From positions 1 to 46,119 of the forward strand of contig JANWVF010000041.1 in NCBI GenBank assembly GCA_025056965.1: a DNA stretch of 46,119 nucleotides. The letters run 5' to 3'. The stretch comes from Thermoflexales bacterium (lineage in GTDB: Bacteria > Chloroflexota > Anaerolineae > J036 > Brachytrichaceae). A model generated the notes under the pieces. That model worked only from the letters and a program-made list of their open reading frames with translations. It had not been told where the DNA came from and did not search any database. Every line of letters begins with the position of its first letter. The first letter of the stretch is position 1. Shown here in pieces: positions 1-46,119 of this stretch. Made by a program: the position numbers and the translations under genes.

Positions 1-112
1 GCCCGGCCAGCGATAGTCGCCGGGCCAGGCCGAACACGAACGGCCGGAAGCCCACGCCCTGGACAATCCCTCGCACGGTGAGCCGTTGGCGCATGCGCGC
101 ATGCTCGGGCAT
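1..112 (-). CDS. hypF: HypF N-terminus, carbamoyltransferase of hydrogenase maturation (partial)
   Basis: The leftward frame from the ATG at 112 is open to the window edge (37 codons). It reads as the N-terminal acylphosphatase domain of HypF: RLTVRGIVQGVGFRPFVF carries the family signature G-x-V-Q-G-V-G-F-R, whose Arg binds the acyl phosphate. HypF uses carbamoyl phosphate to carbamoylate the C-terminal Cys of HypE, the first step towards the CN ligands of the NiFe site. It is divergent from hypA, and the rest of the hyp set follows to the right. A second ATG at 94 is a possible start, but TAAAAT lies 8 nt before the ATG at 112, consistent with a leaderless start there. The rest of the protein lies outside the window. 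Confidence 0.9.
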   Translation of the reverse strand, partial: MPEHARMRQRLTVRGIVQGVGFRPFVFGLARRLSLAG

Positions 113-302
113 CGCCGGCCATTTTAAGCAAGGGCTCGCGCGACAGACGGAGCGGCGCGCGGTTTAAACGCTACCGGTAGAGCGTCTGTCATGCTCCTTT
201 GCTGAGCCAACAGCGGGTAGCCGACGCCAGTCCAATCGGCTGCCTGTGTCCGGTAGGCCGCCGCGCGCGCCCATAGCTCTGGCTTCCTTTACAATAGTCT
301 TG
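113..302. promoter_or_regulatory. Divergent hypF/hypA promoter region with inverted repeats
   Basis: This 190-nt divergent spacer has a TANNNT box close to each start codon: TAAAAT on the minus strand (126-121), 8 nt before hypF, and TACAAT on the plus strand (290-295), 7 nt before the GTG of hypA. Neither has a clear -35 hexamer. Between them are an 8-bp inverted repeat GACAGACG (142-149) / CGTCTGTC (183-190), the palindrome GTTTAAAC (162-169) and the palindrome CTACCGGTAG (171-180). Nested palindromes in a shared promoter suggest an operator or hairpin. No regulator is assigned. Confidence 0.5.
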
Positions 303-686
303 GTGCACGAGCTGTCTATCGCCGTCAGCCTGGTTGAGTCGGCCGAGCAGGCCGCGCGTCGGGCCGGTGCGCGGCGCGTCACGCAGGTATTCCTGCGCCT
401 GGGCGCGCTATCCGGCGTGGCCAAGGAAGCCCTGCTGTTCAGCTACGACATCGCCACGGCCGGCACGCTCCTGGAGGGATCGCTCTTGGTGATAGACGAT
501 GTGCCGGTGGTGCTGCGCTGCGACGCCTGTCGGCGCGATGTGACCTTGCCCGGCATTCAGGACTTCCGCTGTCCCCTGTGTGGCCGGCCCACTGCGCAGA
601 TTGTGGCAGGCCGCGAATTGGAGATCACCGGCATCGAGGTCGAAGTGGCCGACGAAGCGAGTCCGCAGCCGACGGGTTGCGTTTGA
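303..686 (+). CDS. hypA: HypA, nickel-insertion accessory protein
   Basis: HypA delivers Ni(II), together with HypB, to the NiFe-hydrogenase large subunit. The GTG at 303 is chosen because it gives the invariant N-terminus (M/V)HELSIA, in which the His at position 2 and the free N-terminal amine bind nickel; an upstream in-frame start at 246 would bury this motif behind 19 residues. The zinc site is two CxxC pairs, CDAC and CPLC, in the second half. The product is 127 residues, slightly longer than the usual 113-118 because of a C-terminal tail. TACAAT ends 7 nt before the GTG and there is no Shine-Dalgarno sequence, so the mRNA is probably leaderless. It is first in a rightward hypABCDE operon, 28 nt before hypB. 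Confidence 0.93.
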   Translation: MHELSIAVSLVESAEQAARRAGARRVTQVFLRLGALSGVAKEALLFSYDIATAGTLLEGSLLVIDDVPVVLRCDACRRDVTLPGIQDFRCPLCGRPTAQIVAGRELEITGIEVEVADEASPQPTGCV

Positions 687-714
687 CCGAACCTGAAGAA
701 CGACGAGGGAGAGT

Positions 715-1386
715 ATGGCGACGCGCTATCTCGAAATCCGACAAGGCGTGCTGAGCAAGAACGATCAACTGGCCGCCGGCCTGCGCGATCGCTTCGCGCG
801 CGCGGGTCTGTTCGTGACCAACTGGGTGTCCAGCCCGGGAGCCGGCAAGACGGCGCTGCTGGAGCGCATGATGGCCGCCATGCGCGCCGATGGCCTGCAG
901 GTGGCCGCGGTGGTGGGCGATCTGCAAACCGACAACGACGCGCGCCGGCTGTCGCGCAGCGGCGCGCCGGTCCGCCAGATCACCACCGACGGCATGTGCC
1001 ACCTGGAGGCGGACATGCTGGCGGCCAAGCTGGAGGGCTGGGACTTGGACGCCCTTGACTTCCTTTTCATCGAGAACGTCGGTAACCTGGTGTGCCCAAC
1101 TTGGTACGACCTGGGCGAGGATGTTCGCTTGGTGCTGCTCTCGGTGACCGAAGGCGAGGACAAGCCGCTGAAGTATCCGGTGATGTTCAACTCCGCCGAC
1201 GTCGCGGTGATCACCAAGGTTGACCTGGCGGTGGCCTGCGAATGCGACCTGGGCGCGATGCGCGCCAACATCCACGCTGTGCGCCCGGGCATGCGCATCT
1301 TCGAGACCTCGGCCAAGACCGGCGCCGGCCTGCCGGAGCTGATCGCCTTCCTGTTGGAGCGACGCCGGGCAAAGCGCGCCGCTTGA
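715..1386 (+). CDS. hypB: HypB, nickel-incorporation GTPase
   Basis: HypB is a SIMIBI-class GTPase that couples GTP hydrolysis to nickel transfer with HypA. The 223 residues show a P-loop SPGAGKT (40-46), the switch metal-site pair Cys94-His95 in DGMCHLE, the ENVGNLVCP motif (119-127) and the guanine-specificity motif TKVD (166-169). The His-rich N-terminal nickel-storage tract and the CxxCGC motif of some HypB proteins are both absent, so this is the short form with only the GTPase-domain metal site. A purine-rich ribosome site (GAGGGAGAG) lies just before the ATG. It sits between hypA and hypC in the maturation operon. Confidence 0.95.
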   Translation: MATRYLEIRQGVLSKNDQLAAGLRDRFARAGLFVTNWVSSPGAGKTALLERMMAAMRADGLQVAAVVGDLQTDNDARRLSRSGAPVRQITTDGMCHLEADMLAAKLEGWDLDALDFLFIENVGNLVCPTWYDLGEDVRLVLLSVTEGEDKPLKYPVMFNSADVAVITKVDLAVACECDLGAMRANIHAVRPGMRIFETSAKTGAGLPELIAFLLERRRAKRAA

Positions 1387-1407
1387 GCGCGGCAAGGAGA
1401 AGGGGCG

Positions 1408-1728
1408 ATGTGCCTGGGCATTCCGGGGCGCGTGCAGGCGATCTATGAGGCGGATGGCGTCCGCATGGGAAAGGTGAACTTCGGTGGCATCGTGAAGGAC
1501 GTGTGCCTCGAATACGTTCCGGAGGTCGCCGTAGGCGACTACACGATCGTGCACGTTGGCTTCGCCATCACCCGCGTTGACGAGGCTTCGGCGCAGGAGA
1601 GCCTGCGCCTCTTCCGGGAGATGGGCATGCTGGACGAGGAGCTGCGGCCCGAGCAGCACGCGGGCGAGGTTGCTCCGCCGGCCTGCCCGGTTGATCCCTG
1701 GGGCGGCGCGGCCGACGATCGCCCATGA
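1408..1728 (+). CDS. hypC: HypC, hydrogenase maturation chaperone
   Basis: HypC shuttles the Fe(CN)2CO unit from the HypC-HypD complex to the hydrogenase large-subunit precursor. The diagnostic N-terminus MCLGIPG is present, with essential Cys2, followed by the small beta-barrel ([25 protein letters not shown]). At 106 residues it is longer than typical HypC (75-90), the excess being an acidic, Pro-rich tail after about residue 78. The ribosome site AAGGAGAAG precedes the ATG. The stop overlaps the hypD start in an ATGA, which implies translational coupling of the two partner proteins. Confidence 0.95.
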
Positions 1729-2813
1729 AGTACCTAGTCGAGTTCCGCGACGGCGAGATCGCGCAGCGCCTGGCTGCCGAGATTCGCCGCATGACCACGC
1801 GCCCCTGGGCGATCATGGAAGTCTGCGGCGGGCAGACGCATGCGATCATCCGCAACGGCATTGACCAACTGCTGCCGCCGGAGATCGAGCTGATCCACGG
1901 CCCGGGCTGCCCGGTGTGCGTGACGCCGCTGGAGGTGATTGACAAAGCGCTGGCCATCGCCGCCCGCCCCGACGTGATCTTTTGCTCCTTCGGCGACATG
2001 CTGCGCGTGCCTGGCAGCCACAAAGACCTCTTCCGCGTCAAGAGTGAAGGCGGCGACGTGCGCGTGGTGTACTCCCCGCTGGACGCCGTGACGATCGCGC
2101 GCGATAACCCGCACAAGCAGGTCGTCTTCTTCGCCATCGGCTTCGAGACCACCGCGCCGGCCAACGCGATGGCCGTCATCGTCGCCAAACGACAGGGAAT
2201 AAGGAACTTCTCGATGCTCGTCTCCCACGTGTTGGTGCCGCCGGCCATCGAGGCGATCATGAATTCGCCGTCTAACCGCGTGCAGGCCTTCTTGGCAGCC
2301 GGCCATGTGTGCAGCGTGATGGGCTACTGGCAGTATCTTCCGCTAGCCGAGAGGTATCACACGCCCATCGTCGTGACCGGCTTCGAGCCGCTCGACGTGC
2401 TGGAGGGCATTCGCCGCGCCGTGCGTCAGTTGGAAACTGGTGAGGCCTGCGTCGAGAACGCCTATCCCCGCGCCGTCACCCTCGAAGGCAATCGCCCGGC
2501 TCAGCGCATGCTGGCCGAGGTGTTCGAGGTCACCGACCGCGCCTGGCGCGGCATCGGCGTCATCCCCAACAGCGGCTGGCGCCTGCGCGATGCCTATCGC
2601 GACTTTGACGCCGAGGCTCGCTTCGACGTCGCCGCCATTCGCGCGCAAGAATCGCCGATCTGTCGCAGCGGCGATGTGTTGCAGGGCAAGCTCAAGCCTT
2701 ATGAGTGCCCGGCCTTCGGCAAGGAATGCACCCCGCGCACGCCGCTCGGCGCGACGATGGTGAGCAGCGAAGGCGCCTGCGCGGCCTATTATCACTATGG
2801 GCGGTTCGCGTGA
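1725..2813 (+). CDS. hypD: HypD, Fe-S scaffold for Fe(CN)2CO assembly
   Basis: HypD carries a [4Fe-4S] cluster and redox thiols and, with HypC, forms the platform on which CN and CO are attached to iron. The 362 residues match the family length. Visible motifs are CGGQTH (Cys34), GPGCPVC (Cys62, Cys65) and the C-terminal cluster ligands Cys313, Cys328, Cys335 and Cys352 in the P[10 protein letters not shown] context. The gene overlaps hypC by 4 nt and, depending on the HypE start, may overlap hypE slightly. Confidence 0.96.
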
Positions 2814-2850
2814 CCAGAAGCGCACTGCGTCGCCGGATTCTCATCTCGCC

Positions 2851-3906
2851 ATGTCCCTTGACTTCACCCAGTGGTCCTGTCCGCTGCCGCTGCGCGATTA
2901 CCCCAACATCGTGGTCGGCCACGGCGGCGGCGGCAAGCTGACGACCGAGCTGATCCAGCATCTCTTCGCGCCGGCCTTCGACGACCCGGCGCTCCATCAG
3001 CGGGGCGATGCGGCCGTGCTGCCGTTGGACGGCGCGCGCCTCGCCATCTCTACTGACTCGTTCGTGGTGCGGCCGTTGTTCTTCCCCGGCGGCTCGATCG
3101 GTGAGCTGGCTGTGAACGGCACGATCAACGATCTGGCGATGATGGGTGCGCAGCCGCGTTACCTGACCGCCGGGTTCATCGTTGAGGAGGGGCTGCCGCT
3201 GGCGCAGCTCGGCGTGATCGTCGAACGCATGGCGGCGGCGGCGCGCGCCGCCGGCGTGCGCATCGTGGCCGGCGATACCAAAGTGGTGGACAAAGGGCAC
3301 GGCGACGGCGTGTTCATCAACACCACCGGCATCGGCGTAATCCCCGACGGCGTCTCGATCGGTCCGGATCGCGCCCGGCCCGGCGACGGCGTGCTGATCA
3401 ACGGCTCGATCGGCGATCACGGCATGGCCATCATGAGCGTGCGCGAGGGGCTACAGTTCGAGACGACGATCGCCAGCGACACCGCCCCGTTGCATGGCCT
3501 GGTCGCGGCGATGCTCGAGGCCGCGCCGGGTGCCGTCCACGTCTTGCGCGACCCGACGCGCGGCGGCCTGGCCGCTGCGCTGAACGAGATCGCCGTCGCG
3601 TCGCGCGTGGGCATACAAATTGACGAACGCGCGCTGCCGGTGAGCGCCGACGTGCAGGCCGCCTGTGAACTGCTGGGCATAGATCCGATCTACGTCGCCA
3701 ATGAGGGCAAATTGGTCGCCTTCGTCGCGCAGGAAGCCGTCGAGACCGTCTTGGCATGCATGCGCGCGCATCCCCTGGGCCGAGGTGCGGCGGTCATCGG
3801 GCGGGTCGTCGAGCAGCCGGCCGGACTGGTGACGGCACGCACGGCGATCGGCGGGGCGCGCGTCATCCCCATGCCGCTCGGCGAACAGCTCCCGCGCATC
3901 TGTTAG
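2851..3906 (+). CDS. hypE: HypE, carbamoyl dehydratase of hydrogenase maturation
   Basis: HypE dehydrates the carbamoyl group received from HypF on its C-terminal Cys to a thiocyanate, the source of the CN ligands. It belongs to the PurM-like ATP-binding superfamily: the GHGGGGK loop near the N-terminus and the DTKVVDKG and RDPTRGGLA segments are visible. The protein ends in PRIC, so the catalytic terminal Cys is intact. The start chosen is the ATG at 2851 (MSLDFTQ); an upstream in-frame ATG at 2797 would add 18 non-conserved residues overlapping hypD. With the 2851 start the product has 351 residues, typical of HypE. Confidence 0.95.
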   Translation: MSLDFTQWSCPLPLRDYPNIVVGHGGGGKLTTELIQHLFAPAFDDPALHQRGDAAVLPLDGARLAISTDSFVVRPLFFPGGSIGELAVNGTINDLAMMGAQPRYLTAGFIVEEGLPLAQLGVIVERMAAAARAAGVRIVAGDTKVVDKGHGDGVFINTTGIGVIPDGVSIGPDRARPGDGVLINGSIGDHGMAIMSVREGLQFETTIASDTAPLHGLVAAMLEAAPGAVHVLRDPTRGGLAAALNEIAVASRVGIQIDERALPVSADVQAACELLGIDPIYVANEGKLVAFVAQEAVETVLACMRAHPLGRGAAVIGRVVEQPAGLVTARTAIGGARVIPMPLGEQLPRIC

Positions 3907-3909
3907 AGC

Positions 3910-4440
3910 ATGTCACCTAACGTGTCCGATACCGTCTACCTCATGATCAGCGGCGCGACCACCGCCTATCGCGCGCCCGAATTCGTCGCCGCGCTCAGCG
4001 CGCGGTTCAGCCGCGTCATCACCGTCCAGACGCCCAACGCCATGCGCCTGATCAGCCCGCATGACCTGCGGCGCATCCCCAACAATCACGTGGTGGAGAG
4101 CTACTTCGACGCGCGCATCCTGCCGCGCCCGACGCCCGGGCCGGTGCTGTTCGCGCCGTGCAACTTCAACTCGCTCAACAAGCTGGCGCACGGGGTCGCC
4201 GACAATCTGGCTTTGTCCATCGTCGCCGAGATGATCGGCTTCGGTCAGCCGGTCGTGATCGCCTTGTCGGTGAACGAGCCGCTGTTCGCCCATCCGATCG
4301 TCCAGCGGTCTATCGCGACGCTGACCGGCTGGGGCATCACCGTCGTCGAGCCGCGAGACGTCGGCCAAGGTTTGATGATGGCGCCGACCGAGGTCGTGCT
4401 CGACGCGTTCTTCGCGCGGGCTACGGCCGATCCCCGGTGA
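3910..4440 (+). CDS. Flavoprotein of the HFCD (CoaC/UbiX-like) family
   Basis: The 176-residue protein has the homo-oligomeric flavin-containing Cys decarboxylase fold: an N-terminal ISGATTAYRAPEF segment and the PCNFNSLNKLAHGVADNL segment that matches the flavin-contacting A-x-x-N-x-x-x-K-x-A-x-G-x-A-D-N-L pattern of CoaC-type flavoproteins. It begins 3 nt after the hypE stop and so is probably cotranscribed with the hyp genes, although no Hyp function is known for this family. It could be a stand-alone phosphopantothenoylcysteine decarboxylase-like protein or a flavin reductase or carrier. The CoaB half is absent, so it is not a full Dfp/CoaBC. Substrate unknown. Confidence 0.7.
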   Translation: MSPNVSDTVYLMISGATTAYRAPEFVAALSARFSRVITVQTPNAMRLISPHDLRRIPNNHVVESYFDARILPRPTPGPVLFAPCNFNSLNKLAHGVADNLALSIVAEMIGFGQPVVIALSVNEPLFAHPIVQRSIATLTGWGITVVEPRDVGQGLMMAPTEVVLDAFFARATADPR

Positions 4441-4463
4441 CCAGTTGCCGGCCGCGCCGCTCG

Positions 4464-5438
4464 CTACCCGTCGGCTTCGGCTATCGGCGGCCCACCCGGC
4501 GTCGGCGCCTCTGGCTCGATCAGCTCGCGCGCTTTTAGCTCCGCCCAGAATGCCGCCGGGATCGGCGCGTTGAAGTCGGCCAGGTTTTCGTCCACTTCTT
4601 TCGGCTGCGCCATGCCGATGATCAGCGTTTGCACGGCCGGATGTGCAGCGGCGAACTGCATGGCCGCGGCGCGCAGCGCGACGCCGTGCTTGGCGCATAC
4701 CTGCTCGATCATCCGCGTCAGGCGCAGGATCGGCTCCGGCGCGGGCGCATACTGGTAGCGCGCCCCCGGCCGCGCGCCGGTGGCCAAAATGCCGCCGTTG
4801 AACACGCCGGCCGCCAAGATGCCGATCCCCTTGGACAAGGCGAGCGGGAAGGCCTCGCGCAGCGGCGCCTGCTCCAACAAGGTATAGCGCCCCGCCAAGA
4901 TGGCGCAATCCAGCGGCGCGTGTCGCGCGAAGTCCACCAGGAAGTCGGTCTGGTTCAAGCCGGCGCCGATGGCGCGGATCACGCCTTGCGCTTTCAAATC
5001 GAGCAGCGTCGGGTAGGCCTCGTCCATGATCTGCGCGCGGTAGTCGCCGGCCTCTGGGTCATGCACGTGTGCGATGTCCAAGTACGTCAGCCCAAGCCGC
5101 TTGAGGCTGCCTTCGATGCTGCGCAGCACCGCCTCGCGCGTGTAGCTGCGCTCGCCGGCGCCTTGCTGGCCGATGCGGTCGGGGTCAGGTAGCCAGCCGA
5201 CCTTCGTGCTGATGATGAATCGCTCGCGGGGCAGGCCGCGCAGCGCCAGGCCGACGCGCACTTCGGAGCGGCCGTTGGCGTAGAACGGCGCGGTGTCGAG
5301 CAGAGTAACCCCTCGCTCCAGTGCGCGCCGGACGGTCTCCACGGCATCGGCCTCGCTCACGCCATAGCCAAACGTGCCCTCCATTGAGGCGAGCGGCGCG
5401 CAGCCGAGGCCGAGCCGTGGGACGGGGAAGGGGAGCAT
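4464..5438 (-). CDS. Aldo/keto reductase (D-threo-aldose 1-dehydrogenase-like)
   Basis: This is an NAD(P)-dependent oxidoreductase with a TIM-barrel fold, 324 residues. The catalytic tetrad is visible: Asp48 and Tyr53 in LLDTAPFYANGRSE, Lys79 in IISTKVGW and His126 in DIAHVHDPE. The N-terminus LGLGCAPLASMEG and the D-x-A-P-x-Y-x-x-G-x-S-E segment are typical of the L-fucose/D-arabinose dehydrogenase subgroup. It starts 2 nt after the lipoprotein gene stop, so it is the last gene of a leftward unit with the lipoprotein and mevalonate kinase. It converges on the flavoprotein gene with 23 nt between stops. Substrate is inferred only from the subgroup. Confidence 0.88.
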   Translation of the reverse strand: MLPFPVPRLGLGCAPLASMEGTFGYGVSEADAVETVRRALERGVTLLDTAPFYANGRSEVRVGLALRGLPRERFIISTKVGWLPDPDRIGQQGAGERSYTREAVLRSIEGSLKRLGLTYLDIAHVHDPEAGDYRAQIMDEAYPTLLDLKAQGVIRAIGAGLNQTDFLVDFARHAPLDCAILAGRYTLLEQAPLREAFPLALSKGIGILAAGVFNGGILATGARPGARYQYAPAPEPILRLTRMIEQVCAKHGVALRAAAMQFAAAHPAVQTLIIGMAQPKEVDENLADFNAPIPAAFWAELKARELIEPEAPTPGGPPIAEADG

Positions 5439-5440
5439 AC

Positions 5441-5968
5441 CTACGACCCGGACGGGGTCGCCGTCAGGTCGCCGTCGAAGCGCAAGAAGTACACGGTCGT
5501 CGCCGTCTCGTTCTCGTTGCGCATCGCCGCGATGACGAGGAAGGACTTGTTCGTGGGGTTCTGTTTGCCGAACATGCAGAAGGCTACGCCGGCGCTCGCC
5601 GCTTCATCATTCATGCCGCTGCATCCTGGTTGGTTGGGAATGTTCCAGCCGGCAGCTTGCATGCGCTCGTTGGTATAGAACGCCTTCACGTCTTCCGCCG
5701 TCTTGGCCGACGTGAAGCTCACAATCTCGAAGTTGTCCACGCGCACCCCCTCGCTCGCTGCCGATGATTGAATAAGCGCCTGAACGGCTAACCTGACCGG
5801 CAAGGGCAACTGCATGTTCTCCTGCTGCATGCCCTCCATGCGCGGCACGTCGGCCCATAGCGTTGTGGTTTGCGCGCTGCCGCCGCCCGTCAGCGACTCG
5901 ATCAGGCCGCAGCCGGCCGTCACGAACATCACGAGCGCAAGCGCCACCGAGAAAAGTCTCTTGTGCAT
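5441..5968 (-). CDS. Small secreted lipoprotein, function unknown
   Basis: The 175-residue protein begins with a basic then hydrophobic segment and a lipobox ending at Cys20 (VTAGC), so it should be exported and lipidated. The mature part has no domain I recognise. It contains two further Cys (in PGCSGM and AFCMFG) that could pair, and a segment resembling short Chloroflexota lipoproteins (DVKAFYTNERMQAAGW), where a residue accumulates difference with time or conditions. A strong ribosome site AAAGGAG lies just upstream, within a small repeat of GTAGCTAC-like sequence. It sits between mevalonate kinase and the aldo/keto reductase. Confidence 0.8.
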   Translation of the reverse strand: MHKRLFSVALALVMFVTAGCGLIESLTGGGSAQTTTLWADVPRMEGMQQENMQLPLPVRLAVQALIQSSAASEGVRVDNFEIVSFTSAKTAEDVKAFYTNERMQAAGWNIPNQPGCSGMNDEAASAGVAFCMFGKQNPTNKSFLVIAAMRNENETATTVYFLRFDGDLTATPSGS

Positions 5969-6025
5969 GTGGATCTCCTTTGTAGCTCCTTCGTAGCTAC
6001 AGTCGGCCTTTGTACTTGCACGCGA

Positions 6026-7027
6026 TTAAATCTGCAAGTCGGGGAGCGGCTGATCACCGGTTGTGACAGTGCGCGCGCGGCAAATCACGCGCTTCGCCCC
6101 CGCCTCCCGCAGTGCCGCACATAGCGCGACGGCGTGTGCTGCGTCTCGCGCCAGGGCGATCATGTTGCCGCCGCGACCGCCTCCGCTCATCTTTGCCCCC
6201 AGCGCGCCTGCCGCCCGTGCAGCAGCGCACAGCGCGTCAAGCTCCGGGCAAGACACGTCGAGCTGCTGAAGCAGCGCATGGTTGGCGTCCATGGCCCGAC
6301 CGAGCCCTTCCAGATCACCGCGCTCCAACGCCTCGCGCGACGAGCGCACCAGCGCGGCAATCGCGTCGAAGCAGCGTTCCATGCGCTCCGGTTCGCGCTC
6401 CCATGCCGCCCGCACGTCGCCGACGGGGATGCGCGTCGGCGTGGTGATGCCCGTGTCGGCGATCACCAGCGGCAGGGTGTCGCCGATTGCCGAGTCGAGC
6501 AATTCGGGCGGCCGGCCGCGCACAAACCACACCGGCCGCTCGTGAGCGATGACCGTGTTATCAATGCCGCTCGGCGAGCCGTGATGGATCTCCTCGACTT
6601 CGTACGCGAGTTGGCTGGCCTCTTCCGCCGACAGCGGATAGCCGAAATACGCGGCGATGGCCCGTCCGATGGCGACCGACACCGCTGCGCCGCTGCCGAG
6701 GTTCGCGCCGACCGGAATGTCGGAAGTGACGATGAGCGTCGCGCGCGGGGGCTTCTGACCGATCAGATCGAGCGCGGCCAGCGCCGCGCGCGCCAGCGGG
6801 TCGCGCGTCCGGCGCGTGTGTCGCCACGCCGAGACGACGGCGCCGACATCGGGTGCGAAGATCGTGAAGGCGTAGTGGCTGGGTTCGATGCGCGCGCGGG
6901 CGCGCAGCATCGGCAACGGCAGCGCAATGGCCGGCCGGCCATACACCACTGCATGCTCGCCGCACAAGATGACCTTTGCACAGGCGCTGCCCTCGATGGC
7001 CTCGGCCTGTTTATCCATTGCTATCAT
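6026..7027 (-). CDS. mvk: Mevalonate kinase (GHMP family)
   Basis: The enzyme phosphorylates mevalonate in isoprenoid synthesis. The 333 residues show the three GHMP motifs: the N-terminal AKVILCGEHAVVYGRPAIA block, the ATP-binding loop IPVGANLGSGAAVS (slightly altered from P-x3-G-L-G-S-S-A) and the C-terminal KMSGGGRGGNM. The EHAVVYG sequence and catalytic Asp context (GSPSGIDNTV) are specific for mevalonate kinase over homoserine or galactokinase. A second ATG at 7018 is an alternative start. TACAAT on the minus strand (7060-7055) would give a leader of about 20 nt. It complements the HMG-CoA synthase triad at 10.4-13.2 kb. Confidence 0.92.
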   Translation of the reverse strand: MIAMDKQAEAIEGSACAKVILCGEHAVVYGRPAIALPLPMLRARARIEPSHYAFTIFAPDVGAVVSAWRHTRRTRDPLARAALAALDLIGQKPPRATLIVTSDIPVGANLGSGAAVSVAIGRAIAAYFGYPLSAEEASQLAYEVEEIHHGSPSGIDNTVIAHERPVWFVRGRPPELLDSAIGDTLPLVIADTGITTPTRIPVGDVRAAWEREPERMERCFDAIAALVRSSREALERGDLEGLGRAMDANHALLQQLDVSCPELDALCAAARAAGALGAKMSGGGRGGNMIALARDAAHAVALCAALREAGAKRVICRARTVTTGDQPLPDLQI

Positions 7028-7077
7028 GCGAAGGCTTGCTCACCGACGGCCTGCATTGTACAAACCAACTGATTCCT

Positions 7078-8295
7078 ATGACCCTCTCTCCCCACCTAGC
7101 TGCCAAGTTGCGCAACATCGAGACGCAGCTCGCCGGCTTGCTTGAAGACGACGTGCGCTACAACTTGCGCGTCGAAATCGTCAGCGCCGTCGCCTACGGC
7201 GTGTTCATGGCGGCGCTGACCTTCCTGCCGGCGGTGCTGACCGACCTCGGCGGCATGCCGGTGCTGGTCTCGGTCTACCTCTCGCTGAGCTACCTCGGCC
7301 ACATCTTCAGCGGCGTCAGCCTCTTGTTCATGCGCAAGCTCACGCCCAAGGCCTTCGCCGTGACGAGCTGGACGCTGGGCCGCCTGATCTTCATGCTGAC
7401 TGCCATCGCCGACGGCGCGCCGTTGCTGCTTGCGATAGCGACAGTGATGTGGCTGCTGGAGATCGTCCCGAACCCGGCCTACGCGCGCATCCTACAGAGC
7501 ATTTATCCCATCTCCCATCGCGGCAAGATCATGGCGCTGGTGCGCTTCGGCATGGCGCTGACCATCCTGGTCGCCACGCCGCTGATCGGCCTCGGCCTCG
7601 ATCGCTTGGGCTACCCGGTTGTCTTCCTGCTGGCCGGCGTATTCGGCCTGCTCTCGTCGTTGGTGTTCATCAAGATGCGCATCATGGCCGAGCCGAGCGG
7701 CACGCAGCTGAACCGCTCCTCATTGGACGCCATGCGCATCGTCATGCACAACCGGCGCTTCATGACCTATCAGATCGGGGTGGTGCTCTTCGGCATCGCT
7801 ATACTGACGGCGAGCCCGTTGTATCCCGACGTTCAGATCAATCGCCTGCAGCTATCGTATACCGACTTGGGCCTGCTCGGCTTGATCCAGTCTGTCAGCT
7901 GGCTGGTCGGCTACTTCATCTGGGGACGGATCGTGGATCGCTACGGCGCGCTGCGCTGCATCACCCTCACGTTCGTTATCCTGGCAGTTGCGCCCGTAGC
8001 CTATGCGTTTGCCACTTCCGGCTGGATGTTGGTTCCGGCCTTCATCGCCACCGGGCTGGTGACGGCGGGCGCAGACATCGGACTGACTAGTAGTTGTTTG
8101 GAGCTGTCCGAACCGGATCGCACTCAAGAATACGCCGTGGCGCAATCTACCATCATCGGGCTGCGCGGCTTCGTTGCGCCCTTCCTAGGTGTGGGCCTGC
8201 TCGGCCTGGGGATTGCCCAGCCCGTCGTCTTCCTGCTCGCCAGCTCGCTCGCGCTGTTGGCCGCCTTCTGCAGCGAGCGCGCACGACGCATGTGA
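7078..8295 (+). CDS. Major facilitator superfamily transporter
   Basis: This 405-residue polytopic membrane protein has about 10-12 hydrophobic segments, beginning with YGVFMAALTFLPAVL after a hydrophilic N-terminal helix (residues 1-35). The sequence MALVRFGMAL near mid-length and LLGLIQSVSWLVGYFIWGRIVDRYG resemble the MFS loop motif (G-x-x-x-D-R-x-G). It is divergent from mevalonate kinase across a 50-nt spacer. The ATG at 7078 is chosen; the reading frame extends upstream but only through sequence complementary to the kinase gene. Substrate not predictable. Confidence 0.85.
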   Translation: MTLSPHLAAKLRNIETQLAGLLEDDVRYNLRVEIVSAVAYGVFMAALTFLPAVLTDLGGMPVLVSVYLSLSYLGHIFSGVSLLFMRKLTPKAFAVTSWTLGRLIFMLTAIADGAPLLLAIATVMWLLEIVPNPAYARILQSIYPISHRGKIMALVRFGMALTILVATPLIGLGLDRLGYPVVFLLAGVFGLLSSLVFIKMRIMAEPSGTQLNRSSLDAMRIVMHNRRFMTYQIGVVLFGIAILTASPLYPDVQINRLQLSYTDLGLLGLIQSVSWLVGYFIWGRIVDRYGALRCITLTFVILAVAPVAYAFATSGWMLVPAFIATGLVTAGADIGLTSSCLELSEPDRTQEYAVAQSTIIGLRGFVAPFLGVGLLGLGIAQPVVFLLASSLALLAAFCSERARRM

Positions 8296-8325
8296 TGAAG
8301 CCATGCGCCGCGGTGAGGGCGCGGG

Positions 8326-8340
8326 TACAATGTTGAATGC
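8326..8340 (+). promoter_or_regulatory. TANNNT box for a probable leaderless GNAT mRNA
   Basis: TACAAT at 8326-8331 ends 9 nt before the ATG at 8341, and no Shine-Dalgarno sequence precedes that ATG. The spacing would put transcription initiation at or near the start codon. The box lies 30 nt after the MFS stop codon. Confidence 0.45.
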
Positions 8341-9336
8341 ATGGTCGCCGACGCGCGTGCCGCACCCGGCCCACTCGATCCACATATTCGACAAGTTGAT
8401 CCTTGGCGCGATGGCCGAGCCGTCGCTGATCTGCTCGAGGCAGCCTTCCGCGACGAAGCGATGAGCGACGACGGCATCCGTCTGATTCATGCCCTGCGCA
8501 ATTACAGCTTACTCGACGCGCTGATGCTCGGCGGTTCGACCGGCTTTGTCTGGATCGAAGAAGGGCAGCTCATCGCCAACGCCTCGGTGCAGCGTAACTA
8601 CACCCGCCGCGATACTTGGATCATCGGCAACGTCGCGACCCGGCCGGCCTACCGCAATCGAGGTATTGGCCGCGCGGTTGTGGAGGCCTGCATCCACTAC
8701 GCCGCGTCGCGCGGCGCGCGCTACATCGCCCTGCAGGCCGAGGTCGGCAACCGGCCGGCCCTGCACCTTTACGATAAGCTCGGCTTTCGCCGCCTAGGCG
8801 AGGTGACCCACTACCTGCGGCCGGTAGGCACTACTGCGCCGCTGGGCGACGAGCCGATGCGCCGCACGCGCAAGGCTAGATGGTCGGATCGCGCCGCGAT
8901 CTGGGCGCTGGCACAGCGTCATGTGCCCGAACCGTTCACCTTTGCCGAGCCGTTCGATCCGAACATCTATCGGCTGGGCCCGCGTTGGTCGCTGTTTAAT
9001 TCGCTGAACGGCAACATCGAACAGTGGCGCGTCATAGACGCGAGCAGACGCGGTGAGCTGCTCGGCGCGGTGCGCACGCGCGTCAACTTCGAGGGCAGCT
9101 ATCATCACCTCGAAGTGCTGCCTGCCCCTAACGCCACCATCGAGGACACCGTGTGCTTGATCGAGAGCGGCTTGCGACGCCTCCAGGATTATGTCACCAA
9201 GCCGATTTACGCGGCACATTCGCGCCTTGACGAGACCCCGCATGCTGCGCTGCAGGCCGCCGGCTTTCAGCCTACTCGCACCCTCGTCCACATGCGGCTT
9301 GACCTAGACGACTACCTAGATGAGTGTGAGGACTAG
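8341..9336 (+). CDS. GNAT-family N-acetyltransferase
   Basis: The 331-residue protein has an N-terminal GNAT domain (about residues 15-160) with the acetyl-CoA pyrophosphate-binding motif A, RNRGIGRAVVEA, preceded by IIGNVATRPAYR and followed by the LHLYDKLGFRRLGE strand-helix typical of motif B. Residues from about 180 to the end form a second domain, perhaps a degenerate GNAT repeat (EVLPAPNATIEDTVCLIESGLRRL, ALQAAGFQPTRTLVHM). The acceptor substrate is unknown. It sits between the MFS gene and mutM, which starts 33 nt after its stop. Confidence 0.85.
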   Translation: MVADARAAPGPLDPHIRQVDPWRDGRAVADLLEAAFRDEAMSDDGIRLIHALRNYSLLDALMLGGSTGFVWIEEGQLIANASVQRNYTRRDTWIIGNVATRPAYRNRGIGRAVVEACIHYAASRGARYIALQAEVGNRPALHLYDKLGFRRLGEVTHYLRPVGTTAPLGDEPMRRTRKARWSDRAAIWALAQRHVPEPFTFAEPFDPNIYRLGPRWSLFNSLNGNIEQWRVIDASRRGELLGAVRTRVNFEGSYHHLEVLPAPNATIEDTVCLIESGLRRLQDYVTKPIYAAHSRLDETPHAALQAAGFQPTRTLVHMRLDLDDYLDECED

Positions 9337-9369
9337 GCCGACCGCCGGCTGTCGTTCACTCGCGCACCG

Positions 9370-10206
9370 ATGCCCGAGTTGCCTGAAGTCGAGACCATCG
9401 CCCGCGCGTTGCGCGAAGGCATCCCCGGTGGAGGGCCATCGCTCGTCGGCCGCACCATCCAATCGGTTCAGGTGCTTTGGCCGCGCGAGATTGCCAATCT
9501 TGCACCTGCCGAGTTTGCCCGTCGTATTGCCGGCGCGTGTGTCCGCTCAGTCAGTCGTTATGGCAAGTACCTGTTGCTCGGCCTCGATCTCCCGGGCGAT
9601 GGCCCGCTCAGCCTGCTCATCCACCTTAGGATGAGTGGCCGGTTGGACGTCGTCCCACGTTCTGCTGCCTTCACCCCTCATGCGCGCTTGGTGTGGTTGT
9701 TGGACGGTGATCTTGCGCTGCGCTTCGACGATGCGCGCAAATTCGGGCGCGTCTGGCTGGTCGGCGATCCAGCCGAAGTGATTGGCAGCCTTGGCCCGGA
9801 TGCGTTGAGCGTCACGCGGGAGCAGTTCGTTTCTCGGTTGCGTGCCCGGCGCGGCGCGTTGAAGCCACTCCTGCTTGATCAGACCTTCGTTGCCGGCATC
9901 GGCAATATTTATGCGGACGAAGCGCTACACCTAGCGCGTTTGCATCCGCAGCGCATCGCCGCTTCCCTGGCGGAAGACGAAGCCGCTCGCCTCTATGAGG
10001 CCATCCGGCGCGTGTTGCTGGAGGGCATTGCGGCCAACGGCGCCAGCTTCGACTGGGTCTACCCCGGCGGCAACTTCCAAGAGAACTTCAAGGTGTATGG
10101 CCGAACCGGCCGGTCCTGTTCTGCGTGCGGCACGCCGATAGCGCGGATTGTCATCGCCCAGCGTAGCACACACTTCTGCCCGACCTGCCAGCCCTTAGCC
10201 ATCTGA
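9370..10206 (+). CDS. mutM: Formamidopyrimidine-DNA glycosylase (8-oxoguanine repair)
   Basis: MutM excises oxidised purines and nicks the abasic site. The 278-residue product begins PELPEVET after Met removal, giving the catalytic N-terminal Pro and the adjacent Glu. Lys66 in RYGKYLLL matches the conserved beta-elimination/phosphate-contacting Lys. The helix-two-turn-helix segment QTFVAGIGNIYADEALHLARLHP and the C-terminal zinc finger (CSACG, CPTCQ) with the Q-R-S/G-T-x-x-C context are intact. Nothing odd in length or motif. Confidence 0.96.
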   Translation: MPELPEVETIARALREGIPGGGPSLVGRTIQSVQVLWPREIANLAPAEFARRIAGACVRSVSRYGKYLLLGLDLPGDGPLSLLIHLRMSGRLDVVPRSAAFTPHARLVWLLDGDLALRFDDARKFGRVWLVGDPAEVIGSLGPDALSVTREQFVSRLRARRGALKPLLLDQTFVAGIGNIYADEALHLARLHPQRIAASLAEDEAARLYEAIRRVLLEGIAANGASFDWVYPGGNFQENFKVYGRTGRSCSACGTPIARIVIAQRSTHFCPTCQPLAI

Positions 10207-10393
10207 CCCGATTCAGATTGTGCTAAATTTCACTATCAAAACCTATCTCCTCGGGCGCCCCTCGCAACCTCGCCTGATTTTGGCAGGGTGGCAAGCCTAG
10301 AATCTCGATTCAGAGGCCCAGGCGCGATTCGAGCCGTGACTGCGGCGGAATAACCCAAATTCGTCTGGGATAAATTTGGGAAATTCGAGTTCT
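10207..10393 (+). promoter_or_regulatory. Leader region of the HMG-CoA synthase operon with an inverted repeat
   Basis: The 187-nt spacer is AT-richer than its neighbours at both ends. Near its 3' end is a perfect inverted repeat CCCAAATT (10354-10361) / AATTTGGG (10373-10380) with an 11-nt loop, ending 13 nt before the HMG-CoA synthase ATG. A TAAATT box (10371-10376) overlaps the right arm, so a protein bound there could occlude the promoter. The region between (10240-10350) has no riboswitch or coding sequence that I recognise. Confidence 0.45.
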
Positions 10394-11458
10394 ATGAGAC
10401 TGATGAAGCCATCGAGGCCGGTCGGGATAACGGGTTATGGTGCGTATGTGCCACGCTATCGTCTGGCCGGCCAAGCGGTATCGGAGTTATGGACCGACGG
10501 CAACGCTCAGCCGCCGGTGCGCGAAAAGGCCGTCCCCGGCTTGGATGAGGACGTCGCCACGATGAGCATCGAGGCGGCGCGCAACGCCATAGCGCGCGCG
10601 AGTTATGCCGATCCGGCGTTCAGCCCGGCGGAGCTGGGCGCGGTGTGGGTGGGCAGCGAGTCGCATCCTTACGCCGTGAAGCCCACCAGCACGATTGTGG
10701 CTGAGGCGATCGGCGCCACGCCCTACACGCAAGCCGCCGACTGGCAGTTCGCCTGCAAGGCCGGCACGGAGGCCATACAGGCGGCGATCGGCTTTGTCGG
10801 CAGCGGCATGGCCGCCTATGCCTTGGCCATCGGTATGGACGCGGCGCAGGGGCGGCCGGGTGACGCGCTCGAATACACCGCCGGCGCGGGTGGGGCCGCC
10901 TTTGTAATCGGCCCGGCCGAGCGCGCCCTCGTCGAAATTGAGGGATCGGTGTCATATGTCACCGACACCCCCGACTTTTGGCGCCGGCAATACGAGAAGT
11001 ATCCCGAACATGCCGGGCGTTTCACCGGCGAGCCGGCTTACTTCCACCACATCATCGCGTCGGTCACTGCCCTGTTGAGACAGATGAATCTCTCGGCGCG
11101 CGATTTCGCCTATGCGGTCTTTCACCAACCCAATGTCAAGTTCCCGCTCAAGGTGGGTGAGGAACTGGGCTTCACGCGCGAGCAACTGCGCCCCGGGCTG
11201 TTGGTCAACGACATCGGCAATACGTATGCTGGCTCGTCAGTCATCGGGCTGACGGCCATCCTCGACATCGCGCAGCCCGGCGATCGCATCCTACTTGCTT
11301 CGTTCGGCAGTGGGGCGGGAAGCGATGCCTTCTGCTTGCGCGTAAGGAAGACCGTGGCCGCGAAAGATGTTTGGACAACACAGGAATACGTCCAACGTCG
11401 GACGCCGATAGATTATGCGCAATATTCGCGCATGAAAGGCAACTACAAGCTGAACTAG
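10394..11458 (+). CDS. Hydroxymethylglutaryl-CoA synthase, archaeal type
   Basis: The enzyme condenses acetyl-CoA with acetoacetyl-CoA to HMG-CoA, the committed entry to the mevalonate pathway. The 354-residue thiolase-fold protein shows the acid/base Glu in [11 protein letters not shown] (near residue 52), nucleophile Cys121 in FACKAG and His244 in VFHQPN. Its length and the [10 protein letters not shown]-terminus match the archaeal subfamily rather than bacterial MvaS. The ATG at 10394 is preferred; ATG 10403 is an alternative, and a TTG at 10376 lies inside the inverted repeat. The thiolase follows after 7 nt, the order seen for the archaeal HMG-CoA synthase-thiolase-DUF35 complex. Confidence 0.93.
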
Positions 11459-11465
11459 GGTGAAT

Positions 11466-12620
11466 ATGCGAGACGTCTCAATCATCGGAATTGGGCAAAC
11501 GCCGGTGGGCGAGCATTGGGATAAAAGCCTGCGCGAGTTAGGCTTCCAGGCGCTCCGCGCGGCGATGAAAGACGCCGGGATCGAGCGCATTGACGCGCTC
11601 TACGTCGGCAACATGCTCTCCGGCGAACTCACCGGCCAAGAGCACCTCGGCGCGTTGATCGCAGACTTCGTCGGCTTGCGCGGCATCGAAGCAATCAAGG
11701 TTGAGGCCGCCTGCGGCAGCGGCGCGGCAGCGCTGCGCGTGGGTTACATGGCCGTCGCCGGTGGGCTGCACGACATCGTCGCCTGCATCGGCGTCGAGAA
11801 AATGACCGACCAGCAAAGCGGCACGGTCACCAGCGCACTGGCCGCTGCCGCAGATGCCGAATACGAAGCGTTGCAAGGGTTGAGCTTCGTCAGCATCAAT
11901 GCGTTGCTCATGCGGCGCTACATGCACGAGTATGGCTACAAGAAAGAAGACTTCGCCAACTTCGCCGTTAATGCGCATGCGAACGCGGTGAACAACCCTT
12001 ATGCGATGTTCCGCTCGCCCATCACACGCGAGCAGTTCGCGGCGGCCAAGCCGATCGCCGACCCGATCAACCTGCTCGACTCGTCGCCCATCGCCGATGG
12101 CGCTGCGTGCGTGATCCTCGCGCCAACGGCGATCGCCAAAGAGTTCACCGGCAAGCCGGTTCGTGTGCGCGCCACGGCGATCGCCACCGACACGCTAGCC
12201 GTGCATGATCGGCGCGACCCGCTCTATCTGGAAGGCGGTGCAATCAGCGCGCAGAAAGCCTACGCGATGGCCAACGTCGGCCCGTCCGACATTGACCTGT
12301 TTGAGGTGCATGATGCCTTCACCATCATGAGCGCGCTATCGCTGGAAGCGGCCGGCTTTGCGCCGCGCGGCCAGGGTGTGCGGCTGGCTATGGAAGGCGA
12401 AATCGGCCTGAACGGCCGCATCCCGATTACCACCATGGGTGGGTTGAAGGCGCGCGGTCATCCCGTCGGCGCGACCGGCATGTATCAAATTGTCGAAGTA
12501 GCTCAACAGTTGCGCGAGGAAGCCGGCGCCAACCAAGTCAAGAATGCGCGGCTGGGCATGGCGCAGAACATCGGCGGCAGCGGCGCGACTGTTGTGACAA
12601 CCATATTAGAGAGGCTATGA
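11466..12620 (+). CDS. Acetoacetyl-CoA thiolase (SCP2-like, archaeal type)
   Basis: It makes acetoacetyl-CoA from two acetyl-CoA, the substrate of the adjacent synthase. Nucleophile Cys83 lies in VEAACGSGAA; His residues occur in FEVHDAF and GGLKARGHPVGATG. The last motif reads NIGGSGAT instead of the C-x-G of classical biosynthetic thiolases, which is characteristic of the SCP2-like thiolases paired with archaeal HMG-CoA synthase. The ATG at 11466 follows a GGGTG ribosome-site-like stretch; a GTG at 11460 is an alternative. The unfavourable thiolase equilibrium is overcome in archaea by direct channelling to HMG-CoA synthase through the DUF35 protein encoded next. Confidence 0.92.
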   Translation: MRDVSIIGIGQTPVGEHWDKSLRELGFQALRAAMKDAGIERIDALYVGNMLSGELTGQEHLGALIADFVGLRGIEAIKVEAACGSGAAALRVGYMAVAGGLHDIVACIGVEKMTDQQSGTVTSALAAAADAEYEALQGLSFVSINALLMRRYMHEYGYKKEDFANFAVNAHANAVNNPYAMFRSPITREQFAAAKPIADPINLLDSSPIADGAACVILAPTAIAKEFTGKPVRVRATAIATDTLAVHDRRDPLYLEGGAISAQKAYAMANVGPSDIDLFEVHDAFTIMSALSLEAAGFAPRGQGVRLAMEGEIGLNGRIPITTMGGLKARGHPVGATGMYQIVEVAQQLREEAGANQVKNARLGMAQNIGGSGATVVTTILERL

Positions 12621-12684
12621 ATGGCGTGTGACGCGCCAATGCGCTTGGTGCGTCTTGCGTGATCAGAGGGAGGATGAAGACAAA

Positions 12685-13188
12685 ATGGAAGTAGCACGAT
12701 TCTGGAGGACGATAGGTCAGCGCTATCGCCTGATTGGTGAGGTGTGTCCGAACTGTGGCAAGCGCATCTTCCCGCCGCGCGATGTGTGCCCGGCGTGCGA
12801 GCAAGAGGCGCGCACGCCCTTCGCTTTCAGCGGCAAGGGTGAGGTGTATTCCTACAGCACGATTCATGTTCCACCGGAGGGCTTCGAGAAGTTCGCCCCG
12901 TACGTCGTGGCCTTGGTGCGCTTGGCCGAGGGGCCGCTTGTGACCGCCCAACTCACCGACGTGGACGAGGATGAGATTTACATCGGCATGCCGGTGGAGA
13001 TGGTGACGCGCGTGTTGCGTGAGGATGGCGAGCGCGGCATGTTGGTGTATGGCTACAAATTCCGACCGGCGCGCCCGGTGCGCGGCGACGCGCCTAAGTC
13101 CGCCGCGGAGCTGGCGCGCGTGCCAGAGCCGGCCGTGAACCCCGTCGCCGAAGCGAAGCAGGCGGCGATGCAAGCCGTCATGGCGTGA
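12685..13188 (+). CDS. DUF35 zinc-ribbon/OB-fold bridging protein of the thiolase-HMGCS complex
   Basis: The 167-residue protein begins with an N-terminal helix (MEVARFWRTIGQRYRL), then a rubredoxin-like zinc ribbon with Cys21, Cys24, Cys35 and Cys38, and an OB fold (GEVYSYSTIHVPPEGF, VGMP-like PVEMVTRVLRE). In archaea the homologue bridges thiolase and HMG-CoA synthase and forms a shared CoA-binding site. The C-terminal 30 residues are an extra Ala-rich tail. The ATG at 12685 is chosen over 12628 because GAGGGAGG lies before it and homology starts there. It is the third and last gene of the operon. Confidence 0.9.
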   Translation: MEVARFWRTIGQRYRLIGEVCPNCGKRIFPPRDVCPACEQEARTPFAFSGKGEVYSYSTIHVPPEGFEKFAPYVVALVRLAEGPLVTAQLTDVDEDEIYIGMPVEMVTRVLREDGERGMLVYGYKFRPARPVRGDAPKSAAELARVPEPAVNPVAEAKQAAMQAVMA

Positions 13189-13190
13189 TC

Positions 13191-13232
13191 GCCCATGCTG
13201 TGTGTGGCTCATGCGCCGAGCCGCGCATGGGC
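13191..13232 (+). terminator. Stem-loop after the mevalonate-entry operon
   Basis: Two nested stems follow the DUF35 stop: GCCCATGC (13191-13198) with GCATGGGC (13225-13232), enclosing GGCTC (13206-13210) with GAGCC (13218-13222). A pyrimidine run (CTCTCTTC) follows rather than a true U tract. It lies between convergent genes and probably ends transcription or protects the 3' end. The remaining 13233-13341 contains nothing I recognise. Confidence 0.5.
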
Positions 13233-13341
13233 CTCTCTTCAGGACACTAGCAAGGCATCAGTACTGCCACCGTTCGTGACGTAGCCATCTCCCGGGCCAC
13301 TCTGATCCTGCGCGCGGTGCCGCTGGAGACGCGGCGCGCCC

Positions 13342-14508
13342 TCATGTGGGCGGCAAGCGCGAGCCGCAACTGCGGCAGAACTTCTCTGTGCCGAGGATCG
13401 GTGCGCCACAGGTCGGACAAATTCGCCGCAGGGTAGGCGAGGGCGATGATGGTACTGCGGGCGATGGTGTGGTTGCCGGCGGTGGCGAAACTTTTGGCGT
13501 AGGCGCCTGCTGCGGAGCAAGAGATGTAGCAACGGCAGGCGCCGGTTTGACCGGCTCCGGCGCAGGGACAGAAGCAGGAGATACAGAAGCGGGAGCGGGA
13601 GACGGAGCTGCGGGAGGGAGTGTCGCTGCGGGGGAAGGCGGCTCAGGATTCAATCGCTGTGTGGGTTGAATCGGCGCGCCGGCCACCGGGGCCGGATATG
13701 GATTGGGCGTGATCGGGACGTTGTTCGCGGCCACCTGTGCCTGCAACATGGCCGCCTGAGCAATTTGTCGCGGAGTCAGACCCGGCTTGCGCGCGGCAAG
13801 CGCCGCGCCGAACATGGCGACAACGGCGCCGATCAGCCCTACGCCGCTCGCGATCACCGGTGTGCGCGTGTCAATCAAGTTGATAACCCCAATGCGCATC
13901 TCCGGCAGCTTGTCATTCACCGAGACGCCTAGCCCTGGGAAGCCGGCTGCATTTTGTGCCAGCGAAGCGTTGATCACAGCGTTCAGTCGTTCGCTTAAGT
14001 AGAGCATCGAACCAGCTACGACGACACAGGCCATCAGCGTCAGCGCGATCAGGGTGACGCCCTTGATCAACTGTTCGCCGAAGTAGCCTCGACTGAAGGC
14101 TACGATGACCGCCATGAGGAGCGTCAGCGCCGGCAAAGCAAAGAGCGCGACCTGGAATGGCATGACGAGGCCGGGGAGCGATTCGGTCTGTGCGGCGAGG
14201 TCGCGAATGTAGACTTGCTGCTGCGCCCCGATGTCGTACTGAGCGATCAAGTGCTCACCCCCTGGCTGTTTTTGTAGTTCGCCTGTCAGCGCTGCGATCT
14301 TCGCTGGGAACGTCGCCAAGCCGTTTGCCATCATCAGCGCCTCGTAGCCCGTCACGTTCAGGAAGATCGGTTGGCTGTCGGCTGTCAGATTGATCTGTAA
14401 GCGGGCGAACGTGCGCGTCGGCAGCCACATCAGGACGGCCATGGTCAGCGCTACGGTGATGCAGCCCAGCGCGCAGATTAAATTGTTGATGAAACGAATC
14501 ACTCCCAC
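13342..14508 (-). CDS. Membrane protein with C-terminal zinc ribbon, function unknown
   Basis: The 388-residue protein has hydrophobic segments at about 8-30, 115-138, 150-171 and 219-240, an extracytoplasmic-looking region (35-110) between the first two, then a Pro/Ala-rich low-complexity linker (about 262-360) and a C-terminal zinc ribbon (CPTCG, CRSCG). The zinc ribbon resembles that of the FHA protein encoded at 18030-18605. It is the last gene of the leftward phosphorylation island, 18 nt after kinase 1, and may be a membrane partner or substrate of the kinases. No enzymatic motif is seen. Confidence 0.75.
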   Translation of the reverse strand: MGVIRFINNLICALGCITVALTMAVLMWLPTRTFARLQINLTADSQPIFLNVTGYEALMMANGLATFPAKIAALTGELQKQPGGEHLIAQYDIGAQQQVYIRDLAAQTESLPGLVMPFQVALFALPALTLLMAVIVAFSRGYFGEQLIKGVTLIALTLMACVVVAGSMLYLSERLNAVINASLAQNAAGFPGLGVSVNDKLPEMRIGVINLIDTRTPVIASGVGLIGAVVAMFGAALAARKPGLTPRQIAQAAMLQAQVAANNVPITPNPYPAPVAGAPIQPTQRLNPEPPSPAATLPPAAPSPAPASVSPASVPAPEPVKPAPAVATSLAPQQAPTPKVSPPPATTPSPAVPSSPSPTLRRICPTCGAPILGTEKFCRSCGSRLPPT

Positions 14509-14526
14509 AGCCTCGATTTTAAACCG

Positions 14527-16458
14527 CTACGGCGAATTGCCGGTGACGATGACGTAGTAGCGACGCACCGGGAAGCCCTGCTGGTCGCGATGGCTGGTCT
14601 CCGCCTCGTTCGGCGCAACGAGTGCGTTGCATGGGCGATCTTTTGCCCGCGCGCTGGTCATCGCCACGCGCATATCCACGACGACGGTGTTGGTGTCCCG
14701 GCGGGGAGTCACGCGCGCGTGGATGTAATGCTGCTTGCCGGCTTCCCAGTTGAGGAAGTACGACTCGGCGACCGGATAGGCAATCGGCCTTTGTGAAGGC
14801 TGGCAGGTCTCATACGACACCATCTGGTTGCAGCGGTTGCGGGGGGTGATCACCCGGGCGTAGGAGTCGGTGCTGAAAACGCAATTGTCCGGCTCGATGT
14901 TGACGATGTTGTTATCAACGTTGATGAGCTCGATCGCCTCGGCTTCCTGAAAGGAGATCGTGATCGAACCGGCGTCGGCCGCGGCTCCGCCCGCGTTGCT
15001 GCCCCAGATGATCACATCGAACGGCTGGCCTGGGCGAATCGTGCCGGGGATGGCGATGCCATCAATGCGCGGCTGCGGCAGATCGCCGCTGCCTTTGCTC
15101 GGCGCAAGCACGATGACGACCGTCGGCGACGGTGTAGGGGTTGGGCTGGGCGTCGGCGTCACGGTCGGCGTGCGCGTCGGCGTTGGCGTAGGTGTTGATG
15201 TCGGCGTCGCCGTGGGCCTGGCCGTTGGCGTCGGCATTGCCGTGGGTGCAGGCGTGGGTGTGGGTGACGGCGCCGACGTCGGCGTTGCGGTTGTCTCGTC
15301 GGCAGTGGGCGCGATGACGACCGGCGCTTCGATCGGCGTAGGCGTAGCCCGCGGCGTAGCGGTCGGTCGCGGCGTCTGTGTTAGGGTTGGCTCAGGCGCA
15401 GGGGTATTGCTGGGCGTTGGCGTGAGAGTCGGCGCGGGTGTCTCGGTCGGCGCAGGCGATGTCGCAGGTGTGGATCGTGCCTCATTCCTGCCGCCGGCCA
15501 GCACCGATGTCCCGCCGAGCACGTCCAGCGGTGCAAAGCCGAATGCGCTGCTCAGCATCAGCCCAATGCCGGCGCAGAGCAGCGCGCTGATGGTGATGGC
15601 GGAGAGGCCCAGCCCGATGCGCGCGCGTTTGCTGAGCGAAGCCAGCCCCTTACGATGGAGCGCTCTGCGAAACTCCTCGACAGTCTGGAAGCGCTTGCTG
15701 ATCTCGATCTGCGTGGCCTTGGCGATGGCATCGGCGACGGCCGGGCTAACGGCCTTCAAATCGCCGTGGACGCGATCGGCGCGTGGCAGCACGAACGGCG
15801 TCAGGCTAGGGTCATAACCTGTGAGCGCGTGCAGCAGCGTCACGCCAAGCGAGTAGATGTCGCTGTATGGACCGGTCTGTCCTTTGCCGTGTTGCTCCGG
15901 CGGCGCGTAGCCTGCCGTGCCGAACGGCTCGGTATCTGCGCTTTTGCCCTCTTTGAACGTGCGCGCGATGCCGAAGTCAATCAGCTTGATCCGGCCGCCG
16001 GTTGTGAAAATAATGTTGCTCGGCGTGAGGTCGCGATAGATCACCGGCGGCGATTGCGTGTGCAGATAGGTGAGCACGTCGCACAGTTGGTCGGCCAAGT
16101 CGAGCACTTGTTCTTCGGGCAGACCGTACCATTGGCCCACCATGCGCTCGGCCAGCGTCTCGCCTTGGATGTATTCGGTGACGAGGATGGGTTTGTTGTC
16201 CTCGGTGACGAAGTAGTCTATGACCTGCACGATGCCGGGGTGGCTGAGCTGCGACAGCATGCGCGCCGTCGTCTCGAACTGACGCCGGGCGGCCTCGGCG
16301 TCGGCCGACATGCCGATGCCGAGCTTGAATACCTTGACTACTACCTGCCGATTGAACGTGCGCTTGTCGGCAGCTAGGTAGATCGTGGATTGTCCTCCGT
16401 CGGTCATCCAGCGGAGGATCTCGTAACGATCGTTGAGAATCGTTCCCGGGGTCAGCAT
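14527..16458 (-). CDS. Membrane Ser/Thr protein kinase with Cys-containing ectodomain (kinase 1)
   Basis: The 643-residue protein has a cytosolic Hanks-type kinase domain (residues 10-270): Gly-rich loop DGGQSTIY, Lys42 (VVVKVF), probable helix-C Glu62, catalytic loop YRDLTPSN (Asp143, Asn148), DFG (161-163) and GTAGYAPPE (180-188). The usual Lys two residues after the catalytic Asp is Thr145, as in kinase 2. One transmembrane helix (about 281-303) is followed by a Thr/Pro-rich stalk (329-446) and a folded ectodomain (460-643) with four Cys and a beta-rich character, so it may sense an extracellular or envelope signal. It lies 86 nt downstream of paralogous kinase 2. Confidence 0.93.
   Translation of the reverse strand: MLTPGTILNDRYEILRWMTDGGQSTIYLAADKRTFNRQVVVKVFKLGIGMSADAEAARRQFETTARMLSQLSHPGIVQVIDYFVTEDNKPILVTEYIQGETLAERMVGQWYGLPEEQVLDLADQLCDVLTYLHTQSPPVIYRDLTPSNIIFTTGGRIKLIDFGIARTFKEGKSADTEPFGTAGYAPPEQHGKGQTGPYSDIYSLGVTLLHALTGYDPSLTPFVLPRADRVHGDLKAVSPAVADAIAKATQIEISKRFQTVEEFRRALHRKGLASLSKRARIGLGLSAITISALLCAGIGLMLSSAFGFAPLDVLGGTSVLAGGRNEARSTPATSPAPTETPAPTLTPTPSNTPAPEPTLTQTPRPTATPRATPTPIEAPVVIAPTADETTATPTSAPSPTPTPAPTAMPTPTARPTATPTSTPTPTPTRTPTVTPTPSPTPTPSPTVVIVLAPSKGSGDLPQPRIDGIAIPGTIRPGQPFDVIIWGSNAGGAAADAGSITISFQEAEAIELINVDNNIVNIEPDNCVFSTDSYARVITPRNRCNQMVSYETCQPSQRPIAYPVAESYFLNWEAGKQHYIHARVTPRRDTNTVVVDMRVAMTSARAKDRPCNALVAPNEAETSHRDQQGFPVRRYYVIVTGNSP
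15121..15474 (-). repeat. Thr/Pro-rich low-complexity repeat in kinase 1
   Basis: About 118 codons of TP/PT dipeptides (TPTPT, PAPTLTP and the like) form a degenerate 6-bp-periodic tract. The protein segment is an extended stalk of a kind common in Chloroflexota surface proteins and open to O-glycosylation. It also produces a long open Val/Gly-rich frame on the other strand (14960-15817), which is an artefact. Confidence 0.85.
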
Positions 16459-16544
16459 CTACGTCGAAAAATTGTCGCACAACACGTTGCTGCGAAGTTG
16501 GAGAGCGATCCGCGGCACACCGAGGCTGCCGCACGTTCGGCAAT

Positions 16545-17972
16545 TCATCGCTGCTCGTTGCCGGCTGCCCTGGCCGCTATGTCCAGCCTCTGGCCTTGCG
16601 GCGTAGGCTGTGGCGTCGGCGTATTGGCGAGGACTGGTTCGCGTGTGGCCGTGGGCTGTGGCGTTGGGGTGTCAACGAAAACCGGCCGGCGCGTCGGCGT
16701 GGCCGTAGCCGTTCCCCCCGCGGTCACCGTCGCGTCTGAGGTCGGTGTTGGTGAAGCCGATGGTGTGGGCGTCGCAGCCTGGGTCGGTGTTGAGGTCGGC
16801 GTAGGTGTTTCTGTCGGCGTGGCGGTGGGCGTAGGCGTGAGTGATGGCGTCGGTGTGGGCGATGCTGTGGGCGTTGGTGTTGGCGCAGGTGCGTCGGTGG
16901 GTGTATTGGCCGGCGCAGATGTCATTGTAGCCGTGGCTAATCCCCTCGCATCGGGCGCTGCCGTCGCCTGCCCGTTGCCGAATAGTCCTACCGGAGTCGC
17001 AGTCTCACTTGTCGAGCCGCCCGGCAGCGTGCCCAGCGCGCTGGCCAGCATAAGTCCGATGCCACCGCACAACACAAAGGTCACGAAGATTAATCCAGCG
17101 ATGGCGCCGACGTGAGCGCCACGGATAGGCGTCTGGCCGATGCTGATGCTGGGCGAGCGACGACGAGCGCGGCGGATGTCGCGCCGGAATTCCTCGACCG
17201 ACTGGTAACGCTCGGTAATGTCCAGGCGAGTGGCTTTCTCGATCGCGTCGGCCAGCGCCTTGCTCACCTCTTTCAGGTCGGGGTGAACCATGTCTGCGCG
17301 CGGCAGCATAAACGGAGTTAAGCTGGGATCGTAGCCGGTGAGAGCGTAGAGCAACGTCGCGCCGAGTGAGTAGATATCGCTGTAGGGTCCGGTTTGGACG
17401 TTGCCGTATTGCTCAGGTGCGGCGTAGCCCGTCGTCCCAAGCGGTTCGGTATCTGCCGTCTTTCCGATCTTGACGGTGCGCGCGATGCCGAAATCAATCA
17501 GCTTGATCCGACCGCCGGGCGAGATGATGATGTTGCCGGGCGTCAGGTCGCGATAGATGACCGGGGGCGTCCGGCTGTGCAGATAGCTGAGCACGTCGCA
17601 CAGCTGCTCGGCCAGGTCGAGCACCTGCTCTTCCGGCAGGCCGAAGGCCTCTAGCTGCAGGCGTTGATGCAGCGTTTCACCCTCGGCATATTCGGTGATC
17701 AGCAACGGGACATCCCCGTTCAGCACGTACTCGATCACCTGGATGATGCCGGGGTGGTGAAGTTGGGCCAGCATCCGCGCGGACGCTTCGAACTGCTGGA
17801 GTGCCGCTTCGCGCGAGGCCGGCGTGCCCGCGCCGATTTTGAATTCCTTCACCACCACGCGATGGCCGAATGCCCGCTCATCTGTGGCGAGGTAGACGAT
17901 GGACTGGCCGCCCTCGGCGATCTTCTCGACGATGCGGTAGCGTCCGTTGACGAGCTGGCCGGTGACAAGCAT
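16545..17972 (-). CDS. Membrane Ser/Thr protein kinase with Thr/Pro stalk only (kinase 2)
   Basis: The 475-residue paralogue of kinase 1 is similar throughout the kinase domain: EGGQSIVY loop, Lys42, helix-C Glu62, YRDLTPGN (Asp142, Thr144 in the usual Lys position, Asn147), DFG (160-162) and GTTGYAAPE. A transmembrane helix (about 287-311) and a TP-rich tail (about 340-465) follow, but there is no folded ectodomain: the protein ends soon after the stalk. It probably arose by tandem duplication with loss or gain of the sensor domain, and may act as a heteromeric partner of kinase 1. It is 57 nt after the zinc-ribbon FHA gene. Confidence 0.92.
   Translation of the reverse strand: MLVTGQLVNGRYRIVEKIAEGGQSIVYLATDERAFGHRVVVKEFKIGAGTPASREAALQQFEASARMLAQLHHPGIIQVIEYVLNGDVPLLITEYAEGETLHQRLQLEAFGLPEEQVLDLAEQLCDVLSYLHSRTPPVIYRDLTPGNIIISPGGRIKLIDFGIARTVKIGKTADTEPLGTTGYAAPEQYGNVQTGPYSDIYSLGATLLYALTGYDPSLTPFMLPRADMVHPDLKEVSKALADAIEKATRLDITERYQSVEEFRRDIRRARRRSPSISIGQTPIRGAHVGAIAGLIFVTFVLCGGIGLMLASALGTLPGGSTSETATPVGLFGNGQATAAPDARGLATATMTSAPANTPTDAPAPTPTPTASPTPTPSLTPTPTATPTETPTPTSTPTQAATPTPSASPTPTSDATVTAGGTATATPTRRPVFVDTPTPQPTATREPVLANTPTPQPTPQGQRLDIAARAAGNEQR
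16593..16925 (-). repeat. Thr/Pro-rich low-complexity repeat in kinase 2
   Basis: About 110 codons of TP-rich repeats with the longer units VFVDTPTPQPTATREP and VLANTPTPQPTP near the end, an imperfect tandem duplication. Equivalent in position to the stalk of kinase 1, though separately expanded. Confidence 0.8.
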
Positions 17973-18029
17973 GGCGATTGATTCGGCGGGCGCGTTCTCG
18001 CCGTCGAGTGCCCTGCCTTCCCAGATGGC

Positions 18030-18605
18030 CTAGCTTTGCACGATGTCGAACCTGACGACGCAGCGGCCCAGCTCGATCCGGTCGCCCGGACACAGTAGCA
18101 CGGGCTGCCCGGTTTCGATGCGTGTGCCGTTGATGCTGGTCCAATTCGTCGTCGTGAGGCTGACGATTACCGGTTGATTGCCGGCAGTGAGCATGATGCG
18201 CGCGTGCCGCCGGGAAACGGTGCGATCCGGGTCGTAGGGCGTCAGGTCAACGTCAGGCCGGACGCCGTTGACAGGGTCCTCTCGACCGATCAGCCAAGTG
18301 TTCGTCGGATTCGGCGGGAGGTGAATGATCGTGCCGTTGCTGCTGATCAGTCGCAGCGCGGTGCTTACGGGTGACTGTTCGATGACCGGGCGGGCAGGTG
18401 CAGCCGGCTGCGGCTTCGGCGGTGCAACTGCTTCGAGGGGTGCACCGCACTCCCCGCAGAACTTGCTGTCGGCCGGGTTGACGTGTCCGCACTGCGCGCA
18501 GGTCAGGTTAACGACCGTCAGCACCGGCCCGCTCAAGCGCGTTCCGCACCGGCTGCAAAAGTTCGCTCCCTCGGCTTGCTCTGCACCACAATTCGGGCAA
18601 ATCAT
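18030..18605 (-). CDS. Double zinc-ribbon FHA protein
   Basis: The 191-residue protein has two tandem zinc ribbons: Cys3, Cys6, Cys17, Cys20 and Cys36, Cys39, Cys50, Cys53, a Pro/Ala linker, and a C-terminal FHA domain (about 85-188). FHA signatures are the GRED turn, SRRHARI (phosphothreonine-binding Ser/Arg/His) and the SINGTRI loop. FHA domains bind phosphothreonine, so this is a soluble reader for the adjacent kinases; its TP-rich neighbours are candidate ligands. No signal peptide. Gene order is VWA-FHA gene, this gene, kinase 2, kinase 1. Confidence 0.9.
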   Translation of the reverse strand: MICPNCGAEQAEGANFCSRCGTRLSGPVLTVVNLTCAQCGHVNPADSKFCGECGAPLEAVAPPKPQPAAPARPVIEQSPVSTALRLISSNGTIIHLPPNPTNTWLIGREDPVNGVRPDVDLTPYDPDRTVSRRHARIMLTAGNQPVIVSLTTTNWTSINGTRIETGQPVLLCPGDRIELGRCVVRFDIVQS

Positions 18606-18637
18606 CTGGCGTACTCCTCGTTACGTGCACAGGACGC

Positions 18638-20584
18638 CTAAGAGTTCAGCCGTTGCGTCTTCCGACCTTGCTGAAAGATCAGCTTTGTCATGCCGACTTC
18701 GATCTCGGCGTCCTCCGGCAGCGGCGTGCGCGTCTTGATCGGAAGTGGCATGCGATTCACGCGCGTGCCGTTCGCCGTGCCCTCATCGAGGATGTAGAAC
18801 TGTTGCGTGACCGGGTCGCGCGTGATCTGGAAGTGACGGCTCGACACATAAGGGTCGCTCATGAGCACGACTTCGCACTGCGAGGGGTCGCGCCCGACCC
18901 AGACCGTGTCCGATCCGACCGGCAACGACGCGCCGGTCATCGGCCCCGATACCACCTTGAGCTCGGCGATCGGTTGGCGGTTCAGGCCTAGCCGCTGAGT
19001 GACCATGCGGATGCCGCTTTGTACGCTCTTTGACATGTTGGCGCGCAGCACGGCGAACTGGTCGCTGTAGCGGCGGTTCATGATGATCAGTGCCACAATC
19101 AACCCAAGCGTGATGATCGCCAAGCCGCACAGGCTGGCGGCCAGGGCGGTGTTTTGGCGCAGCCATTGGTCAAACGAGGGCGCCTCAGTTGGCACGAAGG
19201 GTACTGCCGGCACCGAGGCGACCTGCAGCGTCGTGCGCACTGATGGGCTGTTGCTCGTGGTCTCCAGATACGAATCGGTCGCTACGGCCTGGAAGGCATA
19301 GGGGAGCGTCTTGGTGACTACGCTGCGGTCCTCCTTCGGCGGTTGCCAGACCAGCTCGTAGGGTGGGGCATCCACCCGACCGATGGATGTGCCGTTGGCG
19401 AAGAACTCCACGCTCACATCGCGCACTCGCCCATCGGGGAATTCCACCTGCGCGACAATCGTGATCGGTGGCGCGGGTTCAGCAGTCTCCTGGAAGAAAG
19501 TTGTGCCCTCTTGGGGAGCGAGCAGCTTGACCGTCGGTGCTCGGAGCGTGGATGCGAAGCGCACCTCTGCCGTGTCGCTGCCGAGCTGGGTGTTCACCGT
19601 CAGCCGCGCCGAGTGCTCACCGGCCGGCTTGATGCTGGTGAAGCGCAAGATGTACTGCGACCGCTGCGAGTCTATGCGGTTATACATCGCGCGCAGTTGC
19701 TCCTCGGCTTGTTGCAGCGGCACGCTCGAGTCCAGCAGCACGTATCCGCCGTTGGTTTGCGCCGCCAGCGCGCTCATGTTGGTGAATTCGCGCGGGCTGC
19801 GCTGGTTGACTTGCACGGCGAAGATCGAAATGCTGGCCTCGTTAGCCCGCCGCAAGATGTCACCTCGGATGCCCTCATCGCTGAACTTGTTGTCTGCGCC
19901 GTCTGAGAACAACAGGATGATCTTCCGCCGCTGCGCGAGCGCATCGCGGATGGCGACGTCGGGATTGCGCGCCAGCAAATTCACCGCCTGGTTGAGGCCG
20001 TCGAAGAGCGCCGACGTGCGCTCGACCGGTAGCTGAGGAATCGCTTCCAATCGAGCCTTGATCCCATCCAGATCGGTAGTGGGCGGGATGAGTTCGGCAA
20101 ACTTGTTGTCGCCCGTGCCGGTGGTCACAACCAAGCCGACGTAATCTTTGCCGGCGCTGTTGGCTGCCAAGGCCTGCATGAACTGTTGCGCGACGCGGCG
20201 CACGTTCTCGGTGTTGACCACGTTGTAGTCGCGCGTGTTGTTGAGGCCGGCCAGGTCGGCCACGATCACGACGCCGACGCCGGCGTTGTCGGATTCAACG
20301 CTGCTGATTGGGATGGGGCTGTTATCCGCAAGGTTGGTGAGCGTGAAATTCTGTTGCGTGAGTCCGGTCGCTGCGCTGCCGTCCGGCCACACGACGGATG
20401 CCGTGATGGTGTACTCCGGCGCGCGAGTGTTGTCCACCTGTTTCACCTCGAGCGTGGGGCCACCGGTTTGGGCGCCCGCCGCACGAGGCGGGAGCGCAGC
20501 CCCTAAGATGAGCGTGCCCAGTGCAGCGATCGCAAGCACGCGCAGCCAGTTGAGCTTGATTATTCCTACATTCTTCTTGATCAT
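18638..20584 (-). CDS. Exported VWA domain, transmembrane helix and cytosolic FHA domain protein
   Basis: The 648-residue protein has a signal peptide (about 12-38), a von Willebrand A domain (about 104-300), an Ig-like beta domain (350-455), a transmembrane helix (480-502) and a C-terminal FHA domain (540-640; GRD 564-566, SSRH 581-584, NGT 605-607). The MIDAS is altered: the usual D-x-S-x-S is VADLAGLNN (Asp110 kept, both Ser lost), while LFSDGADN (225-232) is present. The topology places the VWA outside and the phosphothreonine reader inside, so it could join an extracellular ligand to phosphorylated kinase or partner in the cytoplasm. The ribosome site is weak (GAGATTAAAG). Confidence 0.9.
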   Translation of the reverse strand: MIKKNVGIIKLNWLRVLAIAALGTLILGAALPPRAAGAQTGGPTLEVKQVDNTRAPEYTITASVVWPDGSAATGLTQQNFTLTNLADNSPIPISSVESDNAGVGVVIVADLAGLNNTRDYNVVNTENVRRVAQQFMQALAANSAGKDYVGLVVTTGTGDNKFAELIPPTTDLDGIKARLEAIPQLPVERTSALFDGLNQAVNLLARNPDVAIRDALAQRRKIILLFSDGADNKFSDEGIRGDILRRANEASISIFAVQVNQRSPREFTNMSALAAQTNGGYVLLDSSVPLQQAEEQLRAMYNRIDSQRSQYILRFTSIKPAGEHSARLTVNTQLGSDTAEVRFASTLRAPTVKLLAPQEGTTFFQETAEPAPPITIVAQVEFPDGRVRDVSVEFFANGTSIGRVDAPPYELVWQPPKEDRSVVTKTLPYAFQAVATDSYLETTSNSPSVRTTLQVASVPAVPFVPTEAPSFDQWLRQNTALAASLCGLAIITLGLIVALIIMNRRYSDQFAVLRANMSKSVQSGIRMVTQRLGLNRQPIAELKVVSGPMTGASLPVGSDTVWVGRDPSQCEVVLMSDPYVSSRHFQITRDPVTQQFYILDEGTANGTRVNRMPLPIKTRTPLPEDAEIEVGMTKLIFQQGRKTQRLNS

Positions 20585-20741
20585 CTTTAATCTCAGCTAC
20601 TTCTTATGGATCAAGTCGGCGAATCTTGCGCCGGCCCTCGAATGAGCGTCGGGAACTCAGAAAACTGTCGCCTTCCCACAAGAAGGCCACGCGAACGTGA
20701 TGCGATTCGCGCGGTCTAGCAAGGTTATTCTAACCAAATTC
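20585..20741 (-). other. Gap between the PP2C and VWA-FHA genes with two stem-loops
   Basis: This 157-nt gap is the largest within the island. Just after the PP2C stop lies GGTTA-TTC-TAACC (plus strand about 20723-20735). Further along, GCCTTC (20670-20675) pairs with GAAGGC (20682-20687), followed on the minus strand by GACAGTTTTCT. This could be a weak terminator or attenuator that lowers expression of the five distal genes relative to the three proximal genes, or the site of a second promoter. No clear -10/-35 pair is seen. Confidence 0.4.
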
Positions 20742-22265
20742 TCACAAAAACTTTCCGATTGCAACGGCGATGTTGTCCTCACCTCCGTTCGCATTAGCCA
20801 AATCCACGAGGCGGTCGCAGGCGATCTGTGCGTTCGACGAAAAGATCAACACATCTCGCATCGCCTCGTCACGCACCATCTCCCATAACCCGTCCGAGCA
20901 CACCATCAGCCAGTCGCCTGGCTGCAGGGGCACCGGCTCGTGCGCGTCGGATATGCCGGTCTTCGGATCGCCGAGCGACCGGTAGATCAGACTGCGTTCG
21001 GGATGCGTGTAGCGGTCTTCGTCGCGCAGCAGGCCGGCATCCACGAGCGACTGGACGAGTGAATGGTCTTTCGAGAGCCGGATGAGTGGACTGTCCTCGC
21101 TCGAGCGCCACAAGTAGATGCGGCTGTCGCCGACATTTCCCAGATAGGCTTTGCCATCTACCACCAGGGCGAAAGCGAGCGTGGCGCCCATCTGATTCCC
21201 GCGCCGCTCCCCCTCGGCCACGATCAAATTGTTGATGTCCTTGACCGTACGCTGCACCCAGGCGTTAATCTCGGCCGGCGAGAGCTTCTTGCCGGATGCG
21301 AACAGCTGTTGTGCTGCCTCGGTCAAGGCGCGAATGGCCAGCTCGCTGGCGACCTCGCCGGCTTCCACGCCCCCCATCCCGTCGGCGACTGCCAGCAATA
21401 TCGGCTTGCGCCGTGGCTGGCCCTCGCCTGCCGCGCCTGTCGTGATCTCAATGGCGCATACGCTGTCCTCATTATCGGCGCGCACCATGCCGGTGCTGGT
21501 GGCGTGGCCGAGTTCGGCCTCCAGCCCATCGCCATGATGGGCGGAGTCGGCCTTGACGCGCCGCAGTCCGCTCAGCAACATCGCCGCGTTAATTCGCTCG
21601 TGTGGGTCGGCTGCGCGACGCAGCGCATATCGCACGTGCGACTGCGCGTCAACCAGCCGAGTATGCGCCAGTGCCGCGCACAATGCTCGCACGTCGGCAT
21701 ACGCTGCTTCTGGCTCGTCTTCCAGCAGAACCAGCGCGCCGAGGTTGCGCCAGTGTGCGCCTGCCGAATTCACGCCGATGTGTCGCATCACGGCGTCCTC
21801 GTCGGTCAATCTAAAAGCCACGCCGCAACTGTGCAAGATGTCCAGCCCTTCGACTAACTGCTCGAACCAGATCTCCCATTGGCGCTTCGGCTGCTGGTTT
21901 AGCCAAGCCACGCTCATCAGGTCTGGCGCAACGACCTCGGGCACGTAATACCGGATGACCCGGTCGAACCAGCCCATCTCGAACATCGGCAGCAGGCGTG
22001 CCAAGTAAGGGGACGGCTTTTGTTCGAGCCGTTCGCTCAGCGTGAGCGTGCCGGCCAGATCCAGCAGTGCCAACCCCTCGTGCAACAAGAAGCACGCCGA
22101 GCCATCGGCGGCGACAGCCTCATAGCTGCGCGAGCGGCTGTTTGCGTGCAGGCCTTCGTCGAAGGCAGTAATGATGTATGACGTGTTGCGCGTCGCATCG
22201 GTTACATATTCGCCGATCGGCAGCGGATCCGAAGCCGTGGAGAGCGTAGCAGTCGAAAGGGTCAT
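20742..22265 (-). CDS. Pseudokinase-PP2C fusion protein phosphatase
   Basis: The C-terminal half (about 250-507) is a PP2C-type Ser/Thr phosphatase with its metal-binding residues intact: RADNEDS (262-268), DGMGG (295-299), GNVGDSR (376-382), SDGLWE (457-462) and GGEDN (494-498). The N-terminal 240 residues resemble a degenerate protein kinase C-lobe: LHSCGVAFRLTDEDAVM (144-160) in place of the H-x-x-x-x-x-H-R-D-L-K-P-x-N-x-x loop, ADVRALCAALAH (190-201) in place of the D-x-Y-S-L-G helix, and DPHERINAAMLLSGL (220-234) in place of the closing helix. No catalytic Asp, Lys or DFG remains. It is 17 nt after the small FHA gene. Confidence 0.88.
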   Translation of the reverse strand: MTLSTATLSTASDPLPIGEYVTDATRNTSYIITAFDEGLHANSRSRSYEAVAADGSACFLLHEGLALLDLAGTLTLSERLEQKPSPYLARLLPMFEMGWFDRVIRYYVPEVVAPDLMSVAWLNQQPKRQWEIWFEQLVEGLDILHSCGVAFRLTDEDAVMRHIGVNSAGAHWRNLGALVLLEDEPEAAYADVRALCAALAHTRLVDAQSHVRYALRRAADPHERINAAMLLSGLRRVKADSAHHGDGLEAELGHATSTGMVRADNEDSVCAIEITTGAAGEGQPRRKPILLAVADGMGGVEAGEVASELAIRALTEAAQQLFASGKKLSPAEINAWVQRTVKDINNLIVAEGERRGNQMGATLAFALVVDGKAYLGNVGDSRIYLWRSSEDSPLIRLSKDHSLVQSLVDAGLLRDEDRYTHPERSLIYRSLGDPKTGISDAHEPVPLQPGDWLMVCSDGLWEMVRDEAMRDVLIFSSNAQIACDRLVDLANANGGEDNIAVAIGKFL

Positions 22266-22282
22266 TTAGGACGCATCCACCT

Positions 22283-22693
22283 TTAATTTTGCACCACAAA
22301 CTGGAAGACGGCCTGCTGCGATTTACCTAGCGAGATCGTCACCCCCGAGCGCAAACGATTATGCCGCGAGCGTCGGCCGTCCACAAACATGTGTTCGCCT
22401 TTGATCAAGCGCGCCTCCCATCCCATGCCGTCCGGCGTACGGACGATCTCAGCATGGTCTTCGACCAAGTCGTCCACCGACTTGCCGGTGATGCGATACC
22501 AAGACGTACGACCCAGGCGAATTGGCTCGGTCAACGGAAGGCGCTTGCTGCCGATCACCAGATATGCTGCCGGTGGCTTCGGCGTGCGACGACGCGAAAA
22601 CAACCCGAACAGACCGGCCAAGCCCCCCGCACCTAGCAGGATGACGTCGGCGCAGGCCGTAAACGTTTCGGGTGATGCAACGGGAGTGCTCAT
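22283..22693 (-). CDS. Small membrane-anchored FHA-like protein
   Basis: The 136-residue protein has a hydrophobic N-terminal segment (about 15-33, LLGAGGLAGLFGLF) and an FHA-like domain (about 44-134): IRLGRTSWYRI for the first Arg turn, EDHAEIV for the S-x-x-H strand with Ser replaced by Glu/Asp, and FVDGRRSRHNRL for the N-G-T loop with Asn lost. Phosphothreonine binding is therefore uncertain. Its ATG overlaps the stop of the degenerate PP2C gene (ATGA), implying coupled translation and perhaps a complex between the two. Confidence 0.78.
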   Translation of the reverse strand: MSTPVASPETFTACADVILLGAGGLAGLFGLFSRRRTPKPPAAYLVIGSKRLPLTEPIRLGRTSWYRITGKSVDDLVEDHAEIVRTPDGMGWEARLIKGEHMFVDGRRSRHNRLRSGVTISLGKSQQAVFQFVVQN

Positions 22694-23379
22694 CGGTTAA
22701 ATGATCTACCGAAGATGCTCGTGACCAATGAGCGTTGCGGCCCGAAGACGACGGCCCCCAAGGCCTCGCGCGCACCCTTCTCCTTTGCCATCTTCAGCAA
22801 GTGCTGCGCGGCGCTCTGCGGCGCACGTGAATACACGCTCAGCGCAATGTCGTACTCATCTAGCTTTTCGCTCAACGACGAGGTGCAAATCAGCATGCTA
22901 TCCTCTGGTTCTAGCTTGCGCTGAGCGGTGGGCTCCATGCGGATCGCATCAATGCGCCCGCTGGCCTGGATGCAGTAGCAGCGCACCGCGCCCGCGGCAA
23001 TGCCGTACCACTGGTTGCCGACTATTGCGGCGATCACGACGGATGGACGCACCGTCGCCTCATCGGTCTGCGCTCGGCTCTGGATTGGGCGGCTTGCCTT
23101 GTCAAGCGCAGCGCGCAGGGCGATCAGCCGATCCACGTCAGGTGGAACCTCCTCGTAGGCCTTGGTGATCTGCTCTATCAAGCGCTGGCCGGCCGATGGT
23201 TCGCCTTGGACATCGGCGATCGCCATCAGCAGCCCGCGCGGCGAGTTCAACGCGGCGCGCGCGTCCGGATGCGGACCGGCCGGGAAGACGGCAGCACCAA
23301 CCGCGCTGCCGAATGCGCTCCAACTCGCTTGCCAGCCTAGGCGCAGGCGAAATTGATCGAACCTTCGTCCGCCGAACAC
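22690..23379 (-). CDS. Degenerate PP2C-like protein (predicted pseudophosphatase)
   Basis: The 229-residue protein aligns along its length with PP2C landmarks but lacks the metal ligands. LLMAIADVQGEPSAGQ (50-65) stands for LLAVADGMGG-x-x-A-G, keeping Asp56 but losing the Gly-Met-Gly-Gly turn. GNQWYGIAAGAVRCYCIQ (121-138) stands for G-x-Y-x-x-N-V-G-D-S-R with Asp lost. LEPEDSMLICTSSLSEKL (156-173) stands for L-x-x-G-D-x-x-L-L-C-S-D-G-L with the Asp lost. KGAREALGAVV (201-211) stands for G-G-x-D-N-I-T-V-V with Asp and Asn lost. It probably binds rather than hydrolyses phosphoprotein. The start is a GTG with TAAACT 6 nt upstream and no Shine-Dalgarno sequence. Confidence 0.72.
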   Translation of the reverse strand: MFGGRRFDQFRLRLGWQASWSAFGSAVGAAVFPAGPHPDARAALNSPRGLLMAIADVQGEPSAGQRLIEQITKAYEEVPPDVDRLIALRAALDKASRPIQSRAQTDEATVRPSVVIAAIVGNQWYGIAAGAVRCYCIQASGRIDAIRMEPTAQRKLEPEDSMLICTSSLSEKLDEYDIALSVYSRAPQSAAQHLLKMAKEKGAREALGAVVFGPQRSLVTSIFGRSFNR

Positions 23380-23391
23380 ACGCTGAGTTTA
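23380..23391 (-). promoter_or_regulatory. TANNNT box at the head of the phosphorylation island
   Basis: TAAACT on the minus strand (23391-23386) ends 6 nt before the GTG start at 23379, matching the spacing seen upstream of hypF, hypA and the IclR gene. It lies in the 42-nt spacer after the Rid-family gene and may be the main promoter of the eight-gene island. Confidence 0.4.
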
Positions 23392-23421
23392 ACCCGCCCT
23401 GAGGAGATGTTCAACGGCGCG

Positions 23422-24189
23422 CTACAGGAAGAGTTCCTCGCTTGTCCCGCGCGCGTCCAGCTCGAACTCGATCTCCTGAATCGGCGGCTTGCTATACATC
23501 CAGTGCAGGCCGTAACGCGCTGCCGAGCCGATGCGCGCAAACACTGCCTCGTCCAGGTATCCGCCTTCCACGTGGGCCGTGTAAAGATTAACTTGCGTAG
23601 CGTCGTCCCAGGTCACCCCTAGCGCCTTCAGCGTCCGCTCGATCGCGTCCATCACGAACGCTGCCTTCTCGCGCATCGCGTCCGGCGTAGTCTCGCCGAC
23701 CCGCACGATGGATTCGCGAGTCGGTGGACCGTCCTTCAATTCGCCGGCGCCGGAGACAATAAACGCTTTGCGGTCGTCGGGGCGCGTACGCGGTGCGGTG
23801 TAGGTGAAGGCGAATAGACCCGGCTCGCTCGGCGCAACGGCCGCCGGGAGTGGCGCAACGTTGGTGCGCGTCATCGTCGCGCGCCCATCCTGCCGCAGGC
23901 CGTATCGGTCGAGCAGGGCGACGTAGGCCTGGTTGAACGCGCCGAATTCCTCGAACGTCAACGGCTGCGGCACGCGCACCTCCGCGCCGCATAGCGCAGC
24001 CATCGGCCGGCCGACGCTGGTCAGATGGCGTTCGATGGCTTCTAACCCTTGCGCCACGGGCATCACGTGGCGAAAGGTGGCGTGAATCAACACAAATCCC
24101 TCATCGGCGATCACGCCGCGGCAATATGTGCCGCTGCCTTCCAGGTAAGAGAAGTTGCCTTCGGGTCGGTGAATCATTGAGGCTCGCAT
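23422..24189 (-). CDS. Rid (YjgF/YER057c/UK114)-family protein, two-domain
   Basis: The 255-residue protein has an N-terminal domain (about 1-130) and a C-terminal Rid-like domain (about 135-255). The latter shows IVSGAGELKDG, TPDAMREKAAFVMDAIERTLKALGVTWDDATQVNLYTAH and a final IEFELDARG segment, matching the trimeric Rid fold. The residue equivalent to the RidA active-site Arg is not obvious, so imine deaminase activity is uncertain. Two-domain members include 2-aminomuconate-type deaminases. It is transcribed towards the phosphorylation island and is divergent from the hybrid histidine kinase. ATG 24177 is an alternative start. Confidence 0.7.
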   Translation of the reverse strand: MRASMIHRPEGNFSYLEGSGTYCRGVIADEGFVLIHATFRHVMPVAQGLEAIERHLTSVGRPMAALCGAEVRVPQPLTFEEFGAFNQAYVALLDRYGLRQDGRATMTRTNVAPLPAAVAPSEPGLFAFTYTAPRTRPDDRKAFIVSGAGELKDGPPTRESIVRVGETTPDAMREKAAFVMDAIERTLKALGVTWDDATQVNLYTAHVEGGYLDEAVFARIGSAARYGLHWMYSKPPIQEIEFELDARGTSEELFL

Positions 24190-24262
24190 ACAGCTTTAGG
24201 TATTATCTCGCAATTGCCCTGAGTGTGAGCAGATTTGCGTGGATCGTCGCCGGGAGGTTGAT

Positions 24263-26509
24263 ATGGAAGGTGAAAGAGGCGAGACAGGCCGTCAGAATGA
24301 CGCAACCAGAGCGCAGTGGCAAATCTGGCAAGAGGACCTGCGCCATCGGGCGATCGGGTTGGGGATAGCAGGGCTATACATCGCCGGAATAGCATTATCC
24401 GGTAGCTCGAGCCTGTTTATGGACTCCGGTCAGCACATACCGCTTGCTTTGTCTGCCTTCGCGCTGGCGGGGCTAATTCTGGTCGTGCGGCACTGGCGTC
24501 CGTTATGGGCCGCCTGGTTGGCGACAATCGGCAGCCTGGTGGTCGTCCTGCTGGTAATCGGGTGGGGGGGATTAGCGCCGGTCGCGGTGTTATTAGCTCT
24601 GCCGGTGGGCTTTGCTATGCTGGCGATCAGCTTTCGCGCCGGGCTGATTCTCGCAGCTGCCTGCACGGTGCTGGTGGTTGTTGGGTCGGTGCTTTTCTTT
24701 CAACTCCCGTTAGTGTTGTGTGTGGCGACGCTTGCGAGCATTTGGGGACTTTGTGCGCTGATCTGGTTAGCTATGGACTCGTTGTTGGTCATGGCCCGCT
24801 GGGCCTGGTCGAATTACGAGGAGGGGCGTCGCGCTCTAGAAAGGTCACGTGAGCAGCAGGCCAAGCTATGTAAAACGATGGAAGATCTTGCCGAGGCCAA
24901 CGCTCAACTCACACGGCTCAACCATCTCGCACAAGGGCTGCGTCAGGCTGCCGAAGAAGAGCGTCGCGCCAAAGAGCAATTTGTAGCTAATGTCAGCCAT
25001 GAGTTGCGCACGCCGTTGAACATGATCATTGGTTTCTGTGAGATGATTACTGATGCACCGGAGACCTATGGCAGTAACGTCCCCCAGGCACTGTTAGCCG
25101 ACTTGGAAGTCGTGCTGCGCAACAGCAGACATCTTTCGGAATTGATTGACGATGTGCTCGACCTAAGCCAGATCGAGGCAAATCGAATGGCGTTGACCAA
25201 AGAACGCGTGTCGCTCGCCGAGCTGATCCACGCAGCCACCGTTGCCGTGCGCCCCCTGATCGTCTCTAAAGGGCTGTCGCTCGAAATCGAAGTCTCAAAC
25301 GATCTGCCTGAGGTGTTCTGCGATCGCACGCGCATACGCGAGGTCATTCTGAATTTATTGAGCAATGCCGGACGATTCACCGAGCGAGGCGGAGTGCGCG
25401 TGCGCGCGTGGCAGGATCAAGGCGATGTCGTGATTAGCGTGGCGGACACCGGGCCGGGCATTTTGACATCCGATCTAAAGCGTATCTTCAAGCCTTTTGA
25501 GCAGTTGGACGGTTCAATCAGGCGACGCTACGGCGGTACCGGGCTCGGCTTAACAATTAGCAAGGGATTCGTCGAGTTACATGGCGGCAAAATGTGGGTC
25601 GAGAGTGAACTAGGTCAAGGTTCGACGTTTTACATCCGCTTACCCATCAATCCTCCACCGCCGCTCGTCTCTGGCGTGACGCGCTGGTTTAATCCGCATC
25701 AGCCATATGAAGACCTCCGACATCCTCTGCCTACCGGACTGCCGCCTGTGCGGCCTCGCTTGGTCGTGTTAGAGCAAGGCCGCAGTTTGCAGCGCCTGCT
25801 CAGCCGCTACGTAGATCAATTAGAGATCATCTCAGCGACTGACCTCGATCAGGCGAGTCGGGAACTCCAGCGCACGCCGGCCCAGGCCTTGCTGATCAAT
25901 GCCACGACCCTTGCCAATGCGCTCGAGCAGGTGAACCACTTGAAGGACTTGCCCTACGACCTACCTATATTGATGTGCGCTGTGCCTGAAATAGAGCAGA
26001 CACTCGGCGCGCTAGGGGCTTCGGAATATTTAGTCAAGCCCGTCAAGCGAGAGGTGTTATTGGCAGCCCTGGATCGCGTCGTCGGGAGCAACAAGAAAGT
26101 GCTTGTTGTGGATGATGAGCCAGATGCTTTGCAGCTGTTCAGCCGGATGCTCTTGGAAGCAGATCGGGGGTATCGCGTCATTAGGGCGGAGAGCAGTCGG
26201 CAAGCACTCCAGATCTTGAACCACGAGCGCCCAGATGTGATCTTGCTTGACCTCGTGATGCCCGAAATGAGTGGCTTTCAGCTTCTATCGGCGATACGGT
26301 CTGAGCGAGACTTGCAGCAAATCCCTGTGATCCTGATCTCTGCGCGGGATCCGATGGGGCATCCGGTAGTCAGCGCTGGGCTGGCCGTCACATACAGAAG
26401 CGGCCTTTCCGTGCAGCGCCTGCTTGCTGCGATAGAAGCTCTCATTTCCATACTTGGTCAGATTCCGCTAGCTGCTGATCAAGCGCGGCCAGTAACTGTT
26501 CGCGAGTGA
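24263..26509 (+). CDS. Membrane hybrid histidine kinase with degenerate and intact receiver domains
   Basis: The 748-residue protein starts at the ATG after GGGAGG. It has about six N-terminal transmembrane helices (30-180), a coiled coil (190-240), a HisKA domain with phospho-acceptor His246 (NVSHELRTP), and a HATPase domain with N-box LNLLSNAGRF, VADTGPGI and GGTGLGL. After about residue 490 comes a degenerate receiver (RPRLVVLEQG start, no phospho-acceptor Asp at LLINATT), then a second receiver (KKVLVVDDEPD; Asp663 in VILLDLVMPE). The second lacks the usual K-P, having VTYRSGLSV instead. The last 68 nt overlap the opposing receiver gene. It probably senses a signal for the nearby ABC importer, but that link is inferred from position. 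Confidence 0.9.
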   Translation: MEGERGETGRQNDATRAQWQIWQEDLRHRAIGLGIAGLYIAGIALSGSSSLFMDSGQHIPLALSAFALAGLILVVRHWRPLWAAWLATIGSLVVVLLVIGWGGLAPVAVLLALPVGFAMLAISFRAGLILAAACTVLVVVGSVLFFQLPLVLCVATLASIWGLCALIWLAMDSLLVMARWAWSNYEEGRRALERSREQQAKLCKTMEDLAEANAQLTRLNHLAQGLRQAAEEERRAKEQFVANVSHELRTPLNMIIGFCEMITDAPETYGSNVPQALLADLEVVLRNSRHLSELIDDVLDLSQIEANRMALTKERVSLAELIHAATVAVRPLIVSKGLSLEIEVSNDLPEVFCDRTRIREVILNLLSNAGRFTERGGVRVRAWQDQGDVVISVADTGPGILTSDLKRIFKPFEQLDGSIRRRYGGTGLGLTISKGFVELHGGKMWVESELGQGSTFYIRLPINPPPPLVSGVTRWFNPHQPYEDLRHPLPTGLPPVRPRLVVLEQGRSLQRLLSRYVDQLEIISATDLDQASRELQRTPAQALLINATTLANALEQVNHLKDLPYDLPILMCAVPEIEQTLGALGASEYLVKPVKREVLLAALDRVVGSNKKVLVVDDEPDALQLFSRMLLEADRGYRVIRAESSRQALQILNHERPDVILLDLVMPEMSGFQLLSAIRSERDLQQIPVILISARDPMGHPVVSAGLAVTYRSGLSVQRLLAAIEALISILGQIPLAADQARPVTVRE

Positions 26510-27695
26510 CCGGTTTGCGAAGGAAGGCTGCTGCGCCGAGCATTAAGGCGAGCTGTTCTTGAGGCATGATGGTGCAGACGATGATCGGCACACGTTGAGT
26601 GCGTGGGTGCTCCCTAAGTCGTCCGAGTGCATCCCAGCCGTCTATGTGAGGCAGCATAATATCTAAAAGGATAATGCGGGGCGGGGATTTCTCGACGAGC
26701 GCCAATGCCTGCTCGGGTTCACGCACACCTACGAAGTGGTAGCGGCTTCCTGAGAGATAGCGCTCGAATAAGCGAAGCGTGTCGGCATTGTCGTCAATCA
26801 CCAGCACCGGCACATCCGTGGCGACAGGCAGAAATACGTTGGCTGTGAGCGCATAGTGCCCTTCATCCCTTGTAACCTCAAACCGGCCCCCGAACATCTC
26901 GATCAGCTTAGCTGCCATCTCGATTTGTGCCGCGATCGCATGACCGCATGTCGAGGTGGGCGAGCCATTTGTTGTCGCTTGCAGCGCGATCTGCAGTCCT
27001 TCAGAAACCGATGTGACCGCTAAGCGCATCTTGCCACATGCGGCCGTCTGCACTGCGGCGCTAACAAGGTTGAGCAGACCCTGCTTCACAATGTGGATCT
27101 GGCCAGTCAACGGTGGAAGGCCTTCAGGAAGCGAGCATTCCACCGTGACATGTAAGCTGCGGATCAGCGGGTTGGTAATCCGTAGCACACAGGTAATGAC
27201 TTCGCCCACACGGATGACTTCATGAGGCAAAGACTGGCGTAGCCAGTCTAGTTCTTCACCTTTCTGGGAATAGTCGCCGGATTGGTCACCCCAGTCCTCT
27301 GCGTTGAAGGGTTGGATTCCTACTTCCAGATTGTATTTATGCCACAAGTAGTCCGCCAAGGTCTTCTCGGCGAGCCGCTCTTGCCGGCGCAGTTGTCGGA
27401 TACTTAGCCCTAGGTTAGCCGCTAGAGTTTGCTGGCTGAAATGCTCGACATAACGGTTTTGCAGGATGTAATAAATCCGCCAGCTATTTGCGTAGGGCGG
27501 AACGTCCCCGGTAGGCTTGAGTGCCTGGATGGCTTCGACCAGGATACGCCTTAATGCAGTGTGTGGGCTGGCTTGGGACTTCAGGCCAAACAGGGCAATG
27601 AATGGGCTATGGCGCAAAGCAGCGGGATCGTATAGCTGCTGTAATAACTTGCGCAGCTCTCCCAAGAAGTAGTCCTTGCTACTGTTACAGGTCAT
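26442..27695 (-). CDS. Receiver protein with HTH-like and degenerate ATPase-like domains
   Basis: The 417-residue product (start at the ATG at 27695; upstream in-frame sequence is not conserved-looking) has an N-terminal region with an HTH-like stretch (TLAANLGLSIRQLRRQERLAEKTL), a central segment like a histidine-kinase ATPase domain without its ATP motifs (IHIVKQGLLNLVSAAVQTA; AAKLIEMFGGRFEV) and a C-terminal receiver (VLVIDDNAD; Asp345 in IILLDIMLPHIDG; Lys in FLRKPV). The receiver is complete, so it can accept phosphate, probably from the histidine kinase that converges on it. It may be a phospho-relay or transcription-factor-like output. It is divergent from the SBP gene. Confidence 0.82.
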   Translation of the reverse strand: MTCNSSKDYFLGELRKLLQQLYDPAALRHSPFIALFGLKSQASPHTALRRILVEAIQALKPTGDVPPYANSWRIYYILQNRYVEHFSQQTLAANLGLSIRQLRRQERLAEKTLADYLWHKYNLEVGIQPFNAEDWGDQSGDYSQKGEELDWLRQSLPHEVIRVGEVITCVLRITNPLIRSLHVTVECSLPEGLPPLTGQIHIVKQGLLNLVSAAVQTAACGKMRLAVTSVSEGLQIALQATTNGSPTSTCGHAIAAQIEMAAKLIEMFGGRFEVTRDEGHYALTANVFLPVATDVPVLVIDDNADTLRLFERYLSGSRYHFVGVREPEQALALVEKSPPRIILLDIMLPHIDGWDALGRLREHPRTQRVPIIVCTIMPQEQLALMLGAAAFLRKPVTREQLLAALDQQLAESDQVWK

Positions 27696-27972
27696 GTCCT
27701 GTGGATGTCCGCTTAATGTCCGGAAAGGCCTTCTAAAGGCACAACCTGAGTATATACTGAAAAGAAGTTTAAGAAGTTGACCCGACAGCTTAACAGCGCG
27801 GTCAGCGTTCCTTAAAGTGCCATTGTTGCGCGGATGCATGTTGATGCCGCATTAGCTTTCGCCACAGTGTAGCTGCCGTCTCCCCATCCGTGCACCAGAA
27901 AAGCTTTGATCCTAAAACCGTCGCGTAGTCTTTCATACGCGAGGCATACATAACTTAAAGGAGGGTAAATAG
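27696..27972. promoter_or_regulatory. Divergent receiver/ABC importer control region
   Basis: The 277-nt spacer contains the 10-bp palindrome AGTATATACT (27749-27758), which supplies a TATACT -10-like box on both strands, and a small inverted repeat GCCTT-CTA-AAGGC next to it. The plus strand ends with a strong ribosome site (AAAGGAGGG) 8 nt before the SBP ATG. Coding potential is absent. The palindrome is a plausible operator for the adjacent receiver protein. Confidence 0.45.
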
Positions 27973-29745
27973 ATGAGCAAGAAAATGAACCGTCGCAAAT
28001 TCCTGCGCGTGTCGGCTGCTTCGGCCGGCACATTGGCCCTGGCTGCATGCGCGCCACAGGCAGCCGCACCGACGACTGCCCCTGCAGCAACTGAGCCGCC
28101 GGCTGTGACCGAGGCTACGGCTGCACCGGCAGCAACCGCAGCTCCGGTAGCCGCGACCTCGAGCTGTCAGATGGACTGGAATCCCACCTTCCCTCAACCC
28201 TTTAAGGTATATGATCCTCCTTTGGAAGTGGCAGTGATCTGGCCGCCGGGGATGACTTTCCCAGAAGGGATGAGTTGGAACAACAATCCGATGTACAACC
28301 GCACGGTCGAGTACACAGGTATCAAGTTCACCATCCACTGGGAGGCTTCTGGCGATTTGTTGGAGCAAAAGCTGGCGGCAGACTTGGCTGCCGGGACACT
28401 CCCCGACGTCTTCTATGCAGCTGGTCTCTTCCTGGAGCAACTGATTGATAACAATGCCATTGAAGACATCAAGTCAATCTGGGAGACTACTGCTTCGCCG
28501 CTCACTAAAGAGAAGAAGATGTACCCGGATTACAAGTGGTGGAAACCTGTCCGACGCGGCGATAAGCTCTACGGTATTCCCTACACCTGGGGCCCTGCTT
28601 ACAACGTAGATAATCTCTGTTTCGTCCGCCAGGACTGGCTGGATAAACTCGGGTTGCAACCACCGGAGACGGTTGAGCAGTGGGGAGAGGTAGCCCGTGC
28701 GTTCCGAGATGCCGGCTTGTGTCAGTTCGGGATCAACGCATGCAAGAGGTTGGTCACATGGTATCAGAGCCTCGATCCCATCTTTGGCGCGTTTGGCGTC
28801 ATGCCTGGATTCTGGGTGAAAGCTGAAGGCGGCACGTTGAAATACGACAGCCTCTCTCCAGCAGTTAAGGACGCGTTGGCCGTCATCCGACAGTGGTATG
28901 AGGAGGGATTGCTTGACCCGGACTTCTACACCTATGGGGAAGGAGACGCAGCCGGCCACATCGCAGCCTCGAAGGTGGGCTTGTTCACCGCGCCTTGGTG
29001 GCACGGAGGCATGCAAGTTAAGCTGGAGCAGGAGAATCCAGGGATGAAACTGGCTCCAATTCCTTACCCGAAAGGTCCGCAGGGCAAGCAGGGACGCAAG
29101 GCCTCCAGCGAGGTAGGACCCAGCGTGGTGTTTAGGAAGGGCTTGGATCCGCTTAAGATCGAGGCATGCATCAATAACTTGAACTGGCATATTGAGATGC
29201 ATGTAAACTGGCAGAAGTATCAGCAGTATGGCGAATGGCGCAACAGCCATGCCTTCGTCGAAGGCCTAGAGTGGGTGTGGGGAGAGAACTGCGAGCTGAA
29301 AGATGGGCCACTGGCGATGCCGAAGACCTACGAATGGATGAATACGATTGACTTCGGCTTTCCGTACGTAGTCTACCCCACCTACCAGGCCGATCCCTTC
29401 AGGGATATCCTTGAATGGTCCAAGCAAGACCCGTCCAAGCTCAACAAAGCGCAACGCTTCCTGCTCAATAACCCGATCGTGTTGCGCGAAGCCGACTACT
29501 ACTCTAAAGTTTTCGACACGCTGGATACGCAGATCGTCAATGAGTACTTTGGCAACCCAACAGACGCGATGAAGCAGTATCTGCCGGATCTTTCCAGCCT
29601 CGAATCCGAGGTATTCACCAACATCGTCATCGGCAACGAGCCGCTGGATCGGTTTGACAGCTTCGTAGAGGAATGGAAGGCCAAAGGCGGTGAAGACGTG
29701 ACGCGCGATGTGAATGCCTGGTATAAGGCTACCTTTGGCGGCTAA
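27973..29745 (+). CDS. Extracellular solute-binding lipoprotein of a CUT1-type ABC importer
   Basis: The 590-residue protein has a twin-arginine signal (NRRKFLRVS) and a lipobox ending at Cys26 (LALAAC), then an Ala/Pro/Thr linker and a large solute-binding fold. Its length and the LplA-like layout match binding proteins paired with LplB/YtcP-type permeases, which carry oligosaccharides or uronate-containing glycans. Many aromatic residues (YKWWKPVRRG, PWWHGGM, WQKYQQYGEW) fit a sugar-binding cleft. The Tat motif suggests folding before export. Ligand unknown. Confidence 0.92.
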   Translation: MSKKMNRRKFLRVSAASAGTLALAACAPQAAAPTTAPAATEPPAVTEATAAPAATAAPVAATSSCQMDWNPTFPQPFKVYDPPLEVAVIWPPGMTFPEGMSWNNNPMYNRTVEYTGIKFTIHWEASGDLLEQKLAADLAAGTLPDVFYAAGLFLEQLIDNNAIEDIKSIWETTASPLTKEKKMYPDYKWWKPVRRGDKLYGIPYTWGPAYNVDNLCFVRQDWLDKLGLQPPETVEQWGEVARAFRDAGLCQFGINACKRLVTWYQSLDPIFGAFGVMPGFWVKAEGGTLKYDSLSPAVKDALAVIRQWYEEGLLDPDFYTYGEGDAAGHIAASKVGLFTAPWWHGGMQVKLEQENPGMKLAPIPYPKGPQGKQGRKASSEVGPSVVFRKGLDPLKIEACINNLNWHIEMHVNWQKYQQYGEWRNSHAFVEGLEWVWGENCELKDGPLAMPKTYEWMNTIDFGFPYVVYPTYQADPFRDILEWSKQDPSKLNKAQRFLLNNPIVLREADYYSKVFDTLDTQIVNEYFGNPTDAMKQYLPDLSSLESEVFTNIVIGNEPLDRFDSFVEEWKAKGGEDVTRDVNAWYKATFGG

Positions 29746-29767
29746 TCGGCGTGAGTCGGTTCACTTT

Positions 29768-29810
29768 GCCGAGCGGATCTGGGCTGGCTATGAGCCCGAG
29801 TCCGCTCGGC
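29768..29810 (+). other. Long intercistronic stem-loop between SBP and permease genes
   Basis: A perfect 10-bp stem GCCGAGCGGA (29768-29777) / TCCGCTCGGC (29801-29810) encloses a second stem GGGCT (29781-29785) / AGCCC (29793-29797). It begins 22 nt after the SBP stop. It is not followed by a U tract. Such hairpins commonly protect the SBP part of an ABC-importer transcript from 3'-5' decay, giving more SBP than permease. Confidence 0.65.
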
Positions 29811-29859
29811 TCGTTATTCGGCTCGTGATCTCGCTATATCGTTATATTGAAAAGCAAGT

Positions 29860-30846
29860 ATGACAGAGCTCATCCGCACATCCCCGAGCGTGCTTCTCGC
29901 TGAGAAGACCGCGCGAGCGACGACGACACGCCGGCCACCATTCCGAGTGATCCTCAAGCAGCACTGGATGTTGTATGCCATGTTGCTGCCGGCGCTGATC
30001 CTGTTAGCGCTTTTCCATTTTTATCCGATTTGGGGAGTGCTGATTGCGTTCAAAGATTACAGCCCGGTGAAGGGCATCCTAGATTCGCCCTGGGTGGGCT
30101 TGGATAATTTTCGACGCTTCTTCGAGAGCCAAAACGCTTGGCCTATCATTCGTAACACCCTATTCATCGCGATCGGCAAGATCTTCTTTGTTCAGCTCGC
30201 CGCGCTCGTCTTTGCGCTCATGTTAAACGAAGTGCGCATTCGCATCTTCAAGCGCGCCATACAGACCGCAACAACGCTGCCCCACTTCCTCTCATGGGTG
30301 ATCATCGGCGGGATCATGGTTCAGATTTTGTCTACGACGGGTGTGGTGAACCGAGTGATCGGCCTTTTAGGCATCGCGCCGATTCGCTTCCTCGGCCGTC
30401 CGGACATCTTCCCCTGGACGCTCATCTTTTCGGAAGTATGGAAGGAGTTCGGCTTTGCGGCCGTGATCTACCTTGCGGCGCTCACGGCAATCAACCCCGA
30501 GTTATATGAGGCTGCCGCGGTAGATGGCGCGGGCCGCTTTGGCCGCTTATTTCACATCACGCTGCCGGGCATCCGGCCTACGATTGTCTTGATGGCTTGT
30601 CTCAGCTTGGGCAGCGTGCTTAATGCCGGCTTCGAGCAGGTGCTGGTCTTATACAACCCAGTTGTGTATAGGACGGGCGACATTATTGATACCTTTGTCT
30701 TTCGCGTTGGTCTTGTGGGGCAGGGGGGAATGCCGGATTACGGCTTGGGCGCTGCCGTAGGGTTGCTCAAGTCGGGCATTGGGTTCTTTCTCATCCTGCT
30801 CTCGTATTGGTTGGCCGATCGTTTTGCGAACTACCGCATTTTCTAG
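29860..30846 (+). CDS. Sugar ABC importer permease, LplB-like
   Basis: The 328-residue membrane protein has about six transmembrane helices after a 30-residue cytosolic N-terminus and the ABC-permease EAA loop YEAAAVDGAGRFGRLFHITLPGI, which contacts the ATPase. The opening MLYAMLLPALILLALFHFYPIWG and the segment WVGLDNFRRFF match the LplB/MalF-type family. It pairs with the second permease 42 nt downstream. No ATPase gene is in the window, so a shared MsmK-like ATPase encoded elsewhere is expected. Confidence 0.93.
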   Translation: MTELIRTSPSVLLAEKTARATTTRRPPFRVILKQHWMLYAMLLPALILLALFHFYPIWGVLIAFKDYSPVKGILDSPWVGLDNFRRFFESQNAWPIIRNTLFIAIGKIFFVQLAALVFALMLNEVRIRIFKRAIQTATTLPHFLSWVIIGGIMVQILSTTGVVNRVIGLLGIAPIRFLGRPDIFPWTLIFSEVWKEFGFAAVIYLAALTAINPELYEAAAVDGAGRFGRLFHITLPGIRPTIVLMACLSLGSVLNAGFEQVLVLYNPVVYRTGDIIDTFVFRVGLVGQGGMPDYGLGAAVGLLKSGIGFFLILLSYWLADRFANYRIF

Positions 30847-30888
30847 CCCTGTGAACTAGGGCGTTAGTTTTCCGAGGTGCGAGACGCG

Positions 30889-31785
30889 ATGGCAGGTAAA
30901 GCGAGCCTTTCTGACCGAATCGTAGATGCGATCCTCTATACCATCCTGCTAATTTTGGCGCTGGCCTGTGTTGCGCCTTTCATTCATGTCGCCGCGCTAT
31001 CGCTCAGTAATCAGGCCGCGGTAGCCGCGCGTCAGGTCGGGCTGTGGCCGGTAGGAATGCACTTCCAGAACTATCTATTCATCATGGCGGATAGGCTGTT
31101 CATTAATTCCTTCGGCATCTCCCTACTGCGCGTGGTCGTCGGCGTGAGCTTGGGATTGCTGGTTACGGTAATCACGGCGTATCCTCTGTCGCGCGACCAT
31201 CTTTATATGCCCGGCCGCACGATCTTTAAATTGCTCATGCTGTTTGGCATGATGTTCAGCGGCGGCTTGATCCCTTACTTTCTGGCGCTGCGTGATCTTG
31301 GCTTGTTGAACACGTTCTGGGTGCTGATCATCCCGCTTGCTCTTAACATCTTCAACGTCATTCTGGTGATCAACTTCTTCCGTGGCATCCCTCAAGAGTT
31401 GTGGGAGGCTGCTGTTCTGGACGGCGCCAGTCATCTGCAGGTGCTCTTTCAGGTCTTCATTCCGATTTCAAAGCCTGTTTTAGCGACCATCACGCTGTTC
31501 TCGTCGGTGATGCATTGGAACTCGTGGTTCGATGGCGTGATCTTTCTCAAAGAAGCGGTGCAGTGGCCGCTGCAGAGTTATCTCTACTCCAAAGTGACGA
31601 CGCGCATGTTGCAATGGCAGACGGCCGTATCGGCCGAGGTTGCCGGCCAGACCTTCCAAGAAGCTACACCCGAAGGCTTGGCGACCGCGATGATCCTAAT
31701 CGCGACGATTCCGATCCTGATCGTCTACCCGTTGTTGCAGCGCTACTTCGTCACAGGCTTAACTCTCGGCTCGATCAAAGAGTGA
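30889..31785 (+). CDS. Sugar ABC importer permease, YtcP/LplC-like
   Basis: The 298-residue membrane protein (ATG at 30889; GTG at 30877 would add four residues) has about six transmembrane helices and the EAA loop WEAAVLDGASHLQVLFQVFIPISKP. LRVVVGVSLGLLVTVITAYPLSR and GLIPYFLALRDLGLLNTFWVLIIP are typical of the CarQ/LplC-type carbohydrate permeases. It is the last transporter gene, 13 nt before the GH2 gene, so uptake and hydrolysis genes are cotranscribed. Confidence 0.93.
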   Translation: MAGKASLSDRIVDAILYTILLILALACVAPFIHVAALSLSNQAAVAARQVGLWPVGMHFQNYLFIMADRLFINSFGISLLRVVVGVSLGLLVTVITAYPLSRDHLYMPGRTIFKLLMLFGMMFSGGLIPYFLALRDLGLLNTFWVLIIPLALNIFNVILVINFFRGIPQELWEAAVLDGASHLQVLFQVFIPISKPVLATITLFSSVMHWNSWFDGVIFLKEAVQWPLQSYLYSKVTTRMLQWQTAVSAEVAGQTFQEATPEGLATAMILIATIPILIVYPLLQRYFVTGLTLGSIKE

Positions 31786-31798
31786 AGCAGGCGCACCG

Positions 31799-34700
31799 AT
31801 GACTGCAATGCGACGCGATCTATTTGCCGAGATCGCTGCAGAGCTCAACAACGATGCGCAGCCGCGCACGCCTGCGCGCGCCACCCTGGTTGAGCCGCAA
31901 CCGCTCGATTTGCCGGCTCGCTTTCTGCCCGCTGAGTCAAACGATCCGAGTGCCGCTTTCGCGCCGACCCCGAAGCTCGATACGCCCGAGCTCCTAGCCC
32001 AAGCCTTGGACGAATACCGGCGTCGCTATGCCCCTTTTCTTGCGAATTTGGCGCCGGAGCTGGAGACGACGCGCATTCGCCTGCCGATATATGAATTCGA
32101 CTGGCGCATCGCAACGGCAGAGGACGCATCGGATTTCGTCGGCGTACTTGAGGGCCGCGGAACCTGGCAGCGCATACGCATCCCTCACTATGGCGGACCG
32201 CTTGGTCGGGCGACGACCTTCTACCGCACCTGCTTTGTGCTAAGTGAAGAAATGCTCGCGCGAGATGCGCTCTTCGTCTCCTTCGGCGGCGTGGACTATC
32301 GCGCGCATGTTTTCCTCAACGGTGTGTATCTGGGCTCGCATGAAGGGTTCTTTGCGCCGTTCGAGTTTGACGCTCGCGCAGCTGCGCGAGCGGGCGAGAA
32401 CACACTGGTCATTCGGGTGGAGAACGACGCTATATGTATGGGCAACGACTCGTGGGGCGCAGATGGGCATCTGTACGAGGGCGATAAGCTATACGCTGCT
32501 ACCGGCCCCGGCTACGATGATCCGGAAATAGGATGGCAGCATTGCCCACCCGGCATGGGTATCTATCAACAGGTCTGCGTCGAGGCCAGGTCGGCGATTT
32601 TCATCTCCGACATTTTCGTTCGTCCGCTGCTCGACCAAGCTGCAGCAGAAGCCTGGGTGGAAGTCTATAACACCAAGCCGATTCGTTGCCCCATCGCCAT
32701 CGAAATCTCGCTCTTCGGTCAGAATTTTGAAGAAGCGGTCTTCGTCGGCGAACGCTACGAACTTGCCGGTCCAGCTGGGCCGACGACTAACCAGTACCGT
32801 TTGCCTTTCTCGGTGCCTAATCCACGCATCTGGGATCCGGAGACCCCTTGGCTCTATCAGCTTCAGGTACGCCTACTGGATGCCGAGGGGCGAATGCTGG
32901 ATGCGCAAAAAGCGCATTTCGGCATGCGCTCTTTTCGCATGGATACCGACGGAGAACCGAAAGGGCGCTTCTACCTGAACGGACGGCCGATTCGGCTGCG
33001 CGGTGCAAATACGATGGGATTCGAGCAACAGGATGTGATGCGGGGCGATCTCGACCAGCTTCGCGACGACATCCTGCTCGCTAAGATTGGTCATATCAAC
33101 TTCCTGCGACTTACCCAGCGTCCGGTGCAGCCGGAAGTCTACGACATGTGCGACAAGCTGGGGATGATGACGCAGACCGATTTGCCACTCTTCGCCGTCT
33201 TGCGTCGCAATCAGTTTGTGGAAGCCGTGCGCCAGGCGGGCGAGATGGAACGCTTGGTGCGCAACCACCCTTGCAACATCCTAGTTACTTACATCAACGA
33301 ACCCTTCCCTCGAGGTTGGAACAAACTGCATCGTCATCTCTCGCGCCCCGAGTTGGAGAGCTTCTTCCTGACCGCCGATCAGGTGGTGCACTTGGCTAAC
33401 CCGGATCGCGTCATCAAAGCAGTGGACGGGGACTATGATCCTCCTGGTCCCGGCTTGCCCGATAATCACTGCTATTGTGGCTGGTATAACGGGCATGGCA
33501 TAGACCTCGGCAAGCTTCACAGAGGCTATTGGCAAGCTGTGAAGCCCGGCTGGTTCTATGGTTGTGGAGAGTTCGGTGCCGAAGGGCTTGATCCAGCGGA
33601 TTTGATGCGCCGGCGCTATCCTCCCGCGTGGCTGCCACAGACGCCCGACGAAGAGCGCAGTTGGACTCCCGATCGCATCCCCGGTGCGCAAACAGGCCGC
33701 TTCCATTACCTCTGGTTCGATACCCAACACAGCGTGGACAGTTGGTGCGCGGCCAGTCAGGAGCATCAAGCTTGGGTTACTCGTCTGATGACCGAGGCCT
33801 TTCGACGCGATCGTCGGATGGTCTCGTTCGCCATCCATCTCTTCATAGACGCCTTCCCGGCAAGCTGGATGAAGACGATCATGGACACCGAGCGGCGCCC
33901 TAAGCCCGCTTACTTTGCCTATCGCGAAGCACTCACTCCACTCATGGTCAACCTGCGCACGGATCGTTGGGCATTTTGGGCCGAAGAACCGATGTGCATT
34001 GAAGTTTGGGTATGCAACGATCGGCCCGACGCGCTCAACGGGCTCTGGCTTCATTATCAGGTGGAAATCGCAGGTCAAGTGGTCTTCAGTCAGCGCACGC
34101 AGGCTGATGTGCCAGCTTGTGATAGTGCCTTCCAAGGATTCCTGCGCTTGCCCGCGCCTTACGTCGAGCAGCGCACGACTGCTGTGATTCGCCTAGGGCT
34201 GTTGACCGCGCAAGGTCAAGTGGTGCATGACACGGCAATGAGCGTCGAGATATTCCCTCGTTTGACCAAGATGCAGGGTAGGGTATGGGTCATCGGCTCC
34301 GCACACGATGAGGCCGGCAGGCTTGCCCGCGCGCTTGAACTGAACGCTGCCGAATCGAACCTGAACTGCCCTCCTACGATTTTGATCGGCGATCTAGGGA
34401 CATATGCGTTGCGCAAAGACGAAGTTACCGAAGCCGTCTTGCGGGGTGCGACCGCCGTCTTCCTGAATCTGCCAATCGGTCAACACGAAATATTCGGCGA
34501 TCAGGTGGAGGTCTCTGCCTGCGGGATGAATCCGCGTCATTTCGTCTCGCGCGCTACCGGTCATCCATTGGTTGCCGGTTTCAAACCATACGACTTCCGC
34601 TTTTGGTATAACGATGAGGCGGGTTACGTCACACCCTTGCTAACAACGGTCTTCGACGCTCCCGATTGGATGCCGATCTTGGCTTCGGGGAATGGGAGCT

Positions 34701-34855
34701 GGCAGGGTAGTTGGAAGCCGGCATTAGCAGCAGCCGAGAAGCGTTTCGGCCATGGGCTCGTACGTATCTGCCAGGTGGAGCTGGCTAATCGCGTTGCCGG
34801 GAATCCTGTGGCAGCCCAATTCACCAGACGCTTACTGTCGCCCGCTGGCAGCTAG
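31799..34855 (+). CDS. Glycoside hydrolase family 2 enzyme
   Basis: The 1018-residue protein follows GH2 architecture: a jelly-roll sugar-binding domain (about 120-270, with FYRTCFVLSEEML and HVFLNGVYLGSHEGFFAPFEFD), an Ig-like domain (about 270-385), a TIM barrel (about 385-715) and C-terminal beta domains. Acid/base Glu501 follows Asn in TYINEPFPRG, and the nucleophile is probably Glu591 in CGEFGAEG, in the expected order. No signal peptide is seen, so it acts in the cytoplasm on imported sugars. Beta-galactosidase, mannosidase or glucuronidase specificity cannot be decided. ATG 31808 is an alternative start. Confidence 0.9.
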   Translation: MTAMRRDLFAEIAAELNNDAQPRTPARATLVEPQPLDLPARFLPAESNDPSAAFAPTPKLDTPELLAQALDEYRRRYAPFLANLAPELETTRIRLPIYEFDWRIATAEDASDFVGVLEGRGTWQRIRIPHYGGPLGRATTFYRTCFVLSEEMLARDALFVSFGGVDYRAHVFLNGVYLGSHEGFFAPFEFDARAAARAGENTLVIRVENDAICMGNDSWGADGHLYEGDKLYAATGPGYDDPEIGWQHCPPGMGIYQQVCVEARSAIFISDIFVRPLLDQAAAEAWVEVYNTKPIRCPIAIEISLFGQNFEEAVFVGERYELAGPAGPTTNQYRLPFSVPNPRIWDPETPWLYQLQVRLLDAEGRMLDAQKAHFGMRSFRMDTDGEPKGRFYLNGRPIRLRGANTMGFEQQDVMRGDLDQLRDDILLAKIGHINFLRLTQRPVQPEVYDMCDKLGMMTQTDLPLFAVLRRNQFVEAVRQAGEMERLVRNHPCNILVTYINEPFPRGWNKLHRHLSRPELESFFLTADQVVHLANPDRVIKAVDGDYDPPGPGLPDNHCYCGWYNGHGIDLGKLHRGYWQAVKPGWFYGCGEFGAEGLDPADLMRRRYPPAWLPQTPDEERSWTPDRIPGAQTGRFHYLWFDTQHSVDSWCAASQEHQAWVTRLMTEAFRRDRRMVSFAIHLFIDAFPASWMKTIMDTERRPKPAYFAYREALTPLMVNLRTDRWAFWAEEPMCIEVWVCNDRPDALNGLWLHYQVEIAGQVVFSQRTQADVPACDSAFQGFLRLPAPYVEQRTTAVIRLGLLTAQGQVVHDTAMSVEIFPRLTKMQGRVWVIGSAHDEAGRLARALELNAAESNLNCPPTILIGDLGTYALRKDEVTEAVLRGATAVFLNLPIGQHEIFGDQVEVSACGMNPRHFVSRATGHPLVAGFKPYDFRFWYNDEAGYVTPLLTTVFDAPDWMPILASGNGSWQGSWKPALAAAEKRFGHGLVRICQVELANRVAGNPVAAQFTRRLLSPAGS

Positions 34856-34875
34856 TCGCCCGGTTGTCGGTCAGT

Positions 34876-36921
34876 ATGGATCCTGCATCGCAAGCCCCAA
34901 GATTGGATTTGCGTAATATGCTGCGCCAACACCTAATCCGGCGCGGCCTGGCATGCATGGAAAGAGCGCGTGAGCGCCGTCATGCAGCAGTTCAGCAGGG
35001 TGGGTTATCGCACTACTGCGCGGAGATTCGCCATATTGTCCAACGCTTCTATGGAGATTTGCCGGTCGGTAGGAGCGGGCGTCCGGTGCATGCAGAGCGG
35101 GTGAGCCGCTTCATCAAACGCGGCTACTGCATAGAGAATGTCTTGTTCGAGTCCTTTCCTGGATGGCAAGTCAACGCTACCGTTTACGTCCCCCTCGAAT
35201 ATCAGCCGCCCTTTCCCGGCGTCGTGATCCCGGTAGGACACTCCGGCAAACAGTTTGCCAGTTATCAACTCCCGGCACAATATTTCGCGCGATGTGGCTA
35301 CCTCGCCGTGCTCTTCGATCCACCCGGTCAAGCGGGTGAGAAACAACGAGGCAACGACCACTTTATAGATGGCGTTCGCTGCTATGTGGTCGGTGAAACG
35401 TCCAGCCGCTATTTCGTCGCCGATGCGCTGCGCTGCATAGACTATCTAGAAACGCGGCCTGATGTGGACATGAGCCGCGGCGTTGCTATGACCGGCGTCT
35501 CCGGCGGAGGCACGACCACGCTTCTGGCCACCATGCTTGACGACCGCATCACCGTCATCGGGCCTTCGTGCTGCACCACACCGCTGGCTACGCTGGACAT
35601 CACATATTGCTACCCCGGCTGTCCTGAGACACACATGTGGCAGCGTTATGCCGATGGCATTGACGATATTGATTTGCTCTGCGCGGCATTCCCTTGCCCT
35701 ATCTTGCTGATGGCCGGAGTGGATGACGAAGTGTTTCAGATCGCAGATGTGCGCTGGGTCGCTCAGGAAGTGAAGCTGTTCTATGAGAGCGGCGGGCGAG
35801 GGGAGCGCTTCGCATTCTTCGAGGATCAGGGAGGCCATAGTTATACGCTCGCCCAAGCGCGGGCTTTCGTGCGTTTTATGAACGTCTGGCTGCTTGGTCG
35901 GCCAAATCGAGCAGAAACCGATTGGCCTGACGATACATTTGCCTTGGACCCATACGACGAATTGCGTTGCTTCCCTAATCAAGGGGTCAACATGCAGACC
36001 CTAACCCTAGATCGCGCAAAGGCACTAGAGGCCGAGCGAAGCCGAGACGCCGCGCATATCCGTTCGGCCGCCGCTACCCTTGTCCATGTGACCCAACCGA
36101 TTCGACCTCCCGAAGCATGCGCGAGGCCGCCGTTTCGCGTCTGGACGCATCGCTGGCAGCACATTTCGCTGTATCCGGAGGAAGATATTGAACTGCCGGC
36201 GACATTCTTCTACCCCTACCATCTCTCAGATCAACCGACGGCGACCATCATCCATTTCGATGATGGGGGGCGCAATCGCTTGCTCTACCGTCATGGCATA
36301 TTGGCTCATGCCGCGCGGTTTCTAGCGCGCGACAAAGCACACCATGCGGTGTTTACCGTGGATCTGCGCGGTTGGGGTGATTCAGCCCCGGCCATGTATC
36401 CATATGAGGTAGCCGCGTGGGCAGGCCTAGATCGTTACTTGGCATATAGCAGTGCGGCTCTGGGTGATCCCTTGCTCGCGATGCGTGTGCGGGATGCGCT
36501 CAGCGCCTTAAGTTACCTGCAGACGCGCCCGGAAGTTCGTCGTGACCGCATCGTGGTCACCGGATGCGGCCTCGGTGGTGTAGTCGCACTTTACGTGGCC
36601 GCAATCGTGGGTGAACAGCTAGCCGCCGTGATCATCTGGGACAGCTTGGCCAGTTTTCGAGCGTTGCTAGAAGAGCCGGACTATGCATGGCCGGCAGATG
36701 CCTTCTTCCCTAATGTGCTTTTGCATTACGATCTGCCCGATCTCGTGCGCGTGTTGCCCTGCCCAGTGAGGATCATTAATCCACGCGATGGCTGCCGGCG
36801 CATGCTTTTGCCGGAGGTGCTAGCAGCGCTCAACGCAGACGCCGGTCGTCATCTCTATATCAATACGGATGGCGATCAGGGTATCCTGCAGGCCCTTGTC
36901 GAAAGTTTAGATGCCGGCTGA
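34876..36921 (+). CDS. Tandem alpha/beta-hydrolase (esterase-like, second domain inactive)
   Basis: The 681-residue protein contains two alpha/beta-hydrolase domains. The first (about 80-350) has nucleophile Ser209 in GVSGGGT, an acid in AGVDDEVF and His in GGHSYT, and resembles acetyl-xylan esterase-type family hydrolases. The second (about 420-675) keeps the fold (TIIHFDDGG, VDLRGWGDSAP) but its nucleophile elbow reads VTGCGLGG, with Gly565 in place of Ser, and no C-terminal catalytic His is seen. It starts 20 nt after the GH2 gene and has no signal peptide, so it may deacylate substituted sugars after uptake. A TTG at 34864 is an alternative start. Confidence 0.82.
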   Translation: MDPASQAPRLDLRNMLRQHLIRRGLACMERARERRHAAVQQGGLSHYCAEIRHIVQRFYGDLPVGRSGRPVHAERVSRFIKRGYCIENVLFESFPGWQVNATVYVPLEYQPPFPGVVIPVGHSGKQFASYQLPAQYFARCGYLAVLFDPPGQAGEKQRGNDHFIDGVRCYVVGETSSRYFVADALRCIDYLETRPDVDMSRGVAMTGVSGGGTTTLLATMLDDRITVIGPSCCTTPLATLDITYCYPGCPETHMWQRYADGIDDIDLLCAAFPCPILLMAGVDDEVFQIADVRWVAQEVKLFYESGGRGERFAFFEDQGGHSYTLAQARAFVRFMNVWLLGRPNRAETDWPDDTFALDPYDELRCFPNQGVNMQTLTLDRAKALEAERSRDAAHIRSAAATLVHVTQPIRPPEACARPPFRVWTHRWQHISLYPEEDIELPATFFYPYHLSDQPTATIIHFDDGGRNRLLYRHGILAHAARFLARDKAHHAVFTVDLRGWGDSAPAMYPYEVAAWAGLDRYLAYSSAALGDPLLAMRVRDALSALSYLQTRPEVRRDRIVVTGCGLGGVVALYVAAIVGEQLAAVIIWDSLASFRALLEEPDYAWPADAFFPNVLLHYDLPDLVRVLPCPVRIINPRDGCRRMLLPEVLAALNADAGRHLYINTDGDQGILQALVESLDAG

Positions 36922-36942
36922 ATCGTCGTGCGCCAGGCGGCA

Positions 36943-37776
36943 TCATGAGCCCCACGTGTGCCGCCCCGGCGCCTCGACGCGGAAACGCTCAATGTTGCCG
37001 TTGTCGGCGACCGTGACGTATGCCGTTCGACCGTCCGGACCGCCAAACGTGATGTTGGTGCAGTGCGCGCCGTGCAGTTGAACTTCTAGCAGGAGTTCGC
37101 CACGCGGCGATACTTTGGCGACGGTCCCTTTACCCCAGCGCGTGATGTAGAGATTGCCCTCCACGTCGCAGCGCATCCCGTCCATTGCGTAGTCGGGGAA
37201 CTGGATGAGCAAGCGCTTATTGCTGATCTCTCCCTGTGGCGAAAGATCATAGGCCCACACGTTGCGCTGCAGGGTCTCGTTGACGTAGAGCGTGCGTCCA
37301 TCCGGCGAAACTTCGATGCCGTTGGTCGTGCCCATGCCACGCTCGAGCAGAACGAACCGACGGTCGTGGCCGATGCGCCAGATCTGACCGTCGCCGCGCG
37401 CCCAGCTCGGGTCGCTGGCGAACACGATGTCGTCGTCAGTAATGCAAATGTCGTTAGGCTGATTGGCCGTCGGCTCGTGCGCGTACACGCTGATCGCGCG
37501 CGTGACCATGTCCACCTTTAGGATATTGTGGTTGGTGTAGTCGGCGATCAGCATATCGCCCCGCGATGTGAAACGGATGCCGTTGCCGATGCTCCCGTTT
37601 GGCAGCTCGACGAAGATGCTGCACTCGCCCTCGGGCGTGACCTTGCCGATGGTGCCTTGGCGCGCGAAGTTCACGGCATAGATGTTGCCCTCGCGGTCGC
37701 AGGCCGGCCCTTCGATGCCGTCGGTGAAGCCGCCGCGTGGCGTGAACTCAGTTGCTACGTAGAGATCGTCTGCCAT
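36943..37776 (-). CDS. SMP-30/gluconolactonase-type lactonase
   Basis: The 277-residue six-bladed beta-propeller hydrolyses sugar lactones with a divalent metal. Conserved metal-site segments are present: FTDGIEGPACD (Glu22), NQPNDICI, TNGIEVSPDGRTLYVNET and YAMDGMRCDVEGN (Asp). No signal peptide. It is the last of four leftward genes and logically follows the oxidoreductase at 37794-39011, which could produce a lactone from an aldose. It ends 21 nt from the convergent hydrolase gene. Confidence 0.92.
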   Translation of the reverse strand: MADDLYVATEFTPRGGFTDGIEGPACDREGNIYAVNFARQGTIGKVTPEGECSIFVELPNGSIGNGIRFTSRGDMLIADYTNHNILKVDMVTRAISVYAHEPTANQPNDICITDDDIVFASDPSWARGDGQIWRIGHDRRFVLLERGMGTTNGIEVSPDGRTLYVNETLQRNVWAYDLSPQGEISNKRLLIQFPDYAMDGMRCDVEGNLYITRWGKGTVAKVSPRGELLLEVQLHGAHCTNITFGGPDGRTAYVTVADNGNIERFRVEAPGRHTWGS

Positions 37777-37793
37777 ACCTGTGCCTCCGTAAT

Positions 37794-39011
37794 CTATCCG
37801 CCCAACAGGTCTGCGATATTGACCGCTTGGCCGGATGCAATGCTTTGATTTGCGCCGATGCCGATCAGGATGCTCATCGCGCCAGCGCGTGAGCCGGCCA
37901 TGTGGCCGAGGGGATCCGGCATCGGCTTGCCGCCGAATAGGCGCTCCAGCAGCCGCGAGTCTCCGCCGCCGTGCCCGTCTTCTGTTACGGTCACTTCGTG
38001 CACGGTCAGTTTACCTTGCGCATCGAAGCACTTGATCGTCTTGGGCTGCCGACCGGCCAGCGGCCCGCTCTCGATTTCTTCCAGCTCCATGCGCCCGCGC
38101 GTGCCGGTGAAGCTGATGCGCCAGCCCTCATAAGGTGAGTAAGCCACGAGCGAGTAAGCGAGTTGTGCGCCGCCGGCGTAGCGCACGCACACGCTCATCG
38201 TGTCGTAGATGTCAATCTCATCGCTGAAGACGCAGCGGTCGCGGAAGTAACCGTCGTAGTGTTCCGCGTCGAAATACAACGCCTTCATTGTCGGGTCACC
38301 CGCGTAATCCACATAGAACTCACAGGCACGGGCATAGTCGCATGTGCTGCAACGCTCGCCGCGCTCGGCGCGCGTTGGCCCGTAAAACCGGCGCGCGCCA
38401 CACGCGAACACGCGCTCCGGATCGTCGTCCAGCCACCAGTTCACCAGGTCAAAGTGATGCGTGCTCTTGTGCACCAACAAGCCCCCGCTATTTTCCATGC
38501 GCCGATGCCAGCGCCGGAAGTAGTCCGCGCCGTGCCGGCGATCCAGCACCCACTCGAAGTCTACGTTGAGTATGCTGCCCAGCGCGCCGGAGCGGATGAT
38601 CTCTTTGGCCAGCGTGACATACGGCATGAAGCGGTAGTTGAAGGTGACGATGACGGTGCGACCGCTGCGTCGCTCGGCCTCTAAGATGGCGCGGCACTTC
38701 TCTGCGTCAATCGTCATCGGCTTCTCGGTAATCGCGTCGCAGCCGGCTTCCAGCGCGCGGATGATGTACTCGTGGTGGTAGCGATCTACCGTGGTCACGA
38801 TCACGCAATCCGGCTTGGTCTGGCGCAGCATCGCGTCGAAATCGTCGAAGATTGGCGGATGCGTCGTCTGCTCGCTAAGCAGACGCGCGCGATGCGGGTT
38901 TACATCGAACACGCCGGCAATGCGCGCCGTGTCGTGAAAGCGTCGAGCGATGGGGATCGCGAACATGCTAATGGCGCGGCTGCTAGCGCCGGCAAACGCG
39001 TAGGACTTCAT
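37794..39011 (-). CDS. Gfo/Idh/MocA-family oxidoreductase
   Basis: The 405-residue NAD(P)-dependent dehydrogenase has an N-terminal Rossmann fold (AFAGASSRAISM, GVFDVNP, DCVIVTTVD) and the EKPMTID catalytic Lys segment, followed by the Gfo/Idh/MocA C-terminal sheet domain (YRFMPYV, STHHFDLVNWWL). A Cys-rich insert (GERCSTCDYARACEFY) occurs in a known subgroup of this family. Likely substrates are sugars or inositols. It lies between the M19 dipeptidase and lactonase genes; the 17-nt gap to the lactonase suggests coupled use. Confidence 0.92.
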   Translation of the reverse strand: MKSYAFAGASSRAISMFAIPIARRFHDTARIAGVFDVNPHRARLLSEQTTHPPIFDDFDAMLRQTKPDCVIVTTVDRYHHEYIIRALEAGCDAITEKPMTIDAEKCRAILEAERRSGRTVIVTFNYRFMPYVTLAKEIIRSGALGSILNVDFEWVLDRRHGADYFRRWHRRMENSGGLLVHKSTHHFDLVNWWLDDDPERVFACGARRFYGPTRAERGERCSTCDYARACEFYVDYAGDPTMKALYFDAEHYDGYFRDRCVFSDEIDIYDTMSVCVRYAGGAQLAYSLVAYSPYEGWRISFTGTRGRMELEEIESGPLAGRQPKTIKCFDAQGKLTVHEVTVTEDGHGGGDSRLLERLFGGKPMPDPLGHMAGSRAGAMSILIGIGANQSIASGQAVNIADLLGG

Positions 39012-39051
39012 GGCTGCTGATGGCCTGCCAACTCAGCCGCAGGTCTGACGC

Positions 39052-40161
39052 TCACGTGCTCCATGCATCGCGCAGGAAGCGCACCCAGTTGCGAAACATG
39101 ATCTTCTCGATGTCGTCTTGGCGATAGCCGCGCTCCGCCAATAGGTCGGCCAGCTTTTGCAGATCGGCGATGGTGTCCAGGTCGCGCGGCGATTGCTCGC
39201 GCCCGAAGCCGCCGTCCAGGTCGGAGCCGATGCCGGCGTGGTCGGCGTTGCCGGCCAATTGGCACACGTGGTCAATGTGGTCTATGACCTCGCGCATCAT
39301 CACCGGGTTCGCTTCGGTCAGGTTGTTCATCGCGCCCCATTGCCAACCGTCGCGCACCATGACGACGTCCAGCGAGGCGCCGATCACCCCGCCGCGCGCG
39401 ATGATCAGCTTGATCTGTTCATCGCTGAATTGGCGCTGCATGCGGGCAATGGCACGACAATTCTGATGGCTGGCGAGCAGCGGTCCATCATAAATGCGCA
39501 CGGCTTCCCAGAATGCCTCGTCGCTCAGGTGCGTACAGTCGAGTGCGATGCCCAGTCGGCGCATCTCACGCAACAGCGCCGGGCCGATGCCTTCGGTCAA
39601 GCCGCGCGTCGTGCCGGTGCCGCCCGCATATCGGTTCGGCCCATAGTGCGCCGGGCCGAGCAGGCGCAACCCCAACTCGCGCCATTCCACCAGCTCATCC
39701 GGCGTGGTGATCGGATCGGCGCCCTCCATTGAGAGCACGAAGCCCAGCGGCGGCAACTGCCCTGCTTGGCCCTCTCCGGTGGATCCGGCGGCTGAATCGT
39801 AAGCCGACCATTCCATCACATGCCGCTCAAGCTGCTCGGCGGTCTCGATTATGCGTATGTCGCCTTGCTTCTCAAGCGCGCGATAGTAAGCCAGCTGGCC
39901 TTTGGCTATGGCGTGCGCCTGAGCCACCGAACCGTACTCGATGCCCGATGAGGGCCGACCTGACGCGCGCGCCAGTAGTGTGGCAAAGCAAAGGAAGATA
40001 CGCCCGCGCCGCACGTCGGGCAGCGCGACCGTATTCATCGCCCGGCTCTTGCCGGTCATCGGCGCTTCGAGCTGGCGGATGACGTGCACGGGCAGTTGTA
40101 AATCGCGCTCAAACGTAAGCGCATTCCAGGCAAGGTCAAGGTGAGCGTCGGCGATGAGCAT
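39052..40161 (-). CDS. Membrane dipeptidase-like M19 peptidase
   Basis: The 369-residue TIM-barrel zinc peptidase starts at the ATG at 40161 (MLIADAHLDLAWN), giving the HxD metal motif at the N-terminus; an upstream in-frame extension would overlap the aminotransferase gene and is not used. Further metal-site segments are LSMEGAD (Glu), DCTHLSDEAF (His), ASHQNCR (His) and GIGSDLDGG (Asp). M19 enzymes cleave dipeptides, including D-amino-acid-containing ones. It lies 4 nt after the aminotransferase stop. Confidence 0.9.
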   Translation of the reverse strand: MLIADAHLDLAWNALTFERDLQLPVHVIRQLEAPMTGKSRAMNTVALPDVRRGRIFLCFATLLARASGRPSSGIEYGSVAQAHAIAKGQLAYYRALEKQGDIRIIETAEQLERHVMEWSAYDSAAGSTGEGQAGQLPPLGFVLSMEGADPITTPDELVEWRELGLRLLGPAHYGPNRYAGGTGTTRGLTEGIGPALLREMRRLGIALDCTHLSDEAFWEAVRIYDGPLLASHQNCRAIARMQRQFSDEQIKLIIARGGVIGASLDVVMVRDGWQWGAMNNLTEANPVMMREVIDHIDHVCQLAGNADHAGIGSDLDGGFGREQSPRDLDTIADLQKLADLLAERGYRQDDIEKIMFRNWVRFLRDAWST

Positions 40162-40165
40162 TGAC

Positions 40166-41470
40166 CTATTGGGGCATCGTCGCCAGCACCTTTCGTGCGG
40201 CGCACACGGCAAAGTCAACGTCGGCCTCGGTGTGCGCGGCGCAGAGATACCACGTGCCGCGGCTGAGGATGCGCAACCCTTCCTCTTGCAACCCATGCAC
40301 GAACCGGCCGAGCTTGCTTCTGTCGAAGGCGAACGTGTCGCGCATGTCGCGGGCGCGAGGCAGCGATGTGAACGCCAAGTTCAGCACTGGCCCCGGCCCT
40401 TGCACCAGCACGTCGTGGCCGATCTCGCGCGCTGCCTCGCGCAGGCCGGCCTGTAACCGTCTGCCTAATCGGTGCAGCTTGTCATGCACCCGTTCGCGCT
40501 GCATCACCTCGATGGTCGCCTTGGCTGCGGCGACGCAGGCATTGCTGCCGTTGGCCGTGCCGGCGTGGATCACTCGGCCTTCGGCGATCGGTTGCATCCA
40601 TCGGCGTTTGCCCACGATCGCACTGATCGGATAACCGTTGGCCATGGCCTTGGCGAAAACGGCTAGATCCGGCGTCACGCCGTAGAACGCCTGCGCTCCA
40701 CCCAGGTGCACGCGAAAGCCGGTGATCACCTCGTCGAAGATCAGCGCGATGCCGTAGTGGTCACACAGCGCGCGTAGGCCTTCTAAGTAGCCCGTCTCCG
40801 GCTCGATGCAGCCGGTGTTGCACATGATCGGCTCGGTGATGATGGCTGCGATCTCGTCGTGGTGTCGCGCGACCGTGCGTTCGACGAGCGATAGATCGTT
40901 CCACGGCAATAGGATGAACTCGTCGCGTGCGTGGGTCGGCAGTCCCTGCGTCCATGGCATAGCCACCGGCGCATCGCGCGGGCCAAGCGCTTCAAGCGAT
41001 GCGCCGTTGATGCCAAAAGCCACGTTGTCGAACCAGCCGTGGTAATGGCCCTCAAAGCGGATGAACTTCTGCCGGCCGGTGACCGCGCGCGCGACGCGCA
41101 GAGCAATGTGATCAGCTTCCGAGCCGCTGACACTGAAACGCACCAGCTCAGCGCAGGGGATGATCTCCTGCAACTTCTCGGCCAGCTCGATCTCGGCTAG
41201 GTGCAGCGCGGCGTAGAGTTGGCCATCTCGGCTGGCGCGTTCCACGGCCGCTAAGACTTCGGGATGGCTATGACCGAGCACCATCGGTCCCTGGCTCAGT
41301 GCAAAGTCGAGATACTCGTTCTCGTCCGCGTCCACTAGGCGTGCGCCATGCGCGCGCACGTAGACCAGCGGGTGGGGCGTGTTGCTCTTGCGGAATTCGC
41401 TGGACACGCCGCCGGCTAGCGCACGCTGGGCACGCTCGAACAAAGCCCGTGATCTATCGTGGTTCAACAT
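40166..41470 (-). CDS. PLP-dependent class III aminotransferase (glutamate-1-semialdehyde aminomutase-like)
   Basis: The 434-residue enzyme (ATG at 41470; 41476 is an alternative) has the class III fold: SVSGSEADHIALRVARA, the FDEVITGFR cofactor Asp segment, and PLP-binding Lys in FAKAMANGYPISAI. It resembles HemL but lies in a catabolic cluster rather than with tetrapyrrole genes, and HemL-like paralogues often act on amino acids or amino sugars. It heads the leftward operon with the M19, Gfo/Idh/MocA and SMP-30 genes and is divergent from the IclR regulator. Confidence 0.9.
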   Translation of the reverse strand: MLNHDRSRALFERAQRALAGGVSSEFRKSNTPHPLVYVRAHGARLVDADENEYLDFALSQGPMVLGHSHPEVLAAVERASRDGQLYAALHLAEIELAEKLQEIIPCAELVRFSVSGSEADHIALRVARAVTGRQKFIRFEGHYHGWFDNVAFGINGASLEALGPRDAPVAMPWTQGLPTHARDEFILLPWNDLSLVERTVARHHDEIAAIITEPIMCNTGCIEPETGYLEGLRALCDHYGIALIFDEVITGFRVHLGGAQAFYGVTPDLAVFAKAMANGYPISAIVGKRRWMQPIAEGRVIHAGTANGSNACVAAAKATIEVMQRERVHDKLHRLGRRLQAGLREAAREIGHDVLVQGPGPVLNLAFTSLPRARDMRDTFAFDRSKLGRFVHGLQEEGLRILSRGTWYLCAAHTEADVDFAVCAARKVLATMPQ

Positions 41471-41551
41471 GCGCATAACACGCTAACACGAATATCCCAA
41501 GTGCGCAAAGAAGCGCTTGTGTCGCTCGAGGAAACGTTTAAACTTCGGCTT
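41471..41551. promoter_or_regulatory. Divergent aminotransferase/iclR control region
   Basis: The IclR gene has TAAACT (41539-41544) 7 nt before its ATG, with TTGTGT (41517-41522) as a possible -35 at a 16-bp spacing. The palindromes AAACGTTT (41532-41539) and GTTTAAAC (41536-41543) overlap this -10 box, an expected place for IclR autoregulation. On the minus strand TAGCGT lies 9 nt before the ATG at 41470. Confidence 0.5.
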
Positions 41552-42352
41552 ATGAAGCGCAGATCGCAAGGTGTGCCTTCGGCTTATGTGGTCAAGCCGG
41601 TGCTCAAGGCGCTGCGTGTGCTCAAATGCCTAGGCGATGCAGGTCGTGAGCTGTCGCTGGTTGAAGTCTGTCGCCTTGTTGGCTTGCCCAAACCAACGGT
41701 ATATAAGTATTTGCAGACCCTGCGGGAAGCCGGTTTCGTGCTCTACGACTCGGAGCTTGAGTGCTACTGGTTGGGTCCGAACGCATGGTCGTTGGGGCGC
41801 ACGGTGAACCCGAGCCTGCGCGTGCGTGAGGTCGCCCGCCCGATCATGCAGCACCTGTGCGATCGCTTCGGCGAGACGATCAATCTTGGCGTATTGCATG
41901 GCGATGAGGTGGTGTACTTAGAAATGGCGGTCAGCCGTCAAGCGCTTCGTCTGCAAGCCACCATCGGCGGACATGACCCAGCCTACAGCACATCGCTGGG
42001 CCGGGCGATGATCGCGTTCCTGCCGCGCGAACGATGGGCGAAGCATATTCCGCGGCGCCTGCAGCCACGCACCCCGCATACGATCACCTCACATGAGTCC
42101 CTGTATGCCGAGCTGATCGCGACTCGCAAGCGCGGCTACGCGATCGAGCGCGAGGAGAATGAGCCGGGTGCACTGTGCATCGGCGCACCGATCTTCGATC
42201 AGGATGGCGAGGTTGTCGCAGCCCTCAGCTTGTCGGCGCCGGCCACGCGCATCGGCCCTGCTCACGAGGGCGAGGTGGCCGAAGCCGTTATGCGCGCCGC
42301 GCGCGACATCTCTGCTCGCTTGGGCTATCGTTCTGCCACTTACAACCCGTAG
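41552..42352 (+). CDS. IclR-family transcriptional regulator
   Basis: The 266-residue protein has an N-terminal winged HTH (about 15-75: LKALRVLKCLGDAGRELSLVEVCRLVGLPKPTVYKYLQTLREAGFV) and a C-terminal IclR effector-binding GAF-like domain (LGVLHGDEVVYLEMAV, YSTSLGRAMIAFL, REENEPGALCIGAPIFD). ATG 41552 is chosen over the upstream GTG at 41459, because TAAACT is 7 nt upstream and the frame before it is not conserved-looking. It likely controls the divergent aminotransferase-M19-oxidoreductase-lactonase operon. Confidence 0.92.
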   Translation: MKRRSQGVPSAYVVKPVLKALRVLKCLGDAGRELSLVEVCRLVGLPKPTVYKYLQTLREAGFVLYDSELECYWLGPNAWSLGRTVNPSLRVREVARPIMQHLCDRFGETINLGVLHGDEVVYLEMAVSRQALRLQATIGGHDPAYSTSLGRAMIAFLPRERWAKHIPRRLQPRTPHTITSHESLYAELIATRKRGYAIEREENEPGALCIGAPIFDQDGEVVAALSLSAPATRIGPAHEGEVAEAVMRAARDISARLGYRSATYNP

Positions 42353-42366
42353 CTCGCGAGCCGGAA

Positions 42367-43872
42367 TCACAACTCGTCCAACGGATATACCGGCCGCCTC
42401 ACGTGCCTAAACGGTAGTGCGCGGAGATCGTTCGCGCACGGTCCGGGCGTATTGACGACGTAGCTGGCTTTGGCAATCGGGTCGTATGCCTGCCGATGCG
42501 CCACAGCCGCCTTAATATTAATGACGAAGAAGTCCTCCGGGTTGATGCCCTGGCTGCGCCACTGCGCCAGATCCATCGGCGCGGTCTTGATGCTGTTCAA
42601 CAGGATCGTCGCGCTGCCGCCTTGAGGAGATGTCGCGCGCACCACGGCCGTAGGCCCCATGTCATGATGCAGGCCGCCCACGGCCATGTGGCTATGCGGG
42701 TCTTCAAGCGTGAACTTGCCGTCGCTCTTGGAGATCATCTCGACCTCCAGCTCGAGCGGCTGCGCGCCGACCACGCCGCTCTTGCCCCCAATGCGCACGC
42801 GCTTGCGCTCGCCGGGATGCAGTGGCCACAACTCGCGCACGGCCTCCGGGTCGGCGATGGCCGCCCCCACATTCCGGATGCCACGCTCCAACAGCCCTTT
42901 CAACACAACGGTCAGGTCGCCCGGCGCGCCGCCGCCGATGTTATCGGCTGGCTCGACGATGAGCACCGGCCCCTCGGTGTGCCGTTGTACTCGATCTAGC
43001 GCCTCATCGAGCGAGAGGCCGGTCGGCAGGGCATGCTGCTTGTGCGCCATGGCGATCTCGCTTAATCCCTGCAGCTCGCGCCGCGCAGCCTCCGGATCAC
43101 CGGTCGTCACGGCGGTGAAGCTCATGCCGGCGTCGGGCACGTCGGCATAAGCGAATCCTGCGAAGACGTTGACCGCGAGGATTTCCGGGTGCGCTGCTTC
43201 GATCTCTCTCGCCCGCGCTTCTAACAACGCCATTGGCGCGGAGGCCGTGCCGGTAGCTGTGGGCGGCAGGATCAACGGCGGTCGTTCCCAGACGGTCACT
43301 GCAGTCCGGCCGCCGGTGAGCAGGTCGTCTAGCAAATGCACCGAGAACTCGGCCATTGCCTTGCCGTCGGTGTGCGGGTTTCGGCGATAAGCGACGAAAG
43401 CGTTGCTGTGCGCAGCCATCTGCGCTGTGATGTTGCCGTGCAAGTCGAGCACGCCGCCGATGAGCGCGTCTTTACACCCGGGCAAAGTGCGAATCCGGCG
43501 CAGCAGTTCGCCCTCCACATCAGGGCATGACTCGCTGACCATCGCGCCGTGCATATCCAGCCAGACGCCGTCTATGCCGCCGACGGACTCGCGCGTCGCC
43601 GTCTCTGCGAACGCCTCCCACCACTGCTCGATGACCTCATCGGCGACCATCCCCGAAGGTTGCGCCGACATATGAATCGCCGGCAACACTTGCCAGCCGT
43701 GCGCTCTCGCCGCGGCTAACCCACCGGCTAGGCATGAAGCGTCGCCGTCGGCCTGCCACAGCTCATCACCGCGCAACGTGCGGAATTGAGCGAGAGTGGT
43801 CTTGCCCGGCACGAAAGTGTGCGTCTCGTGCGACAGCCCGGCGATGAGGATGCGTTTAGCTACCGCCTGCAT
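42367..43872 (-). CDS. MlrC-family (M81) metallo-amidohydrolase
   Basis: The 501-residue protein starts at the ATG at 43872 (MQAVAKRILIAGLSHETHTF), 16 nt after the creatininase stop. Metal-site motifs are SHETHTF, WLDMHGAMV and GVLDLHGN, and the C-terminal half has the DNIGGGAPGD segment. The family is named for the microcystin-degradation enzyme MlrC, but most members occur with amide and peptide catabolism genes and their substrates are unknown. It ends 14 nt from the convergent IclR gene. Confidence 0.9.
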   Translation of the reverse strand: MQAVAKRILIAGLSHETHTFVPGKTTLAQFRTLRGDELWQADGDASCLAGGLAAARAHGWQVLPAIHMSAQPSGMVADEVIEQWWEAFAETATRESVGGIDGVWLDMHGAMVSESCPDVEGELLRRIRTLPGCKDALIGGVLDLHGNITAQMAAHSNAFVAYRRNPHTDGKAMAEFSVHLLDDLLTGGRTAVTVWERPPLILPPTATGTASAPMALLEARAREIEAAHPEILAVNVFAGFAYADVPDAGMSFTAVTTGDPEAARRELQGLSEIAMAHKQHALPTGLSLDEALDRVQRHTEGPVLIVEPADNIGGGAPGDLTVVLKGLLERGIRNVGAAIADPEAVRELWPLHPGERKRVRIGGKSGVVGAQPLELEVEMISKSDGKFTLEDPHSHMAVGGLHHDMGPTAVVRATSPQGGSATILLNSIKTAPMDLAQWRSQGINPEDFFVINIKAAVAHRQAYDPIAKASYVVNTPGPCANDLRALPFRHVRRPVYPLDEL

Positions 43873-43888
43873 CTGACTGCTGCCCAGC

Positions 43889-44677
43889 TCAGTTTGGTCG
43901 CACCGGTTGCCAGGTGGCGAACTCGCGCACGAAGCGCACAACCTCGCGCGTCGCCGCGGCCAGAATGCGTTCGCCTTTGTCCGCTGTTGCCAGCTCAGGA
44001 TGACCGAGCGCACCAGTCTGGGTGATCTGATCGAAGGATACGCCGACCGTCACCCGACTTGGCCCGGCTGCGTCCGGCGTCCAAAATTCTGATGGATAGC
44101 TGTAGTGTGCGCCGCGCGCTAAATCCATGTGAACCAGCGTCGGTCGGATGCGCAAGATGACGCTGGTCTCCAGCTCGCAAGCGTGTGTCACAAACTTCTG
44201 CTCCAGGGCCTCAATCTGCGCGATCTGATCGCGGGCGATTCCGCCGAACCAGCTTGAGAAGGCGATGAACAGATCGGGATGCTCTTTGTAGCGCTGAAGT
44301 TGAAGTTGTTGGATGGCCATCATGGCCGGTACTTCGTTGCCGCCGTGAGCGTTCAGCATGAAGATGCGCCGGAAGCCGGCTGCGATGATGCACCCCAGCA
44401 TCTCTTTGAGCACTTCGACATAGAGCGGCGCGCTGAGGCTGACGGCGGCAAAGGGCAGGTGGTGGTGCGATGCGCCGACCCACAACATCGGCAGGAAGAG
44501 GGCTGCATCGCCCAGCTCGGCTTCGGCCCGGCGGGCAATCTCGCCGCCGATCATGCTGTCGGTCAGCAGCGGTAGATGATGCCCGTGCTGTTCCAGTGAT
44601 CCCGTGGGGAAGACGACGACTTTGCCGGCCTGCGCCTGTGCGCGCAGCTCCGGCCAGGTGAGTTCTCCGTATTGCAT
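43889..44677 (-). CDS. Creatininase-family amidohydrolase
   Basis: The 262-residue metallo-amidohydrolase has the family's metal-binding motifs: PTGSLEQHGHHLPLLTD near the N-terminus, GASHHHLPF and NAHGGNE in mid-protein, and a Glu in ACELETS. Members open cyclic amides (creatinine, N-formyl or lactam substrates) or process peptides. It is 84 nt downstream of the enolase-superfamily gene; that spacer holds a GC-rich stem and a TACAGT box that may be an internal promoter. Confidence 0.92.
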   Translation of the reverse strand: MQYGELTWPELRAQAQAGKVVVFPTGSLEQHGHHLPLLTDSMIGGEIARRAEAELGDAALFLPMLWVGASHHHLPFAAVSLSAPLYVEVLKEMLGCIIAAGFRRIFMLNAHGGNEVPAMMAIQQLQLQRYKEHPDLFIAFSSWFGGIARDQIAQIEALEQKFVTHACELETSVILRIRPTLVHMDLARGAHYSYPSEFWTPDAAGPSRVTVGVSFDQITQTGALGHPELATADKGERILAAATREVVRFVREFATWQPVRPN

Positions 44678-44761
44678 GGCGTAACTAGGGTTGAGACTAC
44701 TGTATCAGCGGCGCAAAGAACAAATGACGCCGGCGCCCGTCGCGAGGCGCGAGGGCACGCC

Positions 44762-45901
44762 CTACTTGAACTCCGCAAAGGCGCGGCGATAGTGCTGCAC
44801 GGCGTCGTAGTCGAGTTCCACACCCAAACCCGGACCGGGCGGGATCGGCAGCGTGCCGTGCTCGTACGGCCAATCCCAGGTGACCAGCGTGTGCTCGCGG
44901 ATGTAGGCGCTCTGTAGGTCCGAAGGCATGGTGCAGGCCCGTGCCGCAGCGGCGGCATGCAAGACGGCAGCCTGCCCTACGCCTAGCTCCAGCGATGAAC
45001 CGTGCCAGCAACAGTAGCCGGCCACTTCGACCGCATGTGCCATCGCCATGAACTCGGCCACGTAACCGCTGCAGTTGAAGTTGTCGGCGTAACCATGTTG
45101 CAGCCCGTGTTTCAGCACGTTCATGCTGCGCGCATGCAAGACTAGCGGCACGGCCGTCGCTTGTCGAACGCGCTGCCACATCTCCGGCTGTTCCCAGGGG
45201 AATGGATCTTCAATGCGCAGGTTGGGGAACGCCTCGAGCTGTTTCAGCATATACAGCGCGTCGTGCGGGCTAAGCCACTGCCACATCGGGTCAATCGTCA
45301 CACCGAAGTCACTGCCGCCGGCCTCTTTGATGGCACGCACCTGCGCAATGGTCGGATCGCCTAGCTTCGACTTCATCTTGATGCCCCGGAAGCCGCGCGC
45401 GCGTGCCTGCGACACGATGCGGTATAGGTCATCCGGCGTTTGCCGACCGCACCAGGCATCTACCGGCACTCGCTCGCGGACGGCGCCGCCGAGTAGATCA
45501 ACCATGCGGCATCCGTGGCGCTTGCCCAGCCAGTCGTAAAGCGCCATCTCAAAGGCATAGGTCACCGGCGAGGGGGAATCGTAGAGCGCGGGTGGATGGC
45601 TGGTCAACAGGCCCCATCGGTAGCCGGTTCGGAAGGTCGCCGGCAGCACGCCCAAGTCCAGCCCGCGCAGGCGCAGGCCGATGAGCTGCTCCAGCCAAGG
45701 TCTCAACTCCGCGATCGTCGGGCCGCGCCCGACTTCCCCTAGCGCGATGATGCCATCGCTCAAGCGAAACTCCAAAATCACGATCGGCTTCTCGTCCCAT
45801 GCGTCGGCGAACCGCCCAAGCGTTGGGCTATCTACTGCGCCGGCCTTGCCAGGGACGATGACCTCGTGCGCAAGGATGGATTCGATCTGCGTCTCTGCCA
45901 T
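44762..45901 (-). CDS. Enolase-superfamily enzyme (mandelate racemase/muconate lactonizing type)
   Basis: The 379-residue enzyme has the N-terminal capping domain and a barrel domain with the catalytic bases IKMKSK (Lys175, 177, 179), the first metal ligand Asp204 (IDPMW) and the second Glu231 (RIEDPFPW). The usual third acidic ligand appears to be lost: the segment after the next strand reads LVLHARSMN (His256). A His in CCWHGSS could be the second base. Sugar-acid dehydratase or racemase activity is the family expectation, but the altered site makes it unsure. It is first in the leftward group with the creatininase and MlrC genes. Confidence 0.85.
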   Translation of the reverse strand: MAETQIESILAHEVIVPGKAGAVDSPTLGRFADAWDEKPIVILEFRLSDGIIALGEVGRGPTIAELRPWLEQLIGLRLRGLDLGVLPATFRTGYRWGLLTSHPPALYDSPSPVTYAFEMALYDWLGKRHGCRMVDLLGGAVRERVPVDAWCGRQTPDDLYRIVSQARARGFRGIKMKSKLGDPTIAQVRAIKEAGGSDFGVTIDPMWQWLSPHDALYMLKQLEAFPNLRIEDPFPWEQPEMWQRVRQATAVPLVLHARSMNVLKHGLQHGYADNFNCSGYVAEFMAMAHAVEVAGYCCWHGSSLELGVGQAAVLHAAAAARACTMPSDLQSAYIREHTLVTWDWPYEHGTLPIPPGPGLGVELDYDAVQHYRRAFAEFK

Positions 45902-45932
45902 CGGATGTTGATGAATTGAGTCATGTTGCCCT

Positions 45933-46119
45933 TCAGGCTACGGGATAACGCCAGACTTCGCCGCCGAGTGTGACGGCCCATATCCCGTCGCGTTCGACAA
46001 ACAGCGCGACTACAGGCACGTCTACCAGCGTTTCCCCGATCGGCCGATGCGCGCCGGTTACGCTGCTCACGTAGAGGATGCCGCGGTTGCTCGCCAGCAG
46101 CACGTCTTCGCCATACCAT
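45933..46119 (-). CDS. C-terminal end of a probable beta-propeller protein (partial)
   Basis: The last 61 codons of a leftward gene are in the window; its start is beyond the right edge. The sequence consists of repeated beta-strands (DVLLASNRGILYVSS, LVDVPVVALFVERDGIWAVTLGGEVWRYPVA) of the type seen at the last blade of BNR/WD40-like propellers. It lies 31 nt before the enolase-superfamily start and may belong to that operon. Function unknown. Confidence 0.6.
   Translation of the reverse strand, partial: WYGEDVLLASNRGILYVSSVTGAHRPIGETLVDVPVVALFVERDGIWAVTLGGEVWRYPVA

Follow-up and report, generated by a model that had tools for sequence, protein, structure and literature searches.

A compact set of eight genes, designated A to H in order of transcription, occupies positions 13342 to 23379 on the minus strand of the window (the whole 46,119-nucleotide stretch of DNA that was analyzed). 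These genes are a conserved unit, and their arrangement is not due to chance, because the same order was found in other species and dN/dS ratios were 0.07 to 0.20. The encoded proteins are best interpreted, with a probability of roughly 0.55, as a membrane Ser/Thr phospho-signaling hub of writers, readers, and a likely shared eraser, in which non-catalytic parts would set place and timing.

Gene organization and conservation

The host genome (G000) is a 3.13-Mb draft in 165 contigs that is 99.4% complete, with the locus on contig C1, and its nearest named relatives belong to "Candidatus Roseilinea" (Chloroflexota). The eight co-oriented genes described in an initial annotation of this DNA were recovered as eight minus-strand ORFs, six of which (C, D, E, F, G, and H) had Pfam support. 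Genes A and B share a 4-nt overlap, and the remaining intergenic gaps are 17 to 157 nt. A scan of the locus for promoters and terminators gave no excess over shuffled sequences. No description of the A-to-H locus was found in the open-access literature. All coordinates of locus features given below refer to the minus strand.

Gene D was present in all nine genomes of the genus, and the full order from A to H was present in eight; the contig of the ninth (L035) stops inside gene G. Within the second genus of the family, genes A to H were found in one genome (L038) and genes B to G in two (L037 and L039; genomes G010 and G017), where A and H were searched for and not found and the ORF at the position of H is unrelated to H. 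Loci L031 to L039 are on the same contigs as some of the genomes that carry G numbers and were counted once. Synteny beyond one strain, which had been proposed as a check, was thus seen both within the genus and in a second genus. The flanking genes were common to most genus members, but L036 and the second genus have different ones, so that the A-to-H set itself is what has been kept.

All eight genes, including those labeled inactive, are under purifying selection (Nei-Gojobori dN/dS against relatives). Ratios were 0.07 to 0.10 for C and D, 0.10 to 0.14 for B, and 0.15 to 0.20 for A; the pseudokinase domain of C gave 0.08 to 0.10, and the kinase domains of F and G gave 0.03 to 0.06. A chance neighborhood of unrelated signaling genes is refuted by this selection and by synteny across species and in a second genus with different flanks, and it retains practically no probability.

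The genes adjoining the locus at positions 10376 to 13188 and 6026 to 7027 of the window encode HMG-CoA synthase, thiolase, a BbsA-like/DUF35-type protein, and mevalonate kinase. This synthase is of the archaeal type (TIGR00748, 477 bits versus a cut-off of 353), the thiolase matched PRK06064 above the cut-off, and the synthase/thiolase side was common to most genus members.

The pseudokinase-phosphatase fusion of gene C

Gene C (positions 20742 to 22265) was annotated by Pfam, alignment, hhalign, and genome profile searches as encoding a pseudokinase-PP2C fusion. The pseudokinase domain (residues 13 to 246; positions 21528 to 22229) was assigned by hhalign, a profile search of PDB sequences, and motifs. 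These residues aligned over their full length with the kinases of the locus (hhalign, 99.2%; E = 9e-20), while control profiles of PP2C, VWA-FHA, and pseudo-PP2C proteins gave 0.5% or less. The other hhalign match of the C profile, to zinc-ribbon-FHA proteins, covered 38 columns and corresponded to a zinc ribbon carried by other homologues. The PDB search with the N terminus returned kinases, and the VAIK Lys, HRD Asp, and DFG Asp were absent in 11 of 11 aligned homologues. Judged by these profile comparisons, the N terminus is a pseudokinase with a protein-kinase fold.

The PP2C domain (residues 249 to 507; positions 20745 to 21521) is of the active type according to structure alignment and invariant motifs. 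The structure alignment of C contained only PP2C rows, covering residues 247 to 507 (the N terminus being assigned by profile comparison), and included tPphA (Z = 30) and the actinobacterial phosphatase PstP (2cm1; Z = 29.9, 37% identity). The motifs ADGMGG, GDSR, SDGL, and EDN are invariant, and every metal-ligand Asp is conserved. The one active PP2C of the initial annotation accordingly stands (Pfam, 1e-16), and the pseudokinase N-terminal to it had been missed.

Bacterial pseudokinases have been grouped into seven families (PMC12599244); in the text of that paper, "phosphatase" occurs only in the reference list and Chloroflex is not mentioned. The N terminus of C resembles the pseudokinases EssB and MviN in combining a kinase fold with the loss of the three catalytic motifs, but C adds a fused active-type PP2C. 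EssB binds FHA domains that lack the phosphothreonine site (PMC11217815), and MviN recruits FhaA once it is phosphorylated by PknB (PMC12599244). Long Anaerolineae forms of C resemble the NCBIfam serine/threonine phosphatase PRK14559 in having an N-terminal zinc-ribbon match and a C-terminal PP2C; however, gene C scored 81 of the 374 bits required and the Chloroflexota matches tested scored at most 141, far under the cut-off. In the proposed hub, the PP2C domain of C would erase phosphorylation, and the pseudokinase fused to it may be a docking or gating domain.

Genes A and B: a pseudo-PP2C and a degenerate FHA domain

Gene A (positions 22690 to 23379; 229 amino acids) had no Pfam match and was annotated as a pseudo-PP2C by Foldseek, hhalign, alignment of 10 orthologues, and dN/dS. 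The best Foldseek matches of its AlphaFold model (mean pLDDT, 72.6) were tPphA, PppA, and PstP, with E values of 1e-11 to 1e-12 (top, 7e-12), and hhalign against a PP2C profile gave 96.8%. A PP2C-like protein without metal ligands had been described here, and the loss extends to 10 of 10 orthologues except for one Asp, which is retained in most but not all of them. Descent of A from the second, TM-containing PP2C of related loci had no clear tree support. The A protein may compete for or hold PP2C substrates or partners.

Gene B (positions 22283 to 22693; 136 amino acids) is predicted to encode an N-terminal TM segment and a degenerate FHA domain, on the basis of a sub-threshold Pfam match (14.1 bits, under the 20.7 cut-off), profile homology, and motifs. 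Its homologues in related loci are TM-FHA proteins (97%; E = 1e-10) with strong FHA domains and the GR, SxxH, and NG motifs. B itself keeps GR, but the Ser of SxxH is lost in all copies and the Asn of NG is lost at the aligned position. Of the three FHA proteins first listed for the locus, D and E (below) are therefore canonical and B is degenerate.

The most likely membrane dock for the C pseudokinase would be B, a membrane-anchored degenerate FHA protein whose gene immediately precedes C; this suggestion draws on gene adjacency, one fusion, and analogy. The gene 5' of C encodes a TM-FHA protein in six well-covered loci of the class. In the fusion (G151), a TM segment is joined onto the pseudokinase-PP2C, with no Pfam FHA domain in the same chain, as would be expected if the job of the FHA protein were to tether C.

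Kinases, canonical FHA proteins, and a zinc-ribbon membrane protein

Two membrane Ser/Thr kinases were expected at the locus, and genes F and G encode them (Pfam E values of 1e-34 to 1e-36, with predicted TM segments). Gene F (positions 16545 to 17972; Pkinase E = 3e-36) has a TM segment at about residue 283 followed by a Thr/Pro-rich stalk outside the membrane, and its kinase motifs are intact (VVVK, YRDLTPGN, and DFGI). Gene G (positions 14527 to 16458; Pfam and motifs), whose kinase motifs are likewise intact, has a TM segment at about residue 280, a Thr/Pro-rich stalk, and a C-terminal ectodomain. This ectodomain (about residues 470 to 643; positions 14530 to 15051) contains conserved cysteines, is kept in the second-genus orthologues, and may be Ig-like. 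The F orthologues clustered in a tree (support, 0.91) with the G copies adjacent, so the duplication appears to be older than the split of the two genera. The G kinases of the second genus have DFS rather than DFG (L037:12596-14476, L038:13143-15170, and L039:13575-15452).

Both kinases would autophosphorylate and phosphorylate partners by means of their cytoplasmic kinase domains. A search for phosphothreonine in the kinase stalks had been suggested; it was misplaced, because the stalks come after the TM segment and should be extracellular, so that phosphothreonine is better sought in the activation loops and juxtamembrane parts. The term "phosphorelay" was also dropped, as the locus gives no hint that phosphoryl groups pass from protein to protein in the manner of a His-Asp relay. 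PADLOC matched F and G as generic kinases (PD-T4-6 and MAD6) and matched no other protein of the locus, and a defense role was set aside.

Gene D (positions 18638 to 20584; Pfam and alignment) encodes a signal/TM segment, a VWA domain, an Ig-type Big_7 domain, a second TM segment, and a cytoplasmic FHA domain. This is the VWA-Ig-TM-FHA protein of the initial annotation, in which the loss of the DxSxS serines had gone unnoticed: motif alignment showed that the MIDAS of the VWA domain (positions 19754 to 20272) is degenerate, carrying DLAGL or DLGGL instead of DxSxS, as it also is in homologues across the class. The FHA domain of D (positions 18668 to 18958; Pfam and motifs) contains GR, SSRH, and NGT. 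Gene E (positions 18030 to 18605; Pfam, 1e-13, and motifs) encodes a soluble protein with a double zinc ribbon and an FHA domain containing GR, SRRH, and NGT. The phosphothreonine-contact residues GR, SxxH, and NG are thus all present in D and E, and these proteins are predicted to bind phosphothreonine, D from the membrane with its VWA-Ig portion outside and E in soluble form with its zinc ribbons. In genome G008, gene D (L041:10030-11971) is interrupted by a change of frame at residue 591, and tblastn recovered it in two pieces, 3 to 591 and 591 to 648.

Gene H (positions 13342 to 14508; Pfam and alignment) encodes four TM segments, a Pro-rich linker, and a C-terminal zinc ribbon, as expected of the zinc-ribbon membrane protein reported earlier. 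Together with the order kept in other species, these assignments support the earlier description of a writer, eraser, reader, and inactive-partner unit with extracytoplasmic domains.

Phosphatases and kinases elsewhere in the genome

Gene C was the single PP2C match in the host genome with both the PP2C and PP2C_2 profiles, a result that applies to PP2C-type phosphatases, as distinct from the SpoIIE and PPP types, in a profile search of a 165-contig draft. A single PP2C_2 match was also found in six further genus members, one of which is a single contig, whereas two others of the genus and one genome of the second genus had additional PP2C genes. The host genome contained eight kinase matches by profile search, two of them at the locus. 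A PASTA kinase-PBP-RsgA cluster lies on host contig C50 (L098:3846-9168), with no PP2C gene next to it in the 10-kb stretch examined.

The presence of C as the only PP2C-type phosphatase detected, together with a PASTA kinase cluster elsewhere that has no PP2C gene, indicates that the eraser is probably shared with other kinases rather than dedicated to the locus; C would also serve the PASTA kinase. The word "dedicated" in the initial annotation was given up for this reason. A closed envelope-sensing pathway, in which the ectodomain of G and the VWA-Ig portion of D sense and F, G, and C act only on proteins of the locus, would be consistent with the ectodomains and gene order kept in two genera and with the compact, operon-like spacing. 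Such closure is nonetheless rather unlikely with C as the sole PP2C detected in a genome that encodes the PASTA kinase and other kinases elsewhere.

Related loci and comparison with known systems

A profile of gene D had matches at 1e-15 or better in 42 of 396 Anaerolineae genomes. Where contigs were long enough, a recurrent Anaerolineae trio was found, consisting, in this order, of genes for a TM-FHA protein, a zinc-ribbon-pseudokinase-PP2C, and a VWA-Ig-TM-FHA protein; it is followed by variable sets of kinase, PP2C-TM, and soluble VWA or zinc-ribbon-FHA genes. Pseudokinase-PP2Cs were also found outside Anaerolineae within Chloroflexota, and in G426, G458, and G493 they are paired with VWA genes. 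Across the phylum, the pseudokinase profile matched 65 of 400 genomes, a figure that includes many short matches and is not a count, only the f1, f71, and f81 loci having been accepted by reading.

By content the locus is a kinase/PP2C/FHA cluster, and it matches no tested known system fully; it is set apart because the actinobacterial, type VII, TerY-P, and Rv1747-PknF tests each failed at least one defining feature. The actinobacterial PknA/PknB-PstP-FhaA/FhaB-RodA-PbpA cluster resembles the locus in its contiguous kinase, PP2C, and FHA genes and in its PstP, which is similar to the PP2C domain of C. However, that cluster includes a kinase with PASTA domains, which F and G lack (the PASTA kinase of the host is that on C50), and it contains RodA and PbpA genes, whereas no PBP or SEDS match was found among the eight locus proteins.

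The accessory genes of T7SSc to T7SSj (PMC11217815) encode TM kinase, PP2C, FHA, and vWA partners, as at the locus, and Rv1747-PknF pairs an FHA-ABC exporter with a kinase (PMC3908365). The locus might accordingly be an orphaned regulator, derived from a cassette that once controlled, or elsewhere controls, an FHA-ABC exporter or type VII-like machine and that acquired a new target here. The locus version in G027 contains a DZR-FHA-FHA-ABC exporter, and the PP2C, pseudokinase-PP2C, kinase, VWA, and zinc-ribbon-FHA genes of G605, a genome from another class, adjoin a divergent gene for an FHA-ABC exporter. As read from the sequence, two to three VWA-TM-FHA-like proteins in G026 and G014 (L045:5123-19001 and L046:9492-18881) are also encoded beside FtsK/EssC-like ATPases and ubiquitin-like-FHA proteins.

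The host genome differs from these systems in several respects. No WXG100 match was found in it, and in all, seven of the nine genus members had none. The frames that contain its FtsK_SpoIIIE matches are 875, 989, and 343 amino acids long, and none is a multi-ATPase frame of the EssC type; multi-ATPase frames of 1,365 to 2,963 amino acids occurred only in other genomes searched. The VWA domain of the locus sits outside the membrane. An FhaA-like gene and other FHA genes lie on other contigs of the host, and among its seven FHA frames in total, the longest of which is gene D, none is an FHA-ABC exporter, judged by length. A type VII-like cluster in the genus member G002 (L110:833-17991), with a 1,361-amino-acid multi-ATPase and WXG100 proteins, includes its own set of three kinases and the two extra PP2C genes of that genome. 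The orphaned-regulator explanation is improbable in view of the WXG100, multi-ATPase, and FHA frame results and of this self-contained G002 cluster. In G036 (L043:9053-14690), again as read from the sequence, a VWA-TM-FHA gene adjoins kinase-FHA, CpaE-like, and CpaB-like genes, which suggests a Tad pilus neighborhood.

The TerY-P triad of kinase, PP2C, and vWA shares its domain types with the locus, where the three genes are also adjacent, and soluble VWA proteins with an intact-looking DxSGS motif were found in some related loci. A similar triad for metal or chaperone stress is still very improbable here, since no TerD-family protein was found in the host genome and the VWA domain of gene D is exported, TM anchored, and without the MIDAS serines. 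The initial annotation's statement that other type VI and Ter-linked components are absent applies to this genome in respect of WXG100, a multi-ATPase EssC-type frame, and TerD, none of which was found; some related loci elsewhere in the phylum, in contrast, contain or adjoin an FHA-ABC exporter.

Implications

Few experimental models exist for bacterial pseudokinases and pseudophosphatases. With active and inactive partners in one compact locus and an eraser fused to a pseudokinase, the A-to-H locus would offer a direct test of pseudoenzyme control of Ser/Thr phosphatase targeting, and single- or few-contig Chloroflexota genomes with related loci (G605 and G493) may offer cultured hosts. Tentatively, and at a lower probability than the hub itself, the locus may belong to a Chloroflexota-wide system built around the pseudokinase-PP2C. 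The active domains would then be positioned and gated by dead or degenerate kinase, PP2C, FHA, and VWA domains recruited for this task, and all PP2C-type Ser/Thr dephosphorylation in the Roseilinea lineage would have passed to this single fused enzyme.

Follow-up and report, generated by a model that had tools for sequence, protein, structure and literature searches.

The minus strand of the window (the whole stretch of DNA analysed, 46,119 nucleotides from a Thermoflexales bacterium) encodes a protein in which a PP2C-type Ser/Thr phosphatase is preceded by a half whose sequence shares its ancestry with protein kinases. We lean towards reading this protein as the Stp1/PstP-like PP2C of the genome, whose N-terminal half, a kinase domain without catalytic function, would serve as a docking or regulatory module near the kinases and FHA proteins of the same operon. 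A pseudokinase fused to an intact-looking PP2C had been proposed in a preliminary description, and this proposal was supported by sequence profiles with their controls. The features of the region are listed in Table 1.

Table 1. Features of the operon in minus-strand order, with the two parts of the fusion protein below its reading frame
Feature	Position	Strand	Basis or remark
Predicted degenerate PP2C (pseudophosphatase), 229 aa, GTG start	22690..23379	-	hhalign, PDB, motifs, NCBIfam
Hydrophobic stretch and weak FHA-like domain, 136 aa	22283..22693	-	Pfam FHA E 0.066, below cut-off
Pseudokinase-PP2C fusion ORF	20742-22265	-	ATG start, 507 aa
Pseudokinase module, residues 1-245 (core ~15-238)	21531..22265	-	Profile comparisons (profile-profile, PDB) with shuffled controls
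PP2C (PPM) Ser/Thr phosphatase domain, residues 252-507 and stop	20742..21512	-	Pfam, PDB match, motifs
VWA protein, C-terminal FHA domain	18638..20584	-	Pfam
Double zinc ribbon and FHA protein	18030..18605	-	Pfam
Hanks-type Ser/Thr kinase 2, hydrophobic segment after kinase domain	16545..17972	-	Pkinase E 2.6e-36
Hanks-type Ser/Thr kinase 1, hydrophobic segment after kinase domain	14527..16458	-	Pkinase E 2.7e-34
388-aa protein, C-terminal zinc ribbon, last gene of conserved cluster	13342..14508	-	

The two halves of the fusion protein

Residues 258-504 matched the Mycobacterium phosphatase PstP (1txo) in a PDB search (E = 1.2e-27; E = 2.3e-28 for the PP2C half), and Pfam PP2C_2 was found above its cut-off in the C-terminal half. 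The metal-ligand motifs RADNED, ADGMGG, GDSR, CSDG and GGEDN were all kept, as the preliminary description had stated. The NCBIfam family Stp1_PP2C_phos (NF033484) gave 196.1 bits (E = 5.9e-58), which is below its curated cut-off of 230 bits. The fusion was the sole PP2C_2 match in the window's genome, compared with seven Pkinase places over the Pfam cut-off; a single PP2C_2 match was likewise found in eight of the nine genomes of the genus. At loci named Candidatus Roseilinea (Anaerolineae lineage), the best segments of the whole protein were 78-89 percent identical in five of six cases. One genus member (L016 / L026, 532 aa) also carries seven PGAS repeats in a PP2C loop.

For the N-terminal half, Pfam returned no family at E <= 1 and NCBIfam no kinase match. 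Since both collections are blind to the N-terminal half of the fusion, such proteins would be filed as plain phosphatases. Profile-profile comparison was carried out with 13 N-terminal halves of the window clade (A1), 19 kinase-like halves of wider Chloroflexota relatives (A6), and four real kinases encoded in the genome, among them the window's two (A8). A1 and A6 aligned nearly end to end (E = 1.4e-15 over 208 columns, score 106.8), and A6 in turn matched the real kinases (E = 2.3e-13 over 129 columns, score 93.9). This two-step chain, which bears out the earlier description of the half as kinase-like, stood far above the best of 100 column shuffles per pair (25.5 for A1-A6, 20.1 for A6-A8, 22.0 for A1-A8) and above the reversed-profile controls (13.8 for A1-A6, 12.8 for A6-A8). 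The direct comparison of A1 with A8 was weak (44 columns, E = 0.00024, score 35.0). A PDB search with A6 gave 843 distinct sequences at E <= 10, and the best 60 of these 843 were all kinases or kinase homologues by name; the top matches were EGFR (1.7e-08), the ErbB3 pseudokinase (4e-05) and PDK1 (4e-04), over the stretch from alpha-E to DFG. With A1, seven PDB matches were obtained (best E = 0.0021).

The landmarks claimed earlier were located by the profile alignments where they had been placed, i.e. in the catalytic-loop region, in alpha-F (ADVRALCAAL aligned to SDIYSLGATL) and in the last helices. Models from AlphaFold2, computed from six close sequences, reached a mean pLDDT of 43.6 for the N-terminal half alone and 45.7 for the full length; as much of the certain PP2C half also remained below 50, these low values are uninformative on the N-terminal fold. 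Foldseek on the low-confidence N-terminal model gave no match at E <= 0.001 (PLK1 came first with E = 0.24, which is not significant), and VIA-align on the full-length low-confidence model found PP2C-type chains over residues 257-500, with the N-terminal half outside the matched range. It is extremely improbable that the similarity to kinases arose by chance in a module of unrelated fold. The low model confidence, the silence of Pfam and NCBIfam and the weak A1-A8 comparison would suit such a coincidence, but it would have to account for the controlled two-step chain, for the direct match of the A6 profile to the window's module (E = 2.6e-08 among 11 window proteins), and for the kinases among the PDB matches of the window-clade profile (six of seven).

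The catalytic residues of the kinase-like half were largely replaced. Asn174-Leu-Gly stands in place of DFG, with loss of the DFG Asp. His162 stands for the catalytic Asn; no HRD motif is present, and Asp157, five residues before His162, has the spacing of the HRD Asp. The beta-3 Lys is probably replaced by His62, judging from the correspondence of LLHE to VVVKE. This position was placed by eye from the A1/A6/A7 alignments together with the window kinases, and holds Lys in L056 to L059. The module had been described as lacking the catalytic Lys, Asp and DFG; the loss of the DFG Asp stood, that of Lys is probable, whereas an Asp remains at the HRD spacing.

Residues were also tallied in an alignment of 38 family members and four kinases. 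Asp occupied the HRD-Asp position in 12 members and the DFG-Asp position in seven (Asn in 16), and the catalytic Asn was Asn in one and His in 27; by this alignment, none of the 38 combined HRD-Asp, Asn and DFG-Asp. A corresponding tally for the beta-3 Lys was dropped, because the zinc-ribbon insert had caused the Lys column to be misplaced. Decay in the relatives is graded, with DFG kept in L060 and Asp at the HRD position in L062, L064 and L065. With the DFG Asp, the Asn and, by inference, the Lys replaced, catalysis by the usual kinase mechanism appears very unlikely in the N-terminal half, although Asp157 keeps this short of certainty. Another ATP-dependent activity, as in SidJ or SelO, with Asp157 or other residues repurposed, would be in keeping with an Asp at the HRD-Asp spacing in eight of nine genus sequences (L017 has Glu). 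The accessible part of a 2025 review (PMC12599244) treats pseudokinases that have acquired new chemistries. We consider such an activity improbable, however: His occupies the inferred Lys position throughout the 13 A1 rows, the genus has Asn or Lys at the DFG-Asp position where the sister genus has Ile or Leu, and residues at these catalytic sites differ among relatives (e.g. Arg at the HRD-Asp position in three sister-genus sequences).

Distribution, selection and wider relatives

Fusion orthologues were detected in 13 of the 60 genomes searched, including the window's own; many of the genomes used are draft assemblies. They occurred in all nine genomes of the genus and all three of the sister genus (g3); the thirteenth is a fragment cut by a contig end, from the same family. 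Thirteen PP2C loci were examined, eight of them from the window's taxonomic family, and none of these eight carried the kinase-like module; the fusion is not universal in the family. Median dN/dS among the nine genus members (Nei-Gojobori) was 0.109 for the kinase-like half (35 pairs) and 0.095 for the PP2C half (36 pairs), and by these sequence comparisons both halves are under similar purifying selection. Together with a mean identity of 83 percent for the kinase-like half within the genus and the presence of the fusion in 12 of 12 genomes of the two genera, this makes it very improbable that the N-terminal half is a decaying relic without function, even though it has drifted strongly from the other family members and lobes and ribbon have been lost in different lineages.

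A tree was computed from 48 PP2C rows, in which the window clade came out as one group (100/100) beside L074 and L075 (98/90). Three unfused rows fell among the 35 fused ones in the free tree, and forcing all 35 together was not rejected (p-AU 0.129), which does not demonstrate a single origin of the fusion. A tblastn search with L060 in 72,556 plasmid records gave, among the matches listed (25 of 203 records), none with 80 percent cover (best 63 percent), and its kinase-like part alone gave two weak records.

Wider relatives were collected with successive profiles. At E 0.01, the class search with A1 matched 14 of 298 genomes, some of the weak matches being spurious; the weak loci L041, L042 and L043 were unrelated ORFs by eye. 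A4, a profile of A1 and distant class relatives, yielded 20 more loci (L054-L073). In 18 of them the frame also contains a PP2C signature; in the other two (L063 and L067) it reaches the locus end without one. The A4 class search at 0.001 matched 206 of the 298 genomes, which is not a prevalence of the fusion, since most weak rows align only over about positions 11-140 and many of them are likely real kinases or other proteins.

A four-cysteine ribbon is inserted in the N-lobe in 18 of the 19 A6 rows (all but L073); most relatives from other families and classes have such a zinc ribbon, and several relatives show a clearer kinase pattern, e.g. WIDFGAAQ in L060 and YLHHHGICWPEITARHILV in L054. 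The window clade is without the ribbon and has kept both lobes. The A6 profile was also run against 350 phylum genomes and found matches in 99 of these at E 1e-6, some of which are not fusions. Eleven phylum loci were read: (i) two had the two-lobed module with the ribbon (L074, L075); (ii) four had the two-lobed module without it (L081, L084, L090, L094); and (iii) five had only the N-lobe and ribbon, directly before the PP2C (L082, L087, L092, L099, L103). A sixth half pseudokinase of this last kind, with N-lobe and ribbon and without C-lobe, came from the window's own class (L153). Within the family, a kinase domain can be followed through progressive erosion until only a zinc-ribbon N-lobe is left.

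The operon and its putative pseudophosphatase

On the minus strand, the cluster runs from the 229-aa protein through the FHA-like 136-aa protein, the fusion, the VWA-FHA protein, the zinc ribbon-FHA protein, kinase 2 and kinase 1 to the 388-aa protein. Two nearby active-looking kinases had been noted in the preliminary description; both matched Pkinase (Table 1) and keep VVVK, YRDxxxxN and DFG. In both, YRD replaces HRD, and a Thr/Pro-rich tail follows the hydrophobic segment. The order from the FHA-like gene to kinase 1 was kept in all six loci of the two genera, with the FHA-like gene adjoining the fusion in each; the 229-aa gene was adjacent to this stretch in four of the six, and so was the last gene, encoding the 388-aa protein, in four of the six. 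The FHA-like protein, whose hydrophobic stretch is N-terminal, has presumably lost the Ser and Asn that FHA domains usually have at the phosphothreonine site. Upstream of the cluster, a 255-aa protein (23422-24189, minus strand) showed a weak RidA-like match (Ribonuc_L-PSP, E = 0.012).

The 229-aa protein is newly found and was absent from the preliminary description. By hhalign it matched PP2Cs with E = 1.1e-10 over 125 columns, against E = 0.37 for kinases. The best nine of its 18 matches in a PDB profile search were PP2Cs (top E = 1.1e-04), and NCBIfam Stp1 gave E = 7e-07. Its motifs ADVQGE, GAVR, CTSS and GAREAL take the place of ADGMGG, GDSR, CSDG and GGEDNI, the metal-ligand motifs being lost except for one Asp. 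The protein is, as far as these comparisons indicate, a degenerate PP2C and the second dead-looking enzyme of the operon. Strong matches to it were found in exactly the 12 fusion-bearing genomes of the 41 searched; elsewhere, weak matches fell in different frames of greater length, of which at least some are PP2C places. In G010 and G017, its gene lies on another contig than the fusion.

Separate kinase ORFs were counted in the fetched stretches around fused PP2Cs (20 regions, of which L123 was left out as too short, leaving 19). Such an ORF was present at 14 of the 19 loci and none was seen at five; beyond the two genera, then, fused PP2Cs do not always have a kinase nearby. These five loci bear on the main rival to docking, namely that the kinase-like half is an allosteric ligand sensor or a zinc/redox sensor switching the fused PP2C on and off. 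Since some relatives retain only the N-lobe with its zinc ribbon, a sensor or binding module fits as well as docking on kinases, and the ribbon present in nearly all A6 rows points in the same direction. We nevertheless regard a sensor as rather unlikely here, where the clade of the window is without the ribbon and has both lobes, and where the kinases belong to the same conserved operon.

Known systems and the proposed role

PP2Cs of the PstP / Stp1 type are the usual partners of Hanks kinases. The fusion resembles them in that its PP2C half matches solved bacterial PP2Cs and keeps the motifs, and differs in having a dead kinase in front. A further comparison concerns the NCBIfam model PRK14559 (NF011149, 'serine/threonine phosphatase', 642 positions), which has a C-terminal PP2C as the fusion does. 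The fusion was rejected as a member (81 bits versus a curated cut-off of 374, over the PP2C part only). L060 and L075 matched model positions 302-631 and 302-633, respectively, reaching about 80 residues upstream of their PP2C part. This overhang is a hint that PRK14559 phosphatases may share part of the kinase-like region; the pseudokinase parts of the relatives taken alone gave no PRK14559 match. PRK14559 exceeded its cut-off in one of 14 control genomes. Proteins of this type occur in cyanobacteria, and a cyanobacterial connection through PRK14559 is a lead only.

According to the available part of a survey of bacteria (PMC12088040), the annotated PP2C proteins have no further domain in 90 percent of cases; zinc-ribbon PP2Cs are recorded there in Pseudomonadota, Cyanobacteriota and Chloroflexota, and Pkinase-PP2C proteins mainly in Pseudomonadota. 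Its text does not use the word 'pseudokinase'. The pseudokinase families of the 2025 review (ActPs1-3, GLW, CP1, DYD and DLHK; PMC12599244) share with the fusion, as far as the accessible text goes, a Hanks-type descent and the loss of catalytic motifs; 'PP2C', 'Chloroflex' and 'zinc' do not occur in its text. CP1 pseudokinases are tied to a COG3899 domain and not to PP2C in the part available, and membership of the fusion in CP1 was rejected, as only PP2C follows the pseudokinase and no COG3899 linkage was found. PP2C-kinase fusions of Pseudomonas and Deinococcus (PMC1262709) likewise hold both domains in one chain, but from the accessible part of that paper the PP2C is N-terminal to the kinase domain, whereas the present fusion has its kinase domain first, and that domain is dead. 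The KKP kinase-kinase-phosphatase modules (PMC11341870) also bring a PP2C and two kinases together. In the portion of that paper at hand they are a triplet of phosphatase followed by two kinases, while here two FHA genes intervene and the PP2C bears a pseudokinase; owing to these two genes the operon was not counted as a KKP. Within the literature covered, outside of which most subscription papers lay, no paper was seen to describe a pseudokinase-PP2C fusion, and the accessible parts of PMC9430166, PMC7159879 and PMC11863333 do not describe it.

By analogy with MviN and EssB, two pseudokinases that act as scaffolds (PMC12599244, available part), we think it plausible that the N-terminal half would dock the PP2C on the two neighbouring kinases, as the preliminary description had suggested; the conserved operon context speaks for such a role. 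In this proposal, the pseudokinase half would no longer phosphorylate and would dock or regulate through kinase-fold heterodimerisation or substrate mimicry, so holding the PP2C near the kinases and FHA proteins of the operon. The PP2C could then dephosphorylate the activation loops of the kinases and FHA-bound partners, with the upstream degenerate PP2C as a probable non-catalytic partner in the same complex. A broader reading, which we offer tentatively, is that each catalytic arm is paired with a dead twin (a pseudokinase within the sole PP2C_2 protein, and a pseudophosphatase encoded by its own gene) in an operon that also has two active kinases and FHA readers. The twins might be adaptors for, or competitors of, one another, with the pseudokinase holding the phosphatase on the kinases and the pseudophosphatase shielding phosphosites or competing with the real phosphatase. 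The fusion would be an old Chloroflexota invention of which some lineages keep only the zinc-binding kinase N-lobe.

The fusion bears on how substrates are found by bacterial PP2Cs, of which a genome has few and most consist of one domain. With a pseudokinase on the sole PP2C_2 protein, kinases and a dead phosphatase in one operon, the cluster is a compact system for testing docking by dead kinases. It suggests that dead enzyme copies help to steer protein phosphorylation in this bacterial group.
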